From Sandaracinobacteroides sayramensis (GTDB lineage: Bacteria; Pseudomonadota; Alphaproteobacteria; Sphingomonadales; Sphingomonadaceae), in NCBI RefSeq assembly GCF_022014495.1, contig NZ_JAKLSQ010000010.1, forward strand, positions 62,001-126,000: 64,000 nt of DNA, in the 5' to 3' direction. Under the pieces are notes generated by a model. It did no database searches. It was not told the DNA's origin and saw only the letters and a program-made list of their open reading frames with translations. Below are positions 1-64,000 of the stretch, piece by piece. The translations under genes and the position numbers were made by a program. Numbering within the stretch: the stretch's first letter is position 1; each line of letters starts with the position of its first letter.

Positions 1-1
1 G

Positions 2-931
2 GATTTCCGCGCCCGGACGCGGGTGGAGCGCTTCGTGATGCTGGCGCTGGTGCTGGCGTCGCTGGTGGCGATCCTGACCACTTTCGGCATCGTCGCCAGC
101 CTATTGTTCGAGAGCTTCCGCTTCTTCCAGCTGGTGAGCCCGGTGGAATTCCTGTTCGGCACCCAATGGTCGCCGCAGACGGCGATGCGGGCCGATCAGG
201 TGGGCTCTTCCGGCGCCTTCGGGGCGGTGCCGCTGTTCTGGGGCACGGTGTTCATCGGCGCCATCATCGCCATGCTCGTCGCCATTCCGCTGGGGCTGAT
301 GACGGCGATCTACCTGACGCAATATGCCGCGCCCGGCGTGCGCAAGGTGGCGAAGCCGGTGCTGGAAGTGCTGGCCGGGGTTCCGACCGTGGTCTACGGC
401 TTCTTCGCGGCGCTGACGGTGGCGCCCGCCGTGCGCGACTTCGCGCTTTCGATCGGCATTTCCAACGCCAGTTCGGAGTCGGCGCTGGCCGCCGGGCTGG
501 TGATGGGGGTGATGATCATTCCCTTCGTCTCCTCGATGGCGGACGATGCGCTGACGGCGGTGCCGCGCTCCATGCGGGACGGCAGCCTGGCGATGGGGGC
601 CACCCCTTCGGAAACCATCCGCAAGGTGCTGATCCCGGCGGCGCTGCCCGGGATCGTCGGCGGCGTGCTGCTGGCGGTTTCGCGGGCCATCGGCGAGACG
701 ATGATCGTGGTGATGGCCGCCGGGCTGGCGGCGCGGCTGACCGCCAACCCCTTCGACAGCGTGACGACGGTGACGGCGCAGATCGTGGCGCTGCTGACCG
801 GCGACCAGGAGTTCGACAGCGCCAAGACGCTTTCGGCCTTCGCGCTGGGGCTGGTGCTGTTCCTGGTGACGCTGGCGCTGAACGTCTACGCGCTGGCCGT
901 GGTGAAGAAATATCGGGAGGCCTATGACTGA
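2..931 (+). CDS. pstC: Phosphate ABC transporter permease PstC (5' truncated by window edge)
   Basis: Inner-membrane permease subunit of the high-affinity phosphate importer. The reading frame is open to the first base, so the N-terminus lies outside the window; the GTG at position 23 is probably an internal codon. About 309 residues are visible, with at least six hydrophobic segments and the permease-loop pattern (SMADDALTAVPRSMRDGSLA ... ATPSETIRKVLIPAALPGI ... SRAIGETM) that contacts the ATPase. The stop overlaps the pstA start by 8 bp, which indicates translational coupling. Identity is secure from sequence and context (pstA-pstB-phoU-phoB follow). Confidence 0.93.
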   Translation, partial: DFRARTRVERFVMLALVLASLVAILTTFGIVASLLFESFRFFQLVSPVEFLFGTQWSPQTAMRADQVGSSGAFGAVPLFWGTVFIGAIIAMLVAIPLGLMTAIYLTQYAAPGVRKVAKPVLEVLAGVPTVVYGFFAALTVAPAVRDFALSIGISNASSESALAAGLVMGVMIIPFVSSMADDALTAVPRSMRDGSLAMGATPSETIRKVLIPAALPGIVGGVLLAVSRAIGETMIVVMAAGLAARLTANPFDSVTTVTAQIVALLTGDQEFDSAKTLSAFALGLVLFLVTLALNVYALAVVKKYREAYD

Positions 932-2213
932 GGCAGTCCAGACCGCCGCGCCGACGCTGTGGAGCTCGCCGGCGATGCAGGCGCGCATCCGCAGGCGCTA
1001 TCGTTCGGAAAGGCTTTTCAAGGGCCTTGGCCTTGCGTCTCTGGCGCTCGCCTGCGGCTTCCTGCTGTTCCTGCTGGCGAGCGTGATCCTGAGCGGCTGG
1101 CCGAGCTTCCGGCAGACGCAGATTCTGGTGCCGGTGAGCATCGACGCCGGGCGGCTGGGGGTGACGGCGGCCGAGGCGAAGGCCGATCCCGAGCGGCTGC
1201 GGCGCGCCAATTTCCAGGGCGTGGTGCAGGACGCCGTCGACAAGTCGGTGGGCGACGCGGTGCCGCTGGTGTCCGAAGGCGCCTGGCTGGCGCTGCGCGA
1301 GGCGGTGGAAGCCGACCCGGCGCTGATCGGCACACACAAGGACATGTGGCTGATCGCCTCGTCCAATCTCGACCAGTTGGCGAAGGGGCGGATCGATCTG
1401 GCGGCGCCGGAGGGCGACCGGCCGGTCAACGACCAGGAGATCGCCGCCTGGAAGCAGCTGGAGGCCGATGGCAAGCTGCGCACGGCCTTCAACCGCACCT
1501 TCCTGACGGCGGCGGATTCGGTGGACCCGGAACTGGCCGGTGTATGGGGGGCGCTGAAGGGCAGTTTCCTGACACTGGTGGTGACGCTGCTGATCAGCTT
1601 CCCGGTGGGCGTGCTGGCCGCCATCTATCTGGAGGAATTCGCGCCGAAGACCCGCTGGACGGACGTGATTGAGGTTTCGATCAACAATCTGGCGGCGGTG
1701 CCTTCCATCATCTTCGGCCTGCTGGGGCTGGCGGTGTTCCTGAACACGATGAACATGCCGCGCTCGGCCCCGGTGGTGGGCGGGCTGACGCTGGCGCTGA
1801 TGACGCTGCCGGTGATCGTGATCGCCAGCCGCGCGGCGCTGAAGGCGGTGCCGCCTTCCATCCGCGACGCGGCGCTGGGGATCGGCGCCTCGCCGGTGCA
1901 GGTGGTGTTCCACCATGTGCTGCCGCTGGCGCTGCCGGGCATGCTGACCGGCACCATCCTCGGCATGGCGCGGGCGCTGGGGGAGACGGCGCCGCTGCTG
2001 ATGATCGGCATGCGCGCCTTCCTGACCTCCGTTCCGCAGGGGCTGGCGCAGCCGGCGACCGTGCTTCCGGTGCAGATATTCATCTGGTCGGACAATGTGA
2101 GCCGGGGCTTCGTCGAGAAGACCAGCGGCGCCATTCTGGTGCTGATGGCCTTCCTGCTGGCGATCAACAGCCTGGCAATCTATCTGAGAAACCGTTTCGA
2201 GGTGCGCTGGTGA
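924..2213 (+). CDS. pstA: Phosphate ABC transporter permease PstA, long form
   Basis: Second membrane permease of the phosphate importer, 429 residues against about 280 for the short form encoded at 12.8 kb. The extra length is a first transmembrane helix (about residues 37-58) followed by a soluble, presumably periplasmic region (about 60-200), matching the DUF3333-type N-terminal domain known from alphaproteobacterial PstA. The C-terminal half has the usual permease core with the loop [20 protein letters not shown] and [11 protein letters not shown]. It overlaps pstC upstream by 8 bp and runs into pstB downstream. Confidence 0.93.
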
Positions 2214-2230
2214 TTGGTGGCAAGGTGAGC

Positions 2231-3031
2231 ATGGCTGCGCACGAAGGGGCGGCGGCCGACGGGGCGGCGGAGACGACGCTGAAGATGACGGCGCGCGACG
2301 TCCGCGTCTTCTATGGCGCCTTCGAGGCGCTGAAGGGCGTGTCGATCGACGTGACGAAGGAGGATGTGACCGCCTTCATCGGCCCTTCGGGCTGCGGCAA
2401 GTCCACCTTCCTGCGCTGCCTCAACCGGATGAACGACACGGTGGCGGGCGCCCGCGTCGAGGGGCGGATCGAGCTGGACGGTCAGGATATCCACGACCCG
2501 GCGATGGACGTGGTGCAGCTGCGCGCGCGGGTGGGCATGGTGTTCCAGAAGCCCAACCCCTTCCCCAAGAGCATCTATGAGAATGTGGCCTATGGGCCGC
2601 GCATCCATGGGCTGGCGGCGAAGAAGGCCGACATGGACGTGATCGTGGAGAAGTCGCTGCGCCGCGCCGGGCTTTGGGACGAGGTGAAGGACCGGCTTTC
2701 GGATTCCGGCACCGCGCTTTCGGGCGGGCAGCAGCAGCGGCTGTGCATCGCCCGCGCCATCGCCGTGAACCCGGAAGTGATCCTGATGGACGAGCCGGCC
2801 TCGGCGCTCGACCCGATCGCAACCGCCAAGATCGAGGAGCTGATCGACGATCTGCGCGGGCGCTACGCCATCGTGATCGTCACGCACAACATGCAGCAGG
2901 CGGCGCGGGTGAGCCAGAAGACGGCCTTCTTCCACCTGGGCAGCCTGGTGGAATATGGCGACACGCGGCAGATCTTCACCAATCCGCGCGAGACCCGCAC
3001 CAAGGATTATATCACGGGCCGTTACGGCTAG
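2231..3031 (+). CDS. pstB: Phosphate ABC transporter ATP-binding protein PstB
   Basis: Cytoplasmic ATPase that drives phosphate import. Walker [10 protein letters not shown], signature [14 protein letters not shown], Walker [13 protein letters not shown] and switch-histidine region [12 protein letters not shown] are all present. The second PstB in this window has the commoner [10 protein letters not shown] chose ATG 2231 because AAGGTGAG lies just upstream; a GTG at 2210 overlapping the pstA stop would add seven residues. Middle gene of the pstCAB-phoUB operon. Confidence 0.93.
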
Positions 3032-3042
3032 GAGTGGATGAG

Positions 3043-3768
3043 ATGGCGAAGCCCCCGACCGCGCACACGGTGCGCTCCTTCGATGCGGAGATCAACCAGC
3101 TTCGTTCGCTCATCGGCCAGATGGGCGGGCTGGCGGAAGCGCAGATCGCCGATTCCGTCGACGCGCTGATGCGCCGCGACGCCGATGCGGCGACGGCGGT
3201 GGTGCTGCGCGACAAGGAGCTGGACGCGATGGAGGCCGAGGCCGAGCGGCTGGCGCTGACCATCATCGCCGTGCGCGCGCCCATGGCCGACGACCTGCGC
3301 GAGATCGTGGCGGCGCTGAAGATCTCCGCGGTGATCGAGCGCATCGGCGACTATGGCAAGAATATCGCCAAGCGGGTGCCGGTGCTGACGCAGGCGGCGC
3401 CCGTGGGGCCGTCGGTGATCCTGCCGGAAATGGCGCGCGCCACCACCGGAATGATCCGCGACGCGCTCGACTGCTATGTGGACCGCGACGCCGAGCTGGC
3501 GAGCCAGGTGATGGCCCGCGACCGCATGGTGGACGATTTCTACAACTCGCTGTTCCGCTCCCTGCTGACCTATATGATGGAGAACCCCCATCATATCACC
3601 TCGTCGGCGCACCTGCTGTTCATCGCCAAGAACCTGGAGCGGGTGGGCGATCATGCGACCAACATTGCCGAGATGGTCTATTTCTCGGTGACTGGCGAGC
3701 ATCCGGGCGACCGGACGAAAACCGACCGCACCGCCTCGATGGCGGTGAGCGACCGCGAAGGAGAGTAA
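3043..3768 (+). CDS. phoU: Phosphate signalling regulator PhoU (first copy)
   Basis: Peripheral cytoplasmic protein that links PstB state to the PhoR/PhoB two-component system. 241 residues with the two-fold repeated three-helix PhoU architecture; each repeat carries the metal-binding-type pattern (ERIGDYGKNIA, ERVGDHATNIAE). ATG 3043 follows a GGAG; a GTG three codons upstream is possible. It lies 11 bp after pstB and ends one base before phoB starts. Confidence 0.93.
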   Translation: MAKPPTAHTVRSFDAEINQLRSLIGQMGGLAEAQIADSVDALMRRDADAATAVVLRDKELDAMEAEAERLALTIIAVRAPMADDLREIVAALKISAVIERIGDYGKNIAKRVPVLTQAAPVGPSVILPEMARATTGMIRDALDCYVDRDAELASQVMARDRMVDDFYNSLFRSLLTYMMENPHHITSSAHLLFIAKNLERVGDHATNIAEMVYFSVTGEHPGDRTKTDRTASMAVSDREGE

Positions 3769-3769
3769 G

Positions 3770-4477
3770 ATGCGCCCCCGGATCCTGCTGGTGGAAGACG
3801 ATGCGAACCTGGTGGAACTGGTTCGCTACAACCTCGACAAGGAAGGCTTCGACGTCGTTTCCACGCCCGACGGCGAGGAGGCGCTGGTTCTGGCCGAGGA
3901 AGAGCGCCCCGATGTGGTGGTGCTGGACTGGATGATCGCCAACCTGTCGGGCATCGAGGTGTGCCGGCGGCTGCGGCGCGCGCCCGAGACGGCGTCGCTG
4001 CCGATCATCATGCTGACGGCGCGGGCCGAGGAAGGCGACCGGGTGCGCGGGCTGGAAACCGGCGCCGACGATTATGTGACCAAGCCATTCTCTCCGCGCG
4101 AGCTGGTGGCGCGGGTGCGGGCGGTGCTGCGGCGGCTGCGGCCGGCGCTTTCCGGCGGCAATCTGGAATATGGCGGCATCAGCATGGACACCAGTTCGCA
4201 CAAGGTGACGCGCGACGGGCAGCCGGTGCAGTTGGGGCCGACGGAGTTCCGCCTGCTGCGCCACTTCCTGGAGCATCCGGGCCGGGTGTTCAGCCGCGAG
4301 CAGCTTCTGGACGCCGTCTGGGGGCGGGACGTCTATGTGGAGCAGCGGACGGTGGACGTGCATATCCGCCGGCTGCGCAAGGCGATCAACCTCAACGATC
4401 TGCCCGATCTCATCCGCACCGTTCGCTCGGCGGGCTATGCGCTGGATTCCGAAGCCTCCCTCAAAATGGCTAGCTGA
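3770..4477 (+). CDS. phoB: Phosphate regulon response regulator PhoB
   Basis: OmpR-family transcription activator, 235 residues. The receiver domain has acidic pocket E9/D10/D11, phospho-acceptor D53 (VVVLDWM) and K105 (YVTKPFS); the C-terminal winged helix has PTEFRLLRHFLEHPGRVFSR and VDVHIRRLRKAI. When phosphorylated, family members activate genes with PHO boxes. It starts one base after phoU behind AAGGAGAG, so it is the last gene of the operon. The partner kinase PhoR is not in the window and may lie upstream of pstC. Confidence 0.94.
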   Translation: MRPRILLVEDDANLVELVRYNLDKEGFDVVSTPDGEEALVLAEEERPDVVVLDWMIANLSGIEVCRRLRRAPETASLPIIMLTARAEEGDRVRGLETGADDYVTKPFSPRELVARVRAVLRRLRPALSGGNLEYGGISMDTSSHKVTRDGQPVQLGPTEFRLLRHFLEHPGRVFSREQLLDAVWGRDVYVEQRTVDVHIRRLRKAINLNDLPDLIRTVRSAGYALDSEASLKMAS

Positions 4478-4532
4478 GCGGGGCTTCCCATAGACGGGGA
4501 CGGCTCCAGTTCCTTGTTTTCCCGCATGGGTT

Positions 4533-4560
4533 CCTGTTCGAATGATTCCATTCGAACAGG
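4533..4560. repeat. Perfect 12-bp inverted repeat after phoB
   Basis: CCTGTTCGAATG, four-base loop ATTC, then CATTCGAACAGG: a perfect 12-bp stem between the phoB stop and the SDR gene. There is no T-run (ACATGCTCTAGG follows), so it is not a standard intrinsic terminator. It could be an mRNA 3'-end stabiliser, a dyad operator for the downstream gene, or a dispersed element. No function is assigned. Confidence 0.6.
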
Positions 4561-4611
4561 ACATGCTCTAGGAAGCCGCCGTTTCCTTTTCCGGCTTGGG
4601 AGTTTCGCGAG

Positions 4612-5505
4612 ATGAGCATCCGTTTCGACAACCGCGTGGCGATCGTGACCGGCGCGGGCGGCGGGCTTGGCCGCCGCTATGCGCTGGACCTGGCGGCGCG
4701 CGGCGCCAAAGTGGTGGTGAACGACCTGGGCGGCGCGCGCGACGGCTCGGGCAGCAGCGCCACGGCGGCGGAAGCGGTGGTGGAGGAGATCCGCGCCGCC
4801 GGCGGCGAGGCGATCGCCAGCGCCACCAGCGTGACGGACGCCGACGCCATCTTCGCCATGGTGGAGGAGGTGAAGGCGAAATGGGGCCGGATCGACATCC
4901 TGATCAACAACGCCGGAATCCTGCGCGACAAGACCTTCACCAAGATGACGCTGGAGGACTTCCGGCTGGTGCTGGACGTGCATCTGATGGGCGGCGCGAT
5001 CTGCACCAAGGCGGTGTGGGACCTGATGCGCGAGCAGGCCTATGGCCGCATCCTGATGACCACCAGCTCTTCCGGGCTCTACGGCAATTTCGGCCAGGCC
5101 AATTATGGCGCGGCGAAGCTCGGGCTGGTGGGGCTGATGAAGACGCTGGCGCTGGAAGGCGCGAAATATGATGTGCGGGTGAACAGCGTGGCACCGCTCG
5201 CCGCGACCCGCATGACCGAGGACCTGATGCCGCCGGAGCTGCTGGCGCGGATGGGGCCGGAGACGGTGAGCCCGGCTTCCCTCTATCTGGTGAGCGAGGA
5301 GGCGCCGACGGGCGTGGTGCTGAACGCCGGGGCCGGCGGCTTCGAAGCCGCCCATGTGACGATTACAAAGGGCATCCATGTGGGCGCCGAGGCCATGACG
5401 CCCGAAACCGTGGCGGAGCGGATCGCCGAGATCCGCGACCGGGCGGGGGAAACGGTGCCCGAGACGGGCGCGGGGCAGGCGCAGGCGGCGCTTGGCGGCG
5501 GCTGA
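4612..5505 (+). CDS. SDR-family (3-hydroxyacyl-CoA) dehydrogenase
   Basis: Cytoplasmic NAD(P)-dependent short-chain dehydrogenase, 297 residues. The Rossmann motif TGAGGGLGR is near residue 15, NNAG follows at mid-domain, and the catalytic Tyr/Lys pair is in YGAAK after SSSGLYGNFGQ. The sequence NDLGGARDGSG after the second strand and the overall pattern resemble the dehydrogenase part of peroxisomal multifunctional enzyme type 2, which suggests a 3-hydroxyacyl-CoA substrate; this is a family-level inference. Monocistronic by context, with phoB upstream and the groESL control region downstream. Confidence 0.8.
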   Translation: MSIRFDNRVAIVTGAGGGLGRRYALDLAARGAKVVVNDLGGARDGSGSSATAAEAVVEEIRAAGGEAIASATSVTDADAIFAMVEEVKAKWGRIDILINNAGILRDKTFTKMTLEDFRLVLDVHLMGGAICTKAVWDLMREQAYGRILMTTSSSGLYGNFGQANYGAAKLGLVGLMKTLALEGAKYDVRVNSVAPLAATRMTEDLMPPELLARMGPETVSPASLYLVSEEAPTGVVLNAGAGGFEAAHVTITKGIHVGAEAMTPETVAERIAEIRDRAGETVPETGAGQAQAALGGG

Positions 5506-5593
5506 CGAGCGGCTTTTAAAGGACGATTGTGCGGTTTGCCAACCAGCGGTGATTGTGCGCTCGCCGAGCTGACACTGGACATTTCCAACAGCC

Positions 5594-5620
5594 GTCACCC
5601 CGGGTCAAGCCCGGGGTGAC
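5594..5620. repeat. Dispersed GTCACCCCGGG-type inverted repeat
   Basis: An almost perfect palindrome, GTCACCCCGGG...CCGGGGTGAC with a TCAAG centre, in the gap before groES. Related copies occur at 6229, 15225, 15275, 38066, 45795 (degenerate), 51751, 59256 and 59313, always intergenic. This is a short repeat family of the REP/palindromic kind. Confidence 0.75.
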
Positions 5621-5755
5621 GAGGGAGTGTTACGGCCGTCGCTTCTCACCGGAACCGACGTTCGCCGCCTGGGTTTGTAAACTGCACCATCATCTTTCAA
5701 AGGCGGGATTGTGCGCGAGATTCGGCCGCTTCCGGGCTGCCGGTCGGCTTCCGGG

Positions 5756-5783
5756 CCTCTCCCTTGCTGGGAGGGGCTTTTTT
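5756..5783 (+). terminator. Intrinsic terminator upstream of the groESL promoter
   Basis: Stem CCTCTCCC / GGGAGGGG (one wobble pair), loop TTGCT, then C and six T residues at 5778-5783. It would insulate the groESL promoter from upstream transcription. Resembles the CCCCTCCCC hairpin family seen at 15.63, 33.27 and 38.18 kb. Confidence 0.65.
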
Positions 5784-5797
5784 GTTCGCGGTTCGCC

Positions 5798-5826
5798 TTG
5801 ACCCTTGTCTGGCGGGTGCCTATCTC
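5798..5826 (+). promoter_or_regulatory. groESL sigma-70-type promoter
   Basis: -35 TTGACC (5798-5803), 17-bp spacer, -10 TATCTC (5821-5826). The CIRCE operator starts seven bases downstream, where repressor binding would block transcription initiation. Confidence 0.7.
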
Positions 5827-5833
5827 GGCCGCG

Positions 5834-5860
5834 TTGGCACTCACTATTGGGGAGTGCTAG
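5834..5860 (+). promoter_or_regulatory. CIRCE operator (HrcA binding site)
   Basis: TTGGCACTC, nine-base spacer, GAGTGCTAG. The consensus is TTAGCACTC-N9-GAGTGCTAA, so each arm differs by one base. It is the HrcA repressor site that controls groESL in many bacteria, and its position between promoter and groES fits that role. hrcA itself is not in the window. Confidence 0.9.
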
Positions 5861-5920
5861 CGGCCGGTTGCCTTTCGGGGGCCGGCTCAGTTTCAACGAA
5901 GCGAATAGAGGGACCAATCC

Positions 5921-6211
5921 ATGGTGGACTTCACCCCGCTGCACGACCGCGTGCTGGTTCGCCGCATCGAGGCCGACGAAAAGACGGCCGGCGGCATCAT
6001 CATCCCCGACACCGCCAAGGAAAAGCCGCAGGAAGGCGAAGTGATCGCCGTCGGCAAGGGCGCCAAGGATGACGACGGCGACCGCATCGAACTGGACGTG
6101 AAGGTCGGCGACAAGATCCTGTTCGGCAAATGGTCGGGCACCGAAGTCAAGCTGAACGGCGAAGACCTGATCATCATGAAGGAAAGCGACATCCTCGGCG
6201 TCATCGCCTGA
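5921..6211 (+). CDS. groES: Co-chaperonin GroES
   Basis: Heptameric lid of the GroEL folding chamber; 96 residues, normal family length. Shows the N-terminal [12 protein letters not shown], the mobile-loop region [20 protein letters not shown] and the C-terminal strand [22 protein letters not shown] lies about eight bases before the ATG. First gene of the CIRCE-controlled groES-groEL operon. Confidence 0.97.
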
Positions 6212-6228
6212 GGCCCGCGTTTCGGTTG

Positions 6229-7922
<1,694 letters not shown>

Positions 7923-7947
7923 GCCAGTCGCCTGATCGGACGAAGGA

Positions 7948-7978
7948 GGGGCGGAGCCGCGAGGCTTCGCCCCTTTTT
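7948..7978 (+). terminator. Intrinsic terminator of groESL
   Basis: Stem GGGGCGGAGCC / GGCTTCGCCCC (11 bp with one G-T pair), loop GCGA, then five T residues, 25 bp after the groEL stop. Confidence 0.88.
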
Positions 7979-8087
7979 CATGCCCGGGATGGCGCGGGTT
8001 TCGACCAACCGCCGGCAGAAGTCGACGAAATGGGCTGGACAGGGCGGGTCGGTCGGTTCCACGTCATTTCATTGTCATGACAAGATG

Positions 8088-10100
8088 ATGGAAGTGTTTG
8101 TGAACAAGATATTGCTTGCGGCGCTGGCCGCTGTTTCCTTTTCCGCCGTTTCCGCTGTTTCCCACGCCCAGACCTATGGCAGCTTCGGCCTCGACACTGC
8201 CGGCATGGACCGGAGCGTGAAGCCGGGCGACGATTTCTACCGCTTCGCCAACGGCACCTGGGAGAAGACCACCGAGATCCCGGCGGATCGTTCGAACTAT
8301 GGCATGTTCACCGTGCTGGACGATCTTTCCAAGGAGCGGACGAAGAGCATCCTCGACGAGCTGAAGGGCAATCCGCAGAGCCTCGCGGGGCGGAGCTATG
8401 CCTCCTATCTGGACCAGCCGGCGGTGGAAGCGAAGGGGCTGGCGCCGATCCAGCCCTGGCTTGCCGAGGTGCGCAAGGTGGAGAAGGCCGGTTACCCGGC
8501 GCTGGTGGCGAAGGCGCAGCAGGCGGGCATCCGCACGCCTTTCCCCAATTATGTAAATCAGGACGACAAGGACCCTGAGACATACATCGTGAACATGATG
8601 CAGGGCGGGTTGGGCATGCCCGACCGCGACTATTATCTGCTCGACAGCGAGAAGATGCAGAAGACGCGCGCCGCCTATCTGAAGCATCTGGCGACGATGC
8701 TGGAGTTCGCGGGCGAGAAGAATGCTCCGGCGCGGGCGAAGGCGATCGTCGATTTCGAAACGGCGATCGCCAAGGACCATTGGAACCGGGTGGACAGCCG
8801 CGACGCCGACAAGACCTACAACAAGCGCACGCTGGCCGAGTTGCAGAAGGAAGCGGCCGGCTTCGACTTTCAACCTCTGCTGACCGCCGGTGGCAAAACC
8901 ACGCAAACGCTGTTGGTGGCGCAGCCGAGCGCGGTGGCGGCGACGGCCAGGGCGATCGGCGCCGCGCCGATCGGCGTGCTGCGCGACCAGATGATCGTGC
9001 GCAGCCTGGAAGCCTATGCCGATTACCTGCCGGATGCGGTCGCCAATGCGAACTTCGCCTTTTACGGCACGGAGTTGCAGGGCACGCCGGAGCGACAGGA
9101 GCGCTGGAAGCGCGCCGTCGATTTCACCGTGGGCGCCGTGCCGGACGATGTGAGCCAGGTGTATGTGGCGCGTTACTTCCCGCCGGAAACCAAGGCGGCG
9201 ATGGACGAACTGGTGAAGAATGTGCTGGCTGCCATGGGCAGGCGCATCGACGGCCTGCCGTGGATGGCGGCGGAAACCAAGGCGAAGGCGCAGACGAAGC
9301 TGCAGAGCTTCACCACCAAGATCGGCTACCCGGACCGCTGGAAGGATTATGCTGGGCTGGAGATCAGGGCGGACGACCTGTTCGGCAACGCCTGGCGCTC
9401 GAACCAATTCGACTTCGCTTATGATCGCGGCAAGCTCGGCACCCCGGTGCGGCGGTGGGAGTGGTTCATGACTCCGATGACGATCAACGCCTATGCCAAT
9501 TTCGGCATGAACGAGATCGTCTTCCCGGCCGCGATCCTGCAGCCGCCCTTCTTCGACCCCAAGGCGGACCCGGCGATCAACTATGGCGCCATCGGCGCGG
9601 TGATCGGCCATGAGATCAGCCACCATTTCGACGACCAGGGCTCGAAATATGATGCGACGGGCAAGCTGACCACCTGGTGGACGGAGCAGGATCTCGCCAA
9701 CTTCAAGGCGTTGGGCGAGAAGCTTGTGAAGCAGTATGACGCCTATGAGCCGATGCCGGGCGAGCATGTGAAGGGGGCGCTGACGCTGGGGGAGAATATC
9801 GGCGATCTGGCCGGGCTTGCCGTGGCGCTGGATGCCTATCACGCCAGCCTCGGCGGCAAGCCGGCGCCGGTGCTCGACGGGCTGACGGGCGACCAGCGCT
9901 TCTTCCTGGGCTGGGCGCAGGCCTGGCGGCGCAATGTGCGCGAGGCGGCGGCGCGGCAGCGGCTGCTGACCGACCCGCACGCGCCCGACCAGTATCGCGC
10001 CGACATCGTCCGCAACTTCGACCAATGGTATGAAGCCTTCAAGCCGGCCGCCGATGGCAAGCTGGTTCTGAAGCCGGACGAGCGTGTGAAGATCTGGTAA
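8088..10100 (+). CDS. Exported M13-family metallopeptidase (neprilysin/PepO type)
   Basis: Zinc endopeptidase of family M13, about 670 residues, the usual length. The N-terminus is a signal peptide (hydrophobic LLAALAAVSFSAVSAV, likely cleavage after SHA), so it acts in the periplasm or outside the cell. The mature part opens with the family pattern SVKPGDDFYRFANGTW. The catalytic zinc site HEISH is near residue 507, the third ligand motif ENIGDLAG about 60 residues later, and the family C-terminal tryptophan is present (VKIW). Start choice: ATG 8085 or 8088, or GTG 8100, which has GGAAG before it. Monocistronic. Confidence 0.9.
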   Translation: MEVFVNKILLAALAAVSFSAVSAVSHAQTYGSFGLDTAGMDRSVKPGDDFYRFANGTWEKTTEIPADRSNYGMFTVLDDLSKERTKSILDELKGNPQSLAGRSYASYLDQPAVEAKGLAPIQPWLAEVRKVEKAGYPALVAKAQQAGIRTPFPNYVNQDDKDPETYIVNMMQGGLGMPDRDYYLLDSEKMQKTRAAYLKHLATMLEFAGEKNAPARAKAIVDFETAIAKDHWNRVDSRDADKTYNKRTLAELQKEAAGFDFQPLLTAGGKTTQTLLVAQPSAVAATARAIGAAPIGVLRDQMIVRSLEAYADYLPDAVANANFAFYGTELQGTPERQERWKRAVDFTVGAVPDDVSQVYVARYFPPETKAAMDELVKNVLAAMGRRIDGLPWMAAETKAKAQTKLQSFTTKIGYPDRWKDYAGLEIRADDLFGNAWRSNQFDFAYDRGKLGTPVRRWEWFMTPMTINAYANFGMNEIVFPAAILQPPFFDPKADPAINYGAIGAVIGHEISHHFDDQGSKYDATGKLTTWWTEQDLANFKALGEKLVKQYDAYEPMPGEHVKGALTLGENIGDLAGLAVALDAYHASLGGKPAPVLDGLTGDQRFFLGWAQAWRRNVREAAARQRLLTDPHAPDQYRADIVRNFDQWYEAFKPAADGKLVLKPDERVKIW

Positions 10101-10106
10101 GCCGCT

Positions 10107-10139
10107 GCCGGCGAAGGGGTGTGGCGCCTCTTCGCCGGC
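10107..10139. terminator. Hairpin downstream of the M13 peptidase
   Basis: Nine-bp stem GCCGGCGAA / TTCGCCGGC enclosing a 15-base loop, seven bases after the stop codon. No T-run follows, so termination would need Rho or be incomplete. Confidence 0.4.
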
Positions 10140-10192
10140 CGGCCGCGGCGTGATAGGGTTGTGGCCTGCGGAAACATCCAGGGAGAGTCGCA

Positions 10193-10576
10193 TTGGCCGA
10201 CAGCATCATTTCCCATGTGTCGGTGCCGGTTCGGGATCTTGCGGCATCGCGGCGCTTCTACGATGCGGTGCTCGGCGCGCTGGGGTATCGGGTGGTGATG
10301 GATGCCGGCGCGCATGGAGTCGCCTATGGCTCGGCCTTTCCGGAATTCTGGATAGGCCATGCCCTGGAAGGCGCCCCCGATCCGGGCAATGGGGTTCATG
10401 TGGCGTTTCTGGCGCCCGACCGGGCGGCGGTAGACCAGTTCCATGCAGTGGCGCTGGAACTGGGGGCGACGGATGCCGGAGCACCGGGCCTGCGGCCGCA
10501 TTATGATGCCGATTATTATGGCGCCTTCGTGCGCGATCCAGACGGCAACAAGATCGAGGCCATGCTGATCGGCTGA
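10193..10576 (+). CDS. VOC-superfamily (glyoxalase/bleomycin-resistance fold) protein
   Basis: Small cytoplasmic protein of 127 residues with the beta-alpha-beta-beta-beta layout of one VOC module. The start HVSVPVRDLAASRRFYDAVL has a candidate metal-ligand histidine, and the end DPDGNKIEAM has the usual glutamate ligand. The substrate cannot be told; close relatives are annotated only as glyoxalase-like. The start is TTG 10193 behind AGGGAGAG. It sits between the peptidase and the pstS promoter region and is probably monocistronic. Confidence 0.8.
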   Translation: MADSIISHVSVPVRDLAASRRFYDAVLGALGYRVVMDAGAHGVAYGSAFPEFWIGHALEGAPDPGNGVHVAFLAPDRAAVDQFHAVALELGATDAGAPGLRPHYDADYYGAFVRDPDGNKIEAMLIG

Positions 10577-10639
10577 GGCAGCGGCCGATTCTCCGGAAGA
10601 CCGGGGTGAAAACGCGCCCATCGCCGCCGGCGCGAGCAA

Positions 10640-10668
10640 GGTTCACGAGTGTGTCACAAAAGCGCAAC
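10640..10668 (+). promoter_or_regulatory. Candidate PHO box upstream of pstS
   Basis: Three 7-bp units in 11-bp register: GGTTCAC, GTGTCAC, GCGCAAC, at 10640, 10651 and 10662. The PHO box consensus is tandem CTGTCAT repeats with 11-bp spacing; only the middle unit is close. The location, about 60 bp before the pstS start, is right for PhoB activation. Confidence 0.45.
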
Positions 10669-10725
10669 TTCAGTTTGGGAGAGGCGCTTGGAAGACCATG
10701 GCGCCCCCCATTCGAGGATGACACA

Positions 10726-11754
10726 ATGCCCGTGACGATTGCACACAAGTTCCGGTTTACCCTGGCGGCGGCTTCCCTTTGCCTGGCTCTGCCGGCGGCG
10801 GCGGCTGAAATCACGGGCGCGGGCGCGTCCTTCCCGGCCCCGGTCTATGCGAAATGGGGTTCCGCCTGGAAGGCGGCCACCAGCAACACGCTGAACTATC
10901 AGTCGATCGGCTCGGGCGGCGGCCAGTCGCAGATCAAGGCGCGCACGGTCGATTTCGGCGCTTCGGATGACCCGATGTCGGAAGCCGATCTGGTGAAGAG
11001 CGGCCTTGTGCAGTTCCCGACGGTGATCGGCGCGGTGGTGCCGATCGTGAATGTGCCGGGTGTGGCGAGCGGCCAGCTTCGCCTGACGGCGCCGGTGCTC
11101 TCGGAAATCTACCAGGGCCGAATCACCCGCTGGAACGACCCGGCGATCGTGAAGCTGAACCCGACGCTGAAGCTGCGGCCGATGCCGATCACGCCGGTCT
11201 ATCGCTCCGACTCGTCGGGGACGACGGCGGTGTTCACCAACTATCTTTCCAAGGCGGCCCCGAACTGGAAGCTGGGCGCCGGCAAGGCGATCAGCTGGCC
11301 GACGGGCACGGGCGGGAAGGGCAATGAAGGCATTGCCGCCAATGTGAAGAACACCGCCGGCGCGCTGGGCTATGTCGAATCCAACTATGCCACCGCCAAC
11401 AAGCTGACGATGGCGCAGCTGCAGAACGCGGCCGGCAACTTCGTCGCCCCGACCATGGCCTCGTTCAACGCCGCCGCCGCCCAGGCCGACTGGGCGAATT
11501 CCAAGAACGGCGTCGTCGACATGCTGGCCCTGCCCGGTGCCGGCACCTGGCCGATCGTCAGCGCCACCTATGTGCTGGTGGAGCGCAAGCCGAGGAATCC
11601 GGCCCGCACCGCCAGCGTCATCAACTTCTACGACTGGTCGTGGAAGAATGGCGGCAAGGTCGCGACGGAACTCGGCTACATCCCGCTGCCGGCTGCTGCG
11701 ATCGCCAAGTCGCGGGCGGAGTGGGCCGACATCACCGGTGTGACGCTGCGTTAA
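10726..11754 (+). CDS. pstS: Periplasmic phosphate-binding protein PstS
   Basis: High-affinity phosphate receptor of the second Pst system, 342 residues. Signal peptide with hydrophobic core and AAA-type cleavage (LALPAAAAE) near residue 27. The mature part starts ITGAGASFPAPVYAKW and has the anion-binding patterns SIGSGGGQSQI, FGASDDPMS and RSDSSGTTAVF. ATG 10726 follows GAGGATGACACA. A 12-bp hairpin separates it from pstC, which usually allows PstS to be made in excess over the permease. Confidence 0.95.
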   Translation: MPVTIAHKFRFTLAAASLCLALPAAAAEITGAGASFPAPVYAKWGSAWKAATSNTLNYQSIGSGGGQSQIKARTVDFGASDDPMSEADLVKSGLVQFPTVIGAVVPIVNVPGVASGQLRLTAPVLSEIYQGRITRWNDPAIVKLNPTLKLRPMPITPVYRSDSSGTTAVFTNYLSKAAPNWKLGAGKAISWPTGTGGKGNEGIAANVKNTAGALGYVESNYATANKLTMAQLQNAAGNFVAPTMASFNAAAAQADWANSKNGVVDMLALPGAGTWPIVSATYVLVERKPRNPARTASVINFYDWSWKNGGKVATELGYIPLPAAAIAKSRAEWADITGVTLR

Positions 11755-11765
11755 TCGATGCGAGC

Positions 11766-11795
11766 CAGGCGGCCCTTTTCAGGAAGGGCCGCCTG
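11766..11795 (+). promoter_or_regulatory. Intercistronic hairpin between pstS and pstC
   Basis: Perfect 12-bp stem CAGGCGGCCCTT / AAGGGCCGCCTG with six-base loop TTCAGG, starting 11 bp after the pstS stop. No T-run follows. It fits a processing/stabilising or partial-attenuation element that raises pstS mRNA over pstCAB mRNA. Confidence 0.6.
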
Positions 11796-11812
11796 CCAGT
11801 CAGGGGAATGTT

Positions 11813-12793
11813 ATGGCCGACGCTGCCGCCAGCCAGCAGCAGGCGCTGAATCCGTCGCGCAGGGCTGCTTTGCCCGGAGGGATGTTGGCGGCGGACCAGT
11901 TGTTCACCCGCTCCGTGCAGATGACGGGGCTGATCGTCCTGCTGCTGCTGGGGGCGATCATCGTCATGCTGGCCATGGGAGCGTGGCCGGCGCTGCAGGC
12001 GGAAGGCCTGCCCTTCTTCTGGTTGCCGCAATGGGATTCGGTGAACGAGCGTTTCGGCGCCGGGATCATGATCTACGGCACCATCGTCACTTCGATCATC
12101 GCTCTGGTGGTGGCGGTGCCGCTGTCGATCGGGGTGGCCTATTTCCTGACGGAAATCGTTCCGAACGCCTTCCGCAAGCCGCTGGGCATGACGGTGCAGT
12201 TGCTGGCGGCGGTCCCGTCGATCATCTACGGGATGTGGGGCTTCTTCATACTCGCGCCCTGGCTCGCCGAGCATTTCATCCTGGATGTCGCGGATCTTTT
12301 CGTGAACGTGCCGCTGCTGAACAAAGTGTTCGACTATGGTTCGGGCACCAGCATCTTCACCGCCGGCCTGGTGCTGGCGGTGATGATCCTGCCGCTGATC
12401 ACGGCGATGTTCGTGGAAATCCTGAACGCCACTCCGGTGGTGCTGAAGGAAGCCGTCTACGGCCTAGGCGCCACCCGTTACGAAGTGATCCGCGACGTGG
12501 CGGTTCCCTATGGGCGGCGGGCGATGATCGGGGCGGTGATGCTGGGCCTGGGGCGTGCGCTGGGCGAGACGATGGCCGTGACCTTCGTGATCGGCAATGC
12601 GACGCGGCTTTCGCCCAACATCTTCTCGCAAGGGGCGACGATCGCCTCGACCATCGCCAACGAATTCAACGAAGCGGGCATGGGCACGCTGAAGCTGTCG
12701 GCGCTGCTGGGCCTCGGCCTGACGCTGTTCATCATTTCCTTCATCGTGCTGCTGCTGTCGCGGTGGTTCGTGAAACCGCGGATGGGAGGCTGA
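11813..12793 (+). CDS. pstC: Phosphate ABC transporter permease PstC (second system)
   Basis: 326-residue inner-membrane permease with six predicted helices and the loop KEAVYGLGATRYEVIRDVAV plus GRALGETMAV. Standard length, unlike the first system. It starts after GGGGAA and ends one base before pstA. Member of pstS-pstC-pstA-pstB-phoU. Confidence 0.94.
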   Translation: MADAAASQQQALNPSRRAALPGGMLAADQLFTRSVQMTGLIVLLLLGAIIVMLAMGAWPALQAEGLPFFWLPQWDSVNERFGAGIMIYGTIVTSIIALVVAVPLSIGVAYFLTEIVPNAFRKPLGMTVQLLAAVPSIIYGMWGFFILAPWLAEHFILDVADLFVNVPLLNKVFDYGSGTSIFTAGLVLAVMILPLITAMFVEILNATPVVLKEAVYGLGATRYEVIRDVAVPYGRRAMIGAVMLGLGRALGETMAVTFVIGNATRLSPNIFSQGATIASTIANEFNEAGMGTLKLSALLGLGLTLFIISFIVLLLSRWFVKPRMGG

Positions 12794-12794
12794 G

Positions 12795-13631
12795 ATGAGC
12801 GTGTCTCTGAAGCGCCGCAAGACGATCAACAGCATCGTCGGCATCGTCTGCACCGGCGCCGCCCTGCTGGCGCTGTTCCTGCTGGCCTCCATCCTCTACA
12901 CGCTGGTGGCGCGCGGCCTGCCGGCGCTGAACCTGAACACGCTGACGACGACCATGGCGCCGACCGGCGAGAATGGCGGCCTGGCGAACGCGATCGTCGG
13001 CAGCCTGATCCAGGTGGGGATCGGCATGCTGATCGCCATTCCGATCGGCATCATGGCCGGCACCTATCTGGCGGAATATGGCAAGGGCTCGAAGCTCGCC
13101 GAGGCCACGCGCTTCGTCAGCGACGTGCTGCTGTCGGCGCCGTCGATCCTGGTCGGCCTGTTCGTCTATACGATGATGGTCGCCACCACGAAGACCTATT
13201 CGGGGATGGCGGGGGCCGTGGCGCTGGCGGTGATCGCGATTCCGATCATCATCCGCACGACGGAAGACATGCTGAACCTGGTGCCGACGCCGATGCGCGA
13301 GGCTTCCGCCGCGCTGGGGGCGCCTTCCTACAAGACGGTGACGAAGATCACCTGGCGGGCGGCAGCGGCCGGCATCCTGACCGGCATGCTGCTGGCGCTG
13401 GCGCGGATCGCGGGGGAGACGGCGCCGCTGCTGTTCACCTCGCTCGGCAACCTCAACTGGTCCACCTCGCTGTGGAAACCGATGGCGAGCCTGCCGATCG
13501 CCATCTATCAATATGCTGCAAGCCCTTATGAGGATCTGGTGCAGCTCGCCTGGGCCGGTGCTCTCCTCATCACCGTCGGCGTGCTTGCGATCAACATCAT
13601 TGCCCAAGCCGTCATTGGCCGGGGCAAATAG
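12795..13631 (+). CDS. pstA: Phosphate ABC transporter permease PstA (second system)
   Basis: 278-residue short-form PstA with six helices and the coupling loop [20 protein letters not shown] followed by [11 protein letters not shown]. It lacks the N-terminal soluble domain of the PstA at 0.9 kb, so the two systems are not recent duplicates. One-base gap after pstC. Confidence 0.94.
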
Positions 13632-13642
13632 GAGTGTCCAAC

Positions 13643-14464
13643 ATGGCTGACGCCCCCCATGTCTCGTCGCTTGCAGATGTCGTTGGCCGGCATGGCACGC
13701 TGGACGGCGCCAAGCCGGCGATCGTCACCCGCAACCTGGAATTCTTCTATGGCGACAACCGCGCGCTGAAGAACATCAACCTGGAGTTCCCGGAAAAGCG
13801 GGTGACCGCGCTGATCGGGCCTTCGGGCTGCGGCAAGTCCACGCTGCTGCGCATCTTCAACCGGATGTACAGCCTCTATCCCGGCCAGCGCGCGACCGGC
13901 GAAGTGCTGATGGACGGCGAGAATCTGATCAGCGACAAGGTGGACCCGACCGACCTTCGCGCCCGGGTCGGCATGGTGTTCCAGAAGCCGACGCCCTTCC
14001 CGATGTCGATCTACGAGAATATCGCCTATGGGGTGAAGCTGCACCAGAGGATTTCCAAGGCGGAAATGGACGAGCGGGTGGAGTGGAGCCTGCAGAAAGC
14101 CGCGCTCTGGGGCGAAGTGAAGGACCGGCTGGACAGTTCGGCGCTTGGCCTGTCGGGCGGGCAGCAGCAGCGGCTGTGCATCGCCCGGACGATCGCGGTG
14201 AAGCCCGAGGTTCTGCTATTCGACGAACCGACCTCGGCGCTGGACCCGATCTCCACCGCCAAGATCGAGGAACTGGTGGCCGAGCTTCGCGAGGAGTTCA
14301 CCATCCTCATCGTCACCCACTCGATGCAGCAGGCGGCGCGCTGTTCCGACCAGACGGTGTTCATGTATCTGGGCGATGTGATCGAATCTGGGCCCACCGC
14401 CCAGATCTTCACCAACCCCAAGGTCAAGCAGACGCAGGAATATGTGACCGGCCGCTTCGGCTGA
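13643..14464 (+). CDS. pstB: Phosphate ABC transporter ATP-binding protein PstB (second system)
   Basis: ATPase of the second importer, about 273 residues. Walker [10 protein letters not shown], signature [14 protein letters not shown], Walker [25 protein letters not shown]. The ATG at 13643 has GGAG eight bases upstream; a GTG at 13634 would add three residues. Contiguous with pstA and phoU. Confidence 0.94.
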
Positions 14465-14492
14465 TTTCTGCAAAAAGCGACAGGAGCCGATC

Positions 14493-15191
14493 ATGACTTC
14501 GTCTGAAAAGCCGCATACCGTTTCCTCGTTCGACGAGGATCTGCTGCACATGCGCACGCTGGTGATCCAGATGGGGGCGCTGGCGCATGCGCAGGTGAGC
14601 ATGGCCATCGACGTGCTGGAAGCGCTGGACGCCAGCGCGGCGCGGGCGATCGTTGCCAACGACGGCCAGATCGACCGGCTGCAGGTGGAAGCGGAACTGC
14701 TGGCGGTGCAGATCTTCTCCCGCCACGCGCCGCTGGCCGAGGATCTGCGCGACGTGCTGGCCTCGCTCAGGGTGGTGAGCGCGCTGGAGCGGGTGGGCGA
14801 TTATGCCAAGAACATCGCCCGTCGCACGGTGCGCATGGCCGAACTGTCGCAGAATGGGGCGGTGGATGCGGTGGGCGAGCTGGGGCAGGGCGCACGGGCG
14901 CTGCTGCGCGATGTGATGGCGGCTTTCCTCGATCGCGATGTGGCCAAGGCCGCTTCTGTGGTTGCCGCCGACGAGGCGGTGGATCGCAACTACAACAAGG
15001 CGTTCGGCACGCTTCTGAACGCCGCCGAGCAGCCGGGCGCGCCTGTCGAGTCGCTGACGCACCTACAGTTCATCGCCAAGCACTTCGAGCGGATCGCCGA
15101 TCAGGCGACCAACATCGCCGAGCAGATTCAATATGCGGAAGGCGGAGCCATTCCGGCGGAGCGACACACCCCTGCGGATGACGTCGACTAG
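14493..15191 (+). CDS. phoU: Phosphate signalling regulator PhoU (second copy)
   Basis: 232 residues, two PhoU three-helix repeats with LERVGDYAKNIA and ERIADQATNIAEQ. ATG follows CAGGAG. Last gene of the second pst operon. Having two PhoU proteins, each tied to its own pst set, suggests separate feedback on the two transporters; that is inference. Confidence 0.93.
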   Translation: MTSSEKPHTVSSFDEDLLHMRTLVIQMGALAHAQVSMAIDVLEALDASAARAIVANDGQIDRLQVEAELLAVQIFSRHAPLAEDLRDVLASLRVVSALERVGDYAKNIARRTVRMAELSQNGAVDAVGELGQGARALLRDVMAAFLDRDVAKAASVVAADEAVDRNYNKAFGTLLNAAEQPGAPVESLTHLQFIAKHFERIADQATNIAEQIQYAEGGAIPAERHTPADDVD

Positions 15192-15629
15192 GCTGAGACC
15201 TATAGACGTAATGGGTGTATTTTCGTCATCCCGGGCTTGATCCGGGATCCGGTTTCTTGTCCACGGCGGTCGGAAAGCTGGACCCCGGGTCAAGCCCGGG
15301 GTGACGAGGGGTAACGGGGTTACGAAGGGGGATAGGAGACCCCAACTTGGGGGCATGTCGCGTTCGGATGTGCGCATTCGAGCAGGGAGCCTGTGTGGGA
15401 TAGCGCAGAATCGGAGCGGCCATTTCGATGCAATCAAAAGGAGAGTCGCTCTGGGCGTAGCGGATTCGGGCGGGCTTGCCGGGGTATTGGCGGCCGCCTG
15501 TTGCCTGATGGTCGTGGGATAAGAGGCTGGGTGGTTCTGCCCCCCGTGGTTCTGCATTGCAGGCGCGGGTGGCCTCAGGTTCCGGGCATTCGCCGGAGTT
15601 TGTTCCTGCGGCTCGCCCCCCCACCCCCC
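15192..15629. other. Native intergenic region left of the island
   Basis: No convincing gene. It holds two head-to-tail members of the dispersed repeat family (15225-15250, GTCATCCCGGGCTTGATCCGGGATCC-like, and 15275-15305, AAAGCTGGACCCCGGGTCAAG...). Small open frames here lack good starts and family features. Before insertion this space would have separated phoU from the convergent porin gene now at 33.3 kb. Confidence 0.6.
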
Positions 15630-15642
15630 AACCCCTCCCCTG
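15630..15642. repeat. attL-like left junction of the mobile element
   Basis: AACCCCTCCCCTG, the 5' arm of a terminator-like hairpin that stops abruptly at 15642. The matching right junction at 33261-33273 reads AACACCACCCCTG (11 of 13 identical, CCCCTG core). The missing 3' arm AAGGGGAGGGGCTTTC resumes at 33274. Confidence 0.75.
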
Positions 15643-15702
15643 TTGTTAGATAGAGGTATTATAAGACATTGATATATAAGGTATAAAAATACCATTTCTC
15701 GC

Positions 15703-15744
15703 CTGTGCAGATGTTGTGCAGGACTTTTGGCCTTTTTGTGCAGG
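15703..15744. repeat. Candidate left arm-type integrase sites
   Basis: Three copies of a YTGTGCAGR motif: CTGTGCAGA (15703-15711), TTGTGCAGG (15714-15722) and TTGTGCAGG (15736-15744), inside the left end. Two related copies lie inside the right end at 33145-33164. Repeats at both ends are typical of arm-binding sites of tyrosine recombinases. Confidence 0.5.
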
Positions 15745-15958
15745 TTGTGGCATCCCTGCCACAATGGATTCCAGCATAGGGAAGCCGCTCTCGCAGGCCA
15801 ATCATTCCACGCCTGCGGTGCCGTGTAAACAGCGGGATGGAATGGTGTGGGGTTCCGGGGCTGGGGCGGAATATCGCGGGCGCTGCGCGCCCCGCGCCTT
15901 GGGGTGGGTGGTGCGGGTCAAACGAAGTGGCCGCCCCTTCGGGCGGCCTCCATCGTTC

Positions 15959-16258
15959 CTAGAATAGTTCTCCCTGTCGGCTGGTTTCGACATATCGCCG
16001 CCAGTCGGGCTTTGCGGCTTCCTCGTCCAGCCATGCCGTGACCTGCGCGACAACATCGCCGCCGTTGGCCTCGACGGTGCCGCAAGGGTGGAAGTGCGCG
16101 CGATAGCCCGTTTCCGTGATGGGAAGCGGGGCGCGGGGCGGCTCGATGCTGCGGATTTCAAGATGGGCGATAACGCCGCCAAATTGGCGGGGGCAATAGA
16201 TCGCCTCAATCTCGATACCCTGCCATGTGAAGCGGTGGACTTGGGGTTGCTGCTCCAT
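15959..16258 (-). CDS. Hypothetical protein downstream of ardA
   Basis: 99 residues, soluble, no family recognised with confidence. The middle reads AIYCPRQFGGVIAHLEIRSI and the end is acidic/aromatic (PDWRRYVETSRQGELF). Its ATG lies two bases after the ardA stop, so the two are co-transcribed and probably translationally coupled. Partners of this sort are common next to ardA in mobile elements, which suggests a role in establishment after transfer; this is inference. Nearest gene to the left end. Confidence 0.7.
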   Translation of the reverse strand: MEQQPQVHRFTWQGIEIEAIYCPRQFGGVIAHLEIRSIEPPRAPLPITETGYRAHFHPCGTVEANGGDVVAQVTAWLDEEAAKPDWRRYVETSRQGELF

Positions 16259-16260
16259 TG

Positions 16261-16797
16261 TCAGCACCCCACAAAGATATGCACCACGTCCCATGCGGTG
16301 CTGACGGTGAAAAGGTCGCCGTTCAGTTCGGCATCCCGCGCCATAGCCTGATAATCGACATAGTAGCGGAGCGCATGGGGAATGGCGGTCGTTTCCTCCG
16401 TCACCTCCTGCATATAGTCGGCAAGGCTGGCATATGCCCCAAGGTGGCGATCTTCCAACGCCTCCCGCGCCTCATCCAGATCGCCGTTATAGTGATCGAG
16501 CAAGGCCGCGCCGATCTCGCCATGCTCGGCAAGGAACATCGCAACTTCGCTCACGCGGTCAAAGCTGGCGTATTCCTCGATGCGGATAGCGCCAAAGCCT
16601 TCATAGCCATGGATGGCCCATTCTTCGGCATCCGGCACGGGCGATACGGCCAGCATATCGCGCACGGCATCGTAAATCGCCCAAGGCTCCTGCGCGGCGT
16701 CAATCCATGCGCCATGCAGATAGCCTTCATTGTAGGCGGCAAGACAGGCCACATAAATGCGGGGTTGTTCGGTGTCGGTGGTGATGGTTGCTCCCAT
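16261..16797 (-). CDS. ardA: Antirestriction protein ArdA
   Basis: 178-residue acidic DNA mimic that blocks type I restriction enzymes when a mobile element enters a new host. Family hallmarks: PRIYVACLAAYNEGYLHGAW at the start, then AEEWAIHGYEGFG and IEEYASFDRVSEVA, with very high Asp/Glu content overall. ATG at 16797 has GGAGAA upstream; longer starts run into non-family sequence. First gene of a two-gene leftward unit and good evidence that this region transfers between cells. Confidence 0.9.
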   Translation of the reverse strand: MGATITTDTEQPRIYVACLAAYNEGYLHGAWIDAAQEPWAIYDAVRDMLAVSPVPDAEEWAIHGYEGFGAIRIEEYASFDRVSEVAMFLAEHGEIGAALLDHYNGDLDEAREALEDRHLGAYASLADYMQEVTEETTAIPHALRYYVDYQAMARDAELNGDLFTVSTAWDVVHIFVGC

Positions 16798-17236
16798 TTC
16801 TGTTCTCCATTGGGTTCGGGTTTCAGGTCGCGCTCTGAAACCCTGCCTCGTGGCGAACAGCGGAGAGTGAGGGAGCAAGGTCCGGTGCCGGGGGGTGGTG
16901 CGGGCGCAGCGAAGCGAGCCACGGCCCCCAAAGCGGCACCTTGCAGGGAGAGAGGGGCCGCGCTCCTTTCTCCCTCGAAAATGGAAAAGCCGCGCCGTTG
17001 GCGGCGCTCAATTCAGGGCGGGCAAGCCCGTCCTATCCCGCGTCATGGGATGGCAACCCGAATGGGCGGAAACAGCGTGGCCGGTTCCGTCGCGCCAGCG
17101 ATACAGCCCGGTCCGAAGGGGACGCCCGTGCCTATGTGAACCTCACGCACGCTCTATCGTCATTCTGTTTGCTTGGCATTTCGACGACACAAGGCAATAG
17201 AGCCCAAGGTTCAATGCAGGGGAGGACGGGGGAGCA
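16798..17236. other. Divergent intergenic region in the island
   Basis: Separates leftward ardA from the rightward 17237 gene. GC-rich with several short inverted segments (for example GGCGGGCAAGCCCGTCC near 17018) and a GCGCAGCGAAGCGAGCCACG stretch. Both promoters must lie here. No gene or clear operator was identified. Confidence 0.5.
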
Positions 17237-18271
17237 ATGAGCACAACATACCACATGGTGCATTATCGCCGCTTCGAGGCGGATGCGGCGGCCTTGAAAG
17301 GCAGGTCTCTGGAGAGCCTTTGCCGAGAGGCGCTGAACACCAGCAACGGCTCCTCCGCTCTGTGGGCAAGGCCGGAGGATCGTGTGTTTGACGTGGAAGA
17401 CGGCGACGGACGCAAGATATTTCTGAACAAGGTGGCGGACTTGTCCAGTGCGGTATTTGGGGAAATGTGCCTCGCACAGGCCAAGGACTTGCAGGCGCTT
17501 TTGAACATGAACCCCTCGGAAGTGAAACTGTCGGACCTGACCACGGCCACCGTCTATGACCTTGATGAACGGGAGGCTCCGCAAGGGTCTCAGTTCGTCC
17601 GGGGGCTCGCCTACTGGCTAGCCATCGGGAATCATGTGTTGTTCGTGAAAACACACTCGATGACGCCGGAGCTCGTGCGGCTGTATCTCGATTGGCTGCT
17701 CAAATCGCGCAGTGCGGTGGTGAACCCCACCCTGTCTTTTGCCCTCAATGCGGAGTTCGACAAGACGGCAGCGGCAGGCGACATTGGCGAAATCCGCAAC
17801 CTCCGAGTTTCCGGGAAATCTGCGCCGCAGGTCATCAATTTCGAGGGCGAGACTGAGAAGCGCGAGGTCAAGACGTCCCGACGCGTTGCGGACAAATTTG
17901 CCCACATGCAGCAGGCCGTCCCCATTGTGAAGGCGCTGTTTGGCGACAAGAAGGCTGAATCGCTCATTGAAAGCCTCGGCCCCGAGGAATATCTTGCGGT
18001 CGAGGCGTCTGTGAAGGTCCGTGGGCGCCGGACCGAGGAATCGCGCAAGAAGTTCCAAGCCATTGCGAACGACCTTGCGGACGAATCGGACGCTAAGGTG
18101 CAAATCGAGGGCAAGGACGGTCAGATTAGGGATGGCGATGCCATCCTTCGTACTCGTATGCCGTTCTATCTGCCCCATGAAGGCAGCAACCTATTGGAGT
18201 TCGATAACGTCGCAGACCAACTCCAAGAGGTGTATGCTCGCTTCGTAAAGGACGGAAAGATCACGGCCTGA
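17237..18271 (+). CDS. Unassigned soluble protein of a two-gene island module
   Basis: 344 residues, no signal peptide or membrane segment, no family recognised. Visible features: an N-terminal region of short strands and helices (YHMVHYRRFEADAAALKG; RVFDVEDGDGRKIFLNKVAD), a middle part with NHVLFVKTHSMTPELVRLYL, and a charged C-terminal part (KVRGRRTEESRKKFQAI). ATG follows a strong GGGGGAG. The stop overlaps the start of the membrane-protein gene by one base (TGATG), so both products are probably made together. Position beside ardA makes an anti-phage or competition role conceivable, but nothing in the sequence proves it. Confidence 0.75.
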   Translation: MSTTYHMVHYRRFEADAAALKGRSLESLCREALNTSNGSSALWARPEDRVFDVEDGDGRKIFLNKVADLSSAVFGEMCLAQAKDLQALLNMNPSEVKLSDLTTATVYDLDEREAPQGSQFVRGLAYWLAIGNHVLFVKTHSMTPELVRLYLDWLLKSRSAVVNPTLSFALNAEFDKTAAAGDIGEIRNLRVSGKSAPQVINFEGETEKREVKTSRRVADKFAHMQQAVPIVKALFGDKKAESLIESLGPEEYLAVEASVKVRGRRTEESRKKFQAIANDLADESDAKVQIEGKDGQIRDGDAILRTRMPFYLPHEGSNLLEFDNVADQLQEVYARFVKDGKITA

Positions 18272-18840
18272 TGGCCCGAGCAACGACCATTATTGTTACC
18301 CTCCTGACTGCCACGCTGTTTGCTTGGGCGGTCCCGCTGGCACGTCTCTACGGGGCTTTCCAACCTCTCATCGTCACGCTCTCCATCATGGTCGCTGCCG
18401 TGTTTGTCCGCCTGAATCGCGGTATGCCCGCGCTCGAATGGAAGAGCCTCGACCCAGACAAGCGCAAAGAACTCACGGCTTCCATTGTTAGCGTCACGAC
18501 CGAATATGGCTGGATCATCGGTATCAATGCGGTTGCGCTGGCCGGACTGGTCACGCTGTCGGTGATCGGCGCGACTGATGCCGCCTTGTGGTCGGAGGGT
18601 GTCCGCCGGATCGTCGCTGGCACGGTGGGCGGCCTTGTCACCCTCTGCGCCGCGCGCATGGCGTATGTTGTTTGGCGAGATATCGACATTGTTCGATTAC
18701 AGAAGCACCTGATCGACGGTGCCGCCTCGCGGGAAACAGACGAGCGGGAACGTGCTCTTGCCGATGACAAGCTGGCCAGTATGCGGGCCACAAATGTCCG
18801 GCCAGTCGATATTAAGCCTCCGAAGGCTTGGGGCGAATAG
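18271..18840 (+). CDS. Unassigned four-helix membrane protein of the same module
   Basis: 189 residues. Four hydrophobic segments: TTIIVTLLTATLFAWAVPLA, PLIVTLSIMVAAVFVRL, WIIGINAVALAGLVTLSVIG and IVAGTVGGLVTLCAARMAYV, then a soluble, charged C-terminal tail of about 55 residues. Lies in the inner membrane by prediction. One-base overlap with the preceding gene. A soluble-plus-membrane pair recalls two-gene defence systems such as Kiwa, but I see no recognisable KwaA/KwaB sequence and the gene order is reversed, so no such assignment is made. Confidence 0.75.
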   Translation: MARATTIIVTLLTATLFAWAVPLARLYGAFQPLIVTLSIMVAAVFVRLNRGMPALEWKSLDPDKRKELTASIVSVTTEYGWIIGINAVALAGLVTLSVIGATDAALWSEGVRRIVAGTVGGLVTLCAARMAYVVWRDIDIVRLQKHLIDGAASRETDERERALADDKLASMRATNVRPVDIKPPKAWGE

Positions 18841-18924
18841 GTGGATTGCGCCCTCTCGCTGGCGCACCTCATTCTTTTACCATGACCGTATGGCCATCTG
18901 GCGGTGAACTGCAATTGCTGCTGG

Positions 18925-19284
18925 TTAACGCATCCAAGGTGGCTTGAGGAAATGACGGGCGCGGAATCTCGAACGCAGGCGGCGGCGCACCGTCTTGGGC
19001 GAGGGCGTCGGACGTGGAGCCATCGGCGGGGCAAGGAAGGTCGAACCAAAATCTGTCAGATCGGCGGCACCATCGGACGCATTGCCGGACGATGAAAGGA
19101 AGCTCGATATAATCTCGTTGCCGCTGGCGCTGGCGGCACCGCCGCCCTTGTCCTTCTGCTTCGGTCGGGCAACGGCCATGAAGCGCGACGCCAGACGGGG
19201 AACAAGGGCAAGCGCGACGTTGGACACGAAGCGGGACACGGCCTGTCCGGCTTTGGGCGCAAGGCTGGCAATCTGTTGAAGCAA
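18925..19284 (-). CDS. Relaxase-linked hypothetical protein, possibly the frame-shifted relaxase C-terminus
   Basis: 119 codons from a TTG at 19284. The first half is clearly protein-like (LLQQIASLAPKAGQAVSRFV, then ALVPRLASRFMAVARPKQKD), the end is arginine-rich. The frame stays open upstream across the relaxase stop (TLTGSRFLQSEPGLL), with no ATG or GTG, so this may be the displaced C-terminus of the relaxase or a coupled gene with an unusual start. The true 5' end is uncertain. Confidence 0.45.
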   Translation of the reverse strand: MLQQIASLAPKAGQAVSRFVSNVALALVPRLASRFMAVARPKQKDKGGGAASASGNEIISSFLSSSGNASDGAADLTDFGSTFLAPPMAPRPTPSPKTVRRRLRSRFRARHFLKPPWMR

Positions 19285-19319
19285 CAGGCCCGGTTCTGAT
19301 TGCAGGAAGCGCGAGCCTG

Positions 19320-20786
19320 TCAGCGTGCGCGAGGATCGCGCTCCGGCCCTTCGCGCTCGCGTGTCAGGGCATCCCTGCGCCGTTCCTCATACTCGCGGGC
19401 AAGCTGCCGCGCCCGCTCGTCGTCCTCGATGCGGCGTTTCAGGTCGCGGGCTTGATCGTTCAGCAAGTCCGCCCGCTCATGAGCCTGCCGGTCAACAAGC
19501 GCATCGATCTCGGCCCGGTCGGCGGCATTGAGGCCGGACACCAGGATGCGGATTTCGCCATTGCGCCGGTCCTCGGCGTCGCGCGCAGCGTTGGCCTCCG
19601 TTGCGAGGCGGTGTGCGCGAACTTTCTCGTCCATGGCTTCGCGGATCGTGCGCCACATACGCCGCAAGCCATCAGGCTCCTGCGGGCGTTCGCGCGTGAC
19701 GCGCTGCGCCCACTCCCTGGCAAAGCGTTCAATAGCCATCTCTGCCTTCGCCTGTTGCTCCTGCTGCAAGTCTTCGACCTCGCGGGCGTGGTGCAGTTCC
19801 TGCTCCTTCAACTCGGCACTGTGGCGCTCCATGATGCTGCGGCGCAGCGACTCTATATGCGCGTCCTCCTGCGATGGTGCGGGGGTGCGGTCGGCGGCTG
19901 GCGGTTCCTGACAGGGTTGTTCGGTGGCGGCGGGCGCCGATTGGGGGGACGGTTCGGGTGTCGGCTCCGCGCGAACGACCTCGCGGGTAGCGGTGCGGGC
20001 TTCCTTCACGCTCGGCAAGGCTTCAGGATCAACGTCCACCATGAAGGCGCGAAGCTCGGCGGCCTTCACGCCGGGAAGCTGTCGGCCAAGGCTATGAACC
20101 TTGGCGTCCTCGTCCAGAATCACGAAATCGCGGCGGTCGCCCCGCGCCAGCACATATCCCGCGTCCTCAAGCGCGGCTTTGAAAGCGAGGCCGCTGTCGC
20201 TGGCCTCGAACAGCGCCGTCACCTGCGCCTTGCGCGCGCGATGGTCGATCCCGCCGCGTTCGCGCTGTTGCCATTCGTCGTGGGTGGCCTCGGCGGAGGG
20301 CATTTCGGGCTGGGCCTCCCGGTCCCGCTTGGCGTGCTTGCCGGGAACATGCTCATGCCCGAACTCCTGCTCCATGCGCAGACTGGCCCGTTCATGGGCC
20401 TGGTAGTTCATGCTGTCGCTGCGCAGGGTCATGGTATCCATGTCGGCGCGCGCCCAGACGACATGGATATGCTCTCGCCCGTTCTTTTCGTGCATGACGA
20501 CGGCGCGGGGCTGGCCCTGCAAGCCAAGCTCCTCTTCCAGAATCTCGACCGCCCGCATCCACTGTTGCGGGGTCATGTCATATCTGGCGTCGGGGTCGAT
20601 GTTGGCGTGGTAGAGGCCCAGCCTGCCATTGGTGGCGAGCGTGTAGGTCTGCCAGTCGCGGAAAGCCTCGGCGGGCGTGCCGGCGGAATCCAGTTGCAGG
20701 ATTTCGACGCGCTCGTTGGTGTCAGCGCGGCCAAGGTGGCGGGCAAGCTGGCTAGGGCCAGCCCGGCTCTTGCCCTTGATAATCAC
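19320..20786 (-). CDS. MobA/VirD2-type relaxase
   Basis: 488-residue mobilization nuclease that would nick oriT and stay bound to the transferred strand. The N-terminal nuclease domain shows the histidine motif HEKNGREHIHVVWAR (HUH-type metal site) after GRLGLYHANIDPDARYDMTP. The C-terminal half is a long charged, coiled-coil-prone region (repeated Arg/Glu, for example EERRRDALTREREGPERD). Its start lies 35 bp inside mobC. The stop is followed in another frame by sequence that resembles a continuation (see 18925). Confidence 0.88.
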   Translation of the reverse strand: MIIKGKSRAGPSQLARHLGRADTNERVEILQLDSAGTPAEAFRDWQTYTLATNGRLGLYHANIDPDARYDMTPQQWMRAVEILEEELGLQGQPRAVVMHEKNGREHIHVVWARADMDTMTLRSDSMNYQAHERASLRMEQEFGHEHVPGKHAKRDREAQPEMPSAEATHDEWQQRERGGIDHRARKAQVTALFEASDSGLAFKAALEDAGYVLARGDRRDFVILDEDAKVHSLGRQLPGVKAAELRAFMVDVDPEALPSVKEARTATREVVRAEPTPEPSPQSAPAATEQPCQEPPAADRTPAPSQEDAHIESLRRSIMERHSAELKEQELHHAREVEDLQQEQQAKAEMAIERFAREWAQRVTRERPQEPDGLRRMWRTIREAMDEKVRAHRLATEANAARDAEDRRNGEIRILVSGLNAADRAEIDALVDRQAHERADLLNDQARDLKRRIEDDERARQLAREYEERRRDALTREREGPERDPRAR

Positions 20787-21144
20787 CGGCTGGCTCCATG
20801 CCCAAGGCGTCGTAAATCGCGCCAGTCACCGCATGGTATTGGTGCAGCGCGTCACGCAACTGCCCGGCGTCGGTGTCGAGGCCGAGATTGGCGTTGCGGG
20901 CGATCTGGTTCAGATTGTTGCCGACACGGTTCAGAGCGGCAAGGGCCTGAACAAGCGCGCGATGCTCTATGGGGCGGCGATGGCGGGCGCGGGGGCCAGC
21001 ATGGTCCAAGCCTGCCGCGCGGGCAAAAGCACCGACGGCAAGACCGGCGCGCAAAGCCCGATCCTGATAGCGCGCATACTCGTCGTCCGACACGCGGAAC
21101 GTGATAATGCGCGTCCGCTGCCGCTTGTCACTTCCTTTCGCCAC
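20752..21144 (-). CDS. mobC: MobC-like mobilization accessory protein
   Basis: 130 residues. The N-terminus RTRIITFRVSDDEYARYQDR is of ribbon-helix-helix type for binding oriT DNA; the C-terminal part ALVQALAALNRVGNNLNQIA matches the MobC-family core. Such proteins help the relaxase open the origin of transfer. Overlaps the relaxase start and lies directly next to the hairpin-rich region to its right. Confidence 0.85.
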   Translation of the reverse strand: MAKGSDKRQRTRIITFRVSDDEYARYQDRALRAGLAVGAFARAAGLDHAGPRARHRRPIEHRALVQALAALNRVGNNLNQIARNANLGLDTDAGQLRDALHQYHAVTGAIYDALGMEPAGDYQGQEPGWP

Positions 21145-21161
21145 CCGCCCTCCGAAATGAA

Positions 21162-21455
21162 GGGTTCCAAGGCACCGCCTTGGTCGGTGCAGGCCGAAAT
21201 GCCTGCCGGGGGTTCAGGGGTCGCTACGCCCTGATCTGGTTTCCAAAGGGCATGAAAACCCTATGGTCGATGCCGCAGTCGAAACAGCGGTCATGGGTTC
21301 CAAGGGAGAATGAAATCTCCTTTGGCGGGTTTCGGGGCAGCGTCCCGATCCAGGGTGCATGGGGAGGGAAATCCCCTGCTCTGGAGGTTCCACAGGAGGG
21401 CACGAAGGCTCTCCTTGGTTTGGGGATGCAACGGGGGCGAAGCGCCCCTTGCCAA
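21162..21455. other. Hairpin-rich region upstream of mobC, candidate oriT
   Basis: Non-coding stretch with several hairpins: CCAAGGC-ACC-GCCTTGG (21167-21183), CCAAGGGAGA/TCTCCTTTGG with loop ATGAAA (21300-21325), GGGGA/TCCCC near 21360-21376, and GGGGCG/CGCCCC near 21433-21450. An 11-bp direct repeat GGGTTCCAAGG occurs at 21162 and 21295. An origin of transfer normally lies beside mobC and the relaxase gene and is built of such inverted and direct repeats. The nick site cannot be assigned. Confidence 0.4.
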
Positions 21456-21496
21456 GCGCGCGGTATTACCGCGCATGGCTTGCACATCCTATTATT

Positions 21497-21588
21497 ATTG
21501 TATCATGGAAGTGGGGCGGCTGTCGAATGCGACTGTCGCCCCTCCGCTCAAAAACGCGGGCGGCTATCATCTGCGTGACATTGTATCA
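21497..21588. repeat. ATTGTATCA direct repeats
   Basis: ATTGTATCA occurs at 21497-21505 and 21580-21588 in AT-rich DNA between the candidate oriT and the small-gene cluster. Could be a regulator-binding pair for mobC or the neighbouring genes; no further support. Confidence 0.3.
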
Positions 21589-21691
21589 CGAATCGACAGG
21601 GCGGCGTGAAAACCGTGTGGCAACTCCTAAAAACTCATCGGGGGATTGACAGAGAAGGGTGCAAGGCTGCGTCAATCAATGTGTCGCAATT

Positions 21692-21889
21692 TCAGAGATG
21701 GCGGACGATGATCGGCAGATTGTGTTTACCGAGGAAATTTCGGAGCGATGCCTCAGCAATAGGCGGCGGCGCGATCAATGCCCCATTGGCGGCTTGCCTT
21801 ATCAAGCGAACCAGTGGCTCTTCTTCCCATCCTCTTGCCTGAAAATTCTCGACCATTTTGTCGAGTCTTGCTTCCTGAGCAGGGGTCAC
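21692..21889 (-). CDS. Small hypothetical protein (65 aa)
   Basis: 65 residues from a GTG preceded by AAAGG. Reads as a helical protein (PAQEARLDKMVENFQARGWE; LVRLIRQAANGALIAPPPIA). No family recognised. A rightward open frame on the other strand (21606-21842) is the less protein-like alternative. Third of three leftward genes in AT-richer DNA, 27 bp after the next gene. Confidence 0.5.
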   Translation of the reverse strand: MTPAQEARLDKMVENFQARGWEEEPLVRLIRQAANGALIAPPPIAEASLRNFLGKHNLPIIVRHL

Positions 21890-21916
21890 GCAATAACCTT
21901 TCTTACGGTGACGCGG

Positions 21917-22144
21917 CTATATTCTCGCGACTGGAATATCTGCAACAGGCATGTCCATGATATCTAAGACCGCTTCGACCTCTTCAGAGCCAAAGGCTGC
22001 CGCAAGCAGTTCCCCAGAAGCCTCTTCTGCTTCTTCAAAAGCCTGATTGATCTTAGCTATTGTATCGTTATCGCTGCCGAACTGTATATAAAGAGCGAGC
22101 TTTGCTGCTTCCTCACGAATATCCAAATACTGGCCAACCTTCAT
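21917..22144 (-). CDS. Small acidic hypothetical protein (75 aa)
   Basis: 75 residues with a good ribosome site (AAGGAA before ATG). Strongly acidic and helical (INQAFEEAEEASGELLAAAF; SEEVEAVLDIMDMPVADIPV). No family recognised. Lies 33 bp after the membrane-protein gene at 22178 in the same direction and shares its low G+C, so it probably belongs to the same cargo unit. Confidence 0.6.
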   Translation of the reverse strand: MKVGQYLDIREEAAKLALYIQFGSDNDTIAKINQAFEEAEEASGELLAAAFGSEEVEAVLDIMDMPVADIPVARI

Positions 22145-22177
22145 ATTTGGTTCCTTTTCGCCTGTATAAAGGCAAGT

Positions 22178-22699
22178 TTATCCGACATCCCTGTCCGTCA
22201 TCTTTTTATAGCTAATGGCAGCCTTCTTGCCAAATGCCTCCTCTATGGCCTTATCCCTCTCGGTGTAAGCCTCCGCAAAAGCTTCCTTAAGTTTTTTTTG
22301 ATTCTCTTCCGAATCTCCGATTCTCTTCAATATCGCCTCTTGAAGAAAAATCTCTTCTATGTCGAAAATCTGCTTCAACTTTGGCATTACAATGTCCTCT
22401 TCAAATATGCGTTTCAGATATTTGAAGATTAGCACAAATGCCGCTATTAGTGTTCCCCAATTTATTATTATTGCAATTACCGCTGTTATGGCAAATTCAA
22501 ATTTACTAATTTCATTGAAATCATTTGGCGGCGACCAGTTTCCTGAAAACGTCTGCAAGAGCAGAACCATATGCTTATTGTCGGCAAAAGCTGTAGCAAA
22601 AACAATCATTGCGATTGTAAACAATAGGCCGAGAAGGGCAACGATTCGGGTGGGTGATGTTGGGTGCGACTCCTTCCTTATGTCTGTTTGGCTTGCCAT
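22178..22699 (-). CDS. Low-G+C two-helix membrane protein, unassigned
   Basis: About 173 residues from ATG 22699 (a GTG at 22720 would add seven). Two hydrophobic segments, RIVALLGLLFTIAMIVFATA and FAITAVIAIIINWGTLIAAF, then a charged helical cytoplasmic tail (KRIFEEDIVMPKLKQIFDIE; EAFAEAYTERDKAIEEAFGK). Base and codon use are much AT-richer than neighbouring genes, which indicates separate origin. Starts 22 bp after the coupling-protein stop, so it may be read from the same transcript. No family recognised. Confidence 0.65.
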   Translation of the reverse strand: MASQTDIRKESHPTSPTRIVALLGLLFTIAMIVFATAFADNKHMVLLLQTFSGNWSPPNDFNEISKFEFAITAVIAIIINWGTLIAAFVLIFKYLKRIFEEDIVMPKLKQIFDIEEIFLQEAILKRIGDSEENQKKLKEAFAEAYTERDKAIEEAFGKKAAISYKKMTDRDVG

Positions 22700-22720
22700 A
22701 GTATACGTCCCATTTTGCAC

Positions 22721-25273
22721 TTAATACTTGTGTTCTAATGCCACCACGTCCTGTCGCGCGAGTCCTGCCCGTTGGATGTGAGCATATGCATGGAAGCGGC
22801 CCATCGCAATGAAGTCGGCAGGCGTCAGCGCCGGAGCCATGCTGTTGCCCTCGGTGCGATAGCGTTGCTCCATATCTTCCTGCCGCCACAAGGCTTGCTG
22901 CTGCGCGGAAAGCTGGGCTGCGGCGTCACCGCCCTGCGGCACAAAGCGCAAGTCGGCCTCATAGGTCGGCCGCGCCGTGGCGGCGCCGATGCTGGCGCGG
23001 CGGAGGAAGCCGATGGCGGCGGCAAAATACCCGCCATTCTCATCCGGCGCGGCCCTGTCGTCCACGGGCAGGAACGGCGTCCAGCCGGTGACCAGCTCGC
23101 GCTGCTCCAGGCTCTCCCATTGCCCGTCACCGAACACGCGGTTGCGTTCGAACTCGCCCGCGAGCCAGCAGGCATAGGTGACGGTGGCGCGGTCCTCGCT
23201 GCGCAGAAACACCTTGCTTCGGGCCTGCTGCATGAAGTTGTCGGCGGCATGTTCGCCCATGGCCTGCGTGAGCGCGGCGACGGTCTGGGTGGCAAACACG
23301 CCCGCAAGGCCGGTGGACCGCGCAACGTTCCAGAACGTCGCGTCGGACAGGCCCGATGCCGCGTCCACCGTCGCCAGCTCCTGCACCTCGTCCATCATCA
23401 CAAGACAGGGGTTGTCCTGCGGATTGCCGCCGGTGCGTTTCAGGGTGGCCTCGCGCAAGCGGGCCTCCCGATACAGGACGGTCTTGAGCAGGATGGCGAC
23501 CAGCCGCGCGGGCAGGCCGTCGTCCAGCGTGTTCAGGGTCACAAGGGCAATCTTGCCATTGAGCGGCGCGTCAAGGCTGGCTGTGCCTGCGTCCAGCCCG
23601 CTGATAAACCGCTCCCGCAATATGCTCGCCCCGGCGAAACCGTCCAATAGCTGCGAGATATTGGCGGTAATACCTGTCTTGGTGGCCTCGGCCATGCCGG
23701 TCCATGCTTCGGTGAGGTAGTTGAGGCTGGCGGCGATGTCAGCGCCTGCGAACAGCGCCAGCCGGTCGGAGGCTTCCAACGCGCGGTCGCCCTGCATCTG
23801 TGCGAGGCAAGCGCTCGTTTCCTCTCGGATCGCCTCGATGGCGGCGGTGAGGCGCTTGCTATCCAGCGCCGCCTGATAGGCCCACCACGGGCTATAGGGG
23901 TTAAGGGTTTTGGCCTCGGTCTTGCCTTCCGGCGTCGCGGCGTAGGCGCGGCCCACGGTCAGCAGGTGGTGCATGACGTTGGCGGCCATATCGGGCCAGA
24001 ACGTATCGCCCTTGGCCCCGCCCACCTGCGCCAGCACCGAGCGCAGGACGGCGGCGATCTGCGCGGGGGCGAGCCTTGCCGTGATGTTGACGCCAAGCTC
24101 GCCCGCTCCGGTGCCGATGCGCAGCACATCTTTCGACCGGCCTGCCTCGCCCGCGATTTGGGCGGCGTCGTGCCACAGGACGCCCTTTGCGTCGGTGACG
24201 TAGGCACCGAACTGCGGTTGTTGCAGAACCTGCCGCAAGAGCGGTTTGAGGATGGCGGAGGTCTTGCCGTCGCCGGTGCCGCCGAACACCAGCACATGCT
24301 GGAACAGCGATTCCCGGTCCAGCGCGATGGCCTGCCCCTTCGTGGGGGCGGCGAGGTCGCCGCGCACCCGCAGCGTGCCGGTGCCTTCGCCCACGCGAAA
24401 CAGCGGCGAGCCTGCCAGATACCCGGTCGCCTGCCTAATCTGCCGGACATAGCCTGTGCGGGCGATCTCCCGCGCCTCGGCGCGGTGCCGCCAGCGCACA
24501 TGCGCGTCCTTGGATATAATCTCATACGGCGCGGAAGCCGTTTTGCGCCAACGCTCGATCATCATCACGGCGACGACCATGCCAATGGCGGCGGCGATCA
24601 ACAGCCATGCGGCGAGCGTCAGCAGGATCGCCAGCGCGCCGGTGGCGAGGCTGGCCGCCCCATCGGCGGCGACGGTCTGCCAGACGGACCAGCCCGAGAC
24701 ATAGACCGCCGCCTCGCCGGGAAACTGTTCCAACATAATGGGCTCGGCGGCCTCACCCTCGTGTGACACCCCGCGCCAGAGGACGAACAGGACGGGCTGC
24801 GCGATCAGCGCCAGCATGGCGGCGGTCAGGCCGCGCTCCCCCGCCGCCTTCACAAACCCTGCGCTGAAATGCCGGTCGGCCATCCACGGAATGCCCTGTC
24901 CGCCGATCAGCTTCCCGTCCTCCCACAGCGGGCGGCAAATATCGTCCGGCACTTCACCATAGAGGAAGGGGTAGCGATCCTCCGGCCATAGCTCCCGCGC
25001 CACGGCTTCGCGGTCGCCGGAGGGCAGACCAACTTTACCCTTGCCGATGCGCTCCACGATCCGGGTGAAAGCGTCCACGATGCGGCCCGGCAAGGCCGTG
25101 CGAGCGAACAGCCATGAAACAGGCCTGCGCAGCAGCCAGTCGAGACCGCCGAGCGCGAAGAGCGCGAGGGCTGGCGGAATGGCGAAAATACGCAGGATGA
25201 ACCGGCGCACCGCCGGAATGAGCAGCACGGCGACAAACCCGAGCGCGCCAACGGCCGGGAGCAGCCAGATCAT
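22721..25273 (-). CDS. Type IV coupling protein (TraD/TraG/VirD4-like ATPase)
   Basis: 850-residue membrane-anchored DNA pump that brings the relaxase-DNA complex to a mating channel. Hydrophobic segments near residues 1-20, 32-46, 150-166 and 210-238; Walker A GGTGDGKTS at about 331-339; Walker B CLVMMDEVQEL; later VFATQTVAALTQAMG, as in TraD/VirD4 ATPases. ATG 25273 overlaps the stop of the upstream gene (ATGA). No pore genes accompany it, so it would need a helper conjugation system. The final residues run to 22721 beside the low-G+C cluster. Confidence 0.85.
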   Translation of the reverse strand: MIWLLPAVGALGFVAVLLIPAVRRFILRIFAIPPALALFALGGLDWLLRRPVSWLFARTALPGRIVDAFTRIVERIGKGKVGLPSGDREAVARELWPEDRYPFLYGEVPDDICRPLWEDGKLIGGQGIPWMADRHFSAGFVKAAGERGLTAAMLALIAQPVLFVLWRGVSHEGEAAEPIMLEQFPGEAAVYVSGWSVWQTVAADGAASLATGALAILLTLAAWLLIAAAIGMVVAVMMIERWRKTASAPYEIISKDAHVRWRHRAEAREIARTGYVRQIRQATGYLAGSPLFRVGEGTGTLRVRGDLAAPTKGQAIALDRESLFQHVLVFGGTGDGKTSAILKPLLRQVLQQPQFGAYVTDAKGVLWHDAAQIAGEAGRSKDVLRIGTGAGELGVNITARLAPAQIAAVLRSVLAQVGGAKGDTFWPDMAANVMHHLLTVGRAYAATPEGKTEAKTLNPYSPWWAYQAALDSKRLTAAIEAIREETSACLAQMQGDRALEASDRLALFAGADIAASLNYLTEAWTGMAEATKTGITANISQLLDGFAGASILRERFISGLDAGTASLDAPLNGKIALVTLNTLDDGLPARLVAILLKTVLYREARLREATLKRTGGNPQDNPCLVMMDEVQELATVDAASGLSDATFWNVARSTGLAGVFATQTVAALTQAMGEHAADNFMQQARSKVFLRSEDRATVTYACWLAGEFERNRVFGDGQWESLEQRELVTGWTPFLPVDDRAAPDENGGYFAAAIGFLRRASIGAATARPTYEADLRFVPQGGDAAAQLSAQQQALWRQEDMEQRYRTEGNSMAPALTPADFIAMGRFHAYAHIQRAGLARQDVVALEHKY

Positions 25274-25926
25274 CGCCGCGCCTCGAATGCGGAAGGCGGC
25301 AACAGCCCGCGCATGGTCGCGGGGATGCTGGCGGGATAGACGGATTCGTCGCGACAGGGTTGCGCTTCCGGCGCGGCAAGGCAATGCAGCGTCCAGCCCT
25401 TGGCCTCTGCCTGCGTCGTTTCGGACTTGCGCAGTATCCAGTATCCGCGCCGCAGATCGGGCGCGCCCCGATAGGCAGTATTGGCTGTGCCACCGATCAG
25501 GATCGTGCTGCCGTCCCTGACGGCGTGGACCGCATCCGGCTTCCATGCGCCGCGCCAGAAGGTATCGGCGTCCTGCACGACGACGCTATCCGGCAGGCCG
25601 TTCTCGCGGTTCAACGTGTCGAGGATGTCCGCGACGTGGGCATCAAGTGCATCGGGTGTGGGCGCTTGCGTGGCGTTCTCCCGTGAAAGTGGCGGGATAT
25701 CTGCCGGGTTCTCGAAGAAAGCCGTGACGGCGCTTCGCATATCCTCGGTGTAGGCCGCCTTGGCGTCGGTGACCTTAGCGGACGGCTGCGGCCACCGCGC
25801 CAAGCCGGAAAGGCCGATACCAAGAATGGTCGCCGCGATGGAAATGCCCAGCAACCACGGCAAAGCCTGGCGCCACTTTGCGGCGCGGACATGGCCTTCC
25901 GTTACCAGCAATTCCCATTGAGACAT
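25270..25926 (-). CDS. Single-pass membrane protein coupled to the coupling protein
   Basis: 218 residues. Short cytoplasmic N-terminus (SQWELLVTEGHVRAAKWRQA), one membrane helix (LPWLLGISIAATILGIGLSG), then a periplasmic-type domain with two cysteines (LHCLAAPEAQPCRD) that could form a disulfide. Overlaps the coupling-protein start by four bases, so it is likely its partner. The topology resembles small VirB8-like or TraD-accessory proteins, but I cannot assign a family. The start was chosen at ATG 25926, after GGGGACAG. Confidence 0.7.
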   Translation of the reverse strand: MSQWELLVTEGHVRAAKWRQALPWLLGISIAATILGIGLSGLARWPQPSAKVTDAKAAYTEDMRSAVTAFFENPADIPPLSRENATQAPTPDALDAHVADILDTLNRENGLPDSVVVQDADTFWRGAWKPDAVHAVRDGSTILIGGTANTAYRGAPDLRRGYWILRKSETTQAEAKGWTLHCLAAPEAQPCRDESVYPASIPATMRGLLPPSAFEARR

Positions 25927-25977
25927 CGACTGTCCCCTTGATGACGGCGCGCCAGGCGTCCGGTATTGCGGGCGAAA

Positions 25978-26004
25978 GGGGCGCCGGTTATCGGCCGGCG
26001 CCCC
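25978..26004 (-). terminator. Strong hairpin between leftward genes
   Basis: Perfect 10-bp stem GGGGCGCCGG / CCGGCGCCCC with a seven-base loop, followed on the minus strand by TTTCGCC. Lies after the PEP-CTERM gene stop and before the 25926 start. Likely a terminator for the leftward PEP-CTERM transcript, although the T-run is short. Confidence 0.5.
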
Positions 26005-26079
26005 CCCCATTTTCGTGTCCGCCAATCCCGACCCTGTACGCAGCGGAACACGAAAGACCACCAGGCTTGCCCAGAAGGC

Positions 26080-27444
26080 TCAGCAGGCCGAGCGAAGCGT
26101 TTCGCGGCGGCGGCGGGCGACGCTGCCCACCAGCCCGAAGCCGGCGATCATCATCGCCCAGGTGGCGGGTTCCGGCACCGCGCCGGGATTGCCCGGCTCT
26201 CCGGGTTCACCCGGAGTCGAGGGCAGCACGAAGCCTACATCGCTCAGCTTGAAAATGGCGCCAGCGCTGCTCCAATCGTCACCAAGTTGCCCCGTCGTGG
26301 TGCCGTAAAGATTGCCCTCGGCATCGGCGATCAGGCCGGCGAAAGGCGTGCCGCCGCTGTGCAGCACGGCATATGTGCCATCCACACCCAGCCTGAATAC
26401 CGTGCCATTGCTAAAGCTATCATATGGAGAGGCGTCGTGTGTCGTGCCGTAGAGGTTGCCCTCGGCGTCAAGGAGCAGATTTCCACGGGGATTAGCGCCG
26501 CTACCCGATCCGGCGAAGTTATGCAGCACGCTGTACACGCCGTTGGTATCGAACTTGAAAATGGTGCCATTGTGATGCGTGCCGCCTTGATCGGTGGTGC
26601 CATAAAGATTGCCGGCGGCGTCGGCGATCAGGCCAGCATAGGAGCCGTTACCAAGGCCATGGCTATAAAGCGTGGTAAAATTGCCGTCCGCATCAAGCTT
26701 GAACAATGTGCCCTGATGATTGCCTTGGGTTGCCCCCAAAGTCGTGCCGTAGAAATTGCCTTTGCCATCTGCAAGCAGGTTTCCATAGGCGAAAGCTCCG
26801 CCTGCCCCGCCTGTGAAGCTGTGCAGCACCGTGAAGTCGTCGCCATCCGCACCGAGCCTGAAAATGGTGCCATAGTCCCTATCGCCGCCAGCATAGGTGG
26901 TGCCATAGAGATTGCCGGTGGCATCCGCCGTCAAGCTTGCGAAGGGATAGCGCCCCTCGGAAAAGGAAAAGCCGGCCTCGTTCTGCTCGAAGCTGTGCAG
27001 CACGCTGTGAGCCCCAGAGGTATCGAGCTTGAACACCGTGCCGCCGTTCTGCGTGCCGCCCTGATAGGTCGTGCCGTAGAGATTACCAATGGAATCGGCA
27101 ATCAGACCGCCACGGGGATTGCTTCCGCCATATGATCTGGGGTCCGTATAGAATGTGGTAAATGTGTGTAGCACCGTAAAGTCAGTGCCATCCGTGCCGA
27201 GCCGGAACAATGTGCCGGCCCCCGTGTTTCCGCCGCCATCAGTTGTCGTGCCATAGAGATTGCCCGCGCTGTCGGCGAGCAGGCCGCCGAAGGGGGACTG
27301 GCCATCCCTTCCGCCGCTGAAGGCGTGCAGGATGTCGAAGCTGACGGCTGCCGCCGGGGTGGCGGCAATGGCAGTGGCGGACAGCAGCGCCGCCGCGATC
27401 AACCGGGTTGCGTTCGCCCTATTGTTCCAAAGTGAGATTCGCAT
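26080..27444 (-). CDS. PEP-CTERM protein with GloVer-type tandem repeats
   Basis: 454-residue exported protein. Signal peptide LIAAALLSATAIAATPAAAV. The body is about ten copies of a 35-50-residue repeat with core G(N)LYGTT.DGG..GTLFRL...G....LHSF, the pattern of the choice-of-anchor GloVer repeat family. The C-terminus is a sorting signal: VPEPATWAMMIAGFGLVG then RRRR, as processed by exosortase systems in sphingomonads. ATG 27444 follows AGGAGG. Divergent from the kinase fusion gene across 186 bp, which suggests shared control. The function of the repeats is unknown; a cell-surface role is inferred. Confidence 0.85.
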   Translation of the reverse strand: MRISLWNNRANATRLIAAALLSATAIAATPAAAVSFDILHAFSGGRDGQSPFGGLLADSAGNLYGTTTDGGGNTGAGTLFRLGTDGTDFTVLHTFTTFYTDPRSYGGSNPRGGLIADSIGNLYGTTYQGGTQNGGTVFKLDTSGAHSVLHSFEQNEAGFSFSEGRYPFASLTADATGNLYGTTYAGGDRDYGTIFRLGADGDDFTVLHSFTGGAGGAFAYGNLLADGKGNFYGTTLGATQGNHQGTLFKLDADGNFTTLYSHGLGNGSYAGLIADAAGNLYGTTDQGGTHHNGTIFKFDTNGVYSVLHNFAGSGSGANPRGNLLLDAEGNLYGTTHDASPYDSFSNGTVFRLGVDGTYAVLHSGGTPFAGLIADAEGNLYGTTTGQLGDDWSSAGAIFKLSDVGFVLPSTPGEPGEPGNPGAVPEPATWAMMIAGFGLVGSVARRRRETLRSAC

Positions 27445-27630
27445 AAGTGCCTCCTGTTGAACTGCTCCCCCCTGTTCCAGGGAGCGGGGTGCAATCTGTC
27501 GGGGCGGGCGACGATTGTCCTGAAGGCGATCCAAAGGATTTCCAAAGACGGCGGATGCGCCTTTTACATTGGTTGTCGGGCGGTTGCAGGCGTGGCAATC
27601 ATCCGGCGTTGCGTATGTCAGGGGGCAGCT

Positions 27631-30363
27631 ATGGTGGACAGCGGCGGCAGTTCGGGGCGGCGCAGGCGGCGGTGGACATTCGGGCCGGCCAGCTTCGATG
27701 AAGGAAGCTGGAGCCTGCGCGTGGGCGGCGCCATCGTGCCGCTGGAAGCCAAGCCCAGCGAAATCCTGCTGGAACTGCTGCTGCGCCCCGGCGAGGCGGT
27801 TTCCAAGGAGGAACTGCTGGACGCGGTCTGGCCCGGAGTCACCGTGGTCGATGCCTCCTTGTCGGTGGCGGTGTCGAAGTTACGCAAGGTGCTGGGCGAT
27901 CAGGACGGGCAGATCATCCGCACCGTGCCGCGCATCGGCTATATGCTGGCGGTGCCGGTCTCCGTGGAAAGCCTCGGCGCACCGCTGGCGCCGCGATTCG
28001 CTTTCGCACCCGGAGACAGCGTGCCCGACCGCCCGCAGTGGGAGCTTGTCGAAGCGCTGGGCGGCACCGGGGCCAACGATGTCTGGCGGGCGCGGCAGCG
28101 CAAGACCGGCCAGACCCGCGTGTTCAAGTTCGCCGACGCGCCAGACCGGCTGCGCTCCCTGAAACGCGAGGCGGCGCTGTTCCGGCTGCTCTCTGCCACC
28201 ATCGGGCCGGATGGGCCTTATGTGCCGCTGCTGGAATGGAATTTCGAGAGCGCGCCCTATTTCCTGGAAAGCGCGGACGGCGGCGTCAATCTCGTGCAAT
28301 GGGCGGAGGCCGAAGGCGGGCTGGCCGCGATTGCGCCGGAGCGGCGGCTAGCCGTGGGCCGCGCCGTCGCCCAGGCGCTGGCGCAGGTGCACGACGCCGG
28401 CGTGCTGCACAAGGATCTGAAGCCCGCCAACATCCTGATCGACGGCAGCCCCGCCGCCGGCGATTTCCGCATCCGGCTTGCGGACTTCGGCGAGGGTCAG
28501 GTCGTGGACGCGGCGCTGTTCGACGCCCATGCCATCACCGGGCTTCCGATGGAGTCGCCGGATGCCAAGCCGGGCAGTCCGGTCGGCACCGCTTTCTATC
28601 GCGCGCCCGAACTGGCGGGCGGCGCGCTGCCGACGGCGAGGTCGGACATCTTCGCGCTCGGCCTCATCCTCTATCAACTGGTGGTGGGGGATTTCCACCG
28701 CAGCCTCGCGCCGGGTTGGGAACAGGATGTCGCCGACCCGCTGCTGCGGCAGGATATCGCCGAAGCCGCCGCCGGCGACCCGGCGCAGCGGCTGGCGTCG
28801 GCCTCCGAACTGGCGGAGCGGCTGGACAGGCTGGAAAGCCGGCGCGAGAAGGCTGCGGCGGAGCGCGAGGCCCAGGCACGGCTGGCCGAATGGAAAGCCG
28901 CCGAGGACAAGAGGCGCACCCGGCGGCCCTGGATCGTCGCGGCCGCAGCGGCGGCCGGCGTCGGTCTGGTCGCCACCTCCGCCGCCGCCATCGTCGCCCT
29001 GCGCCAGCGCGACGAAGCGATCCGGCAGGAGCGGATCGCCACCGCCAGCTATGGGTTTCTGGCGGACGATGTGCTGGCCCGCACCGATCCGGCGGAGGCG
29101 TCGGCCGCCGAGGAAACGCTGGCGGATGCGCTGCGCCATGCCGGGGAAGCGATCGATCGCCGCTTTTCCGGCGATCCGCTGGTTGCTGCGCGACTGCATG
29201 CGTCTCTGGCGCGCGCGCTGGGCGAGCGCAACGATTATCCCGGCGCGCGGGCTTCCTATGCCCGCGCCTTCCACTGGTTCGGCAAGGCAGGGGCGGCGCA
29301 ATCGGACGAAGCGGGGGCGGCGCGCATGAAGCTTGCCGGCATGGAGGCGCTGACCACCCAGCCCGAAGCGCTGGCGCAGGCGAAAAAGCTCGTCGCCGAC
29401 GAACCCGACCGGCCCGGAACGGAAGCGCAGATGCGCAAACTCTATGCCAGGGCGCTGCTGCTGTTGATCGACAATGATCTGGAAGCCGCCCGCACGACCT
29501 ATCTGCAATCGGGCGCAATCGCCGACCAGCTTCCCGGCGTGCTGGGCGAGCGGGAGCGCATCCTGCTGCGGCAGCCGCCGGCCTTCATCCTGATCCAGCA
29601 GGGAAAAAGCGCGGAGGCCGAAGCCGAGCTGCGGCCGCTGGCGCAGCGCATGGAAGAATTGCAGGGCGCGGATCATCCCGACACCTTGCTGCTGCGCATG
29701 AATATGGCGCAGGCGGCCATGGTTCGCAAAGCAAATGATGTCGCCCTGAAGGAATATGAGGCCATTCTGCCGCTCGCCGAAAAGCGCCTCGGCCTGGATC
29801 ACCGGCTGACGCTGCAAATCCGCGCCGCGCGCGCCATGGCGCTGGGGCAGGCCGGACGCTATCGGGAAGCCGCCATCGACAACGCCATCGTCTGGAAAGC
29901 GGCCGAAGCCAAGGCGGGGCCGCAAAGCTTCCAAGCCTATGCCGGCCGAGCCGATCTCGCCAACATGCTCTGCCGCGCCGGCGATACGGACGCGGGCATT
30001 GCCCATGCCCGCGCGGCCGAGCAGACGGCGCGCGCGGCTGCGGGCAACGGGCATGCCGTGACACAGGCCATCCGCTTCATTGTCGCCGAATGCCTGATCG
30101 TGGCGGGCCGACAGGCGGAGGCCGCGCCGTTGCTGGCGGGCCTCGACCGCGTGGCCGTATCCGAAATGGTCAGCGATCCCGATTGGGGCGCGGGCCTCGA
30201 CCTCGCCCTTGCCGAAGTGGCTGCGGCGAAAGGCGACAAGGCCGAAGCCCGCCGCCTGCTGGACGCGGCCGCGCCGGCGCTGGAAAAGCCGACCGCCGAT
30301 CCTTTCGTCGCCGGCCGCATGAAGAAGCTGGCGGATAAACTCGTGTTTCCCGGTCCGGCCTGA
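27631..30363 (+). CDS. Fusion protein: OmpR-type DNA-binding domain, Ser/Thr kinase, membrane helix, TPR region
   Basis: 910 residues. Residues about 16-110: winged helix of OmpR/CadC type (EAVSKEELLDAVWPGVTVVD ... VSKLRKVLGD ... TVPRIGYML). About 138-400: Hanks-type kinase with ATP lysine K166 (RVFKFAD), catalytic loop HKDLKPAN (260-267, D262) and DFGEG (285-289). About 434-457: membrane helix. The rest: helical repeats of TPR type, outside the cytoplasm by topology. So DNA binding and phosphorylation face the cytoplasm and a sensory repeat domain faces the periplasm. ATG 27631 follows AGGGGGCAG. Targets unknown; the divergent PEP-CTERM gene is the obvious candidate. Confidence 0.85.
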   Translation: MVDSGGSSGRRRRRWTFGPASFDEGSWSLRVGGAIVPLEAKPSEILLELLLRPGEAVSKEELLDAVWPGVTVVDASLSVAVSKLRKVLGDQDGQIIRTVPRIGYMLAVPVSVESLGAPLAPRFAFAPGDSVPDRPQWELVEALGGTGANDVWRARQRKTGQTRVFKFADAPDRLRSLKREAALFRLLSATIGPDGPYVPLLEWNFESAPYFLESADGGVNLVQWAEAEGGLAAIAPERRLAVGRAVAQALAQVHDAGVLHKDLKPANILIDGSPAAGDFRIRLADFGEGQVVDAALFDAHAITGLPMESPDAKPGSPVGTAFYRAPELAGGALPTARSDIFALGLILYQLVVGDFHRSLAPGWEQDVADPLLRQDIAEAAAGDPAQRLASASELAERLDRLESRREKAAAEREAQARLAEWKAAEDKRRTRRPWIVAAAAAAGVGLVATSAAAIVALRQRDEAIRQERIATASYGFLADDVLARTDPAEASAAEETLADALRHAGEAIDRRFSGDPLVAARLHASLARALGERNDYPGARASYARAFHWFGKAGAAQSDEAGAARMKLAGMEALTTQPEALAQAKKLVADEPDRPGTEAQMRKLYARALLLLIDNDLEAARTTYLQSGAIADQLPGVLGERERILLRQPPAFILIQQGKSAEAEAELRPLAQRMEELQGADHPDTLLLRMNMAQAAMVRKANDVALKEYEAILPLAEKRLGLDHRLTLQIRAARAMALGQAGRYREAAIDNAIVWKAAEAKAGPQSFQAYAGRADLANMLCRAGDTDAGIAHARAAEQTARAAAGNGHAVTQAIRFIVAECLIVAGRQAEAAPLLAGLDRVAVSEMVSDPDWGAGLDLALAEVAAAKGDKAEARRLLDAAAPALEKPTADPFVAGRMKKLADKLVFPGPA

Positions 30364-30539
30364 CCGGCCCATCCGTCCTTCCTGTTTCGCACCCTCACAT
30401 CGGTTCGCCTGGTCTGGCCGCAAGCCCTGTCGGGCTTCTCCACGCTGTTTCGAGCGAGTGCGGCTCCAGGCGATACGCGCTGCTCCTGTCTGCGCAGGAA
30501 GGCCGCGATGGTCGCGGTCAGAAGACAGGAGAAACGAGC

Positions 30540-30764
30540 ATGTCCTTCATCCTCACATCCGCCGACCTCAACGGTCTGACCGAACAGCAACTGCGCGCCA
30601 AACGCGCCGCGATCCTCAGCGACCTCGCCATGCGCGGCCTGCGGCTGGAAGACTGCCCGCATGTGCAGATCAGCCTGCGCTGCATCGACGAGGCGATATT
30701 GCGCCTAAAGCAGCGCGCCTTCCAATCGCGCGCACCACGTCCGCCGAAGGGGCCGGGGTTCTGA
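30540..30764 (+). CDS. Small hypothetical protein (74 aa)
   Basis: 74 residues behind a good ribosome site (ACAGGAG, eight bases before ATG). Predicted helical: TSADLNGLTEQQLRAKRAAI and LRCIDEAILRLKQRAFQSRA. Two cysteines. No family recognised. Stands alone in the rightward direction between the kinase fusion and the next small gene, toward the integrase end where small accessory genes are usual. Confidence 0.6.
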   Translation: MSFILTSADLNGLTEQQLRAKRAAILSDLAMRGLRLEDCPHVQISLRCIDEAILRLKQRAFQSRAPRPPKGPGF

Positions 30765-30831
30765 CTCCGCGCCCCTTCGCACTACGCAATCAAATTACCC
30801 GCATTTCATGGTCCAATAGAGAAAGAGGGCC

Positions 30832-31200
30832 ATGCCTATGGAGCGGTGGATTCCAGAAACTGACTTTATCGAGGGCGACGTGATCCAGTGGACTGAAGCG
30901 GTGTTCGCGTCACGCCGCGCCAAACCGCGCGGCCGGGGCAAGGGCAAGTCCGTGAAGATCGGCGAGCGCAAGGTCGCCGCCGAAGTGCTGTCGCGCGATG
31001 CGGACGGCTGGGTGCGCCTCCTCGTGTGGCGGTGCATCGTCACCAAGGACGAGCAGGTCGGACGGACCATTGAGGCGCTGAAACCGGAAACGACGGTCAA
31101 ACGAGCCGCAAAGACGATCCTGCGCGGCAAGGTAGAACGCCTTCCGTGGGTGGACGAATCAGCACGGCATGATGTGGTGGCGAGCTTGCGCACAACATGA
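30832..31200 (+). CDS. Hypothetical protein (122 aa) near the integrase
   Basis: 122 residues, basic, soluble. Starts ERWIPETDFIEGDVIQWTEA and has a Lys/Arg-rich middle (RRAKPRGRGKGKSVKIGERK), then DADGWVRLLVWRCIV, a pattern of short beta strands. No named family. ATG 30832 follows AGAGGG; a second ATG two codons on is also possible. It converges with a degraded leftward frame at its 3' end. Confidence 0.6.
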   Translation: MPMERWIPETDFIEGDVIQWTEAVFASRRAKPRGRGKGKSVKIGERKVAAEVLSRDADGWVRLLVWRCIVTKDEQVGRTIEALKPETTVKRAAKTILRGKVERLPWVDESARHDVVASLRTT

Positions 31201-31415
31201 GGGTCTTCGCCGATGTTGCGGGCGACTTCCTCGCTTGTATAAACATGCACCGTATCGTCGGGCTTCTGCACCAGATCGGAGTTGAGATATGCCTCGATGC
31301 ACGCAGCAACGCGATTGATCTCCAGTGTTTTGGCCCGCTTCTGCCCCGATAGCTCTGGCGGGGGATGGAAACTGGATACGAGACCACAGGCATTCACCGT
31401 TCTTGGTTCGAGCAT
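31190..31415 (-). pseudogene. Degraded leftward gene fragment
   Basis: From ATG 31415 the frame reads as ordinary protein (PPELSGQKRAKTLEINRVAA; YTSEEVARNIGEDPHVVRKL), including a helix-turn-helix-like stretch, for about 75 codons. Beyond 31200 it runs antisense to the 30832 gene and loses protein character. Likely the surviving 5' part of a gene cut off when this part of the island was assembled. Confidence 0.35.
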
Positions 31416-31662
31416 AGTCGGTTCGGAACAAGATGAACGAAAACGACAGGCAGAATCGCCTTCGGCCCTATCCTCTGATCGCCACGGCTGAGGACAGGAA
31501 GGAAGGCGGCATGGGGGCCGTGTCGAGGCTCGACACGGCTTTTCTCCCCAAGCCGCCAGACGGTTCACAACCGGGGAGCGCCAGCGGCACGTTATGAATC
31601 CGGCAAGAACGCAAGGCTTGAAGCATCGGCAACCGGACTCCGGTTGCTGGTTCGATGCCCGC

Positions 31663-33132
31663 CTAGCGTTGGGGACGGCTGGGCGGTTTGGGCTGCTTCG
31701 CCCTGACCGCCTGCGAGTCCTTGGCGTTGGTTTCGGTCACAACCGTATCGGGGCTGGCGACTGCGGGGTTCCAGCCCTCCATGCCCATCAGCACGCGGTC
31801 GGCGTGCTTGATGGTGTTCACATGGCCATAGTGCTTCTCGATCATCTGAACGGACGTGCCCATCTGCTGCGCGAGGAAATACACGTCCACGCCCATTTGC
31901 AGGCGGAAGGTCGCGTAGGTGTGGCGGAAGCAATAGGTGGTGCGCATGGTGCCATCGGCACCCTTGCGCAAGCCCGCTCCGTCCAGCAGGTCTTCAATCA
32001 GGGATTGATAGAGCGAGCCGGACGATTTGCCGGTGATGGTGGTGAATACCGGGTCTTCCGGATCTGTCGCTTTTGAGATTGCGCGGATGCGATTGAGGTA
32101 TTCGCCCACGCTGGCAGGTGCGACCAGCTTGCGGGTCTTGCCCTTGCCTTGCACATACAGCACGAACATATCGCGCCCCTCGCGGTCCTTCGCGGGTGAT
32201 ATGTCGCGCCAGCGCAGGTTGCGCAGTTCAGGCGGTCGCATCCCGGTGTTGCAGGCAACGAGGATGAAGTTGTAGGTCATGGTGCGATACCACTGGCTCG
32301 GTGCCGTGGTCGCGGCCTTCACCCATGACCGGCCAGCCGTATGCAGCTTGCGGTATTCCTCGACCGTGAACTCCTCGCGGCGCTGACTGGACAGCTTCGG
32401 GATTTCATCGAAGCGCAGGCTGGCGGGAACGTATCGCTGCTTGATGGCGAAGTTCATGATCGCGCCAAAGACTTTCATTTCGGTGCGGATGGTGTCGTCA
32501 CTGATGAAGGGGATGCGCTTGGCCATCTTGGCCTTCACCGCTTCCTCGATCTGCTCCGGCGTCGGCGGCAGCCTGGGCTTCAACCCCTTGGCAGCGCGTA
32601 TCTTGCGCATACGGTCGAAGTCGTCCGCGACCAGCTTGCGGGCGATCTCCTCCGACACGAAGCGCGAGCCGTTGCGCTCGATACGGCCTTCCCCATGCTC
32701 GCGCCGCCATTGGGGGTATTCGCCCCAACGCTCGTCACCGATAAGATGGACCTGAACGGAGCCGATATAGTCGTCCAACGGGTTTTCGATGGCGATCTTG
32801 ATGGTTTCGATGCGCTTGTCGGTGATCTGCTCGCGCTTGGCGCGGGCGATCTGCTTTTGCAGGAACTCCTTGGCCACGTCGCGGAAGGGGCGGTTGAACA
32901 GCGCCACGCCATGCTTGATGGCGTAGCGCACCTCGCTATCCTGCTCCCACGCCATAGCGCGGGCGTCGTTGATGTTCTCGGTCTTTAGGGAAACCGTCTT
33001 GTATCGGTCCTCCTTTGGCACCTTCACGCGGCAATAATAGTTGCGGTGCTTCACGTCTGAACGCCGGAACAGGATGAGGCCGGGTTTTAGCTCTTCCTTG
33101 TCGGTGATGAATTTGCTTCCGTCGGACGCCAT
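31663..33132 (-). CDS. int: Tyrosine recombinase (integrase) of the element
   Basis: 489 residues. N-terminal SAM-like DNA-binding region (about 80-280), C-terminal catalytic domain with box I arginine R299 (CNTGMRPPELRNL), strand lysine near K330/K332 (VQGKGKTRK), box II R403 in TYCFRHTYATF, and nucleophile Y435 in MIEKHYGHV. The usual box II histidine is Y400 and the LGH-type histidine is T426, a variant seen in some phage-type integrases. ATG 33132 has GAGG upstream. It reads inward, 130 bp from the right junction, as expected of the element's own integrase. Confidence 0.93.
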   Translation of the reverse strand: MASDGSKFITDKEELKPGLILFRRSDVKHRNYYCRVKVPKEDRYKTVSLKTENINDARAMAWEQDSEVRYAIKHGVALFNRPFRDVAKEFLQKQIARAKREQITDKRIETIKIAIENPLDDYIGSVQVHLIGDERWGEYPQWRREHGEGRIERNGSRFVSEEIARKLVADDFDRMRKIRAAKGLKPRLPPTPEQIEEAVKAKMAKRIPFISDDTIRTEMKVFGAIMNFAIKQRYVPASLRFDEIPKLSSQRREEFTVEEYRKLHTAGRSWVKAATTAPSQWYRTMTYNFILVACNTGMRPPELRNLRWRDISPAKDREGRDMFVLYVQGKGKTRKLVAPASVGEYLNRIRAISKATDPEDPVFTTITGKSSGSLYQSLIEDLLDGAGLRKGADGTMRTTYCFRHTYATFRLQMGVDVYFLAQQMGTSVQMIEKHYGHVNTIKHADRVLMGMEGWNPAVASPDTVVTETNAKDSQAVRAKQPKPPSRPQR

Positions 33133-33144
33133 GATTCCCTCATA

Positions 33145-33164
33145 CTGTGCAGAATCCGTGCAGG
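33145..33164. repeat. Candidate right arm-type integrase sites
   Basis: CTGTGCAGA (33145-33153) and CCGTGCAGG (33156-33164), matching the three motifs at 15703-15744 inside the left end. They lie just upstream of the integrase start, so binding could also autoregulate int. Confidence 0.5.
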
Positions 33165-33260
33165 TCGGCGGCGTAAGTCGTTGATCTGCCGTGCCTGTGC
33201 GGGTGTTGTGTGGGAAATTATGGCAGAAAATGTCCAATAAAGCTAATTATTTACGAGATA

Positions 33261-33292
33261 AACACCACCCCTGAAGGGGAGGGGCTTTCTTG
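33261..33292. repeat. attR-like junction and right half of the split hairpin
   Basis: AACACCACCCCTG (33261-33273) followed by AAGGGGAGGGGCTTTCTTG, the 3' arm and T-rich tail of a terminator-like hairpin. The 5' arm is at 15630-15642. Just four bases further is the stop of the porin gene, so the hairpin once lay between phoU and the convergent porin gene. Confidence 0.75.
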
Positions 33293-33296
33293 CCCG

Positions 33297-34754
33297 TCAG
33301 AAGTCGAAGGCGAAGCGGGTGCCGATCACATTGACCTTATAGCCATAGTCGGTGGCGTCGCCGCTGGTCTCGCCGTTCACTTTCAGCGCATAGGGCCCGC
33401 CCTTCACGTCCATCCGCGTATATTGCGTGGTGATGCGGACATAGTCGATCGGCTGCCAGATGAGGTTCAGGGACAGGGCGTTGCTGCGCCCGCCGTGCGA
33501 GCTGCTGGTGTTGATTCCGCCGGACTGGATGGCCGGGTCGTTCAGGTTCAGCGAATCCCAGCGGACATTGGCGCTGATGGCGCCCGGCCCCCCTTTGTTG
33601 AGCGGGTTCAGCACCTTCGTCCTGTCCCACTGGGCGGTGGATTTCTTGTAGCCGCGGCTTTCCCCGGTGAAGAAATAGCCGGCTTCCAGATAATAGCTGA
33701 AGAAGCTGGGGTTGCCGTTGGCGATGATCGCGCCGACCGGAATATTGTCGGCAGGGCCGATGTCCGCCGGGCCGATGGCGTTGACCCACAGCCAGCTTGC
33801 CTCCCCGCCGATGTGCAGCGGGCCGTGGATGGCGAAGGCCTCCAGACCCAGTTGCGTGTCCTTGTCGGCGGCGATGGTGCCGGTGTCGACGAAGCGCACG
33901 TCCGTCAGGCGCGGGTTGGGGCGGGAGCGGTAGCGGGCGCCGAGGCTCGACGAATTATAGCCGCGATGCTGGAAACTGGCGCCGAGATGCAGTTGCGTGT
34001 CGTCCAGCTTCGGCATGAAGACGCCGCGCCCGGCGAGCAGCCAGCCGTCGTTGTCGTAGCTGATGCCGATCCCCTCGTTGAAGAGGCCGCCGGCGAGATA
34101 GAGTTTGTCGTTCGCATAGGCGACGGAGCCGCCCAGGCGGCGGGTCTGGTTGTAGCCGTCGGTGAATTGCGCCCGTTCCAGGAAGGTGATGAAGCGCGAC
34201 GAGGTGGGCTGCTCCATGCTCTGGAAGCTGTCGTAATGGCCGACGCGCAGGGTGACGTCCTTGACGGGGCTCCATTCCAGGAACAGGTCGGCCCATTCGA
34301 CCAGGTTGGAGTGGAAGTCCGCCTCGGCCTTGTAGGCGAAATCGCCGGGCATGGTGCCCTCCACGCCCAGCCGCGCGCGGCGGATGCGGCTGTTGAAGCC
34401 GAGCGCCTTGGTGCCGATCTGGTTGTTCGGATTCTCGGTGTAACCGACATCGTACATGAAGCGGCCGCGGATCTTGAACTTCCAGTCCCCGTCCTTGAAT
34501 TCGGGCGCGGCCTTGAAAGCCGGCTTCAGCTCGGCCTGTTTGCCGATATCCTGATTGGCCTTGCCGAGCACTTCCGACTGCGCGTCCACCTGCGCGCGCA
34601 GGGATTCGATTTCCGCCGACTGTTCGTCCACCCGCGCGCGCAGGGCGCGCAGTTCCTGAAGCAGTTCCGCGTTGGTCTGGGCGAAGGCATCGGAGCCGGC
34701 GCAGGCCATGGTGCCGCACAGGAGCAGGGCGCGCAGGCCCAGCGCATTTCGCAT
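33297..34754 (-). CDS. Phosphate/polyphosphate-selective porin (OprO/OprP family)
   Basis: 485-residue outer-membrane channel. Signal peptide ending AGSDAFAQ near residue 26, then a coiled-coil segment (LLQELRALRARVDEQSAEIE) that is often trimeric and periplasmic, then a beta-barrel with family patterns (KFKIRGRFMYDVGYTEN; RRARLGVEGTMPGDFAYKAE) and a terminal phenylalanine (RFAFDF). Family members admit phosphate under starvation. ATG follows GAGGGG. Without the island, its 3' end would face the second pst operon, which supports a phosphate role. Confidence 0.85.
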   Translation of the reverse strand: MRNALGLRALLLCGTMACAGSDAFAQTNAELLQELRALRARVDEQSAEIESLRAQVDAQSEVLGKANQDIGKQAELKPAFKAAPEFKDGDWKFKIRGRFMYDVGYTENPNNQIGTKALGFNSRIRRARLGVEGTMPGDFAYKAEADFHSNLVEWADLFLEWSPVKDVTLRVGHYDSFQSMEQPTSSRFITFLERAQFTDGYNQTRRLGGSVAYANDKLYLAGGLFNEGIGISYDNDGWLLAGRGVFMPKLDDTQLHLGASFQHRGYNSSSLGARYRSRPNPRLTDVRFVDTGTIAADKDTQLGLEAFAIHGPLHIGGEASWLWVNAIGPADIGPADNIPVGAIIANGNPSFFSYYLEAGYFFTGESRGYKKSTAQWDRTKVLNPLNKGGPGAISANVRWDSLNLNDPAIQSGGINTSSSHGGRSNALSLNLIWQPIDYVRITTQYTRMDVKGGPYALKVNGETSGDATDYGYKVNVIGTRFAFDF

Positions 34755-35202
34755 TTCATTTCCCCTCGACCGACTGTTTGCTGCCAGGATATGTGAATAT
34801 TGGATGACATTTTCGGCGACATTTGCGGCCGGATATGACCGCCGGGCTGCGACGGCAATCCCGCGCAGGCATGGAACGCAACTTGTCGGGGGCAAGATCG
34901 CCTTGCCCTTGATATGCCGGAACTGGTTCTGCGGCCCGTTGGCGCTGGTCAGTCCTCGCGATCGGCTGCCCGGCTGCTTGTCCGCGCTACCAAAGAGGTG
35001 ATTGCAAAATCGTTTCCAAAGCGTTTCAATACAATGAATTTTCTGGGCATTGCCTGTGGCGCGGAACGGAAATGAAGTTGATGCAGGCGGTGCGGGGCTG
35101 CGCTAGAAGTCGGCCCATATCTTCGGCTGGCGCGACCGCGGCAGGCAGGGAAGAGTGGCAGGCCCATTTCGGGTTGGCTGCCAGCGAGTGGAGAATTATC
35201 GC
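34755..35202. other. Divergent intergenic region, porin / S9 peptidase
   Basis: 448 bp with promoters for both flanking genes. On the minus strand ATGTCGCCGAAAATGTCAT (34803-34824) has two TGTC cores 12 bp apart, near but not at the 11-bp PHO box register. Nothing else was recognised. Confidence 0.4.
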
Positions 35203-37218
35203 ATGCGAAACATCCTCATGGCCTCTGTGGCGGCGCTTCTGTGCGCCACCGCCCAGCCGGCCTTCACCCAAGGGAAACCGATGACCGAGACGCAATTGAT
35301 CGAGCGCAGCAAATTGTTCGGAAACCCGGTGAAGGCGCAGGGGCGCTTTTCCCCGGACGGGAAATGGGTGAGCTGGCTGGCCCCCAGCAATGGCGTGCTG
35401 AACATCTGGGTGGCGCCGGCCGCCGACCTCAATAAGGCGCGGCCGCTGACCGCCGAGACGAAGCGGCCGATCCGCCAGCATTTCTGGGCGCCGGACAGCT
35501 CGATGATCCTCTTCATCAACGACGCGGGCGGCAATGAGGACTTTCTGCTGTATGGCGTGCGCGCCGAAGGCGGCGAGCCGAAGCTGCTGACCGATTTCGA
35601 GAAGACGACGGTGCAGGTGGTCGGCCTGTCGGAGCGGCATCCGGAGCGGATCCTGATCGGGCTGAACAACCGCGACCAGAAGTGGCACGATGTCTGGTCT
35701 CTGGACCTGGGCAGCGGCAAGCTGACGGAAGTGCAGCGCAACGACGGCTACAGCGGTTTCCTGGCGGACGAGGATCTGGTGCTGCGCCTGGCCATCCGCC
35801 CGAACGCCGCCGGCGGTCAGGACTATTTCCGTCTCGACAATGGCAAGGTGGCGGACAAGCCCTTCCTGAGCCACGGGCTGGACGACAGCCAGACGACGAC
35901 GGTGCTGGGCTTCTCGGCCGACGGCAGGACGCTGTATCTGATGGACAGCCGCGACCGCGACACCGGCGCGCTGTTCGCGATGGACTGGGCGAGCGGCAAG
36001 ACGACGCTGGTGGCCGAGGACGCGCGCGCCGACATGGGCGGCACGCTGATCAACCCGAAGTCGAAGGCGGTGGAAGCGGTCAGCTTCGATTATCTGAAGC
36101 CCGAATGGAAGGTGCTGGACCAGGCGGTGGCCGCCGACATCGCCTTCCTGAACGAGAAGCTGGGCAACTGGCTGCTGTCGTCGCGGACGCAGGCCGACGA
36201 CCGCTGGATCGTGACGACCGACAATTCGAAGGAAGCGGCTGCCTCCTTCGTCTATGACCGCAAGGCGAAGGCGCTGACGAAGCTGTTCGACACGCGGCCC
36301 GATCTGGTGGGGGCGCCGCTGGCGGAAATGCGCCCGGTGGAGATCAAGGCCCGCGACGGCAAGACGCTGGTTTCCTATCTGACGCTGCCGGCCGGCGCCG
36401 GAGAGAAGCCGGCGAAGCCGCTGCCGATGGTGCTGCTGGTGCATGGCGGGCCCTGGGCGCGCGACAGCTATGGCTATGACGCCTTGAGCCAGTTCCTGGC
36501 GAACCGCGGCTATGCCGTGCTGCAGGTGAACTTCCGGGGCTCGACCGGCTTCGGCAAGGGCTTCACCAACGCCGGCAACGGCGAGTGGGGCGCCAAGATG
36601 CACGACGACCTGATCGACGCCGTGAACTGGGCGGTGGGTGAGGGCCATGCCGATCCGGCCCGGGTGGCGATCATGGGCGGCAGCTATGGCGGCTATGCGA
36701 CGCTGGCCGGGCTGACCTTCACGCCGACGACCTTCGCCTGCGGCGTGGATATCGTGGGGCCTTCGAACCTGCAGACGCTGCTGTCGACCGTGCCGCCCTA
36801 TTGGGAGAGCTTCTACAAGCAGCTGGTGGCGCGCATGGGCGACCCCAAGACGCCCGAGGGGCAGAAGTGGCTGAAGGAACGGTCGCCGCTGACGCATGCC
36901 GAGCGCATCCAGCGGCCGCTGCTGATCGGGCAGGGCGCCAACGATCCGCGCGTGAAGCAGGCGGAAAGCGACCAGATCGTGGCCGCCATGCAGGCGAAGA
37001 ACATCCCCGTGACCTATGTGCTGTTCCCGGACGAAGGCCATGGTTTCGCCCGGCCGGAAAACAGCATCGCCTTCATGGCGGTGGCGGAGAATTTCCTGGC
37101 GAAGTGCCTGGGCGGGCAGGCCGAGGCGATCGGCGGCACGGTGAAGGCGTCGAGCGCCGAAGTGCCGCATGGGGCGGAGTATGCGCCGGGGCTGAAGGCG
37201 GCTTTGGCGGCGAAGTGA
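35203..37218 (+). CDS. Exported prolyl-oligopeptidase-family (S9) peptidase
   Basis: 671 residues with a signal peptide (ILMASVAALLCATAQPAFTQ), so periplasmic. The N-terminal half is a beta-propeller of WD40-like blades (GRFSPDGKWVSWLAP and similar). The C-terminal alpha/beta-hydrolase has nucleophile serine in GGSYGGYATLAG, aspartate in GQGANDPRVKQ and histidine in PDEGHGFARPEN. Typical S9C architecture for cleaving short peptides. ATG 35203 follows GTGGAG. Probably monocistronic; the next gene starts 61 bp later with a weak site. Confidence 0.9.
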   Translation: MRNILMASVAALLCATAQPAFTQGKPMTETQLIERSKLFGNPVKAQGRFSPDGKWVSWLAPSNGVLNIWVAPAADLNKARPLTAETKRPIRQHFWAPDSSMILFINDAGGNEDFLLYGVRAEGGEPKLLTDFEKTTVQVVGLSERHPERILIGLNNRDQKWHDVWSLDLGSGKLTEVQRNDGYSGFLADEDLVLRLAIRPNAAGGQDYFRLDNGKVADKPFLSHGLDDSQTTTVLGFSADGRTLYLMDSRDRDTGALFAMDWASGKTTLVAEDARADMGGTLINPKSKAVEAVSFDYLKPEWKVLDQAVAADIAFLNEKLGNWLLSSRTQADDRWIVTTDNSKEAAASFVYDRKAKALTKLFDTRPDLVGAPLAEMRPVEIKARDGKTLVSYLTLPAGAGEKPAKPLPMVLLVHGGPWARDSYGYDALSQFLANRGYAVLQVNFRGSTGFGKGFTNAGNGEWGAKMHDDLIDAVNWAVGEGHADPARVAIMGGSYGGYATLAGLTFTPTTFACGVDIVGPSNLQTLLSTVPPYWESFYKQLVARMGDPKTPEGQKWLKERSPLTHAERIQRPLLIGQGANDPRVKQAESDQIVAAMQAKNIPVTYVLFPDEGHGFARPENSIAFMAVAENFLAKCLGGQAEAIGGTVKASSAEVPHGAEYAPGLKAALAAK

Positions 37219-37279
37219 GTGTGGGCGGGGCCGCCGGTGCGGCCCCGCCTTCGCCGCAAGTGGATGGCAGAGACTGGAA

Positions 37280-37864
37280 TTGACCGGAGATAAAGACGAT
37301 ATCGTGCCGCGGGCGGAGCTTTTCGCGACGCAGGCGCATGCTTGCCAGCAGCGCAAATATACCGGCGAGCCCTATATTGTGCATCCGATCGAGGTCGGGC
37401 GTCTGGTGCGCGAGGCGGGCGGGACGGATGCGATGGTGGCAGCCGCGTTGCTGCACGATGTGGTGGAAGATTGCGGGGTTCGGCTCGAGGAGCTTTCCGA
37501 ACTGTTCGGGGGCGAAGTGGCGGCGCTTGTCGGCTGGTTGACCGATGTGTCGAAGCCCGAGGATGGCAATCGCGCCGTGCGCAAGGCGATGGACCGGGCG
37601 CATATCGCCCTTGCCCCGGCGGACGCGCAGACGGTGAAGCTGGCGGACCTGATTTCCAACTCCAGCACGATCATGGAATATGGAGGCGGGTTTGCCCGGG
37701 TCTATATTCGGGAAAAGGCGCTGCTGCTGGAGGTGCTGACGCGCGGAGATCGCGGGCTGTGGCAGCGGGCGAAGGCGATTGTGGACAAGGCCTTGGGTTC
37801 CGGCGAACCGGATGTGGAAAAAACGCTGGTTTCGGAAACCGATGGTGGGCGCGACAGGGATTGA
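37280..37864 (+). CDS. HD-domain phosphohydrolase, RelA/SpoT-hydrolase type
   Basis: 194 residues. Metal-binding HD pattern: KYTGEPYIVHPIEVGRLV, ALLHDVVEDCGV, later VKLADLISN. Resembles the stand-alone (p)ppGpp hydrolase domain (MESH1-like), so alarmone or nucleotide pyrophosphate hydrolysis is likely; substrate is inferred. The start is TTG 37280 or GTG 37304. The last 22 bp overlap the 3' end of the opposite-strand tRNA-Val gene. Confidence 0.75.
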   Translation: MTGDKDDIVPRAELFATQAHACQQRKYTGEPYIVHPIEVGRLVREAGGTDAMVAAALLHDVVEDCGVRLEELSELFGGEVAALVGWLTDVSKPEDGNRAVRKAMDRAHIALAPADAQTVKLADLISNSSTIMEYGGGFARVYIREKALLLEVLTRGDRGLWQRAKAIVDKALGSGEPDVEKTLVSETDGGRDRD

Positions 37865-37917
37865 ACCTGTGACCCCTGCCGTGTGAAAGCAGTGCTCTAC
37901 CGCTGAGCTACGCGCCC
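37843..37917 (-). tRNA. tRNA-Val (anticodon CAC)
   Basis: 75-nt cloverleaf: acceptor GGGCGCG/CGCGCCC, D-arm GCTC...GAGC, anticodon stem CTGCT/GGCAG with loop TTCACAC, T-arm CAGGTTCAATCCCTG, encoded CCA. Reads GTG codons. Its 3' end lies under the stop region of the HD gene on the other strand. Confidence 0.93.
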
Positions 37918-38065
37918 CGTTTCATCGGGTGAGTGGGGGCGGTTAAGCGATGCGCCCCAGTGTGTCAACTGCTGTCGGGATGGGGGTGGTTGGTCGGTTT
38001 CGGTGCGACCGGCTGTTGCGCCATTCCGGGCTTGGCTTGGGATATGGCCCAAACGCTCGCGGCAG

Positions 38066-38098
38066 AAAGCTGGACCCCGGGTCAAGCCCGGGGTGACG
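38066..38098. repeat. Dispersed repeat copy
   Basis: AAAGCTGGACCCCGGGTCAA followed by GCCCGGGGTGACG, the full-length form of the family described at 5594, between tRNA-Val and lon. Confidence 0.75.
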
Positions 38099-38180
38099 CG
38101 GATTGCGGTAGTGGCCGGCTGTGCATTTGAACTGGCTGATGATCGGTGGCGGTCGCGTTTATGGCACGCCCCCACCCCAA

Positions 38181-38209
38181 CCCCTCCCCTGCAGGGGAGG
38201 GGCTTTTTT
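38181..38209 (+). terminator. Complete CCCCTCCCCTG hairpin with T-run
   Basis: Perfect 11-bp inverted repeat CCCCTCCCCTG / CAGGGGAGGGG, then C and six T residues. It ends two bases from the lon stop, on the strand opposite lon. This is the intact form of the hairpin that the mobile element splits at 15.63/33.27 kb. Confidence 0.75.
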
Positions 38210-38210
38210 G

Positions 38211-40628
38211 TCAGTGGGTCATGGCGGCCGGCGGCGGGGTGGGGGTCGGGGCCGGGGCTGCCGCCTTTTCGTCCGCTTCGTCCCATTCGATCGGCTCGAT
38301 CGGGCGGGTGAAGGCCAGCTTCAGCACTTCGTCCACATGGCTGACCGGGATGATCTTCAGCCCTTCCCGCACATTGGCGGGGACGTCTTCCAGATCCTTC
38401 TCATTCTCCGCCGGGATCAACACGGTGGTGATGCCGCCGCGAAGCGCCGCCAGCAGCTTTTCCTTCAGCCCGCCGATCGGCAGCACGCGGCCGCGCAGCG
38501 TCACCTCGCCCGTCATCGCCACTTCGCGCCGGACCGGGATTCCGGTCAGCGTCGAGACGATGGAGGTGACCATGGCGATTCCGGCCGAAGGCCCGTCCTT
38601 GGGCGTTGCGCCTTCGGGGACGTGGACGTGGATGTCCTTGCGGGTGAAGGTGTCCGGGCGAATGCCATAGGCGGCGGAGCGCGCCTTCACGAAGCTGAAG
38701 GCGGCCGAGATCGACTCCTTCATCACATCGCCGAGCTTGCCCGTGGTGCTGATGACGCCCTTGCCGGGGACGGTGACCGATTCGATGGTGAGGAGGTCGC
38801 CGCCGACCGAAGTCCAGGCGAGGCCCGTCACCATGCCGATCTGGTCTTCGGTTTCCGACGTGCCGAAGCGGAACTTCTGCACGCCCGCGAAGTCCTTCAG
38901 ATTCTCCGGCGTGACGGTGACCGTCTCCGCCTTCTTTTCCAGAATCTGCCGCAGCGCCTTGCGGGCGAGCTTCGCCAGCTCGCGCTCCAGCGTGCGCACT
39001 CCGGCCTCGCGGGTGTAGTAGCGGATGAGGTCGCGCAGCGCCTCGTCGGTCACTTCGAATTCCGCCGTCTTCAGGCCATGCGCTTCCAGTTGCTTCGAGA
39101 GCAGGTGGCGCTTGGCGATCTCCACCTTCTCGTCCTCGGTGTAGCCCGAGAGCTGGATGATCTCCATCCGGTCGAGGAGGGCGGATGGCATGTTGTAGCT
39201 ATTCGCCGTCGTCACGAACATCACGTTCGAGAGGTCGAAATCGACTTCCAGATAATGGTCGTTGAACTTGTTGTTCTGTTCCGGGTCCAGCACTTCCAGC
39301 AGCGCCGACGCCGGGTCGCCGCGGAAGTCCTGGCCGAGCTTGTCGATCTCGTCGAGCAGGATCAGCGGGTTGGAGCTGCCGGCCTTGCGCAGGTTCTGCA
39401 CGATTTTGCCGGGCATGGAGCCGATATAGGTGCGGCGGTGGCCCCTGATCTCGGCCTCGTCGCGGACTCCGCCCAGCGACTGGCGGATGAATTCGCGCCC
39501 TGTCGCCTTGGCGATGGAGCGGCCGAGCGAGGTCTTGCCGACGCCCGGAGGGCCGACGAGGCAGAGGATCGGCCCCTTCAGCTTGTTGGTGCGGGCCTGG
39601 ACCGCCAGATATTCGACGATCCGCTCCTTCACCTTTTCCAGGCCGAAATGGTCGGCGTCGAGCACGGCCTGCGCTTCGACGATGTCGCGCTTCACCTTCG
39701 ACTGCTTGCCCCAGGGGAGCGACAGAAGCACGTCCAGCCAGTTGCGGACCACCGTGGCCTCGGCCGACATCGGGCTCATGGCGCGCAGCTTCTTCACTTC
39801 GCCGAGCGCCTTGTCGCGGGCTTCCTTCGAGAGCTTCGCCTTGCGGATCTTCGCTTCATATTCGGCGGCTTCGTCCGATTCCTCGTCGCCGTCGCCCAGT
39901 TCGCGCTGGATCGCCTTCAACTGCTCGTTCAGATAATATTCGCGCTGGGTCTTCTCCATCTGCCGCTTGACCCGGCTCTTGATCTTCTTCTCCACCTGCA
40001 GAAGGCCCATTTCGCCTTCCATGAAGCCGAAGACCATTTCCAGCCGCTTGGCGACATGGATTTCGCTCAGCAGGGCCTGCTTGTCGGCGATTTTCAGATT
40101 GAGGTTGCCGGCGACCGAATCGGCGAAACGCCCGGCTTCCTCGATCTGGCCGATCTGGAGCGCCACTTCGGGCGAGGTGCGCTTGGCGGACTTCACATAG
40201 GATTCGAACTGCTTCTGCGCCGAGCGGAGAAGGGCGGCCGCTTCCGGGCCTTCCGGCTCTTCATCGTGCAGCAGTTCTATGTCGGCCACCATATAGCCGT
40301 CGTTGTCGACGAGGCGGGCGAGGCGAGCGCGCTGCTGGCCTTCGACCAGCACCTTCACCGTGCCGTCGGGCAGCTTAAGCAGTTGCAGGACGGTGGCGAG
40401 CGTGCCCACGTCGTAAAGCGCGTCGAGCGCGGGGTCCTCGTCCGCCGGGTCCTTCTGGGACAGGAGGAAGATGGACTTGTCGTTCTGCATGACCGCTTCC
40501 AGCGCCTTCACCGACTTTTCGCGGCCAACGAAAAGCGGCACGATCATCTGTGGGAAGACCACGATGTCGCGCAGGGGAAGGACCGGGCGGGTCAGTTGTT
40601 CGGCGATCGGCTGTTCGGTGTCAGACAT
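38211..40628 (-). CDS. lon: ATP-dependent protease Lon
   Basis: 805-residue homo-oligomeric AAA+ protease for misfolded and regulatory proteins. N-terminal substrate domain ([20 protein letters not shown]), coiled coil, AAA+ module with Walker [12 protein letters not shown] and [10 protein letters not shown], and C-terminal protease domain with catalytic serine in [17 protein letters not shown] and the lysine about 43 residues later. Normal length. Monocistronic. Confidence 0.97.
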
Positions 40629-40722
40629 GCGCGCAATATGGGTGCGGCTGTTGGATTACGCAATCTGCACCGGGCGCAGCTAACTTTCTTGGGTGGGGAT
40701 AAGCCGACCCATTAACCCCCAT

Positions 40723-41121
40723 TCAGGTGAAAAGCTGGTAGAGGATTTTCCCCAGCGCGCCGAACAGCAGCACCGCGGTTGCGAATATGGCGATGAGGAA
40801 GCCGGTCTCGCGCTTTTCGGGCGCGCGCGCATAACCCTGGACATAAAGGATGCGTCCGGCTGCCCAGACGAGGGCGAGGATGCCTGCCCACAGATCGGAA
40901 ACGACGAGGGCGAACAGCCACAGCGAGGGCAGGAACTGCGGCAGCGCCTCCAGCGTGTTCTGGTGGGCGCGCCAGATGCGGTTGAAGGCGGCTGGGCCGT
41001 GTGTGTCCGGATAATCCACCCCATGCTGCTTGCGGGCCTTGCCGGCGACGAAGCCGGTCCAGAGGTAGAGAAGGATCGCAAGGCCTGTGGCGAGGGCGGC
41101 ATAGGGGTAGGGGAAATCCAT
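40723..41121 (-). CDS. MAPEG-family membrane protein
   Basis: 132 residues, four membrane helices. Family signature in the first loop: FNRIWRAHQNTLEALPQFLP (R..xxN..E). MAPEG proteins are glutathione- or eicosanoid-related enzymes in eukaryotes; bacterial roles are poorly known, perhaps glutathione-dependent detoxification. ATG 41121 was chosen because the upstream codons are not membrane-protein-like. It follows spt by 16 bp in the same direction. Confidence 0.85.
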   Translation of the reverse strand: MDFPYPYAALATGLAILLYLWTGFVAGKARKQHGVDYPDTHGPAAFNRIWRAHQNTLEALPQFLPSLWLFALVVSDLWAGILALVWAAGRILYVQGYARAPEKRETGFLIAIFATAVLLFGALGKILYQLFT

Positions 41122-41137
41122 CGGTCCGGTCTTTCCG

Positions 41138-42340
41138 TCAGGCGGCGGCGGGCAGGCTGTCGCGCGCGGCGGCGAAGCGGGCGACGATTTCCCGCACATC
41201 CTCCGCCGTGTGGGCGGCCGAGAGTGAGCAGCGCAGCAGGAAGATGCCGGCCGGAGTCGCCGGCGGGCGGCTCATGTTGCAGTAGATTCCATGCTCCAGA
41301 AGCTGGTGCCACATGGCGACGGTGCCGGCCTGGTCCGGCAGCAGCACGGCGATGATCGCCGATTCCGGCGTTTCCGTCGCCATCCGGAAGCCGGCGGCCT
41401 TCAGGCCGGCGTGGAGCTGGCGGGAAACGGCCCAGAGATTCCGGCGCTTTTCCGTCGCCGTCATCAGCTTGCGGATCGAGGCTTCCGCCGTGGCGGCGAC
41501 GGAGGGCGGAAGCGAGGCGGTGAAGCGATAGGGGTTGCAGACCAGCCGCAGGATCTCGAACTTCGGATGGTTGGAAACCGCGAAGCCGCCGACGGTGCCG
41601 ACCGATTTCGAGAAGGTGCCGACGACGAAGTCGATCTCGTCTTCCAGGCCCAGTTCCTCGTAGACGCCGCGCCCGTGCGCTCCGAAGAAGCCCATGGCAT
41701 GCGCTTCGTCCACCAGCGTCATGGCGCCATGCTGTTTCGCCACCGCCACCAGTTCGCGCAGGGGGGCGACGTCGCCCAGCATCGAATAGACGCCTTCGAG
41801 GATCACCAGCTTGCCGGCGTCCGCCGGCAGGCGGCCGAGGCGCTTGTCGAGATCCTCCACATTGTTGTGGCGAAAGCGGACGGTCTCGGCGTTGCCCAGC
41901 TTGCAGCCGTCGTAGATGGAGGCGTGGCTGTCGGCGTCGAGGACGATATAGTCGCCCTTGCCGGCGAGCGTCGACACCATGCCGAGATTGGCCTGATAGC
42001 CGGTGGAGAAGACGATGGCGCTTTTCGTGCCGTAGAAGTCCTTCAGCGCCTGCTCGACGGCGATGTGCGGGGCGAAGGTGCCGTTCAGCACCCGGCTGCC
42101 GGTGGAGCCGGCGCCGAAGCCGGCGAGCGCCCGCTGGCCGGCGGCGATCACCTCGGCGTCGAACGTCATCCCCATATAATTATAGGTGCCGACCAGGATC
42201 GTCTCGCGGCCGTTGATGATGGCGCGGGTGGGGGAGAGAAGCTGCTCCATCACCACGCCGAACGGGTCGTTCACGCCGGTGTCGAGGAGCCCCTTGTGCT
42301 CGGCGATATAGGGGTCGAACTTCGAGAGAAGGTCGGTCAT
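41138..42340 (-). CDS. spt: Serine palmitoyltransferase
   Basis: 400-residue PLP enzyme of the alpha-oxoamine synthase family that condenses serine with a fatty-acyl thioester to 3-ketosphinganine, the first step of sphingolipid synthesis. Very close in pattern to the soluble Sphingomonas enzyme: LVGTYNYMGMTFD, VFSTGYQANLGMVSTLAGKG, DADSHASIYDGCK, VDEAHAMGFFG and PLP lysine in GTFSKSVGTVGGF. Preceded by its acyl carrier protein gene, five bases away. Strong indicator of a sphingolipid-making sphingomonad. Confidence 0.93.
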   Translation of the reverse strand: MTDLLSKFDPYIAEHKGLLDTGVNDPFGVVMEQLLSPTRAIINGRETILVGTYNYMGMTFDAEVIAAGQRALAGFGAGSTGSRVLNGTFAPHIAVEQALKDFYGTKSAIVFSTGYQANLGMVSTLAGKGDYIVLDADSHASIYDGCKLGNAETVRFRHNNVEDLDKRLGRLPADAGKLVILEGVYSMLGDVAPLRELVAVAKQHGAMTLVDEAHAMGFFGAHGRGVYEELGLEDEIDFVVGTFSKSVGTVGGFAVSNHPKFEILRLVCNPYRFTASLPPSVAATAEASIRKLMTATEKRRNLWAVSRQLHAGLKAAGFRMATETPESAIIAVLLPDQAGTVAMWHQLLEHGIYCNMSRPPATPAGIFLLRCSLSAAHTAEDVREIVARFAAARDSLPAAA

Positions 42341-42345
42341 CCGGC

Positions 42346-42585
42346 TCAGCCCTTCAGCTTCTCGACGGCATCGGTGAGCTGGCCGACGGTTTCGAGGTCG
42401 GGGAGGATGTTGAGCGGCATGTTGATGTCCCACTCGTCCTCGATGTTGGCGACGAGGTCCATCACCGTCAGGCTGTCGAGTTCCAGATCGTTGGCGAAGC
42501 TGGTTTCCTCGGCGAGCGCGACGCCCTTCTTGTTGAAGGGCTCGATCAGTTCGAGAAGGCGGGCGTAGGTCGCGTCGCGATCCAT
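42346..42585 (-). CDS. Acyl carrier protein for sphingolipid synthesis
   Basis: 79 residues. Phosphopantetheine attachment serine S38 in DLELDSLTVMDLV, acidic helix II, usual ACP length. Directly upstream of and coupled to spt, as in Caulobacter and other sphingolipid bacteria where a dedicated ACP feeds acyl groups to the transferase. Confidence 0.9.
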   Translation of the reverse strand: MDRDATYARLLELIEPFNKKGVALAEETSFANDLELDSLTVMDLVANIEDEWDINMPLNILPDLETVGQLTDAVEKLKG

Positions 42586-42676
42586 GAAAATCTCCGGTAT
42601 CTTGGGGCCGCTTTTTCGGCCTGTTGCTTTTCCCTTTACCGCAGAATGTGGCGGAAAAGCGGGCGACAGAGCCGGC

Positions 42677-43600
42677 CTAGCCGAGAAGGCCGGCCGCGCG
42701 ATAGGCGGCGGCGGTGGCGGCCATGCCTTGGGGGAGGGATGTCTCGGGCTGCCAGATGCCGAGCGCCAGGAGGGAAGCGCTGTCGGCCGACCAGTCCGGG
42801 TGGCACATATAGGCGGCGCGGTCTTGCGTCAGGCGGGGCTGCGCGCGCTTCAGCCGGGCGTAGGCGCTGTCTGTGGCGGCGGCCATGTGGAGGAGGGCGG
42901 GGCCGACTTCCAGCGCCCGCACCGGGCGGCCGATGGCGGTGCCGATGGCGGCCGCCACCTGCTGCGGGGTGTAGCCGCCGGCGCCATCGTCGACCTCATA
43001 TATTCGGCCGGCCGAGCGGGCCGGGCCGGTGATCTCCTCGCTGAGACCGATGAGGCATTGCGCGAGGTCCGGGCCGTAAATCATGGAAGTTCTGGAGTTT
43101 CTGGGGTAGGGGATGAAGCCGCTCTTCGCGGTTTTCATCAGCTCCAGATATTCGCGATCCCCCGGGCCATAGACGCCCGGCGGGCGGACGACGGCCACCG
43201 GCCCGGCGCTGCCGCGCGCCACCTGCTCCCCCATCAGCTTCGACCAGCCGTAGGTGCTGAGCCGGGGCTCGCGCGCGGAGAGCGAGGACACATGCACCAG
43301 CGGCCGGCTGCCGGCGGCGCGGCGGAGGAAGGCGGTGCCGAGGATATTGCCTTCCTCGAACCCGGCGCGGTTCGGGGCGTTGGTGACTCCGGCGATATGC
43401 AGGATCGCATCCGCGCCTTCGACGAGGCGGGTTAGGGCGGGCGCGTCCGTCAGGCTGCCGGCGATCCAGGTGAGGCCGGGCTTTTCGGCCTGCGGGCGGC
43501 GGGCGAGCGCCCGCACGCGGTGGCCGCGCGACAGGGCGCTGGCGATGGCGTGGCCGCCGACGAAGCCGGTGCCGCCGGTGATTGCAAGGGTGAGCGCCAT
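42677..43600 (-). CDS. NAD-dependent epimerase/dehydratase-type reductase, candidate ceramide reductase
   Basis: 307 residues. Extended-SDR Rossmann motif ITGGTGFVGGHAI at the N-terminus, catalytic YGWSK with upstream serine in VHVSSLSAREP, and VVRPPGVYGPGD. In Caulobacter an enzyme of this family next to spt and its acp (CerR) reduces 3-ketoceramide; the same order here (this gene, acp, spt) supports that role, but the substrate cannot be read from sequence. Leads the leftward group. Confidence 0.75.
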   Translation of the reverse strand: MALTLAITGGTGFVGGHAIASALSRGHRVRALARRPQAEKPGLTWIAGSLTDAPALTRLVEGADAILHIAGVTNAPNRAGFEEGNILGTAFLRRAAGSRPLVHVSSLSAREPRLSTYGWSKLMGEQVARGSAGPVAVVRPPGVYGPGDREYLELMKTAKSGFIPYPRNSRTSMIYGPDLAQCLIGLSEEITGPARSAGRIYEVDDGAGGYTPQQVAAAIGTAIGRPVRALEVGPALLHMAAATDSAYARLKRAQPRLTQDRAAYMCHPDWSADSASLLALGIWQPETSLPQGMAATAAAYRAAGLLG

Positions 43601-43634
43601 TTCCTGCCTTTAGCGGCCGTGCTAGCCCGGCGCC

Positions 43635-44345
43635 ATGCGGCAGATTCCCAGATTGTTCGTCGACGAGAGGCTGGAAGCGGGGGCGGAATTTCCGTTGGCC
43701 GACCGGCATATCCATTATCTGGCGACGGTGCTCCGCCTGCAGCCGGGCGCCGAGCTTCGCCTGCTGGACGATGCGACCGGCGAATGGGCGGCGGTGGTGG
43801 TGGAGGCCGGGCGCAAGCGCGTGGTCGCGCGGGTGGGGGCTATGATCCGCGGCCGGGAGACGGTGCCCGACCTGTGGCTGCTGACCGCGCCGATCCGCGC
43901 CGAGCGATTCGAGTGGATCGTGGAGAAGGCGACCGAACTGGGGGTGGCGCGGATCGTGCCGGTGCTGACCGAGCGGGTGAACCATGGGCGGCTGAAGCCG
44001 GAGCGGCTGCGCGCGCATATGGTGGAGGCCGCCGAGCAGTGCGGGCGGACGGCGCTGCCCGACCTCGCCGAAGCGGTGAAGCTGTCCTCGCTGCTGGCCG
44101 GCTGGCCGCCCGAGCGCGCCCTGTTCTTCGCCGACGAGGAAGGCGGCGAGCCGATGGGGGCTCTGAAACCCGCCACACCGGCCGCGATCCTGATCGGGCC
44201 GGAAGGCGGATTCTCGCCCGCCGAGCGCGAGGCGCTGCTGAAGCTGGCGCCGGTGCGGCGGCTGGCGCTGGGGCCGCGCATCCTGCGGGCGGACACCGCC
44301 GTGGTGGCCGCCATCGCCCAATTCCAGCTTTTCGGTGGAGATTGA
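43635..44345 (+). CDS. rsmE: 16S rRNA (uracil-1498-N3)-methyltransferase RsmE
   Basis: 236 residues. N-terminal PUA-like part (PRLFVDERLEAGAEFPLADR), C-terminal trefoil-knot SAM fold with IVEKATELGVARIVPVLTER, IGPEGGFSPAEREAL and LGPRILRADTAVVAAI. Divergent from the epimerase gene (34 bp apart), followed by gshA in the same direction. Confidence 0.93.
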   Translation: MRQIPRLFVDERLEAGAEFPLADRHIHYLATVLRLQPGAELRLLDDATGEWAAVVVEAGRKRVVARVGAMIRGRETVPDLWLLTAPIRAERFEWIVEKATELGVARIVPVLTERVNHGRLKPERLRAHMVEAAEQCGRTALPDLAEAVKLSSLLAGWPPERALFFADEEGGEPMGALKPATPAAILIGPEGGFSPAEREALLKLAPVRRLALGPRILRADTAVVAAIAQFQLFGGD

Positions 44346-44398
44346 GCGCCACTCGAAAGTCGCTGGCGCGGCGCGGGGCCTGCCGCTAAGGCGCGGCC

Positions 44399-45772
44399 AT
44401 GAGCAACAAGCAGCAAGTGTCCGGCGACGCCGCCCCTGTCGCGCACAAGGCGGACATGATCGCCCTGTTCGAGCGCGGCGAGAAGCCGGCGGGCGACTGG
44501 CGGATCGGCACCGAGCATGAGAAGTTCGTGTTCCGCAAGGCCGATCATCGCCAGCCTTCCTGGGAGGAGAAGGGCGGTATCCGCGACCTTCTGGAGGCCT
44601 TCGGCCGCTATGGCTGGGAGCCGCTGCTGGAGAGTGGCAGGATCATCGCCGCGACCGGCGCCGACGGCAGCCTGAGCCTGGAGCCGGCCGGGCAGTTCGA
44701 GCTTTCGGGCGCGCCGCTGGAGACTCTGCACCAGACCTGCGACGAGACCGGCCGCCACCGCCAGCAATGCCTGGCGATCGGCGAGGAGCTGGGGCTGGGC
44801 TTTCTGGGGCTGGGCTTCAACCCGACCGCCACCCGCGCGGAACTGCCGTGGATGCCCAAGGGCCGCTACGCCATCATGCGGGGGCATATGCCGAAGGTGG
44901 GCGGGCTTGGGCTGGACATGATGCAGCGGACCTGCACCGTGCAGGTGAATCTGGACTATTCCAGCGAAGCCGACATGGTGAAGAAGTTCCGCGTTTCCCT
45001 GGCGTTGCAGCCGGTCGCGACCGCGCTGTTCGCCAATTCGCCCTTCACGCAAGGGAAGCCGAACGGCTATCTCAGCTATCGCAGCCATATCTGGACAGAC
45101 ACCGATCCGGCGCGGACGGGAATGCTGCCCTTCGTGTTCGACGAAGGCTTCGGCTATGAGCGCTACTGCGACTATATGCTGGATGTGCCGATGTATTTTG
45201 CCTACCGCGATGGGCGATATGTCGATGCGGCGGGGCTTTCCTTCCGGGACTTCATCGACGGTCGTCTGCCGGTGCTGCCCGGCGTACAGGCGACTTACGG
45301 CGACTGGAAGGACCATCTTTCCACCGCCTTCCCCGAAGTGCGGCTGAAAAGCTTCCTGGAGATGCGTGGAGCGGATTCCGGGCCGCAGAGCCGCATCTGC
45401 GCGTTGCCGGCGCTTTGGGTGGGGCTGCTCTACGACCAGACCGCGCTGGACGCGGCTTACGCGCTTGTGAAGGGCTGGAGCATCGAGGCGCAGCAGAAGC
45501 TGCGCGACGACGTGCCGAGGCTGGCCCTGAAGGCGCAAGCGCCGGGCGGCGGATCGGTGCAGGCGCTGGCGAAGGAGGTGCTGGCGATCGCCGCCGGCGG
45601 CCTGGACCGGCGGGCGCGCCTGAACGCAGCCGGCGACAGCGAGGCCGGATTCCTGGAGCCCTTATGGGAAATCGCCGAAAGCGGGCGGACGCTGGCCGAG
45701 CATTGGCTGGAGCGATTCCACGGGCCGTGGGGCGGGAAGATCGACCCGATCTGGGATGAGGCGCTTTTCTAG
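44399..45772 (+). CDS. gshA: Glutamate-cysteine ligase (plant/alphaproteobacterial type)
   Basis: 457-residue cytoplasmic enzyme for the first step of glutathione synthesis. GCS2-type sequence: DWRIGTEHEKFVFRK, AATGADGSLSLEPAGQFELS, LPWMPKGRYAIMRGHMPKVG and DMMQRTCTVQVNLDYSSEAD. Length normal for this class, which is regulated by disulfide state in plants. ATG 44399 follows AAGGCGCGGCC weakly; 53 bp after rsmE. Confidence 0.93.
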   Translation: MSNKQQVSGDAAPVAHKADMIALFERGEKPAGDWRIGTEHEKFVFRKADHRQPSWEEKGGIRDLLEAFGRYGWEPLLESGRIIAATGADGSLSLEPAGQFELSGAPLETLHQTCDETGRHRQQCLAIGEELGLGFLGLGFNPTATRAELPWMPKGRYAIMRGHMPKVGGLGLDMMQRTCTVQVNLDYSSEADMVKKFRVSLALQPVATALFANSPFTQGKPNGYLSYRSHIWTDTDPARTGMLPFVFDEGFGYERYCDYMLDVPMYFAYRDGRYVDAAGLSFRDFIDGRLPVLPGVQATYGDWKDHLSTAFPEVRLKSFLEMRGADSGPQSRICALPALWVGLLYDQTALDAAYALVKGWSIEAQQKLRDDVPRLALKAQAPGGGSVQALAKEVLAIAAGGLDRRARLNAAGDSEAGFLEPLWEIAESGRTLAEHWLERFHGPWGGKIDPIWDEALF

Positions 45773-45794
45773 CCTGGGGGCTGCTGTTCCCCTT

Positions 45795-45824
45795 CGTCAC
45801 CCCGGGTTTGAGTCGAGGTGACGG
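45795..45824. repeat. Degenerate dispersed repeat copy
   Basis: CGTCACCCCGGGTTTGAGTC followed by GAGGTGACGG: outer arms of the family are kept but the centre is mutated. Between gshA and the next gene. Confidence 0.55.
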
Positions 45825-45897
45825 AAAATAGATGCAATATGTCCATGGGTTCTGAACCTGGGATCCGCTGGACGCGCGCGCTGGAGAGGGGCGTATC

Positions 45898-46182
45898 ATG
45901 CTGAAGGTCATCGCTCAGGATTTCATCAGGCCCGAAGCCGTGGAAATCGTTCTGCCGCTTTATCGCGAGCTCGTCGAAAAGACGCGGGGGGAGGAACTGT
46001 GCATCGCCTATGATCTGTTCGTGGACCAAAAGGATCCGGGGCATTTCATCTTCATCGAGGAATGGCCGGACAGGGCCGCCCTCGACGCCCATTGTCGGAG
46101 CGAGCATTTCCGGCGGCTGGTGCCGCTGATTAACGCGCACCAGCGGCAGGAAGGGACGTTCATCCTGATGGACGCCTTCTGA
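45898..46182 (+). CDS. Antibiotic-biosynthesis-monooxygenase (ABM/YgiN) fold protein
   Basis: 94 residues with the dimeric alpha+beta barrel pattern: KVIAQDFIRPEAVEIVLPLY, CIAYDLFVDQKDPGHFIFIE, and HCRSEHFRRLVPLI. Relatives act as small monooxygenases on quinols or heme, or have unknown roles. Stop codon immediately abuts the convergent rlmB stop. Confidence 0.8.
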   Translation: MLKVIAQDFIRPEAVEIVLPLYRELVEKTRGEELCIAYDLFVDQKDPGHFIFIEEWPDRAALDAHCRSEHFRRLVPLINAHQRQEGTFILMDAF

Positions 46183-46959
46183 TCATCCCGCCAGTCGGGC
46201 CATCTGCTGGCGGCTGGCGACGGCGTAGAGAGCGATCGCCGCCGCGTTCGACACATTCAGGCTCTCGACGGCGCGGCTGATCGGCAGCTTCGCCAGCACG
46301 TCCACATGTTCGCGCGTGTTGTGGCGCATGCCTTCGCCTTCCGCGCCCAGCACGATCGCCTGCGGCGCCGGGGTGAGGGCTTCGGCCAATGTCGCCTGCG
46401 CTTCGCCGGCGAGGCCCACACGCCAGTAGCCGGCTTCGGCGATCTCCTCCAGCGCGCGGGCGAGGTTCACCACGCGCACCCAAGGCAGCGCTTCGAGCGC
46501 GCCCGAGGCGGCACGCGCCAGCGCCCCGGATTCGGGGGGGCTGTGCCGGTCCTGCGTGACGATGGCGCGGGCGCCGAAGGCCGCCGCCGAGCGGATGATG
46601 GCCCCGACATTGTGCGGGTCCGTCACCTGGTCCAGCAGGACGAGCGGCGCGGCCGGATCGGTTTCCAGCAGGATTTCATCCAGATAGGGCTGCTCCAGCG
46701 GCTCGACTTCCAGGACGAGGCCCTGGTGCGGGGCGTCGACCGGGACCAGCCGGCCAAGATCCTGCGCATCGCCGAACTGCACCGGCAACCCTTCGGGAAT
46801 GACGATCTTCGCCAGCTCCTCATGCGTGCCGAACAGCTTGCGCAGGCTGCGCTCGGGGTTGTCCAGCGCGGCGTAGACCGCGTGGCGGCCGTAGAGCCTC
46901 GGGCGATTCGGGTCCTGGCGATTGGCGGTTCCGTGGCGCTTGTTCGGTCGTCGTCCCAT
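46183..46959 (-). CDS. rlmB: 23S rRNA (guanosine-2251-2'-O)-methyltransferase RlmB
   Basis: 258-residue SPOUT/TrmH methyltransferase. N-terminal substrate part LYGRHAVYAALDNPERSLRK; knot motifs LDQVTDPHNVGAIIRSAAAF, VLGAEGEGMR and SLNVSNAAAIALY. Modifies the peptidyl-transferase P loop. ATG 46959 was chosen because GRRPNKRHG is the usual basic start. Divergent from the thioesterase gene. Confidence 0.92.
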   Translation of the reverse strand: MGRRPNKRHGTANRQDPNRPRLYGRHAVYAALDNPERSLRKLFGTHEELAKIVIPEGLPVQFGDAQDLGRLVPVDAPHQGLVLEVEPLEQPYLDEILLETDPAAPLVLLDQVTDPHNVGAIIRSAAAFGARAIVTQDRHSPPESGALARAASGALEALPWVRVVNLARALEEIAEAGYWRVGLAGEAQATLAEALTPAPQAIVLGAEGEGMRHNTREHVDVLAKLPISRAVESLNVSNAAAIALYAVASRQQMARLAG

Positions 46960-47090
46960 TATCGTCCGGCTATCTTCTTTTGCGGTTCGGCCTCCCACTA
47001 GCATGGGTAGCGGTGTTGCACAGCCCGGACGAAGGTGGACCGGGAACTTGGCGCGGAATCCGTTCCGCGATCCTTTCGAAAGGCGTGACG

Positions 47091-47873
47091 ATGAGCGGTT
47101 TCGATTCGATTCTGGCGGGAATGCAGCCGGACGGCGAGGGCTGGAGCGCGCATGGGCCGGAAAACTGGCTGCAGGGGCGCACCTTATATGGCGGGCTTTC
47201 GGCGGCGCTGGCGCTGAACGCCTGCGCCCTGGCGGTTCCCGGCCTGCCGCCGCTCAGGGCGGGGCAGGTGGCCTATATAAGCCCTGCGTCGCAGGATGTG
47301 CGGCTGGTTCCGACATTGCTGCGGCAGGGCAAATCCGTGACCTACATGGCTTGCGACCTGATTTCGGAGGGGCGGATCGCGGTTCGAGCCCTGTTCGCTT
47401 TCGGCGGCGCGCGCGAATCGGCTTATGCCGCCGAGGCTCCGCCGCCGCCGCAATGCCTCGCGCCCGATGCGAGCAGGTCCATGCGCGGTTCTGGGCGGCC
47501 GGCCTACACCTGGAATATCGACCAGAGGCTCGCGGGCGAGCTGGCGCCGCTGGCGGGGGCGGACAGGGGCGACCTGCTGGTGTGGGTCAGGCATTCCGAC
47601 CCGGTTGCGCCGGGGATGGCGGCGCTGCTGGTGCTGGGAGACGCGCTGCCGCCGGCGAGCTTCACGCGATTCACGCAGCCCGCGGTGATCAGCACCATGA
47701 CCTGGAGCTTCGAATTGTTCGACCCCGGCCATGCCGACGGCACCGGCTGGTATCTGCTGCGCTCGACGGACGATGGCCTGGGCGAAGGCTATGCGGGGCA
47801 GGCGATGGCGATGTGGGACGAGACGGGGCGGCCGGTGATGCTGGGGCGGCAGGCGGTTGCGGTGTTCGGCTGA
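47091..47873 (+). CDS. Acyl-CoA thioesterase, TesB-like double hotdog
   Basis: 260 residues. Two hotdog modules: first with GRTLYGGLSAALALNACALA, second with TFWSFEL-type strand (ISTMTWSFELFD) and TDDGLGEGYAGQAMAMWDET near the end, as in the thioesterase-like superfamily. Hydrolyses acyl-CoA; chain length unknown. ATG 47091 follows GAAAGG. Confidence 0.82.
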   Translation: MSGFDSILAGMQPDGEGWSAHGPENWLQGRTLYGGLSAALALNACALAVPGLPPLRAGQVAYISPASQDVRLVPTLLRQGKSVTYMACDLISEGRIAVRALFAFGGARESAYAAEAPPPPQCLAPDASRSMRGSGRPAYTWNIDQRLAGELAPLAGADRGDLLVWVRHSDPVAPGMAALLVLGDALPPASFTRFTQPAVISTMTWSFELFDPGHADGTGWYLLRSTDDGLGEGYAGQAMAMWDETGRPVMLGRQAVAVFG

Positions 47874-47949
47874 AGCCTTGGCGATGCTCTATGGTGTTGA
47901 CAATTGCGGGCCTATTCGCCATTTGCCCGCCTCCCGCACCGAAGGGTTC

Positions 47950-48035
47950 GGAGGGGTGGCCGAGCGGTCAATGGCAGCAGACTGTAAATCTGCCGGGTTT
48001 TCCCTACGTTGGTTCAAATCCAACCCCCTCCACCA
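47950..48035 (+). tRNA. tRNA-Tyr (anticodon GTA)
   Basis: 86-nt class II tRNA. Acceptor GGAGGGG/CCCCTCC, anticodon loop ACTGTAAAT with GTA, long variable arm, T-arm GTTGGTTCAAATCCAAC, encoded CCA. Followed 24 bp later by tRNA-Gly, so the two are probably co-transcribed. Confidence 0.95.
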
Positions 48036-48059
48036 CCTTTCGGCCGGGCGAATGCGCGG

Positions 48060-48133
48060 GCGGGTATAGCACAATGGTAGTGCAGCAGCCTTCCAAGCTG
48101 AATACGCGGGTTCGATTCCCGCTACCCGCTCCA
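48060..48133 (+). tRNA. tRNA-Gly (anticodon TCC)
   Basis: 74-nt cloverleaf. Acceptor GCGGGTA/TACCCGC, anticodon loop CTTCCAA with TCC, T-arm GCGGGTTCGATTCCCGC, encoded CCA. Just after it GCATTTAACC is repeated twice in tandem. Confidence 0.95.
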
Positions 48134-48162
48134 GCATTTAACCGCATTTAACCGGCTTGGTT

Positions 48163-48306
48163 TTACACTTTCAGCCGGTCTTCGATCTCCATCACAACGG
48201 CGTGCGGAAGTCTGTAGGCTACCGTCTTGTCGTCTGTTCGATTTCCTGGTTTGCGGCAGTTCATGCCGCACGCGAAGACGTTCGCCGTGGCGATGGAATT
48301 GCTCAT
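48163..48306 (-). CDS. Small protein (47 aa) coupled to folB
   Basis: 47 residues whose ATG overlaps the folB stop (ATGA). Starts SNSIATANVFACGMNCRKPG with a C-x3-C pair, ends VAYRLPHAVVMEIEDRLKV. The coupling and sensible composition favour a real gene; no family recognised. Confidence 0.45.
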   Translation of the reverse strand: MSNSIATANVFACGMNCRKPGNRTDDKTVAYRLPHAVVMEIEDRLKV

Positions 48307-48671
48307 GACGGGGCTTCCGGGCCGCGATGGCGGGTCATCCGGATGCCGACGTCGGCGAATTTGCCGCCGATCGGGGCTTCGGGCTTGTGGACCGTGACCC
48401 GAACGATCCGCATCGCCGCGAAGCGGGCCAGCAGGGTGCGGCACAGGCTGTCGGCCAGCGTCTCGATCAGCCGACAAGGCTCGCCGGCAATCACCGCCAC
48501 GACGCTGTCGTGCAGTTGCTTGTAACATAAGGTGGAGTCCAGCCGGTCCGTAGTGGACGCTTGCGCGGTGTCCAGCCACCAGTCCACGTCGACGACGAAG
48601 CGCTGCCCGTTTCGGCGTTCGAACTCATGGACTCCGTGGCGGCCGCGGGCTTCGATCCCGCGCAGGAACAT
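48303..48671 (-). CDS. folB: Dihydroneopterin aldolase
   Basis: 122 residues, folate pathway enzyme acting on 7,8-dihydroneopterin. Family patterns: FLRGIEARGRHGVHEFERRN, DTAQASTTDRLDSTLCYKQL (catalytic-region tyrosine), RLIETLADSLCRTLL, and VRVTVHKPEAPIGGKFADVG with the conserved KP and lysine. The gene begins 86 bp after the metE stop in the same direction; methionine synthase also uses folate, so shared transcription would make sense. Confidence 0.88.
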   Translation of the reverse strand: MFLRGIEARGRHGVHEFERRNGQRFVVDVDWWLDTAQASTTDRLDSTLCYKQLHDSVVAVIAGEPCRLIETLADSLCRTLLARFAAMRIVRVTVHKPEAPIGGKFADVGIRMTRHRGPEAPS

Positions 48672-48756
48672 CCGGTCCAGGCACGGCTGATCAGCGGGCG
48701 GCCTATCAATGGGCGACTGGGGGGAGCGCGACGCGCCGTCTCGCTCCCCCACGGCT

Positions 48757-51075
48757 TCAGGCCAGTGCCGCACGCGCCGCCTTCGCGGCCTCCACCATGT
48801 TGACGAGCGCGGGCCTCACATCCTCCCACTTGCGGGTCTTCAGGCCGCAATCAGGGTTCACCCAGAGCTGCCCGGCCGAAAGCCGCTCACCGGCCTTCAG
48901 CAGCAGTTCCCGCATCTCCGCGACCGTCGGGATGCGGGGGGAATGGATGTCGTAGACGCCCGGCCCGATCTCGTTGGGATATTTGTAGGTCACGAAGGCG
49001 TCGAGCAGCTCCATTTTCGAGCGCGAGGTCTCGATGGAGATGACATCGGCGTCCATCGCGCCGATCGCGGCGATGATGTCGTTGAACTCGGAATAGCACA
49101 TGTGGGTGTGGATCTGCGTTTCCGGGCGCACGCCGGAGGCGGCGATGCGGAAGCTCTCCACCGCCCAGTCCAGATAGGCCTGCCAGTCCGCGCGGTTCAG
49201 CGGCAGGCCTTCGCGCAGGGCCGCCTCGTCGATCTGGATGACGGCGGCGCCCGCCTGCTCCAGGTCCACCACCTCGTCGCGGATGGCGAGCGCGATCTGC
49301 CGGCAGGTGTCGGCGCGCGGCTGGTCGTCGCGCACGAAGGACCATTGCAGGATCGTCACCGGCCCCGTCAGCATGCCCTTCATCGGGCGTTGCGTCAGCG
49401 ACTGGGCGTAGCGCCACCATTCCACCGTCATCGGCTTCGGGCGGGACACGTCTCCGTAGATGATCGGCGGGCGGACGCAGCGCGAGCCATAGCTCTGCAC
49501 CCAGGCGGAGCGGGTGAAGGCGAATCCGGACAACTGCTCGCCAAAATATTGCACCATGTCGTTGCGCTCGAACTCGCCGTGCACCAGCACGTCGATGTCG
49601 ATCTCCTCCTGCCAGCGGACCGTGCGGGCCGTCTCCTCGCGCAGGAAGGCCGCATAGGCGGCGTCGTCCAGCGCGCCCTTGTCGTGGGCCGCGCGCGCCT
49701 TGCGCACCTCCGCCGTCTGCGGGAAGGAGCCGATCGTCGTCGTCGGCAGCGGCGGCAGCCGCAGCCGTGCCTGTTGCAGGGCGATACGCTCGGCAAAGGG
49801 CGTGACGCGGCGGCTCCAGTTGGCGTTCACCGCCGACAGGCGCGACCGGACCTTGGGATCATGGGTGAGCGGCGAAGTGCGCCGGGCCTCGATGGAGGCG
49901 GCGTTCGCGGCGAGTTCGGCCGCGACGCTGCCGCGCCCCTGATTCAGCGCCTTGCCGAGCAGCGCCAGTTCCTCCAGCTTCTGCTGGGCGAAGGCCAGCC
50001 AGTCCCTGACCTGCGGATCGAGCCGGGTTTCGGCGGCGAGGTCCACCGGCACGTGCAGCAGCGAGCAGGAGGGCGCGACCTCGATGTCGGCCCGCGCCTT
50101 CAGCACAGGCTCCAGCCTGTCCAGGGTGGCGGCGAGGTCGGCCTTCCAGATGTTGCGGCCGTCGATAACACCGAGCGACAGCCGCAGATCCTTCCGGGCG
50201 CCGTTCAGCACGGGCTCCAGCTGTTCCGGCGCGCGGACCAGGTCGAGGTGCAGCCCGGCGACCGGCAGGGCGAGCGCGGTTTCCAGATTGTCGCCCAGCG
50301 AGCCGAAATAGCTGGTCAGCATCAGCTTCGGGCCGTCGGCGGCCGCCAGCGCGGCATAGGCGGTGCGATAGGCGGTCCTGATCGCCTCGCGGCTGTCCAG
50401 CACCAGCGCCGGCTCGTCGATCTGCACCCAGTCCGCGCCGGCGGCCCTGAGCTTGGCGAGCAGCTCGGCATAGACGGGCAGGAGGCGGGGCAGCAGGGTC
50501 AGCGGCTCGAAGCCCGGCACATGGCTCTTGGCGAGCAGCAGCCAGGTGACCGGGCCGAGGATCACCGGGCGGGTGTGATGCCCGAGGGCGGCGGCTTCCC
50601 GGAAATGGTCCAGCGGCTTCGTGCTGCTGAGCGCGAAGGCCTGATCCGGCGACACTTCCGGCACCATATAATGGTAGTTGGTGTCGAACCATTTGGTCAT
50701 TTCCTGCGCGGGCACGTCGCCGCCGCCATGGCCATGGGCGCAGCCTTCTTCCTGGACTTCGGTGCGGGTGCCGCGCGCCATCGCGAAATAGACCTCCAGC
50801 GAATCCGGCGCGCCAAGAGCGCGGTAGAGGTCCGGGATGGCGCCGAGCATCACGCTGGTGTCCAGCACCTGGTCGTAGAAGGAGAAGTCGTTGGAGGGGA
50901 TGACGTCGATTCCGGCCGCCTTCTGCCGGTCCCAGGCGGCGGCGCGCAGGCCCTTTGCGGTTTCCAGAAGCTGGGCGCGGTCGATCTTGCCGGCCCAATA
51001 GGCCTCGACGGCGGTCTTCAGTTCGCGGCGCGGGCCGATGCGGGGGAAACCGAGGTTGGCAATGGTTGCAGGCAC
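48757..51075 (-). CDS. metE: Cobalamin-independent methionine synthase
   Basis: 772-residue zinc enzyme that transfers methyl from 5-methyltetrahydrofolate (triglutamate) to homocysteine. Two (beta/alpha)8 barrels; N-terminal NLGFPRIGPRRELK, C-terminal zinc ligands in IHTHMCYSEF (His, Cys) and VNPDCGLKTR (Cys), plus VLVHGEFERNDMV. Normal length. Preceded by a B12 riboswitch, so it is made when cobalamin is scarce; this implies the organism can also use B12 (a MetH route). Confidence 0.97.
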   Translation of the reverse strand: MPATIANLGFPRIGPRRELKTAVEAYWAGKIDRAQLLETAKGLRAAAWDRQKAAGIDVIPSNDFSFYDQVLDTSVMLGAIPDLYRALGAPDSLEVYFAMARGTRTEVQEEGCAHGHGGGDVPAQEMTKWFDTNYHYMVPEVSPDQAFALSSTKPLDHFREAAALGHHTRPVILGPVTWLLLAKSHVPGFEPLTLLPRLLPVYAELLAKLRAAGADWVQIDEPALVLDSREAIRTAYRTAYAALAAADGPKLMLTSYFGSLGDNLETALALPVAGLHLDLVRAPEQLEPVLNGARKDLRLSLGVIDGRNIWKADLAATLDRLEPVLKARADIEVAPSCSLLHVPVDLAAETRLDPQVRDWLAFAQQKLEELALLGKALNQGRGSVAAELAANAASIEARRTSPLTHDPKVRSRLSAVNANWSRRVTPFAERIALQQARLRLPPLPTTTIGSFPQTAEVRKARAAHDKGALDDAAYAAFLREETARTVRWQEEIDIDVLVHGEFERNDMVQYFGEQLSGFAFTRSAWVQSYGSRCVRPPIIYGDVSRPKPMTVEWWRYAQSLTQRPMKGMLTGPVTILQWSFVRDDQPRADTCRQIALAIRDEVVDLEQAGAAVIQIDEAALREGLPLNRADWQAYLDWAVESFRIAASGVRPETQIHTHMCYSEFNDIIAAIGAMDADVISIETSRSKMELLDAFVTYKYPNEIGPGVYDIHSPRIPTVAEMRELLLKAGERLSAGQLWVNPDCGLKTRKWEDVRPALVNMVEAAKAARAALA

Positions 51076-51088
51076 GGCAAATCTCCTT

Positions 51089-51111
51089 CGGCCGGGCGAT
51101 GCCGCCGGCCG
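51089..51111 (-). promoter_or_regulatory. Hairpin beside the metE ribosome binding site
   Basis: Stem CGGCCGG / CCGGCCG with nine-base loop, immediately before the minus-strand AAGGAGAT (51088-51081). It could gate ribosome access as the expression platform of the riboswitch upstream, or act in attenuation. Confidence 0.5.
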
Positions 51112-51373
51112 TCTTGGGGTGTCTCAGGCGATGGAAATGCGGTTAGCGCGCGGCCCCGGCCACGAGGCGGGGCGTGGCGGCAAGGCGCCGGGTCGATCGA
51201 GCCGGTGGGCCGATGGCATGTGGCAGGGGGGTTGCGAACATCGACCAATCACCTTGTTGTGGCGAAGGTCTACGGGCAGGCGCACGAGCACAGTCAGATC
51301 CGGAGGGGCAGCATCCGGGCCCTGCTTTCGCGCGTCCGCCGGAGGAACCCCCGTCCGAGGAACGTTATCGCGT

Positions 51374-51560
51374 CGAAGGCAGGTCTCCTGGCTCGCGGGT
51401 CGACACGTCGGCTCCGGCCTTCCCGGCGCCTTGCGGGCGCCAGTGGCACGAGATGGAACCGCCGCTCACCGCTTACAGTTGCGGGGGCAGCGCCGGATTC
51501 CGCCCGAAGGCGCCACCGGCTTCCCGTCTTAGCCCCGTCGCGCAGAACCCTTTAGGGCCC
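51374..51560 (-). promoter_or_regulatory. Cobalamin riboswitch upstream of metE
   Basis: On the minus strand the order is diagnostic: GACGGGAAGCCGGTG, then GCTGCCCCCGCAACTGTAA, GTGCCACTGG, GGGAAGGCC, and finally the B12 box GAGCCAGGAGACCTGCC (complement of 51378-51394). It binds adenosyl- or methylcobalamin and lowers expression of the B12-independent synthase. About 300 nt of leader separate it from the metE start. Confidence 0.93.
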
Positions 51561-51586
51561 TGGAACGGGGAACCTCGACACTCTGC

Positions 51587-51615
51587 TGTAGAAGGCCGGA
51601 CGGCGATTCTGTCAA
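51587..51615 (-). promoter_or_regulatory. metE promoter
   Basis: Minus strand -35 TTGACA (51615-51610), 17-bp spacer, -10 TCTACA (51592-51587). Transcription would begin near 51580, just before the riboswitch. Confidence 0.75.
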
Positions 51616-51621
51616 GTGCCA

Positions 51622-51639
51622 TATAAAGAAATCTTTATA
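51622..51639. promoter_or_regulatory. Palindromic operator upstream of the metE promoter
   Basis: TATAAAGA-AA-TCTTTATA, a perfect 8-bp-arm palindrome seven bases beyond the -35. The form resembles operators of ArsR-type regulators of the S-adenosylhomocysteine cycle (SahR), but the regulator is not in the window and the match is from memory of the motif type. Confidence 0.5.
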
Positions 51640-51750
51640 GATTTATATGTGTGCCCGGGTTGGCGGACAGGGAAATGGCCGCTCGCGCACCTCGTTGCTG
51701 CGGGCTTGAGCTGGGTGGTCGGCTTTTCCGGAAGCGCTGCGGTGGAGGCG

Positions 51751-51784
51751 GAAAGCTGGACCCCGGGTCAAGCCCGGGGTGACG
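51751..51784. repeat. Dispersed repeat copy
   Basis: GAAAGCTGGACCCCGGGTCA then AGCCCGGGGTGACG, full-length member of the family at 5594, between the metE control region and queH. Confidence 0.75.
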
Positions 51785-51817
51785 GGGGGGCAGGCGCGCT
51801 CTTGGGGAGAGGGAGGC

Positions 51818-52477
51818 TCAGGCGTCCGGCTCGTCGCCATAGTATAGCTGGCCGATGACGATTTCCGGGCGTCCCTGGCTCGTCCGATGGGCGTTGGTGT
51901 CGCGCAGCGAATAGACGCAGCCGCAATATTCCTGCTGATAGAAATGCTCGCGCTTCGATATCTCGATCATCCGCGCCGCGCCGCCGCCCTTGCGCCAGTT
52001 GAACGTCCAGTAGACGAGGTCGGGATAATGGCTCGCCGCGCGCTCGCCGCAATCGTTGATCTGCGCCATGTTCTTCCAGCGCGAGATGCCGAGCGAGGAG
52101 GTGATGACGGGGAAGCCGTTCTCATGCGCATAGAGCGCCGTGCGCTCGAACCGCATGTCGAAGCACATGGTGCAGCGCGCGCCGCGCTCCGGCTCCCACT
52201 CCATGCCTTTCGCGCGCCGGAACCAGTTCTGCGTGTCATAGTCCGCGTCGACGAAGGGGATGCCGTGCGCCTGCGCGAAGCGGATATTCTCGTCCTTGCG
52301 GAGGAGATATTCCTCTTTGGGGTGGATGTTCGGGTTGTAGAAGAAGATCGTATAGTCGATGCCGCTGGCCGTCATCGCCTCCATGACCTCGCCCGAGCAG
52401 GGCGCGCAGCAGCTGTGCAGGAGCACCCTGGAATGCCCGTCTGGCGGGGAAAGCTTGGCGCGGTCGGCGATGTCCAT
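51818..52477 (-). CDS. queH: Epoxyqueuosine reductase QueH
   Basis: 219 residues; last step of queuosine tRNA modification, a non-homologous replacement for QueG. Cysteine motifs for the iron-sulfur/metal site: [14 protein letters not shown] near the start, [16 protein letters not shown] in the middle and [12 protein letters not shown] near the end. Also [13 protein letters not shown]. Divergent from acnD across about 210 bp. Confidence 0.92.
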
Positions 52478-52553
52478 GGCATGGGCGTATAGGCCAGCAG
52501 GCGGCCGGCCTCAACCGGCGGCCGCATTCCGGCCCGAGGCGGGCGCTGCGAAC

Positions 52554-52615
52554 TTCGCAACTTCGCAAAATTTGCCGATTTGCAGACTTCGCTTCGCAAA
52601 TCTTCGCCGTTTCAG
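52554..52615 (+). promoter_or_regulatory. Operator cluster upstream of acnD
   Basis: Repeated TTCGCAA / TTTGC units from 52554, ending in a 42-bp block at 52574-52615 (GCCGATTTGCAGACTTCGCT, then TCGCAAATCTTCGCCG, then TTTCAG). The block recurs at 56671-56712 with three mismatches. TTTGCAAA-like sites are the type bound by RamB/PrpQ (ScfR-family) regulators of propionate genes, and such a regulator is encoded at 63006. Confidence 0.75.
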
Positions 52616-52686
52616 AGGTTTTTGCTCTTACGCGCGTGAGTCTAAGGGGTTCATTGCTCCCCGATTGCCGATAGAGATGCCCGCTG

Positions 52687-55311
52687 ATGAACGATGCCTT
52701 TCGCCAACCGCTTCCCGGAACCGACCTCGACTATTTCGATGCACGCGCGGCGGTCAACGCCATCCGTCCGGGCGCCTATGAGCGGCTGCCCTATGTGTCG
52801 CGGGTGCTGGCCGAGCAGCTCGTCCGGCGCTGCGACGTGGCGCTGCTTCCGGATGCGCTGCGGCAGATCGTCGAGCGCAAGCGCGACCTGGATTTCCCCT
52901 GGTATCCCGCGCGCGTCGTCTGCCACGACATATTGGGGCAGACGGCGCTCGTCGACCTCGCCGGCCTGCGCGACGCGATCGCCGACCAGGGCGGAGACCC
53001 GGCGAAGGTCAACCCCGTGGTTCCGACCCAGCTCATCGTCGACCATAGCCTCGCCGTCGAATATGGCGGCTTCGATCCGGAGGCCTTCGAGAAGAACCGG
53101 GCGGTGGAGGACCGCCGCAACGAGGACCGCTTCCATTTCATCGAATGGACGAAGCGCGCCTTCGAGAATGTGGACGTGATCCCCGCCGGCAACGGCATCA
53201 TGCACCAGATCAACCTGGAGAAGATGTCCCCGGTGATCCAGGTGCGCGACGGCGTCGCCTTCCCGGACACCTGCGTCGGGACGGACAGCCACACGCCGCA
53301 TGTCGACGCGCTGGGGGTGATCGCCATCGGCGTCGGCGGGCTGGAGGCCGAGACGGTGATGCTCGGCCGCGCCTCGATGATGCGCCTGCCCGATATCGTG
53401 GGGGTGAGGCTGACCGGGCAGCGCCAGCCCGGAATCACCGCGACCGACATCGTGCTGGCGCTGACCGAGTTCCTCCGCAAGGAGCGGGTGGTGGGCGCCT
53501 GGGTCGAGTTCTTCGGCGAGGGCGCGGACAGCCTCTCCATCGGCGACCGGGCGACCATCTCCAACATGTGCCCCGAATATGGCGCGACCGCCGCGATGTT
53601 CTACATCGACGGGCAGACGATCGACTATCTGAAGCTGACGGGCCGCGAGCCCGAGCAGGTCGCCCTCGTCGAGCATTATGCGAAAGTGACGGGCCTCTGG
53701 GCGGATGCGCTGAAGACCGCCGAATATGAGCGCGTGCTGGAATTCGATCTCAGCGCCGTGGTGCGCAACATGGCCGGCCCTTCCAACCCGCACCGCCGGC
53801 TGCCGACCTCGGCGCTGGAGGAGCGCGGCATCGCCGTCGATCTCGACAAGGCGGTCGCCGAGGAGGAGCAGGGGCTGCTGCCGGACGGCGCGGTGATCAT
53901 CGCCGCCATCACCAGCTGCACCAACACCTCCAACCCGCGCAACGTGGTGGCGGCCGGCCTGCTGGCGCAGAAGGCGAATGCCTTCGGCTTCACCCGCAAG
54001 CCCTGGGTGAAGACCAGCTTCGCGCCCGGCTCGAAGGTCGCGCGCCTCTATCTCCTGGAATCCGGCCTGCTGCCGGAGCTGGAGAAGCTCGGCTTCGGGA
54101 TCGTCGCCTATGCCTGCACCACCTGCAACGGCATGTCGGGCGCGCTGGACCCGGAGATCCAGCGGGAGATCATCGACCGCGACCTCTATGCGACCGCCGT
54201 TCTTTCCGGGAACCGCAATTTCGACGGCCGGATCCACCCCTATGCGAAGCAGGCCTTCCTCGCGTCGCCGCCGCTCGTCGTCGCCTATGCGCTGGCCGGC
54301 ACGGTGCGCTTCGATATCGAGAAGGATGTGCTCGGAGTCGTCGACGGCCGGGATATCCGGCTGAAGGACCTCTGGCCGAGCGACGAGGAGATCGACGCCA
54401 TCGTCTCCGCAAGCGTGAAGCCGGAGCAGTTCCGCGAAGTCTATGATCCGATGTTCGCGCGCAGCCGCGAGTCGGGCCGGAAGACCGATCCGCTCTACGA
54501 CTGGCGGCCGCAATCCACCTACATCCGCCGCCCGCCCTATTGGGACACGGAAGGGGTGGGCGCGCTGGCCGCCAATCCCCGCACGCTGAAGGGGATGCGC
54601 CCGCTCGCCATCCTGCCGGACAATATCACCACCGATCACCTCTCGCCCTCGAACGCCATCCTCGCCAGTTCGGCGGCGGGCGAGTATCTGACGAAGATGG
54701 GCGTGCCCGAGGAGGATTATAACAGCTATGCCACCCATCGCGGCGACCATCTGACGGCCATGCGCGCCACCTTCGCCAACCCGCAGCTGGTGAACGAGAT
54801 GGCCGTGGTGGACGGCGAAGTGAAGAAGGGCTCGCTCGCCCGGGTCGAGCCGGAGGGCGAGGTGATGCGCATGTGGGAGGCGATCGAAACCTATCTCGGC
54901 CGCCGCCAGCCGCTCATCATCGTCGCCGGCGCCGACTATGGCCAGGGCTCCTCGCGGGACTGGGCGGCGAAGGGCGTCCGCCTTGCCGGCGTGGAGGCGA
55001 TCGTCGCCGAAGGGTTCGAGCGGATCCACCGCACCAACCTCATCGGCATGGGCGTGCTGCCGCTGGAATTCCGCCGCGGCACCACCCGCCTGACCCTGAA
55101 GCTGGACGGGACGGAAACCTATGATGTGGAAGGGGAACGCAAGCCGCGCGCCGAGCTGAAGCTCATCGTCCGTCGCCGCGACGGCGAAACCACGGAAGTG
55201 CCGGTGATCTGCCGGCTCGACACCGCCGAGGAAGTGTCGATCTACGAGGCCGGCGGCGTGCTGCAGCGCTTCGCGCAGGACTTCCTCGCCTCCGAAGCCG
55301 AGGCCGCCTGA
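52687..55311 (+). CDS. acnD: Fe-S-dependent 2-methylcitrate dehydratase AcnD
   Basis: 874-residue aconitase-family enzyme that dehydrates 2-methylcitrate in propionyl-CoA catabolism; with PrpF it replaces PrpD. Iron-sulfur cysteines in ITSCTNTSNPRN and ACTTCNGMSG; swivel domain with AGADYGQGSSRDWAAKG. Distinguished from ordinary aconitase by its linkage to prpF, prpC and prpB. ATG 52687 follows GATAGAG weakly. The stop overlaps the prpF ATG by one base. Confidence 0.93.
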   Translation: MNDAFRQPLPGTDLDYFDARAAVNAIRPGAYERLPYVSRVLAEQLVRRCDVALLPDALRQIVERKRDLDFPWYPARVVCHDILGQTALVDLAGLRDAIADQGGDPAKVNPVVPTQLIVDHSLAVEYGGFDPEAFEKNRAVEDRRNEDRFHFIEWTKRAFENVDVIPAGNGIMHQINLEKMSPVIQVRDGVAFPDTCVGTDSHTPHVDALGVIAIGVGGLEAETVMLGRASMMRLPDIVGVRLTGQRQPGITATDIVLALTEFLRKERVVGAWVEFFGEGADSLSIGDRATISNMCPEYGATAAMFYIDGQTIDYLKLTGREPEQVALVEHYAKVTGLWADALKTAEYERVLEFDLSAVVRNMAGPSNPHRRLPTSALEERGIAVDLDKAVAEEEQGLLPDGAVIIAAITSCTNTSNPRNVVAAGLLAQKANAFGFTRKPWVKTSFAPGSKVARLYLLESGLLPELEKLGFGIVAYACTTCNGMSGALDPEIQREIIDRDLYATAVLSGNRNFDGRIHPYAKQAFLASPPLVVAYALAGTVRFDIEKDVLGVVDGRDIRLKDLWPSDEEIDAIVSASVKPEQFREVYDPMFARSRESGRKTDPLYDWRPQSTYIRRPPYWDTEGVGALAANPRTLKGMRPLAILPDNITTDHLSPSNAILASSAAGEYLTKMGVPEEDYNSYATHRGDHLTAMRATFANPQLVNEMAVVDGEVKKGSLARVEPEGEVMRMWEAIETYLGRRQPLIIVAGADYGQGSSRDWAAKGVRLAGVEAIVAEGFERIHRTNLIGMGVLPLEFRRGTTRLTLKLDGTETYDVEGERKPRAELKLIVRRRDGETTEVPVICRLDTAEEVSIYEAGGVLQRFAQDFLASEAEAA

Positions 55312-56507
55312 TGCCGGCGGCTCCACAGGTCCGCATCCCCGCCACCTTCCTGCGCGGCGGCACCAGCAAGGGCGTGTTCTTCCGGCTGGAAGACCTGCCG
55401 GAGCGCTGCCGCCTGCCCGGCAAGGCGCGCGACCGGCTGTTCCAGCGCGTGATCGGCAGCCCCGATCCCTATGCCGCGCATATCGACGGCATGGGCGGCG
55501 CGACCTCCAGCACCAGCAAATGCGTCATCGTCTCGCCGGCCACGCAGGCGGGGCATGATGTCGATTATCTCTATGGCCAGATCGCCATCGACAAGGACTT
55601 CGTCGACTGGTCGAGCAATTGCGGCAATCTCTCGACCGCCGCCGGCGCGTTCGCCGTCCATGCCGGCTATGTCGATCCGGCGCGGGCGGAGAATGGCGTC
55701 TGCACCGTGCGCATCTGGCAGGCGAATATCGGCAAGACGATCATCGCCCACGTGCCCGTGATGGACGGCGGGGTGCAGGAAACCGGCGATTTCGAGCTGG
55801 ACGGCGTGACCTTTCCGGCCGCCGAGATCGTGCTGGAATTCCTCGATCCCGCCGAAAGCGGCGACGACGGCGGGTCGATGTTCCCGACCGGCCATGTCGT
55901 CGACGAACTGGAGGTGCCGGACGATCTCGTGCCGGGCGGCAAGCTAAAGGCGACGCTCATCAACGCCGGCGTTCCCGCCATCTTCCTGAACGCGGCCGAC
56001 ATTGGCTGCACCGGCACGGAATTGCGCGAGGCGATCAACGGCGACGCGAAGGCGCTCGGGCGTTTCGAGGCGCTGCGCACGATCGGCGCGCTGAAGATGG
56101 GGATCATCAAGGCGCCCGAGGAGGCGGCGAAGTCCTTGCGCGCGCCGGCGATCGCCTTCGTCGCGCCGCCCGCCAGCTACAAGGCTTCCAGCGGCCGGAC
56201 GATCGCGGCCGAGGAGATCGACCTGCTGGCGAGAGCGCTCTCGATGGGCAAGCTGCACCATGCGATGATGGGCACCGCCTCGGTCGCGATCGCCACGGCG
56301 GCGGCGGTGCCCGGAACGCTGGTGAACCTCGCCGCCGGCGGGGGCGAGCGCCAGGCGGTCCGCTTCGGCCATCCTTCGGGAACCTTGCGCGTCGGCGCCG
56401 AGGCCCGGCAGGTCGACGGTCGATGGGTCGTGACGAAGGCGGTCATGAGCCGCAGCGCGCGCATCCTCATGGAGGGATGGATTCGCGTTCCGGGCGACTC
56501 CTTCTGA
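55311..56507 (+). CDS. prpF: 2-methylaconitate cis-trans isomerase PrpF
   Basis: 398 residues, two-domain diaminopimelate-epimerase-like fold. Family patterns: IPATFLRGGTSKGVFF at the start, GMGGATSSTSKCVIVS, DWSSNCGNLSTAAGAFAVHA and GTASVAIATAAAVPGTLVNL. Converts the AcnD product to the isomer that aconitase hydrates. Translationally coupled to acnD. Confidence 0.95.
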   Translation: MPAAPQVRIPATFLRGGTSKGVFFRLEDLPERCRLPGKARDRLFQRVIGSPDPYAAHIDGMGGATSSTSKCVIVSPATQAGHDVDYLYGQIAIDKDFVDWSSNCGNLSTAAGAFAVHAGYVDPARAENGVCTVRIWQANIGKTIIAHVPVMDGGVQETGDFELDGVTFPAAEIVLEFLDPAESGDDGGSMFPTGHVVDELEVPDDLVPGGKLKATLINAGVPAIFLNAADIGCTGTELREAINGDAKALGRFEALRTIGALKMGIIKAPEEAAKSLRAPAIAFVAPPASYKASSGRTIAAEEIDLLARALSMGKLHHAMMGTASVAIATAAAVPGTLVNLAAGGGERQAVRFGHPSGTLRVGAEARQVDGRWVVTKAVMSRSARILMEGWIRVPGDSF

Positions 56508-56656
56508 GGGCATTTCTGGCCCGCCACCGCAGCCTCCCGAACCGCTGAGGGACTTGTTTTGCACCGGGCCACAGTCGTCCGGCGCCCCCTGCCGGATACC
56601 TTCGCGGCCTGATCGGCGGGCGACTGGGATCGCCGCGCCCGCACCTGTTTCCGCCA

Positions 56657-56712
56657 TCTTCGCAAGTTTCGCCGATTTGCAGATTTGGCTTCGCAAATCT
56701 TCGCCTTTTCAG
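56657..56712 (+). promoter_or_regulatory. Operator upstream of the prpC transcription unit
   Basis: CTTCGCAAGTTTCGCC followed by the 42-bp block at 56671-56712 shared with the acnD region (3 mismatches). A GATAAT at 56738-56743 could be a -10 element, with a start near 56750. This splits the locus into two co-regulated units. Confidence 0.75.
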
Positions 56713-56749
56713 CCGTTTTCGCAGTCCCGGGCGTGCGGATAATGCGCAA

Positions 56750-57055
56750 ATGCTTTCGAACCGACCCGAAAAAGGCCTCGACCTTCTGGATGCGATGGTG
56801 AACGCCGCGGCCGACCGGGCGTCCTCGCATCTGGCGGGCACCATCCGCTTCGCCAGGTGCGACGGTTTGCAAGTCAACGAAGGCTTTTCCGCCCCGGATG
56901 TCGAAATCGAGACCTGGTCCGTCTCCGCCGACCATCAGGCGATCGTCGTTTCCGTTTTCGCCACCGGCGCGCGGGAGGATGGCGGCCGGACGACGGCGGC
57001 CTGCGGCCGTTTCACCTTCACCACGCTCACCGGCAAGCGGGGCTATCGCGCATGA
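56750..57055 (+). CDS. Conserved-looking small protein in the methylcitrate locus
   Basis: 101 residues, soluble. The end (APDVEIETWSVSADHQAIVV ... CGRFTFTTLTGKRG) resembles the beta-rich half of a hotdog thioesterase, but it is short for that fold and no assignment is made. There is no ribosome binding site, and the ATG is only six bases after a possible -10, so leaderless translation is possible. Lies between prpF and prpC, 89 bp before prpC. Confidence 0.55.
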   Translation: MLSNRPEKGLDLLDAMVNAAADRASSHLAGTIRFARCDGLQVNEGFSAPDVEIETWSVSADHQAIVVSVFATGAREDGGRTTAACGRFTFTTLTGKRGYRA

Positions 57056-57144
57056 CCTGGCTGCGCGGCCTGCGCCTTTCCGATCCTTTCACCGGCCAGA
57101 GCCCGGCGGCTTCGGCCGGCACTTTCTGACATAAGGGGGAATTC

Positions 57145-58302
57145 ATGTCCGAAACAGCTTTCAAGCCCAAGAAGTCGGTGGCGCTGTCCGGAGTTGCCGC
57201 CGGCAACACCGCCCTTTGCACCGTCGGCAAGACGGGCAACGATCTGCACTATCGCGGCTATGACATCCTCGAATTCGCCGAGACGGCGGAATTCGAGGAA
57301 ATCGCCCATCTGCTGGTGCATGGAGACCTGCCGACGCACACGCAACTGGCCGCCTACAAGGCGAAGCTGAAAACGCTGCGCGGCCTGCCGCAGGCCGTGA
57401 AGAACGCTCTGGAGTCCATTCCGGCAGCGGCGCACCCGATGGACGTGATGCGCTCGGGCGTTTCCGCGCTGGGCTGCGTCCTTCCGGAAACGCATGACCA
57501 CAACCTGCCCGACGCGCGCGACATCGCCGACCGGCTGATGGCCTCGCTCGGCTCGATGCTGCTCTACTGGTATCATTTCGCGCATAACGGCCGCCGCATC
57601 GAGGTGGAGACCGACGACGACAGCATCGGCGGCCACTTCCTGCACCTGCTGCACGGCAAGGCGCCGGCGGGGAGCTGGGAGCGGGCGATGCACACCTCGC
57701 TGATCCTCTATGCCGAGCATGAGTTCAACGCCTCCACCTTCACCGCCCGGGTGATCGCCGGCACCGGCTCCGACATGTACAGCTGCGTCGCCGGCGCCAT
57801 CGGCGCCCTGCGCGGGCCGAAGCATGGCGGCGCGAACGAGGTCGCCTATGAAATCCAGAAGCGCTACGCCGCGCCGGACGAGGCCGAGGCCGACATCCGC
57901 CGCCGCGTGGAGGCGAAGGAAGTGGTGATCGGCTTCGGCCACCCCGTCTACACCATCGCCGATCCGCGCAACGTGGTGATCAAGCGGGTGGCGAAGTCGC
58001 TGGCCGAGGAAGCCGGCGCCCGCCGCCAGTTCGCGGTCGCCGAGCGGATCGAAAGCGTGATGTGGGACGCGAAGAAGATGTTCCCCAACCTCGACTGGTT
58101 CTCGGCCGTTTCCTATAATCTGATGGGCGTGCCGACCGCGATGTTCACGCCGCTGTTCGTGATCGCCCGCACCTCCGGCTGGGCGGCGCATGTGATCGAG
58201 CAGCGGCAGGACAACAAGATCATCCGCCCCTCCGCCAACTACACCGGGCCGGAGAATCTGAAATTCGTGCCGCTGGCCGAGCGGCGGGAAGCACATGCCT
58301 GA
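57145..58302 (+). CDS. prpC: 2-methylcitrate synthase
   Basis: 385-residue citrate-synthase-family enzyme condensing propionyl-CoA with oxaloacetate. Features: [17 protein letters not shown] near the N-terminus, typical of PrpC; catalytic histidine/aspartate regions [18 protein letters not shown] and [39 protein letters not shown] follows AAGGGGGA. Slight overlap or tight spacing with prpB. Confidence 0.95.
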
Positions 58303-58312
58303 GGAGACCCGC

Positions 58313-59236
58313 ATGCCCTATCTGATCGCCGCCGACCTTCCGACGGAAAGCGCCGGGAAGCGCTTCCGCGCCGCTCTGGCGCGGCCGGGCATCTACCAGC
58401 TTCCCGGTGCCCACAACGGCCAGGCGGCGATCCAGGCGCGGCAGGCCGGCTTCGACGGCCTTTATCTTTCGGGCGCGGCGATGACCGCCTCCATGGGCCT
58501 CCCGGATCTCGGCATCATCACCGTCGACGAGGTGGCCTTCTTCATCCGGCAGATCGCCCGCGCCTCCGGCCTGCCGCTGCTGGTGGACGGCGACACCGGC
58601 TATGGCGAGGCGCTGAACGTGATGCACATGGTCCGCACCTTCGAGGAAGCGGGCGCCGGCGCCGTGCATCTGGAAGACCAGATCCTGCCGAAGAAATGCG
58701 GGCATCTGAACGGCAAGAACCTCGTCTCTGCGCACGACATGGCGGCGAAGGTGGCGGCCGCGAAGAAGGCCAGCCGCGACATCGTCATCGTCGCCCGCAC
58801 CGATGCGGCCGGCGTGGAGGGCTATGACGCGGCGGTCGCCCGGGCGAAGCTCTATGTGGAAGCCGGCGCCGACGCGATCTTCCCCGAGGCGCTGGTCACG
58901 CGCGAGATGTTCGAGAAGTTCGCCGCCGACATGCCCGGCGTGCCGCTGCTCGCCAACATGACGGAGTTCGGCAAGACGCCTTTCTACACCGCGGCCGAAT
59001 TCGAGGAGATGGGCTACAAGATGGTGATCTGGCCGGTCTCCTCGCTCCGCGTTGCCAACAAGGCGCAGGCCGAGCTTTACGCCGCCATCCGGCGCGACGG
59101 CGGAACGCATGGGCAGGTCGACCGCATGCAGACGCGCCAGGAGCTTTACGACACGATCGGCCTGCACGATTATGAAGCGCTCGACGCTTCGATCGTGAAG
59201 ACCATCGTGCCCGAGGCCATTTCGCAGCAGTCCTGA
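58313..59236 (+). CDS. prpB: 2-methylisocitrate lyase
   Basis: 307 residues from ATG 58313, which has GAGGAG six bases upstream; an ATG at 58295 inside prpC is possible. Isocitrate-lyase superfamily barrel: LPGAHNGQAAIQARQAGFDG, VDGDTGYGEALNVMHMV, HLEDQILPKKCGHLNGK (the KKCGH catalytic loop), IVIVARTDAAGVEGYD. Splits methylisocitrate to pyruvate and succinate. Confidence 0.95.
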   Translation: MPYLIAADLPTESAGKRFRAALARPGIYQLPGAHNGQAAIQARQAGFDGLYLSGAAMTASMGLPDLGIITVDEVAFFIRQIARASGLPLLVDGDTGYGEALNVMHMVRTFEEAGAGAVHLEDQILPKKCGHLNGKNLVSAHDMAAKVAAAKKASRDIVIVARTDAAGVEGYDAAVARAKLYVEAGADAIFPEALVTREMFEKFAADMPGVPLLANMTEFGKTPFYTAAEFEEMGYKMVIWPVSSLRVANKAQAELYAAIRRDGGTHGQVDRMQTRQELYDTIGLHDYEALDASIVKTIVPEAISQQS

Positions 59237-59255
59237 CGGCCCGCCCGCTCTCTCC

Positions 59256-59395
59256 GTCACCCCGGGCTTGACCCGGGGGGCCTGCTTTCTTCCTCAAGCC
59301 TATGGTGCGCGGAAAAGCTGGACCCCGGGTCAAGCCCGGGGTGACGCCATTGGCTCGGGGTGACGCCATTGGGTTGGGTTGGTGATATTGGGTCG
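59256..59395. repeat. Compound dispersed repeats between prpB and pyc
   Basis: Two family members (59256-59278 and 59313-59347) flank a 34-bp spacer, the same paired arrangement as at 15225-15305. Just after them GGGGTGACGCCATTGG is duplicated in tandem (near 59338 and 59358), then a G/T-rich tail. Lies between convergent genes. Confidence 0.7.
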
Positions 59396-59427
59396 GGGTG
59401 GTGGCGGTTGGAGATTTGGAGCGCGCC

Positions 59428-62400
59428 CTACTCCAGAACCAGCAGCAGATCCTTTGCCTCGATGCTGTCGCGCGCGGCGACGGCGATGTCGGCCACCACT
59501 CCGGCCCGGGGCGCGCTGAGCGTGGTTTCCATCTTCATCGCTTCCAGCGTCAGCAGCGGATCGCCGGCCGACACCTTCTGGCCCTTGCGCACCGCGATGG
59601 TGGAGACCGCGCCCGCCATAGGCGCGGCGATGTGCCGGTCGTTGCCGTCTTCGGCCTTGCGGCGCGTCGTCGCGACCGCGCGGCTGCGATCGGCGACCCG
59701 GATCACGCGCGGCTGGCCGTTCAACTCGAAGAACAGCTTCACCTGGCCGTCCGCCTCGGGCTCGCCGATGGCCTGAAGCCGGATGATGAGCGACTTGCCG
59801 GGCTCGATCTCGACGACGATCTCCTCGCCGGGCTTCATGCCGCCGAAGAAGACCGGAGTCGGCAGCGCCGACACCGGGCCGGCGGCGGCCGAAGCGCGGG
59901 CGAAGTCGGCGAAGACCTTGGGGTACATCAGCCATGACGCCAGATCCCGGTCGCCGACCGGGCGGCCGACCAGCGTTTGCGCGTCGCGGCGCAGGAGCTC
60001 GAGATCGGCGGCCGGCAGATGCGCGGCCGGACGGTCGGCGATCGGCCGCTCGCCCTTCAGCGCCTTCTTCTGCAGAGCGTCGGGCCAGCCGCCGACCGGC
60101 TGGCCGAGGTCGCCGCGCAGCATTTCCACGACCGAGGCCGGAAAGGCGATGTCGCGGCCCGGATCCAGCACATCGGCGGGCGTCAGGCCTTGCGCCACCA
60201 TCATCAGCGCCATGTCGCCGACGACCTTGGAGGAGGGCGTCACCTTCACGATGTCGCCGAACAGGTCGTTCGCCTCGCGATAGGCGCGCGCCACCTCGTG
60301 CCAGCGGCCGGCGAGGCCGAGCGCGCGGGCCTGTTCCTTCAGGTTGGTGAACTGGCCGCCCGGCATTTCGTGCAGATAGACTTCGGACGCGCCCGAGCGC
60401 AGGTCGCTTTCGAACGGCGCGTAGAGCCCCCGGACTCCTTCCCAGTAGAAGCTGACCCGCCGGATCGCTTCTGCGTCGAGGCCGGTGTCGCGCGGCGTGT
60501 GGCGAAGCGCTTCCACCACCGAGCCGAGGCAGGGCTGCGAGGTCGTGCCGGACATGGCGTCCGTCGCCACGTCGATGGCGTCGACGCCGGCTTCGGCGGC
60601 GGCGATGAGGGTGGCGCCCGCGATCCCCGAGGTGTCGTGGGTGTGGAGGTGGATCGGCAGATCGGTGACGTCGCGGAGCGCAGCGATCAGCGCCCGCGCG
60701 CCGGCCGGGCGCAGCAGGCCGGCCATGTCCTTGATCGCCAGCACATGGCAGCCCGCCTTGTCGAGCTGGCGCGCCAGATCGGCATAATAGGCCAGCGAAT
60801 ATTTGGCGCGCGCCGGGTCGAACAGATCTCCGGTGTAGCAGATCGCCCCTTCCGCGATCTTGCCGGCCTCGCACACCGCGTCGATGGCGACGCGCATATT
60901 CTCCACCCAGTTCAGGCAATCGAAGACGCGGAACAGGTCGATCCCCGCTTCCGCCGCCTGGCGGATGAAGAAGCGGACGACATTGTCGGGATAGTTGGTG
61001 TAGCCGACGCCGTTGGCGCCGCGCAGCAGCATCTGCAGCAGCAGGTTCGGGGCGCCGGCGCGGATGGCCGCCAGCCGCTCCCACGGGTCTTCGGTGAGGA
61101 AACGCATGGCGACGTCGAAGGTCGCGCCGCCCCAGCATTCGAGGCTGAGCAGTTCGGGAAGGCCGGAGGCATAGGCGCGCGCCGCCGGCACCAGATCGAA
61201 GCTGCGCATCCGCGTCGCCAGCAGCGACTGGTGCGCGTCGCGCATCGTCGTGTCGGTGACGAGTAGCTTCTGCTCGGCGCGCATCCATCTGGCGAAGCCC
61301 TCGGCGCCCAGCGCATCGAACCGCTGCTTCGACCCGGCCGGCGTCTCGACGCCGAAGACCGGCGCCTCGCCGGCCCGCGCGTTCGTCGGCACCGGCGTGC
61401 GGTCCTTCATCTCAGCGTGGCCGTTGATGGTGACGTCGGCGATGCTGGCGAGCAGTTTCGTCGCGCGGTCGCGCCGCTTCGGCAGGTTGAAGAGGGCAGG
61501 GGTGTCGTCGATGAAGCGCGTGGTGTAGTTCATCGACTGGAAGTCGGGATGGCCGAGCACCGCTTCCAGGAAGGGCAGGTTGGTGGCCACGCCGCGGATG
61601 CGATATTCGCGCAGGGCCCGGTCCATGCGGGCGATCGCTTCGCGCGGCGTGGGCGCCCAGGCCGTGACCTTCTCCAGCATGGCATCGTAGAAAGGCGTGA
61701 CGACCGCGCCGGAATAGGCCGTGCCACCGTCGATGCGCAGGCCGAAACCGGATGCGCCGCGATAGGCGGTGATTCGGCCGTAATCCGGCGCGAAGCCGCG
61801 GTCCGGATCCTCGGTGGTGACTCGGCACTGAAGGGCGTGGCCGTCGAGGCGGATCGCGGACTGGGCTGGGATGCCCGTTTCCCCGACCTCGCCGATGCGC
61901 CCGCCTTCGGCGATTCGGATCTGCGCCTTCACGATGTCGAGCCCGGTGACCACCTCGGTCACCGTATGCTCCACCTGGATTCGCGGGTTCACCTCGATGA
62001 AATAATATCGGCCCGTGTCGGCATCCATCAGGAACTCGACCGTGCCGGCGCCGACATAATCGGTGGCGCGGCCGATCCTGAGCGCGGCCTCGGCCAGTTC
62101 CAGGCGCCGCGCATCGTCGAGATAGGGCGCGGGCGCCCGCTCCACCACTTTCTGATGCCGGCGCTGGATGCTGCAGTCGCGCTCGAACAGGTGGACGAGA
62201 TTGCCATGGCCGTCGCCCAGAAGCTGCACTTCCACATGCCGCGCCTTGCGCACGAGCTTTTCGAGATAGACCTCGTCCTTGCCGAATGCGGCGGCGGCTT
62301 CGCGCCGGGCGGCGGCGACCGCATCGATCAGCCTCTCCTCGCTTTCGATCGGGCGCATGCCCCGGCCGCCGCCGCCCCAGCTCGCCTTCAGCATCAGCGG

Positions 62401-62871
62401 GTAGCCGATTTCCGAGGCGAGGCGGCGGATTTCGCCCGCGTCGTAGGGAAGAGGGTCTGTGGCCGGCATGACCGGAACGCCGGCCGAAATGGCCAGATTG
62501 CGCGCCGCCACCTTGTTGCCGAGCTGGCGCATCGTGGTGGGCGAGGGGCCGATGAAGACGAGGCCGGCGGCCGCGCAGGCCTCGGCGAACTCCGGGCTTT
62601 CCGACAGAAAGCCATAGCCCGGATGAATCGCGTCGACTCCGGCGCGCAAGGCGGTGGCGATGATGTCGTCCACGTCGAGATAGGCCTGCAGCGGCCCTTT
62701 CCCCACGCCCACCCGATAGGCCTCGTCCGACTTGAAGCGGTGCAGGGAAAGGCGATCCTCCTCCGCGTAGATGGCGACGGTCGCGATATCCATTTCCGCC
62801 GCCGCGCGAAACACGCGGATCGCGATCTCCGAACGATTGGCGACCATCAGCCGCCGGATGCGCTTCTTCAT
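59428..62871 (-). CDS. pyc: Pyruvate carboxylase
   Basis: 1147-residue biotin enzyme making oxaloacetate from pyruvate. Domain order: biotin carboxylase (LMVANRSEIAIRVFRAAAEM at the start; ATP-grasp KASWGGGGRGMRPI; EVNPRIQVEHTVTEVV), carboxyltransferase (VTDTTMRDAHQSLLATRMRS; HLHTHDTSGIAGATLIAAAE), and biotinyl domain with lysine in LEAMKMETTLSAP near the C-terminus. Oxaloacetate is the co-substrate of methylcitrate synthase, and pyruvate the product of methylisocitrate lyase, so its placement here is metabolically coherent. Divergent from the regulator. Confidence 0.97.
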   Translation of the reverse strand: MKKRIRRLMVANRSEIAIRVFRAAAEMDIATVAIYAEEDRLSLHRFKSDEAYRVGVGKGPLQAYLDVDDIIATALRAGVDAIHPGYGFLSESPEFAEACAAAGLVFIGPSPTTMRQLGNKVAARNLAISAGVPVMPATDPLPYDAGEIRRLASEIGYPLMLKASWGGGGRGMRPIESEERLIDAVAAARREAAAAFGKDEVYLEKLVRKARHVEVQLLGDGHGNLVHLFERDCSIQRRHQKVVERAPAPYLDDARRLELAEAALRIGRATDYVGAGTVEFLMDADTGRYYFIEVNPRIQVEHTVTEVVTGLDIVKAQIRIAEGGRIGEVGETGIPAQSAIRLDGHALQCRVTTEDPDRGFAPDYGRITAYRGASGFGLRIDGGTAYSGAVVTPFYDAMLEKVTAWAPTPREAIARMDRALREYRIRGVATNLPFLEAVLGHPDFQSMNYTTRFIDDTPALFNLPKRRDRATKLLASIADVTINGHAEMKDRTPVPTNARAGEAPVFGVETPAGSKQRFDALGAEGFARWMRAEQKLLVTDTTMRDAHQSLLATRMRSFDLVPAARAYASGLPELLSLECWGGATFDVAMRFLTEDPWERLAAIRAGAPNLLLQMLLRGANGVGYTNYPDNVVRFFIRQAAEAGIDLFRVFDCLNWVENMRVAIDAVCEAGKIAEGAICYTGDLFDPARAKYSLAYYADLARQLDKAGCHVLAIKDMAGLLRPAGARALIAALRDVTDLPIHLHTHDTSGIAGATLIAAAEAGVDAIDVATDAMSGTTSQPCLGSVVEALRHTPRDTGLDAEAIRRVSFYWEGVRGLYAPFESDLRSGASEVYLHEMPGGQFTNLKEQARALGLAGRWHEVARAYREANDLFGDIVKVTPSSKVVGDMALMMVAQGLTPADVLDPGRDIAFPASVVEMLRGDLGQPVGGWPDALQKKALKGERPIADRPAAHLPAADLELLRRDAQTLVGRPVGDRDLASWLMYPKVFADFARASAAAGPVSALPTPVFFGGMKPGEEIVVEIEPGKSLIIRLQAIGEPEADGQVKLFFELNGQPRVIRVADRSRAVATTRRKAEDGNDRHIAAPMAGAVSTIAVRKGQKVSAGDPLLTLEAMKMETTLSAPRAGVVADIAVAARDSIEAKDLLLVLE

Positions 62872-62900
62872 TGTTGCCTTGCCCTAGGAATCCCCACTGC

Positions 62901-62993
62901 TTCGCAACATCCGCAATATCTGCTATGCTAGGAATAACTGAATGTGCGAAGATTTGCGGATAAAAAGCTGCAAATCTGCGAAATTTGTGAAGA
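62901..62993. promoter_or_regulatory. Divergent operator/promoter region, pyc and ScfR-type regulator
   Basis: Contains TTCGCAACATCCGCAAT (62901-), TGCGAAGATTTGCG (62945-62958, reverse complement of the core of the acnD and prpC operators) and CTGCAAATCTGCGAAATTTG (62969-62988). A possible rightward promoter is TTCGCA-17 bp-TATGCT (62901-62929). Suggests autoregulation and control of pyc. Confidence 0.65.
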
Positions 62994-63005
62994 TCAGGCG
63001 GACAT

Positions 63006-64000
63006 ATGCGAAAAGCCTTTATGGGGGTGCGGCTGCGGCGGCTGAGGGAAGAGCGGAACCTGAAGCAGATAGAGCTGGCCAGCGCGCTGGGCATCTCTTC
63101 GAGCTATCTCAACCAGCTCGAGCAGAACCAGCGGCCGCTGACGGTTCCGGTCCTGCTGAAGATCAATTCGGTCTTCGGAGTGGATGTGCAGCTCTTCTCG
63201 GAAGACGAGGAAGCGCGGCTCATCACCGAGTTGCGCGATGCGCTTTCGGACAGCGCGGAAGCCGTTTCGGTGGCCGAGATCCGCGAGCTGGCGGCGAACA
63301 TGCCGGCGGTGGGCAGAACCCTGGTGTCGCTGCACCGCCGCTATCGCGAGGTCGTCGAGCGGAGCGAGGCGATGGCCGCGCAGCTCGGAGACGAGTGGAT
63401 AAGCGGCGGCCCCGCCCGCATGCCTTTCGAGCAGGTCCGGGATTATTTCTACGCCCGGCACAACCATGTCGAGCCGCTCGACGAAGCGGCGGAGCGGCTC
63501 TATCGGCAGGCGGGCCTCAGCCCGCGTTCGGCGCATCAGGGGCTGGTCGCGCTGTTGAAGGACCGGCACGGCGTGCAGATCGTCTGGGGCGAGAGCGACA
63601 CCGCCCAGCGCCGATACGAGCCGGCGACCCGTACATTGACCGTCTCGGCGCATCTGGAACAAGGCCAGCAGGCGTTTCAGATGGCCACCCAGCTTGCCTT
63701 TCTGGAACTGGGCGATGTGATCGACCGGCTTGCCGACAACCGCATCCTGGCCGGAAGCGAGGCGCGGCGGCTGGCCCGCGTGGGCCTTGCGAATTATTTC
63801 GCGGGCGCGCTCCTCCTTCCCTATGGCGATTTCCTCGCCGCCGCGGAAGCGGAAGCCTATGACATCGAGAAGCTCAGCCGGCGGTTCGGAGTCGGCTTCG
63901 AGACCATCTGCCACCGGCTTTCAACGCTTCAGCGGGCCGAGGCGCGCGGCATTCCCTTCTTCTTCATCCGGGTCGACAGGGCCGGCAATATCTCCAAACG
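63006..64000 (+). CDS. XRE/ScfR-family transcriptional regulator (3' truncated by window edge)
   Basis: 331 codons visible, frame open to the end. N-terminal XRE helix-turn-helix (RLRRLREERNLKQIELASAL, then SSYLNQLEQNQRPL) and a long C-terminal region with the ImmA/IrrE-like short-chain fatty-acyl sensor layout (VSAHLEQGQQAFQMATQLAF; NYFAGALLLPYGDFLAAAEA). Family members (RamB, PrpQ/ScfR) sense propionyl- or acetyl-CoA metabolism. Matching operators lie before its own gene, acnD and the prpC unit, so it is the likely local regulator. Confidence 0.88.
   Translation, partial: MRKAFMGVRLRRLREERNLKQIELASALGISSSYLNQLEQNQRPLTVPVLLKINSVFGVDVQLFSEDEEARLITELRDALSDSAEAVSVAEIRELAANMPAVGRTLVSLHRRYREVVERSEAMAAQLGDEWISGGPARMPFEQVRDYFYARHNHVEPLDEAAERLYRQAGLSPRSAHQGLVALLKDRHGVQIVWGESDTAQRRYEPATRTLTVSAHLEQGQQAFQMATQLAFLELGDVIDRLADNRILAGSEARRLARVGLANYFAGALLLPYGDFLAAAEAEAYDIEKLSRRFGVGFETICHRLSTLQRAEARGIPFFFIRVDRAGNISK

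Follow-up and report, generated by a model that had tools for sequence, protein, structure and literature searches.

A predicted SahR-type operator, a cobalamin riboswitch and a conserved upstream ORF ahead of metE in Sandaracinobacteroides sayramensis

The SahR regulon, as outlined in the sections of PMC4239095 consulted, is governed by an ArsR-type regulator that recognises a 20-bp palindrome, with sahR, ahcY, metH, metF and metK as core targets and metE as a target in 29% of the relevant genomes. The consulted part of PMC8877191 presents SahR as a repressor. Its effector, according to the SahR literature, is S-adenosylhomocysteine (SAH). Riboswitches that act on an upstream ORF (uORF) have been shown in Mycobacterium tuberculosis. 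In the sections of PMC11260477 used here, a B12 riboswitch with a class IIb aptamer masks the ribosome site of uPPE2 via an anti-site strand, and ppe2 depends on translation of this uORF, the stop codon of which overlaps the gene start (termination-reinitiation). The same sections describe a class I B12 riboswitch and a translated uORF, uMetE2, on metE itself; uMetE2 is situated within the aptamer and suppresses MetE. In the pe20 Mbox of M. tuberculosis, a magnesium sensor that differs from the present system in phylum and gene, the riboswitch directly controls the uORF rv1805A through a translational platform, with Rho, and the uORF has a further copy that is not associated with the riboswitch (PMC12810186, excerpts). 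SahR regulons, B12 riboswitches and riboswitch-gated uORFs are known separately, and the arrangement proposed here would be a variant that joins them. A search of the open-access literature, with most subscription papers outside its scope, found no description of a SahR-B12 riboswitch-uORF arrangement in Alphaproteobacteria.

The window analysed is a 64,000-nt stretch of the S. sayramensis genome, to which all coordinates refer. The metE gene, assigned to cobalamin-independent methionine synthase by Pfam and NCBIfam matches, occupies 48757..51075 on the minus strand and begins with a GTG at 51075, with a 285-nt leader between it and the riboswitch. Reading right to left, the minus strand carries the operator, a -35 element, a weak -10 element, the cobalamin riboswitch, the uORF, a hairpin (hairpin C), the metE ribosome site and metE. 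An initial annotation made from the letters alone had named an operator palindrome, a perfect -35, a B12 riboswitch and a GC hairpin, and all four were found on this strand. The uORF, which lies between the riboswitch and metE and has its own ribosome site, was absent from that annotation. An intrinsic terminator was rejected as the output of the riboswitch, as no terminator-like site was found in 51050-51700, and for this region the same result separates the locus from trp-type leader-peptide attenuators, in which an intrinsic terminator lies 3' of the leader ORF.

A three-step cascade, with SahR setting the level of transcription, B12 shutting the uORF and uORF translation opening metE, is given a probability of about 0.55. 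Comparison of relatives supports the identity of the operator, the fixed operator-promoter spacing, the riboswitch, the conserved uORF and the predicted masking of its start; the direction of the SahR effect, the ligand effects and the dependence of metE on the uORF we infer as follows. A SahR-type regulator would bind the operator beside the -35 element and lower initiation at low SAH. With B12 bound, the G-rich L13 would be held by L5, and the strand at 51261-51269 would mask the uORF ribosome site; without B12, L13 would take this anti-ribosome-site strand and the uORF would be translated. Translation of the uORF would be needed for metE output, either keeping Rho off a C-rich, G-poor stretch or remodelling the leader, with the metE ribosome site already open beside hairpin C.

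The aptamer (51361..51591, minus strand) matches RF00174 over the full model, positions 1-189, and scores 109.4 bits, well over the 31.5 bits of the gathering score. It is one of three RF00174 riboswitches in the genome; the other two precede ORFs that resemble TonB receptors (named by eye), and no operator was found near either (best matches with 12 and 10 mismatches). The L5 loop segment CTGCCCCCGC (51481..51490, minus strand) is the predicted kissing-loop partner of the P13/L13 element CGGACGGGGGTTCCTCCG (51340..51357, minus strand), which is predicted to pair either with L5 or with the putative anti-ribosome-site strand ACCTTCGCC (51261..51269, minus strand). We take this predicted L5/L13 arrangement to be the class I kissing-loop layout. 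Across leaders, a conserved element 3' of the aptamer, CGGACGGGGG or CGGGCGGGGT, matches the CCCCC of L5 (-10.3 to -14.8 kcal/mol), the value for the complementary segments in the window being -14.8 kcal/mol.

The uORF of the window, MFATPLPHAIGPPARSTRRLAATPRLVAGAAR, consists of 32 codons plus a stop (51143..51241, minus strand) and is preceded by the ribosome site AAGGTG (51250..51255, minus strand). In one metE clade, 16/16 of the long leaders that carry the riboswitch (L093-L097, L100, L102-L109, L186 and L187) have a uORF; its ATG lies 97-157 nt 3' of the B12 box behind an SD-like sequence, its length is 14-47 codons and its stop falls 67-105 nt before metE. The ATG columns are invariant within a poorly conserved stretch, and 10 of 13 substitutions fall at third codon positions (p 0.0016; four close pairs, two of which share L095). 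Conservation of the peptides is poor toward the N-terminus. The C-terminus carries an RM..R..S-like end in the same frame in eight riboswitch-bearing leaders that differ in their insertions, as well as in L099, and three more uORFs end in GRMR; this end is missing in 5/17 uORFs including that of the window, which shares AIGPP with several others. In the MetE tree, 17 rows of a clade of 19 (support 100/99) have the uORF. The two that do not, L098 and L101, are riboswitch-bearing sisters nested inside the clade, and hence one gain and one loss suffice.

Leaders of a second, shorter type served for comparison. In L110-L122 (except L118), L026, L029 and L030, the operator, promoter, aptamer and L13 are homologous to those of the long leaders and the anti-ribosome-site strand is similar, but the platform ends directly at metE and there is no uORF. 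The best alternative partner of L13 ends 17-21 nt before the metE ATG in 10 of the 15 scored leaders without a uORF (L120-L122 were left unscored in this position-free test). In the uORF leaders, the position-free test of the L13 target gave a weak preference for the uORF (10/16, p 0.04). A position-specific test that followed it, with the distance taken from the short leaders, found better L13 pairing before the uORF than before metE in 15/16 (means -13.2 and -9.0 kcal/mol, p 4.6e-5). The partner in the window is moderate, at -10.6 kcal/mol, a value equalled at 26% of leader positions. In local folds, the SD zone is more fully paired at the uORF than at metE in 16/16 leaders (mean 0.62 vs 0.37), and in the window the SD and ATG of the uORF fold into a hairpin of -12.7 kcal/mol (z -2.7). 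The predicted alternative L13 partner and masking hairpin sit at the uORF ribosome site in the position held by metE's own in the short-leader relatives, and the strand predicted to mask the uORF ribosome site can instead pair with an element of the platform. The riboswitch appears, on these folding models, to control the start of the uORF ahead of metE.

The distance of 67-105 nt from the uORF stop to metE means that coupling between the two cannot be direct, and termination-reinitiation is unlikely. The leader, which has an RF00174 aptamer, was for the same reason not filed with the ppe2 type, where (in the sections of PMC11260477 consulted) the aptamer is class IIb and stop and start overlap. 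It differs also from uMetE2, as described there, in that the uORF follows the platform and probably promotes MetE. The stretch before metE contains more C than G in 16/16 leaders, which makes it a possible Rho site, and Rho polarity fits both this composition and the lack of an intrinsic terminator.

A possible, if doubtful, alternative is that control has two layers only, SahR at the promoter and the riboswitch on metE via Rho or the metE ribosome site, with the uORF a by-product of an accidental start signal. L098, L101 and the short-leader relatives do without a uORF, and both the variable N-termini and the potential Rho site are compatible with this explanation. An accidental start is hard to square with an invariant ATG and SD, a frame kept through insertions and an excess of third-position changes, or with masking and an L13 partner that are predicted at the uORF and not at metE, and one relative has kept the uORF after loss of the riboswitch. 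If the cascade is correct, a riboswitch with metE as its nominal target regulates a hidden small ORF first, and a target called from the next annotated gene would therefore be misleading in such cases. Riboswitch-gated uORFs would then exist in Alphaproteobacteria as well as in M. tuberculosis. Natural variants, with a uORF but no riboswitch (G017) or with a riboswitch but no uORF (L098, L101), offer a direct way to test what the uORF does.

Hairpin C (CGGCCGG...CCGGCCG; 51089..51111, minus strand) lies directly before the metE ribosome site AAGGAG (51083..51088, minus strand), which it abuts, and folds at -17.1 kcal/mol (z -2.5). It recurs with pair changes in 17/17 long leaders examined, the fifth pair being C-G, A-U, G-C or G-U in different genomes; only such changes of pair type were used, because an arm-swap control was biased, the arm pairs having been picked for best pairing. 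As the SD stays outside the stem, hairpin C was rejected as a sequesterer of the metE ribosome site. No link between this hairpin and the riboswitch was seen. The proposal of the initial annotation is thus supported in part: joint control by a methionine-cycle regulator and cobalamin is well supported by comparison, the regulator being of SahR type. Hairpin C is real and conserved but probably not the output of the riboswitch.

A further structure, hairpin B, is present in other members of the clade. Its pattern occurs at eight places in 298 family genomes, each in a metE leader, with no similar element at other genes in these genomes and no match in the window. In G017 (L099), metE has neither operator nor riboswitch but keeps hairpins B and C and the uORF, MTIRSALPLPPRMRRRVASG, whose ATG overlaps the stop codon of a gene named by eye as prpB-like. 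No SahR homologue was found in G017 at E 1e-50. This single case suggests that translation of the uORF is worth keeping even without the riboswitch, and it may be compared with the extra uORF copy noted in the consulted part of the pe20 Mbox report (PMC12810186).

These features raise the alternative that the uORF and hairpins B and C form an independent translation sensor, in which the behaviour of the ribosome at an end containing Arg and Met, with the stop in the hairpin B loop, gates metE besides B12. The recurrent RM..R..S and GRMR ends, the confinement of the hairpin B pattern to metE leaders and the persistence of the module in G017 point this way. Such a sensor is nonetheless unlikely, since the end is missing from the uORF of the window and four others, the window offers no terminator on which it could act, the metE ribosome site lies outside hairpin B, and the riboswitch-free case is a single one. 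A wider form of the idea is rather doubtful: the metE leader of this clade would contain an autonomous translated sensor, with a uORF often ending RM..R..S, its stop in the hairpin B loop and hairpin C clamping the metE site open, that is coupled to the riboswitch in most lineages and, in one, became coupled to translation of prpB instead. If so, metE would have three gates: SAH acting on the promoter, B12 on the start of the uORF, and the ribosome's behaviour at the end of the uORF.

The first step of the cascade concerns the operator. The predicted SahR-type site CTATAAAGATTTCTTTATAT (51621..51640, minus strand) has one mismatch to the motif ATATAAAGANNTCTTTATAT and recurs before sahR and ahcY in relatives. 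It contains the 18-mer TATAAAGAAATCTTTATA (51622-51639), for which 0 matches were expected from 100 dinucleotide shuffles of the window and which is the sole site within two mismatches of WATAAAGANNTCTTTATW in the 3.82 Mb genome. The palindrome had been called perfect; the inverted repeat is present and unique but near-perfect, and is best written 8+2+8 because its two central bases are asymmetric. The -35 element TTGACA (51610..51615, minus strand) is perfect, as stated in the initial annotation, and lies 5 nt from the operator, but the -10 element TCTACA (51587..51592, minus strand), after a 17-nt spacer, agrees with the consensus at only 3/6 positions, and a consensus promoter scan of the metE upstream region reported no promoter.

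The metE gene is patchy in the family, being present in 34/298 genomes and, when more genomes were sampled with a stricter cut-off, in 38/397. Upstream regions were examined for 34 metE loci, 30 from the family and four named ones (4 of 80). Over the whole analysis, family metE loci were read from 33 of the 39 matching genomes. RF00174 was found in 32 of them, the exceptions being L099 and L118, and in 32/32 riboswitch-bearing loci a palindrome-like 20-mer precedes TTGAC, with 0 mismatches in 12, 1 in 14, 2 in 3, 3 in 1 and 4 in 2 (L101 and L013 have identical upstream sequences). The spacing from operator to TTGAC is 5 nt in 30/32, 3 nt in one and 6 nt in one, and by reading it is also 5 nt in the later loci L186-L188. 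A fixed operator-promoter-riboswitch unit of this kind would give a clean design with two inputs, SAH and B12. The riboswitch behind the metE operator, the fixed spacing and the uORF are not described in the sections of PMC4239095 consulted. In G043, a second cobalamin riboswitch (L116, 815-1061, minus strand) points to a TonB-receptor-like ORF, in the opposite direction to metE, and since a single operator sits between the two riboswitches it may serve both.

The S. sayramensis genome encodes a protein with an ArsR-type HTH and a methyltransferase domain (HTH_5 plus Methyltransf_11 in L005), which matches SahR as described in the available part of PMC4239095. Elsewhere in the genome, the sahR stop overlaps the metF start and metH follows on the same strand (sahR-metF-metH); an ArsR-type gene is thus linked to methionine-cycle genes, and a 20-bp palindromic site is common to sahR and genes of the SAM cycle, as in a SahR regulon. 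With up to three mismatches, the motif is found in 260/298 family genomes, and at three sites in this genome against 0 for a reversed control. These are the metE site (1 mismatch) and sites before sahR and metK (3 each). The initial annotation had proposed a search before metH, ahcY and metK: the palindrome was recovered before metK and, via the sahR-metF-metH operon, for metH, but not before ahcY, where the best 20-mer in this genome has 8 mismatches. In relatives, the same 20-mer as the metE operator lies directly before sahR and before ahcY; 19 of 30 motif loci fetched, a non-random sample in which L154 and L155 are duplicates, adjoin ahcY, 10 sahR and one neither. A SahR homologue at E 1e-50 is likewise present in 260/298 family genomes. 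By hand count (n=298), 247 have both, 13 the motif only, 13 the protein only and 25 neither; Fisher's test gives p about 1e-17, which overstates the association because the species are related. The most probable identity of the metE palindrome is a SahR operator.

The arrangement at sahR is near-fixed but different (L156-L185). In 26/30 sahR loci the best motif copy follows a TTGAC by 7-9 nt, with no more than 4 mismatches in 23 of them, and the motif therefore lies between the -35 and -10 elements there, in contrast to its position upstream of the -35 at metE. In the genus of the window and a near relative (L156-L161), drift has turned the sahR site into ATATAAAGANNTNNTTAAGT, with an additional TCTTT. 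This drifted type also occurs in reverse before metK, while the site at metE has remained canonical. SahR might then activate metE from upstream of the -35 and repress its own gene from between the -35 and -10, in keeping with the near-invariant 5-nt spacing and the weak -10 of metE. Such activation is decidedly unlikely: the ahcY motif adjoins a TTGCC-like -35 at about 0 nt (by reading), and so the 5-nt distance is not general; SahR appears as a repressor in the consulted part of PMC8877191; and low SAH would raise metE, a poor physiological fit. The remaining explanation takes the palindrome as an A/T-rich promoter upstream element, in the place where the polymerase alpha subunit binds, or as a site for another regulator, and the genomes with motif or SahR only (13 of each) agree with it, but the inverted symmetry with conserved G and C, the same motif before sahR and ahcY, the co-occurrence with SahR and the joint absence of a SahR match and a metE operator in G017 make it very improbable.

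None of the five other sampled genomes of the genus has metE, which suggests repeated loss or gain by transfer. Among the plasmid records listed (40 of 96) there was no sphingomonad. Upstream of metE in the window and on the same strand is queH, encoding epoxyqueuosine reductase (51818-52477, minus strand), and an aconitase-PrpF-citrate synthase cluster resembling the 2-methylcitrate pathway (52687-58302, plus strand) adjoins metE. In G017, a prpB-like gene lies directly 5' of metE. Both metE and a 2-methylcitrate-like pathway are B12-independent alternatives to B12 enzymes.
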